A stretch of DNA of 11,557 bases. It comes from Cycloclasticus sp. (GTDB lineage Bacteria; Pseudomonadota; Gammaproteobacteria; Methylococcales; Cycloclasticaceae). Below are positions 1 through 11,557 of the stretch, one piece after another. The first letter of the stretch is position 1. Each line of letters opens with the position of its first letter. The DNA lies in NCBI GenBank assembly GCA_019090295.1, contig JAHRWG010000067.1:1-11557 (forward strand), written 5' to 3'. Both the position numbers and the translations under genes were made by a program. The notes under the pieces were generated by a model. The model was not told where the DNA came from, made no database searches, and saw only the letters and a list, made by a program, of their open reading frames with translations.

Positions 1-76
1 CATTAAGCACCTGTTTGGTCTCAAAACTATAACTTAGGTTTTTGACGTGTAATGAAGAGGCTGCTGACTTAGTCAT
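1..76 (-). CDS. ABC transporter ATP-binding protein, PQQ-alcohol dehydrogenase type (5' end only)
   Basis: Only the first 25 codons lie in the window; the gene runs off the left edge. Starting from ATG at 76-74, the translation includes SLHVKNLSYSFETKQVLN, the usual first beta-strands of an ABC ATPase, where an aromatic near SYSF would stack on ATP. The Walker A motif would lie beyond the edge. The start codon overlaps the stop of the beta-propeller gene by 8 nt (ATGACTAA), so translation is probably coupled. Order and neighbours (binding protein, YVTN propeller, ATPase) match the ABC set known to accompany PQQ-dependent alcohol dehydrogenases, where an ABC-2 type permease normally follows. 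The family assignment rests mainly on context because so little of the protein is visible. Confidence 0.75.
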   Translation of the reverse strand, partial: MTKSAASSLHVKNLSYSFETKQVLN

Positions 77-1046
77 GCTTTACCGCCACACCCCAAGGGT
101 AGTGTCCAACGCGAATAGATTTTGTCACTGTCATTGTCGTTAGGTCTATAACGGATATATCATTGCTCAAACCATTCGTGGTATATAACTGCGAAAGGTC
201 TGATGATAAAGCTAAATTCCATACACGTTGGCCAACCAGTAGGTACTTCTTAACCATCATGGTTTCCGAGTCGACAACCGCGACTCGATTAGCGGGGCCT
301 AGTGCCACGTAAAGCTCATTTTTATACGGGTGAACCACCACACCAACTGGTTGAATTAAGGCCTTATCAACACCAGCTACCTTAAACTTTAGTGTTGCAT
401 CAATTTGCTGGTTGCTTACCTTTAGGCGCAATAATGAACCACCAATTTCTGAGCTAACAAATAACGTCTGACTATCCGCCGAAAAGGCAGCGGCTCGTGG
501 CCGAGAGTCAACTAAGGTACTGGCCTTGACCGCCTGCGTCGCTGTATCTATCCAATGCACCATATTGCTGGTTTCAGTCGTACTAACAGCCCATTGTCCA
601 TTTGGACTGACCGCGATACCCTCCGGTTCTACACCCACTGGTATTATTGTCACCACCTCTTTACTGAGCACGTCTAGCACGGTCACTTGGCTATCCTCTT
701 CATTCGACACATACATCCAGCGCCCGTTAGGGTGAAGAGCAAATGTTTCGGGGTCATCTCCAGAGGGTAACTCACCGATAATTGTCAGACTATCCAGGTC
801 TAATATTTGAATACAATTATCATTACTAACGGCGACGTACAGTAGGTTCTGATTTTTACTAAGTGCTAACCCTCTAGGACGCTGCCCAACAGCGACTGTT
901 TTCACTAAAGCGCCTTCCTCGGCATTAACAATAGCGATGGCATTATCTTTCTCTAAACTAATAAAAAGGCTATCTGCCCCATTCGCAGATGAAAAAAGCA
1001 TCAAAATGGTCAGTAGTATTTTTTTACTCACGCTATCCCTATTCAC
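69..1046 (-). CDS. YVTN-type beta-propeller protein of the PQQ-alcohol dehydrogenase ABC module
   Basis: Secreted beta-propeller of 325 aa. An N-terminal signal peptide (roughly residues 7-24, KKILLTILMLFSSANGA) directs it to the periplasm. The rest is a chain of about 40-residue repeats with the pattern LYVAVSNDNCIQILD, MYVSNEEDSQVTVLD, ELYVALGPANRVAVVD and LYTTNGLSNDISVID, each followed by a G-x-x-P turn and an AL/AV-S-P-N/D-G-like strand; this is typical of YVTN/NHL-like propellers. Proteins of this kind sit next to PQQ-dependent alcohol dehydrogenases together with an ABC transporter; the exact role is not known to me. The start is GTG at 1046, overlapping the upstream stop by 8 nt (GTGAATAG). 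A second GTG at 1031 is preceded by AGGG at a spacing of 5 nt and would give a cleaner signal peptide (MSKKILL), so the true start is uncertain between the two. Confidence 0.85.
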   Translation of the reverse strand: MNRDSVSKKILLTILMLFSSANGADSLFISLEKDNAIAIVNAEEGALVKTVAVGQRPRGLALSKNQNLLYVAVSNDNCIQILDLDSLTIIGELPSGDDPETFALHPNGRWMYVSNEEDSQVTVLDVLSKEVVTIIPVGVEPEGIAVSPNGQWAVSTTETSNMVHWIDTATQAVKASTLVDSRPRAAAFSADSQTLFVSSEIGGSLLRLKVSNQQIDATLKFKVAGVDKALIQPVGVVVHPYKNELYVALGPANRVAVVDSETMMVKKYLLVGQRVWNLALSSDLSQLYTTNGLSNDISVIDLTTMTVTKSIRVGHYPWGVAVKHD

Positions 1047-2223
1047 TTGATTGATTAAGTTGACAATTCGATTCAGACTGATCGTAACCGAGTGTATCTA
1101 AATAGGTCCTAGGGTGCAAAAACTCTTTATAGGGCAACACTGCCACCATCGCTTCAGGTATCGCTAACAAAATAGGCTGACGTAACTGTTGATTCCATAA
1201 TCTAAAGTTAAGCCTGACCCCTTTAAAACCAGCCAAGCTAAAATCGTCACTTAATAAATATTTTTTCAATACCGGTGACTCTCTACTTTGCGTTCGCGTG
1301 CTTGCCTCCCCAACGGCTCTTACCGCTAACCACGACGCATAATCAATGCCTGTCATCCAGCGATTTGCTTGTTTAAAGAAACGCTTCTGAATTTGCACAC
1401 CTCCCCAGCGTTCATGCTTATGGTGCCAAGCAGTGGCAACCATACCTTGCGTGCCTGCCACCGGCCTTGGAAGCCAGGTGTTCATCAGCAAATAATCACC
1501 AAAAAAATCCGATGAGTTCGCGACCACGACCACGTCATAATCGGTTTCTTGAGTAAAAACAGCAATATCAGATTGTGTGGTTTTTCTTGAATTATGCTTA
1601 TGCGGCCACATTTTCTCTTTAACGATGGAGAGGCCAAAACGTTTAGCTGATCGTTTAAGAGCATTGGAGTAAAAAATATCTTGAGGTGACTCGCCCCTAA
1701 CAAGCAACCACTTTTTCCAGCGTTTTTTAAGCATAAACTGTGCTAACGCATCTGCTTTCATTGCATAACTTGGGGCCATATTAAAGACACTCCCTAGACA
1801 GTCTAGTTGCCTTAAATCATCATTTTCCACAGAGGCATTAAAAACCAACATATTTTGGATGGCCGCTTGCTTAGCGATATATTGCAATGTTTCAAGCGAT
1901 AAGTTCGCCACAATATACTGAATGCCTTTATCGTGTAGCTCACCCACGACCTTGTCAATGCGAGGCCTTGTTAACTGCTCAACATGCGCCATTTGGAAAC
2001 GCTGCCCAGTAAATGCACCCGTTGTATTATTATCCGCTATTGCTAACAACGCGCCTTGAACGCCCTCGTCAAGCAACTCAGGTGTTAAATTTGACTGCAA
2101 CTTTTTAACGGCTAATGTTTCGCTTAGGTAAGCCAGTTTAATAAGCGATGGCTCTGCTTGAGCAAGGGCAAACAACAACCCTCCCATATAAACCAGCAGA
2201 AACCTTCTGAAAAAAAATAGCAT
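1039..2223 (-). CDS. periplasmic substrate-binding protein of the PQQ-alcohol dehydrogenase ABC module
   Basis: 394-aa periplasmic protein related to the branched-chain amino-acid/urea type of ABC binding proteins. A signal peptide covers residues 1-23, with a likely cleavage site AQA before EPS. Visible family traits are the early strand LIKLAYLSE, the ALLAIADNNTTGAFTGQRF segment, DKGIQYIVANLS ending a Rossmann-like strand, MLVFNASVENDDLR, and the inter-domain part KKWLLVRGESPQD ... DVVVVANSSDFFGDYL. There is no lipobox, so it should be soluble rather than a lipoprotein. ATG at 2223 has AAGG about 6 nt upstream. The following propeller gene overlaps its stop by 8 nt, so this is the first gene of the minus-strand operon. 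The combination of a binding protein with an exporter-like ABC-2 system is characteristic of the PQQ-linked module; its ligand is not known to me. Confidence 0.85.
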   Translation of the reverse strand: MLFFFRRFLLVYMGGLLFALAQAEPSLIKLAYLSETLAVKKLQSNLTPELLDEGVQGALLAIADNNTTGAFTGQRFQMAHVEQLTRPRIDKVVGELHDKGIQYIVANLSLETLQYIAKQAAIQNMLVFNASVENDDLRQLDCLGSVFNMAPSYAMKADALAQFMLKKRWKKWLLVRGESPQDIFYSNALKRSAKRFGLSIVKEKMWPHKHNSRKTTQSDIAVFTQETDYDVVVVANSSDFFGDYLLMNTWLPRPVAGTQGMVATAWHHKHERWGGVQIQKRFFKQANRWMTGIDYASWLAVRAVGEASTRTQSRESPVLKKYLLSDDFSLAGFKGVRLNFRLWNQQLRQPILLAIPEAMVAVLPYKEFLHPRTYLDTLGYDQSESNCQLNQSSE

Positions 2224-2293
2224 CGTCGCCCTTATTGTTGTCGAGAAATTTAGTACCCTAAAAGCTTTACGCCCTTATCAGCATACATTATGG

Positions 2294-2321
2294 CTTATAG
2301 ATGACACAATTCGAGGGTAAA
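2294..2321 (-). promoter_or_regulatory. candidate sigma70 promoter of the PQQ-associated ABC operon
   Basis: Reading the minus strand, TTTACC (2321-2316) is followed after 16 bp by TATAAG (2299-2294). Transcription would start near 2287 and give a leader of about 64 nt before the ATG at 2223. Both hexamers are imperfect (4/6 and 5/6), and found by eye only. It lies downstream of the sRNA terminator, so the operon would not depend on read-through from the sRNA promoter. Confidence 0.4.
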
Positions 2322-2420
2322 AGGGGCTCTTATGCAAAACCTCATTTTAGAATAGAGTAGCACAGCCTCCATCTCCAAACTTATTTGCTAACGACAAGTC
2401 ATTCTGCCTAAATAAAAAGC

Positions 2421-2449
2421 AAAAAAAAGGCGACCCATAGAGAGTCGCC
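2421..2449 (-). terminator. Rho-independent terminator of the sRNA candidate
   Basis: On the minus strand GGCGAC (2449-2444), a 9-nt loop UCUCUAUGG and GUCGCC (2434-2429) form a perfect 6-bp GC-rich stem followed at once by eight T (2428-2421), then GC and five more T. The T-run lies only on the minus-strand side, which fixes the direction. Confidence 0.8.
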
Positions 2450-2511
2450 AAAGAGGAGGAGAACATTGTCACTGAATGCGGTTTCAGAGCTGAAAGCCGC
2501 AGTAACAATGT
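2421..2511 (-). ncRNA. candidate small regulatory RNA, about 91 nt, unidentified family
   Basis: Minus-strand transcription unit with three elements in order. First, a 49-nt hairpin (2511-2463): outer arms ACATTGT/ACAATGT pair perfectly, then UACUG pairs with CAGUG, and an upper stem CGG-(C bulge)-UUUC closes on GAAA-CCG; most of the 49 nt are paired. Second, a single-stranded linker UCUCCUCCUCUUU (2462-2450). Third, a terminator hairpin with eight U. The predicted +1 from the upstream TTGACA-17-TAAAAT promoter falls at about 2512, so the RNA would begin directly with the 5' hairpin. A promoter, a strong fold and an intrinsic terminator spaced like this are the hallmarks of an Hfq-type trans-acting sRNA. 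I do not recognise a known family. It could instead be a leader with an attenuator for the downstream binding-protein gene, whose start is about 200 nt further on. Confidence 0.65.
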
Positions 2512-2518
2512 GGAAAGA

Positions 2519-2547
2519 ATTTTATACTGCTCCGCAGCATTTGTCAA
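2519..2547 (-). promoter_or_regulatory. strong sigma70 promoter for the sRNA candidate
   Basis: Minus strand: a perfect -35 box TTGACA (2547-2542), a 17-bp spacer, and a -10 box TAAAAT (2524-2519, 5/6). The predicted start is about 2512, one base from the first paired base of the RNA hairpin. This is the best promoter match seen in the window. Confidence 0.75.
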
Positions 2548-2611
2548 CATAAATCCTCTTTAATACTGATGTTTTAGTGTTTATATCTCCATCAATCGGC
2601 TATCATGCTTT

Positions 2612-3433
2612 ATGAAAATTCCACACAGCTCCACTGCTCCCGCGTTAGATGTTATTGAGTCTCTTCCCGCACATTCAACTCGCCCTCCGATACTATTCAT
2701 TCATGGTGCCAACATGTCTGCTTGGTGTTGGCGCGAGAAGTTTATGCCTTACTTCACAGCCTTAGGTCACCCTACTTATGCCGTTAGTTTACGCGGTCAT
2801 GGCCAAAGTGGCGGTCAACATCAGCTAGCATCAAATAGTATTGCCGATTATGTAACGGATATTCAACGCGTCGTGAGTCAACTTGAAACACCACCTATTC
2901 TAGTTGGTCATTCATTGGGTGGGTTAGTGGTTCAAAAATACATTGAGCACCATACCGTACCTGCCTGTATTATTTTAGCCTCTGTCCCCTCTCAGGGCTT
3001 GTTACCTTCGCTGGTAGATCTGGCTTTCTATAACCCGGCTTTTTACACACAACTTAATTTAATCCAGTTTTTTGGCACCTGGTCATCTGCTGTTGATGTT
3101 GCCCGTGAATCCATATTTTCTGGGCACGTCAGTGATGATGTGGTTATTCGTTTTTGCGCCCAAATGCAACCTGAATCCCCTCGAGCCCTGCTGGACTCTT
3201 TATGGCTCGGCCTGCCTGCAAAAAAGAATCCTTTTCACTTACCCATGTTGGCCTTAGCGGCAGATGATGATGTCTTTTTTAAACCCGAGCACATCAAAGC
3301 AACGGCTGAAGAGTATGGCGCTGACTATATTAATATGAAAGAAACCAGCCATACTATGATGCTAGACTCTCATTGGCAAGACAGCGCTCAAGCGATGAAT
3401 GAGTGGCTAGAAAAGCAAGCATTGAATGGCTGA
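2612..3433 (+). CDS. alpha/beta hydrolase
   Basis: 273-aa cytosolic alpha/beta-hydrolase-fold enzyme with no signal peptide. The oxyanion-hole strand ILFIHGAN is at residues 27-34, followed by LRGHGQSGG (60-68). The nucleophile elbow GHSLGG (99-104) supplies Ser101; the acid is one of Asp218-220 in LAADDDVFF; the base is His247 in SHTMM. All three catalytic elements are in the usual order and spacing, with a cap region between about 125 and 200. The fold covers lipases, esterases and lysophospholipases, and nothing here fixes the substrate. The ATG at 2612 has no recognisable Shine-Dalgarno sequence, and no later Met would preserve the first strand. It stands alone: the sRNA unit is divergent on its left and glutamate dehydrogenase converges 22 nt to its right. 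Confidence 0.85.
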   Translation: MKIPHSSTAPALDVIESLPAHSTRPPILFIHGANMSAWCWREKFMPYFTALGHPTYAVSLRGHGQSGGQHQLASNSIADYVTDIQRVVSQLETPPILVGHSLGGLVVQKYIEHHTVPACIILASVPSQGLLPSLVDLAFYNPAFYTQLNLIQFFGTWSSAVDVARESIFSGHVSDDVVIRFCAQMQPESPRALLDSLWLGLPAKKNPFHLPMLALAADDDVFFKPEHIKATAEEYGADYINMKETSHTMMLDSHWQDSAQAMNEWLEKQALNG

Positions 3434-3452
3434 GTAACTTAATTTCCCAGCC

Positions 3453-3474
3453 AGCTTACTTGAGCAAGCTTTTT
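3453..3474 (+). terminator. weak candidate terminator after the hydrolase gene
   Basis: AGCTT (3453-3457) and AAGCT (3466-3470) can pair around an 8-nt loop, and a run of T (3470-3474) follows. It begins 20 nt after the hydrolase stop and overlaps the last codons of the convergent dehydrogenase gene. The stem is short and AT-rich, so the call is tentative. No T-tailed hairpin was seen for the opposite direction. Confidence 0.3.
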
Positions 3475-6400
3475 ACTTTGCCTTTCTCCACAATTGCGTG
3501 CAACTCTTTTAAAATAACGGATAACTGCTCAATGGCCATTTCTTTCTCCGCCTGTATGATGCCGACAAGGTGCAAATAACGATTAATATCGGCTTGATTG
3601 TCTTCAAGCCACCTTTCTATTTTTTTTGATACCGGCGCTTTTTTACTCGACAGTTTAAAAATCGATAACAATATCTCTCGATTTTCAGTGTATAAATCAT
3701 CACGTAAAGCAGACCTTGCTAACGATTCCCAGTAATTCTTACGTGGCAACTGGGTAATAGACTGTTGAAGCCAACCAATTTGAAGCTTTTCATTAATTTC
3801 AAAATACGCTTGTTGAACCTCTCCTTCTTTGTGCTCAACTTGGCTTTGAACAGCAATAATATCCAAACAAGCAAAACTCAATTCTAGGCAACTCACCCTG
3901 TTAGACAAGGCTTCCCCAACACCAGAGGCTTGTAAAGCCTTCGCCTTCTCAGATGCTCTCGTTTGTATTTCTATCGATACCTGATCAAGCACTTTCGGAT
4001 CAAAAGCGTCAATGGTCTCAGAAAACTCGTTGACGATCTCTTTAATGGGGACTAGCTCAGAGCGGTTACTATGTAGCCAGTACATACTACGCTCTATCAG
4101 TTTTCGTACATCTAACAGCATCGATACCTGAACATCTAAAGAAACCCTATTATCAAGCAACTCTATCTCATCCCAAAGATCAGATACCTTAAATATTTCA
4201 CAGGCAATTTTGTATGTTCTAACAACCTCATCAATATTCGCACCCACCTCATCATGCATGCGGAAAGCAAACGATGGCCCTAATCGGTTAACCAAACTAT
4301 TAACGAGTTGATTCACAATAATATCATCACGCAGGCGATGTTCATTGATAGCTACTGCGAAGGTATCCCTTAAATCTGATGGGAAGTAGCTTAACAAATC
4401 TTGCTTAAAGCCCGGGTCCTGCAACATACTTGTCCCGCTCATTAAATCTTTTAGCAGGATTTTGCTGTATGCAAAAATAACGGCTAACTCAGGACGAAAC
4501 AACCCCTCGCCTTTTACCTTACGCTGCTCTATTTCTTCTTGGTTGGGCAGGTATTCAACATCTCTATCTAAACGGCCGTCTTGAACTAGTTTCTCAATTA
4601 ATCGAGCGTGTACCTTCAACATCGATGGTGCTTGAGCCTCAACCATACTGATGGCCTGCGTCTGCAGGTAATTATTCCTTAAAACTAATTGGCTCACCTC
4701 ACCAGTCATAGTCGCAAGCAAAGCATCGCGTTGCTTGCCGGTCATATCACCTTGTTCAACCACTTTATTGAGCAGTATCTTTATATTGACTTCGTGGTCT
4801 GAGCAATCAACACCGGCCGCATTATCGATCGCATCCGTATTAATTCGCCCAGTTTTTGCATATTCAATACGGCCCAGTTGAGTAAAGCCAAGGTTTCCAC
4901 CTTCCCCAACGACTTTACAACGTAGCTCGTTTCCGTTAATGCGCAACGAATCATTAGCTCTATCCCCAACCTGGTCATTCGTCTCAAGACTCGACTTAGC
5001 GTACGTGCCAATGCCGCCATTCCACAGCAAATCAACGGGCGCTTTCAGCATCGTTTGAATTAACTCTGTGGGTGTTAATGACTTATTTGTAATACACAGT
5101 AGCTTTTGAACTTGCGGGCTTAGCTTTATTGATTTATCTGCTCTTGAATAAACTCCCCCACCTTTTGAGATTAGGCTAGCCTCATAATCTGACCATGTTG
5201 AGCGCGGCATATTAAATAAGCGCTGCCGCTCTTTAAAGCTAACCGCTTCATCCGGGTCTGGATCCAAAAAAATATGTAAGTGATTAAAGGCACCCACTAA
5301 ACGAATTTTTTTAGACAGCAGCATTCCATTGCCAAAAACATCACCGTTCATGTCACCAATTCCAATAACATCAAAAGGCATGCTTTGAGTATCCACACCC
5401 ATTTCTCTAAAGTGACGTTTTACCGACTCCCAAGCCCCTTTTGCTGTAATACCCATTTTTTTATGGTCATAGCCAACCGAGCCCCCTGAAGCAAACCCAT
5501 CTCCAAGCCAGAACCCTTGCTCTTGAGCTAGTCCATTGGCAATATCAGAAAATGTGGCGGTTCCTTTGTCAGCAGCGACAACTAAATAAGGGTCATCAGC
5601 ATCATAGCGGACAACTTTTTTAGGTGGGATCAGTTTTTCTCCCTTTAAGTTATCAGTAATGCCCAGTAACGCTCCTATGAAGATACTGTAGCAATCAACA
5701 ACCTCTGTCATCATCTCATCACGACTTAAGCCATCTAAGGGGCGCTTTACAATAAATCCACCTTTTGCCCCAGTTGGGACGATCACCGCATTTTTCGACA
5801 TTTGTGCTTTCATTAAGCCCAGCACTTCTGTTCTAAAATCTTCTTTTCTATCCGACCAGCGTAACCCCCCTCTTGCCACAGCCCCCCCTCTTAGGTGGAC
5901 TCCTTCAACTCGTGGCGAGTAAACAAAGATTTCAAATGTTGGTCGTGGTGATGGCAGGTCACTAATTAGGGCTGGATTTAGTTTAAATGATATAAAAGGA
6001 ACCCCTTTTGAATCGACCTTTTCTTGATAATAATTTGTTCGAACTGTTGCTTGGATAAGGTTTAAGTATCGACGTAATATTCTATCCTCGTCGAGTGAGG
6101 CTACTTGTTCTATTTCAGCCAGTATCAGCCCTGATTGATTAGCCAGTACATCCTCGCTAACCGTCTTTTTGGGGTTGAATTTTTGCTCAAAAAGAGCAAC
6201 TAACAACATGCTTATTTTAGGGTTACTGTGTAAGGTTTTTTCCACATATGCTTGGCTAAACGTTGCACCTGTTTGCCTCAAGTACAAGTAGTAAGCACGA
6301 AGCAGCATGATTTCTTTCCAGTCCAAATGTGCCTTAATAACCAATTGGTTAAAACCATCATTTTCAACTTGGCCTAGCCATACTTTCTTAAAAACAGTTT

Positions 6401-8300
6401 GAAAGCTCTCTTTTATTTGCTCGATATCCGGCAGCACTTCATTATAAATTAACCCGAAGTCATGTACCCAATACCCTCCGCCCGTTTGCTTGTCTACAAT
6501 CTCGAAAGGCCGCTCATCAAATACTGTCACGCCCATATTTTCTAGTACCGGTAACGTTTGTGATAGCGGCGCAGGTGCGTCCTTATTAATTAACTTAAAC
6601 TGTAACCCTTTGCCATGAGATTCAATCGGTTGGTAGAGAGACATTTGAATAGAGTGCTCGGCATTCTGGTTTAAGCTTTCAATTTTTTCAATATCTGCTA
6701 CTGCAAAGCGTGCGGGGTAGTTTTCTTGGTAAGATGCATTAAAACCCTCACCATAACGGGTGAATAGTTGTTTCCCCGTTTCATCACCCATTGTAAGCGT
6801 TAACGCTGAACACAAGTCATCCTTCCAGTCGCGTAATATATCAATAATTTCTGCTTCCATACTGTCAGCATCGACATTCTTTTTCCAACCTAACGGGGTG
6901 TGAATAGTAAAGTGTACACGCGCAAAAATTGATTCGCTAAATTCAACATTAAAGTCAATGTCCTCTGCGCCCAACTTACCGCATATAACCTGTTCCATTT
7001 TCTTTCTAACACCTGTGTGATACTGATCCCTTGGCACATAAACTAAAATGGAAACAAATCGCCCATATAAATCGGTCCTTGAGAATAAGCGTATCCGCTG
7101 CCGCTCCCTTAATTGCAAGACACCCAGTGCTAGATTTAAAAGCTGTTCATCACCGGAATGGAATAGCTCATCACGGGGCAGTCCTTCTAAAATGTTCATT
7201 AATGAATTACCACTATGGCTATTGGCTTTGAATGCGGACCGAGCGAGAACTTTATTAATTTTTTTCCTAATCAAGGGGATATCACTAATCTTCACATGGT
7301 AGGCACTTGAGGTATAAAGCCCTAAAAACCGGTACTCACCGATAACCTCCCCCTCAGCATTGAATTTTTTTACCCCTACATAATCCATATATGCTGCTCG
7401 GTGAACGGGTGATTTTGTTGTTGCCTTCGTCACAATCAAAGGGCAGGGTTCACACATAAACGTACAATTTTCACTACTGACAGGAATCACATCCATCTCG
7501 GGTATGGGGGCTAATTCATCCCTTAAGATTCCACTGCCAGAATTTGGCTGTATTTTGAATCCGCCATCTTTGTCACCTTGTATAAACTCATATTCACGGC
7601 TGCCTAAAAAGATAAAGTTATCGTCTTTTAACCAACTTAAAAACTCGAGTGTTTCGCTTACTTCTTGATCCTCTTTTTCTGGAAAGAATTGCTTTAAAGT
7701 GCTGATCGCCTCATCTAATTTACCTAGACTGGTTTTCCAGTCATCTGTCACTGCAGCACAGTTTTTAAGAACAGTGATGACCTCTTCTTTTAAACTATCT
7801 AACTTATTGCCATTACTGCTTTGCCGAGTGACTTCAAACCTAAGAAAAGATTCCGCGCAGGCATCATGAACACCCTTCGCTTGACTCAGGACACCTTTAC
7901 TATCTCTCAATAAATTGATAACGGGGTGGACCACCAAGTGACAGGTTAAACCAAGCTGGTTTATTTTCATGGTTAACGAGTTAACCAAGTAAGACCGGTC
8001 TTTCGTCACTATTTCAATCACCGTATAAGGCGACTGCCAACCATGTGTTTCAAAGTCAGGGTTGTAGACACTTACACTGGAGTCGTTAGCTAACCTGGTT
8101 TGACTTAAGTTCCAATGCGAAACAGCTGCGCCATATAAGTCTTCTAACTCTCTAGATGCCAAATCTTCTAAGGCTACGTCTCGATAGTATTCAGACATAA
8201 AGCGATTCATGAGCTCGGCTTCAGTATTATCAAAACGAACATCAACAATTTGCCCTAATTGCTTGAAAATTTGTTTTTTTTCTACGGCTAATCTTCTCAC
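3456..8300 (-). CDS. gdhB: NAD-specific glutamate dehydrogenase, large (180-kDa class)
   Basis: 1614 aa, matching the roughly 1,600-aa large GDH class. It oxidatively deaminates L-glutamate with NAD+ to 2-oxoglutarate and ammonium in the cytosol, feeding amino-acid carbon into the TCA cycle. The N-terminal half is regulatory: an ACT-like segment starts near residue 91 (VIEIVTKDRSYLVNS). The catalytic core lies in about residues 720-1240: GGLRWSDR near 811-818, PTGAKGGF with the presumed catalytic lysine near 840-848, the nucleotide-binding segment GIGDMNGDVFGNGML near 980-994, then HIFLDPDPD and LWNGGIGTY. The C-terminal helical domain completes the class. No frameshift or missing motif was seen. 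The start is GTG at 8300, with AGGGG 8 nt upstream. The gene appears to be transcribed alone or with the PilZ gene 137 nt upstream; members of this class are often allosterically regulated, but nothing here shows how. Confidence 0.95.
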   Translation of the reverse strand: MRRLAVEKKQIFKQLGQIVDVRFDNTEAELMNRFMSEYYRDVALEDLASRELEDLYGAAVSHWNLSQTRLANDSSVSVYNPDFETHGWQSPYTVIEIVTKDRSYLVNSLTMKINQLGLTCHLVVHPVINLLRDSKGVLSQAKGVHDACAESFLRFEVTRQSSNGNKLDSLKEEVITVLKNCAAVTDDWKTSLGKLDEAISTLKQFFPEKEDQEVSETLEFLSWLKDDNFIFLGSREYEFIQGDKDGGFKIQPNSGSGILRDELAPIPEMDVIPVSSENCTFMCEPCPLIVTKATTKSPVHRAAYMDYVGVKKFNAEGEVIGEYRFLGLYTSSAYHVKISDIPLIRKKINKVLARSAFKANSHSGNSLMNILEGLPRDELFHSGDEQLLNLALGVLQLRERQRIRLFSRTDLYGRFVSILVYVPRDQYHTGVRKKMEQVICGKLGAEDIDFNVEFSESIFARVHFTIHTPLGWKKNVDADSMEAEIIDILRDWKDDLCSALTLTMGDETGKQLFTRYGEGFNASYQENYPARFAVADIEKIESLNQNAEHSIQMSLYQPIESHGKGLQFKLINKDAPAPLSQTLPVLENMGVTVFDERPFEIVDKQTGGGYWVHDFGLIYNEVLPDIEQIKESFQTVFKKVWLGQVENDGFNQLVIKAHLDWKEIMLLRAYYLYLRQTGATFSQAYVEKTLHSNPKISMLLVALFEQKFNPKKTVSEDVLANQSGLILAEIEQVASLDEDRILRRYLNLIQATVRTNYYQEKVDSKGVPFISFKLNPALISDLPSPRPTFEIFVYSPRVEGVHLRGGAVARGGLRWSDRKEDFRTEVLGLMKAQMSKNAVIVPTGAKGGFIVKRPLDGLSRDEMMTEVVDCYSIFIGALLGITDNLKGEKLIPPKKVVRYDADDPYLVVAADKGTATFSDIANGLAQEQGFWLGDGFASGGSVGYDHKKMGITAKGAWESVKRHFREMGVDTQSMPFDVIGIGDMNGDVFGNGMLLSKKIRLVGAFNHLHIFLDPDPDEAVSFKERQRLFNMPRSTWSDYEASLISKGGGVYSRADKSIKLSPQVQKLLCITNKSLTPTELIQTMLKAPVDLLWNGGIGTYAKSSLETNDQVGDRANDSLRINGNELRCKVVGEGGNLGFTQLGRIEYAKTGRINTDAIDNAAGVDCSDHEVNIKILLNKVVEQGDMTGKQRDALLATMTGEVSQLVLRNNYLQTQAISMVEAQAPSMLKVHARLIEKLVQDGRLDRDVEYLPNQEEIEQRKVKGEGLFRPELAVIFAYSKILLKDLMSGTSMLQDPGFKQDLLSYFPSDLRDTFAVAINEHRLRDDIIVNQLVNSLVNRLGPSFAFRMHDEVGANIDEVVRTYKIACEIFKVSDLWDEIELLDNRVSLDVQVSMLLDVRKLIERSMYWLHSNRSELVPIKEIVNEFSETIDAFDPKVLDQVSIEIQTRASEKAKALQASGVGEALSNRVSCLELSFACLDIIAVQSQVEHKEGEVQQAYFEINEKLQIGWLQQSITQLPRKNYWESLARSALRDDLYTENREILLSIFKLSSKKAPVSKKIERWLEDNQADINRYLHLVGIIQAEKEMAIEQLSVILKELHAIVEKGKVKSLLK

Positions 8301-8334
8301 TCGCTATACCCCTAAATTGGTTAGTTACTTTTAC

Positions 8335-8340
8335 AGTATA
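8335..8340 (-). promoter_or_regulatory. candidate -10 box for the glutamate dehydrogenase gene
   Basis: TATACT on the minus strand (5/6 match), about 35 nt before the GTG start, giving a predicted transcription start near 8328. No good -35 box was found at 16-18 bp; the upstream DNA is A-rich and could act as an UP-like element. Confidence 0.35.
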
Positions 8341-8437
8341 GGGTAATTTTATTTTTATGCTTTTTGTCTAGTGCCGGACTTCCTTACCTAGAGATAAAGG
8401 ATGCTCATACGCTAAGTTTTTTATGCCGCGAGTGTGT

Positions 8438-8809
8438 TTATTGTTTATTTTGTTTAGTGATAAAGCGATTAAGTTGCTGTTTATTTTCTTGATCAAAGGT
8501 TGAAAAGTTGACATGGAACCGATAAGTATCTTGGGCGAGCCTATAGTAGGACTTTATCCCACAAGTGGCTTCAAAGCGTGCATCCATATCACCCATATCA
8601 AATTCCATTGCTAGTAGAATGGGTGCTGACGGGTCTGGCTGATAATTATTGGGCACGATACTCTGCGCTGTTAAGTGGTCACACATAAACCGTGCGCCGC
8701 CAATAGAGACGTTGTCTAGTTTTACGATTAACTCAAGACCCTCACTCGTTTTCAAGCTTGCGCTCTGCTGAGTGTCAAACCGGACAAATTTACGCATTTC
8801 GAGCATCAT
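8438..8809 (-). CDS. PilZ-domain c-di-GMP-binding protein
   Basis: Single-domain cytosolic PilZ protein of 123 aa. It has both c-di-GMP ligand motifs: RxxxR at residues 6-10 (RKFVR) and [D/N]xSxxG at 33-38 (NVSIGG). The following strands (GARFMCD, PILLAMEFDMG, FEATCGIKSYYR, FHVNFSTFD) fit the PilZ beta-barrel. Proteins like this act as c-di-GMP receptors in motility, adhesion or polysaccharide control; which target is used here cannot be told. Two adjacent ATG codons (8809 and 8806) follow AAGG; the second has the better spacing (7 nt against 4), so the protein may start one residue later. It is divergent from the tungstate operon and upstream of glutamate dehydrogenase on the same strand. 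Confidence 0.85.
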   Translation of the reverse strand: MMLEMRKFVRFDTQQSASLKTSEGLELIVKLDNVSIGGARFMCDHLTAQSIVPNNYQPDPSAPILLAMEFDMGDMDARFEATCGIKSYYRLAQDTYRFHVNFSTFDQENKQQLNRFITKQNKQ

Positions 8810-8854
8810 TAAACCTTTTAAAATTTTAGTGTTTCATCACTGGGTCAATACAAC

Positions 8855-8860
8855 TATAAT
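8855..8860 (+). promoter_or_regulatory. candidate -10 box of the tungstate operon
   Basis: Perfect TATAAT on the plus strand. The -35 position is poor (TTTCAT at 17 bp, GTTTCA at 18 bp), as would be expected of an activator-dependent or weak promoter. A start near 8867 would give a leader of about 150 nt that contains the whole structured element at 8915-8997. Confidence 0.45.
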
Positions 8861-8880
8861 CTACAAGCAAAAAAAACAAG

Positions 8881-8893
8881 CATTAAGTTAATG
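8881..8893. promoter_or_regulatory. short palindrome, possible operator
   Basis: CATTAA-G-TTAATG is a perfect 13-bp palindrome with a single central base. It lies about 20 bp after the candidate -10 box of the tungstate operon, where a bound repressor would block initiation or early elongation. AT-rich palindromes of this size can occur by chance, and I do not recognise the site. Confidence 0.3.
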
Positions 8894-8914
8894 TTTTGCC
8901 TGCAAACCATTCTA

Positions 8915-8997
8915 TCTTGGCCACAAGCAATGGGCAACACGCTGTCTGTTCATTAATATGAACATCGCTTTTAGCTTGCCCATCAATCATGCCAAGA
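8915..8997 (+). promoter_or_regulatory. nested stem structure in the tupA leader, candidate cis-regulatory RNA
   Basis: Three perfect helices are nested in 83 nt. The outer arms are TCTTGGC (8915-8921) with GCCAAGA (8991-8997). The middle arms are ATGGGCAA (8930-8937) with TTGCCCAT (8976-8983). The inner arms are TGTTCAT (8947-8953) with ATGAACA (8958-8964), closed by TAAT. An extra GCT/AGC pairing can extend the middle helix after a 3-nt bulge. The outer internal loop is 8 nt on one side and 7 on the other. The structure ends 22 nt before the tupA start. Placement before a tungstate-uptake/moeA operon would suit a molybdenum- or tungsten-cofactor-sensing RNA, but I could not match it to the Moco RNA consensus from memory; sensing is inference. 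Confidence 0.5.
8947..8964. promoter_or_regulatory. 18-bp interrupted palindrome, apical stem or operator
   Basis: TGTTCAT-TAAT-ATGAACA is a perfect 7+4+7 inverted repeat, 55 bp before the tupA start. It can be the top helix of the leader RNA structure or a dimeric repressor site. It does not look like the ModE site as I know it (ATCGCTATATA-type half-sites). Confidence 0.4.
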
Positions 8998-9019
8998 CTA
9001 TCATTTATTATTTGATTCA

Positions 9020-9850
9020 TTGAGTAGACAATTGAAAAAAGCTTTCCTACTATTCATATTCCCCTTCCTCTACAGTTTTTCTGTTCAGGCCAACGACGCG
9101 CTTCGCTTGGCAACAACTACCAGCACTGAAAACACTGGCCTTCTTGCTACTTTAATACCCGCCTTTAGCCTTGAAACCGGCATAAAGGTAGACATTATTG
9201 CTGTCGGTACAGGCAAGGCTTTAGAGCTTGCAAGGCGTGGTGATGCTGACATTGTTATGGTTCACGCTAGGCAAGCAGAGGATATTTTTGTTGCTAGAGG
9301 GTTTGGGGTTAATCGGCGCGACCTTATGGAAAATGATTTTATTTTAGTCGGCCCAAGTAGTGATCCCGCCCTAATTAGAGGGCAAAATAATAGCTTAGCG
9401 GCATTAAAAAAAATAGAAGAAAGCCAAGCCATTTTTATTTCACGTGGTGATAATTCTGGCACCCATAAAAAAGAGCTATCCCTATGGAAACACGCTGACC
9501 TTAAACCAGCTGCTCACTGGTATAAGGAAGTTGGCCAAAGTATGGGGAAGGCATTATTAATGGCCAATGAACTATCCGCTTACACCTTAACCGACCGAGG
9601 CACTTGGTTAGCCTATCAAGATAAGCTATCACTCCAACTATTAAGTGAGGGCGGCGTTTCATTGAAAAACCCTTATGGCATTATTGCTGTTAACCCTGCC
9701 ATACACCCTAACATTCAATACCGTAAAGCCATGTCTTTAATTGCTTGGCTTACTGCACCTGTTGGACAACAGTTAATAGGCTCTTTTAAACGAGATGGCC
9801 ATCAACTTTTTTACCCGACCGCGATCAAAGATACCGTCTTAAATGAATGA
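9020..9850 (+). CDS. tupA: tungstate ABC transporter, periplasmic binding protein TupA
   Basis: 276-aa periplasmic oxyanion-binding protein that captures tungstate and delivers it to TupBC. A signal peptide ends at VQA (about residue 24). Two conserved oxyanion-site motifs of the TupA family are present: TTTSTENTG at 32-40 and SRGDNSGTH at 141-149, with GTGKALELARRGDADIVMVHA (63-83) between them; this pattern separates TupA from ModA. The start is unusual. No in-frame ATG exists upstream before the stop at 8972-8974, so the candidates are TTG at 9020 and TTG at 9032, neither with a good Shine-Dalgarno sequence; the second gives a compact signal peptide beginning MKKAFLL. First gene of a four-gene overlapping operon; the stop overlaps tupB by 8 nt. 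Confidence 0.9.
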   Translation: MSRQLKKAFLLFIFPFLYSFSVQANDALRLATTTSTENTGLLATLIPAFSLETGIKVDIIAVGTGKALELARRGDADIVMVHARQAEDIFVARGFGVNRRDLMENDFILVGPSSDPALIRGQNNSLAALKKIEESQAIFISRGDNSGTHKKELSLWKHADLKPAAHWYKEVGQSMGKALLMANELSAYTLTDRGTWLAYQDKLSLQLLSEGGVSLKNPYGIIAVNPAIHPNIQYRKAMSLIAWLTAPVGQQLIGSFKRDGHQLFYPTAIKDTVLNE

Positions 9851-10544
9851 CCTAAATCAAGCTACAATTAATGCTTTTCAATTACTCTTGTCTGGTAACT
9901 CGGGCATCTGGGAAATCATTTCACTGTCATTTAGTGTCTCGCTTAGCGCTATTCTCATCGCCTCGCCGTTCGCGCTTATTATTGCTTTTTTTCTAGCTTT
10001 TTTTCAATTCCCTGGTCGACGAATACTTATTTCTGTCTTTAACACGTTCATGTCTGTACCTGCAGTCATCATTGGTTTAGCACTCTATTTACTATTGTCT
10101 AGAAGCGGGCCTTTTGGTGATTTACAGTTATTATTTACCAGTAAGGCAATGATTATTGGCCAAATCCTCCTAAGCTTCCCTTTGCTTGTTGCAATGGCCC
10201 ATGCATCATTTCAGGCTGCCGACCGACGCGCATGGGAAACGGCTATTACCCTTGGCGCCAAACCATACCGTGCTTTTTTTACGCTCGCTCATGAGGTTCG
10301 CTTTGGTTTGATTGCTGCTGTTGTTGCTGGCTTTGGGCGTGTCATCGCCGAAATTGGCTGTTCTATGATGGTAGGCGGTAATATTCTTCATGCTACTCGA
10401 AATATCCCAACGGCCATTGCCCTAGAGACAAGCAAAGGTGAGTTTTCTCATGGTATTGCCCTTGGTATCGTTTTACTGGTGTTAGCCTTAGGCTTAAATG
10501 CAGGCGTATCTATGGTTCAAGGCAAAGGAGGATTGCATTCATGA
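9843..10544 (+). CDS. tupB: tungstate ABC transporter, permease TupB
   Basis: 233-aa inner-membrane permease with about five hydrophobic spans, near residues 25-54, 61-86, 101-120, 155-172 and 204-225. The cytoplasmic coupling loop (about 130-150, AWETAITLGAKPYRAFF) is the EAA motif that docks on the ATPase. The following AVVAGFGRVIAEIG segment is characteristic of TupB/ModB-type permeases. ATG at 9843 overlaps the tupA stop by 8 nt (ATGAATGA), and its end overlaps tupC by 4 nt, so stoichiometric, coupled translation is likely. Specificity for tungstate rather than molybdate is taken from TupA next door. Confidence 0.9.
   Translation: MNDLNQATINAFQLLLSGNSGIWEIISLSFSVSLSAILIASPFALIIAFFLAFFQFPGRRILISVFNTFMSVPAVIIGLALYLLLSRSGPFGDLQLLFTSKAMIIGQILLSFPLLVAMAHASFQAADRRAWETAITLGAKPYRAFFTLAHEVRFGLIAAVVAGFGRVIAEIGCSMMVGGNILHATRNIPTAIALETSKGEFSHGIALGIVLLVLALGLNAGVSMVQGKGGLHS
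10526..10531 (+). promoter_or_regulatory. consensus ribosome binding site of tupC inside tupB
   Basis: AGGAGG, within AAAGGAGG, lies 9 nt before the tupC ATG. It is the only consensus Shine-Dalgarno sequence in an operon whose other genes have weak ones, so tupC may be translated more independently than its neighbours. Seven bases (AGGAGGA) are complementary to the linker of the sRNA candidate at 2421-2511. Confidence 0.6.
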
Positions 10545-11260
10545 GTAACTTAATTAGCTACAAAGATATTTCTATCTCTCTGTCTGGGCGGTTAATTCTA
10601 AGCATTGATCAGTTAGCCATCCCTTTCCGCCAATGTACACTATTGACAGGACGAAACGGTTCAGGAAAGACAACCTTACTCAAAATAATGAGCGGCCTAT
10701 TAAAGCCTGATTCTGCCCATATTGCGTACCAAGGCCTAAACCTTTCATGGCGACAAGCCAAACCTTATATTCAGAAAGATATTATTTATTTACACCAGCA
10801 GCCTTACCTATTTGATTCCACGGTATTTAATAACATTGCCTACGGTCTTTACCGTAATGGTGAAAATAAAACATCTGTGCATAAGAAAGTTAATCAGGCT
10901 TTAGAGTGGGCCAATTTATCGCACTTAGCTCATCAGCCAGCCAACAGTCTATCTGGCGGGGAGAAGCAGCGCGTTGCCTTGACCCGAGCACGAATTTTAT
11001 CCCAGAGTTTATTATTACTCGACGAACCCACTGCCAGTATGGACTCTGAGTCAAAACAGCAAACGAGCTTATTACTTCAGCGTCTTAATGCCGAAGGGTT
11101 AACCATTATTATTAGCAGTCACGAGTCACACACAGTGAGTCACCTTATCGACCGACATTTACACCTTGAAAATGGGCGTATGACAGAAATCAATAACGCC
11201 TCTCAAAATAACAAGGTCACGCCTTTTAAAACGACAAAAAATACCCTTACCAATGAATAG
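10541..11260 (+). CDS. tupC: tungstate ABC transporter, ATP-binding protein TupC
   Basis: 239-aa cytosolic ATPase that powers TupB. All catalytic elements are intact: Walker A GRNGSGKTT (38-46 region), Q-loop in YLHQQPYLF (about 83-91), signature LSGGEKQR (137-144), Walker B LLLLDEP (157-163) and the switch histidine in SSHES (His194). The last 25 residues or so (after LENGRM) are a polar tail without a TOBE or regulatory domain, which is the short form usual for TupC. It overlaps tupB by 4 nt (ATGA) and moeA by 8 nt. Confidence 0.9.
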   Translation: MSNLISYKDISISLSGRLILSIDQLAIPFRQCTLLTGRNGSGKTTLLKIMSGLLKPDSAHIAYQGLNLSWRQAKPYIQKDIIYLHQQPYLFDSTVFNNIAYGLYRNGENKTSVHKKVNQALEWANLSHLAHQPANSLSGGEKQRVALTRARILSQSLLLLDEPTASMDSESKQQTSLLLQRLNAEGLTIIISSHESHTVSHLIDRHLHLENGRMTEINNASQNNKVTPFKTTKNTLTNE

Positions 11261-11557
11261 GATCAATAAAAAACCAAGCTGTGCTGATGAGCAGGAATCC
11301 GACACATTAACTGTTAGCCAAGCGTTAAGCTACATGCTGAATGCTGTTGAAGAAAAAAATAGCAATGAGCTTATTCACTTAAGTACCGCCGTTGACAGGG
11401 TATTAGGCGCGCCGATAATTTCTAGCATAAATGTTCCCTCACACTGTAACTCGGCCGTTGATGGGTATGCTATTCGCTCTGAGGACCTTCCACGTCATGG
11501 AGAAATAACCCGCTTACCTATCGTGGCTCAAGTTGTTGCGGGACATCCTTACCATGG
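11253..11557 (+). CDS. moeA: molybdopterin molybdenumtransferase MoeA (5' part)
   Basis: The first 101 codons; the gene continues past the right edge. MoeA inserts molybdate (or tungstate) into adenylylated molybdopterin to give the active cofactor. The visible part has the family N-terminus LTVSQALSYMLNAV, a TAVDRVLGAPI segment, and the hallmark VPSHCNSAVDGYAIRSED (61-78) with Asp70 aligning with the conserved aspartate of SAMDGYA. ATG at 11253 overlaps the tupC stop by 8 nt (ATGAATAG) and has no Shine-Dalgarno sequence of its own, so it should be translated by coupling. Being in the tungstate-uptake operon suggests that this copy may serve tungsten insertion; that is inference. Confidence 0.9.
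   Translation, partial: MNRINKKPSCADEQESDTLTVSQALSYMLNAVEEKNSNELIHLSTAVDRVLGAPIISSINVPSHCNSAVDGYAIRSEDLPRHGEITRLPIVAQVVAGHPYH

Follow-up and report, generated by a model that had tools for sequence, protein, structure and literature searches.

Gene structure and conservation, both read from sequence, confirm a new conserved, predicted small RNA (sRNA) gene outside the Rfam families in Cycloclasticus sp. Cycloclasticus is a marine degrader of aromatic hydrocarbons. The gene is on the minus strand of the window, which is the whole stretch of 11,557 nucleotides that was analysed, and consists of a promoter, a 5′ hairpin, a 13-nt open linker and a terminator with a U8 tail (Table 1). These parts had been proposed in a preliminary description of the DNA, and all were re-found by sequence analysis. 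Three properties are new: the unpaired linker is the best conserved part of the RNA outside the stems, relatives of the RNA are present across the order, and the promoter spacer contains a PhaR-like palindrome. With a conserved sRNA, a concrete seed and a candidate regulator, the post-transcriptional control of hydrocarbon oxidation becomes testable. Among the matches listed in the open-licence literature on sRNAs in Cycloclasticus and methanotrophs (titles and abstract openings, with subscription journals mostly outside), there was no account of this RNA.

Structure and conservation of the sRNA gene

Table 1. Features of the sRNA gene and its downstream neighbour in the window
Feature	Position	Strand	Basis
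-35 box TTGACA	2542..2547	-	promoter scan; TTGAC in 15/16 genus loci
Palindrome ATGCTGCGGAGCAGTAT, core CTGCGGAGCAG at 2537-2527, proposed PhaR operator	2524..2540	-	genus alignment; fits CTGCNNNGCAG as quoted in PMC12542648
-10 box TAAAAT	2519..2524	-	promoter scan
5′ hairpin, proposed +1 A2511	2463..2511	-	folding, covariation
Unpaired linker UCUCCUCCUCUUU, proposed anti-Shine-Dalgarno seed	2450..2462	-	folding, alignment
Terminator hairpin	2429..2449	-	terminator scan, folding, covariation
U8 tail	2421..2428	-	sequence, terminator scan
PQQ-system ABC substrate-binding gene (context, outside the RNA)	1039..2223	-	NCBIfam TIGR03863; ~200 nt downstream of the RNA

At the DNA level, the two promoter boxes have 11 of 12 matches and are separated by a 17-nt spacer. 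Taken together, promoter-like sites in the window are no more numerous than expected by chance (23 found, shuffle mean 23.5), and a further site also scores 11/12; thus the promoter call rests on conservation. The terminator with its T8 is at the top of the terminator list of the window (21 found, shuffle mean 10.6). Transcription had been proposed to start at about 2512. The purine rule would favour A2511 over 2512, from which an RNA of ~91 nt is predicted, the lower end of the 91-99 nt given earlier. The flanking genes are divergent, as had been stated, with starts at 2223 (-) and 2612 (+).

At the RNA level, the minimum free energy and centroid structures both give the fold of the preliminary description, two stems separated by 13 unpaired nt. 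The minimum free energy is -36.8 kcal/mol, compared with -16.85 on average for shuffles (z -7.50; 0/200 shuffles as good). A covariance scan of the window found no Rfam family at or above its gathering score, in agreement with the earlier view that the RNA has no recognised family.

A DNA search gave sRNA matches in 33 of 61 genomes, including 16 of the 18 genomes of the genus; the two without a match have a completeness of 58% and 87%. All 16 genus loci retain the promoter, the hairpin, the linker and the terminator. In the alignment of these loci, the two-helix structure has 98.3% of cells paired compared with 96.7 in shuffles (0/500 as high). An alignment check for compensatory changes had been suggested: both stems are kept, three pairs are altered on both sides as against 0.5 in shuffles (2/500 as high), and the covariation score is 0.206 (0/500 as high). 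Further pair types, 14 in number, are not in excess over shuffles (136/500 as high). The covariation support is real but modest, because stem variation is mostly G-U exchange.

An overlapping 67-aa open reading frame (2347-2550, minus strand) probably does not encode a protein: among the 16 aligned sequences of the genus, which are 86-96 nt long, lengths differ by numbers that are not multiples of three. A leader role for the downstream operon is possible in the genus.

Relatives in the order and class, and known sRNAs

A model of linker plus terminator (R1), built from 23 sequences, was compared with 301 sampled genomes of the order and matched 113 of them at E<=0.001. With a cut-off of E<1e-9, matches are left in 43 of the 301, namely 16 of f1, 17 of f4, eight of f6 and two of f7. 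In a sample of the class, a match at E<=1e-4 was obtained in 11 of 369 genomes, including two from the window's genus. The best genome outside the order, G501, has four matches. Its family, f173, has matches in 17 of 23 genomes, 14 of which have two each. The f173 module is similar to that of the genus sRNA and may be homologous to it.

The 5′ part of the sRNA outside the genus differs from that of the genus. Folds there are also weaker, with z scores of -2.98 (f7), -3.86 (f6) and -2.92 (f4) for the members folded, and one f4 member is predicted to have its linker paired over the first bases. An Rfam scan of 20 + 20 relative loci revealed only tRNAs at gathering score.

Some matches were set aside. 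Several second R1 matches in genus genomes cover the terminator part alone (positions 22 to 47-50) and are taken as chance, as are seven, from other phyla or classes, of the 26 stretches with the core pattern; these seven lack a matching terminator stem in the sequence examined. The f8 matches to R1 (E 2.8e-8 and weaker) have another core (CCUUCUCUUUAGCGGC) and other neighbours, and were excluded from membership. The f8 genomes in fact carry another sRNA-like unit, consisting of CCUUCUCUUUAGCGGC, a hairpin and U8 (L116, L118 and L130; also L108, L111, L117, L119 and L124). It is in tandem in three of these genomes, in several it is located 3′ of an rRNA adenine dimethylase gene, and it has a repeated GCGACAATCTGCCAC upstream, which we take to resemble a RegA/PrrA-type site.

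The f4 sRNA genes L095, L096, L098, L102-L107, L110 and L133 have a common upstream element near CATAAGAAANTCTGAT in their promoters and a common 5′ end near CCAACCTCAACAGAAC. Perhaps the element is the site of another regulator and the 5′ end a second seed. The f173 genomes (L258-L262, L299-L318) often have two sibling anti-Shine-Dalgarno RNAs, with a PhaR-like core near the -10 box in one and absent from the other. In a record labelled Methyloversatilis universalis (L088, 7764 onwards), the sRNA follows the same receptor gene as in Methylocaldum (L077) and the two copies are nearly alike, which points to either a binning error or a transfer.

The MmgR/alphaR8 sRNAs (RF00519, suhB) are described, in the accessible text of PMC12559287, as having a hairpin, a single-stranded anti-Shine-Dalgarno core and a Rho-independent terminator. 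The window RNA is similar in that its core is unpaired, is located 3′ of the hairpin and is followed by a Rho-independent terminator. In Sinorhizobium meliloti, PhaR binds the promoter of mmgR, which has a PhaR site, and represses the gene, according to the part of PMC12542648 that is accessible. A similar arrangement may exist here, with a PhaR-like box in the window sRNA promoter and the PhaR domain in genus genomes. In contrast to MmgR, however, the core 10-mer UUUCCUCCCU quoted in PMC12559287 is absent from 2413-2547, where the linker is UCUCCUCCUCUUU. The window scores 19.0 bits against RF00519 (E 0.093), compared with a gathering score of 41. The organism belongs to another bacterial class, and the sRNA neighbours, a PQQ-system ABC binding protein and an alpha/beta hydrolase, are not the N-formylglutamate amidohydrolase whose gene adjoins alphaR8-type sRNAs in most species (PMC12559287, accessible text).

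Membership of RF00519 was rejected on the score below gathering and the absence of the core 10-mer. A distant kinship is nevertheless possible, since RF00519 is a leading sub-threshold match of the window, beside sRNA71 (E 0.1), and is the best sub-threshold match of an f6 member (E 0.11; RF02278 has E 4.9). In an f173 member RF02278 (E 0.13) ranks above RF00519 (E 1.4), both being sub-threshold. The RF02278 toxic sRNAs of Betaproteobacteria (ncS27 and kin) have, as far as the accessible text of PMC5688073 describes them, two hairpins and unpaired CU-rich stretches aimed at ribosome-binding sites. The window RNA likewise has two hairpins and an unpaired CU-rich stretch; the Rfam scan gave no window match to RF02278 at gathering score or at E<=10. 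The NmsR sibling sRNAs of Neisseria act on metabolic genes, whose ribosome-binding sites are the targets of CU-rich unpaired stretches in these RNAs (PMC5688073, accessible text). They share the CU-rich unpaired stretch with the window RNA, a likeness by description, with sequence compared through the Rfam scans, and differ from it in being a tandem pair in beta-proteobacteria.

Linker, promoter palindrome and proposed regulation

The linker is complementary to strong Shine-Dalgarno sequences. The gene has the general traits of an Hfq-type, trans-acting anti-Shine-Dalgarno sRNA: its own promoter, an unpaired anti-Shine-Dalgarno stretch and a U-rich terminator. Hfq was found in 16 of 18 genus genomes and was not found in the window's own genome, which is incomplete. 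In one locus (L018, G038:C1:891131-891152) there is a second, partial anti-Shine-Dalgarno stretch of 22 identical bases, ~130 nt from the first and on the same strand.

Each of six genomes has 9 to 27 occurrences of GAGGAGG at a distance of 4 to 12 nt before an ATG, compared with 1 to 11 of the reversed control. The total is 94 sites, at 1.8 to 14 times the control. This excess is no proof of targeting, because any use of strong Shine-Dalgarno sequences gives the same excess. The loci of 92 of the 94 sites were examined, two of G012 being left out, and 47 frames of >=30 aa lie behind them, of which some are counted twice (overlapping loci or start codons) and many are doubtful. A ring-hydroxylating dioxygenase beta subunit is a candidate target in three of the six genomes, with one confirmed in Pfam. 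Further frames include hydroxylase subunits of the methane/phenol/alkene type, a CoA transferase and a desaturase. These candidates, chosen by Shine-Dalgarno complementarity alone, are a lead, and such genes would be expected to have strong Shine-Dalgarno sequences anyway.

In the 16 genus promoters, the spacer between the -35 and -10 boxes is nearly filled by the palindrome ATNYTGCNNNGCARNAT. Complementarity is seen in 88 to 100% of genus loci for its TGC/GCA arms and outer AT/AT pairs, and in the strict sense in 50% for its Y/R pair. The strict palindrome is present in 15 of 18 genus genomes and is at the sRNA in 12; its six other sites are all within open frames. The window copy contains CTGCGGAGCAG, which fits the Rhodobacter sphaeroides PhaR box CTGCNNNGCAG quoted in PMC12542648, and this match of a palindrome in an sRNA promoter spacer to the published box is a new observation at the sequence level. 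The palindrome suggests control by PhaR, a sensor of stored carbon. The S. meliloti PhaR motif has the core YGCRNYGCR in the accessible text of PMC12542648. The genus sRNA box, TGCRNRGCA, has a purine where the S. meliloti motif and the boxes of PHB genes have a pyrimidine. It could thus be a weak PhaR site or the site of another regulator.

The phylogenetic distribution of PhaR bears on this question. The PhaR DNA-binding domain (PF07879) is found in 18/18 genus, 2/2 f7, 3/13 f4, 0/10 f6 and 0/12 f8 genomes. The core TGC-N3-GCA is in the sRNA promoter at 16 of 20 loci of genomes with PhaR and at none of 10 loci of genomes without it, although the genomes are related and the loci not independent. 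A letter-shuffled 52-nt window carries this core in ~0.4% of cases. The four loci that lack it in genomes with PhaR are G006, G011, G041 and G060 (two of the genus, two of f4). Of the 29 f173 copies examined, 13 have the core (from 12 of 16 genomes), and in 12 of the 13 it adjoins the -10 box; PhaR is found in 22 of 23 genomes of this family, including some without the sRNA.

PHB genes also display the core. Of the 18 genus genomes, 17 have a strong PhaC_N match, as does one f7 genome; the genome of the window, which is incomplete, gave no full-length PhaC match and only a weak one. At the thiolase near phaC (PF00108), the core is beside an upstream TATAAT in all six genus genomes examined. 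Upstream of phaC itself the exact core is found in three of eight genus genomes, and the same place has one changed base in the other five. These thiolase and phaC boxes come from the looser pattern TGC-N3-GCA, adopted after the stricter [CT]TGC...GCA[AG] had given almost nothing near phaC. There is no core box before the f7 phaC, and no box in the 60 nt before phaR in eight of eight genomes. In the genus loci L281-L288, phaR is directly 3′ of a long gene that resembles pnp by eye.

The best reading, for which the chances appear about even, is an anti-Shine-Dalgarno sRNA that is repressed by PhaR, works as MmgR does and lies outside the MmgR family. The gene would be transcribed from its own promoter into a trans-acting sRNA of ~91 nt. 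With Hfq, the linker would pair with Shine-Dalgarno sequences of the GAGGAGG type and lower translation of a set of mRNAs, probably catabolic. PhaR would bind the promoter palindrome and repress the gene. As PHB accumulates, PhaR would be drawn away and the sRNA would rise, so that carbon in storage would hold down further oxidation of carbon. The box is missing from the promoter in relatives without PhaR, where the regulatory input would differ.

The palindrome may instead belong to another dimeric regulator, with the RNA still a trans-acting anti-Shine-Dalgarno sRNA and unconnected to PHB. The sRNA box differs from the PHB-gene boxes at its inner position, TGC-N3-GCA is short, and two genus and two f4 loci lack the core despite PhaR. 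Set against these are the co-occurrence of core and PhaR and the same core at the thiolase and phaC promoters, which make this alternative rather unlikely, though a serious competitor. If PhaR repression holds, a PHB sensor joined to an anti-Shine-Dalgarno sRNA would be a recurring design in proteobacteria. More tentatively, and with the balance tilted somewhat against it, a PhaR-repressed anti-Shine-Dalgarno circuit may be present in at least three gamma-proteobacterial lineages (Cycloclasticus, f7 and f173), convergent with or anciently related to the alpha-proteobacterial MmgR, and may restrain hydrocarbon oxidation when PHB is full.

Genomic context of the module

Fourteen of the 16 genus loci, that of the window among them, have the module upstream of the PQQ-system ABC-binding gene and on its strand, as do both f7 loci and three f4 loci. 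The distance is 56 to 158 nt in the 13 other genus loci. Of the remaining two genus loci, one is truncated where its contig ends and the other, G016, is elsewhere. This arrangement raises the question of whether the module is a cis-acting leader or attenuator, whose terminator sets read-through into the downstream PQQ-linked ABC and beta-propeller operon. The G016 locus does not fit such a role, and conservation of the linker extends to loci whose neighbours are not conserved. In addition, at 14 other loci (f4, f6 and the Methyloversatilis-labelled record) the module follows a TonB-dependent receptor gene at a distance of 127 to 455 nt (PF00593 and PF07715 were found in one member checked). 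Nine of these loci have their first downstream frame on the opposite strand and four on the same strand, and in one no such frame is seen; with nine of 14 on the opposite strand, a leader role cannot be general. A leader is accordingly an improbable explanation of the module. A chance association of promoter-like sequence, hairpin and terminator, compatible as it is with the chance level of promoter-like sites in the window, is contradicted by the fact that module and architecture are conserved, and with a fold z of -7.50 is scarcely credible.

Phage origin was considered and set aside, as the phage collection gave no match. Elsewhere in the window, positions 9020-11260 have tungstate/molybdate-type ABC transporter genes (TupA-like, TupB-like and an ATPase), which appear ordinary.
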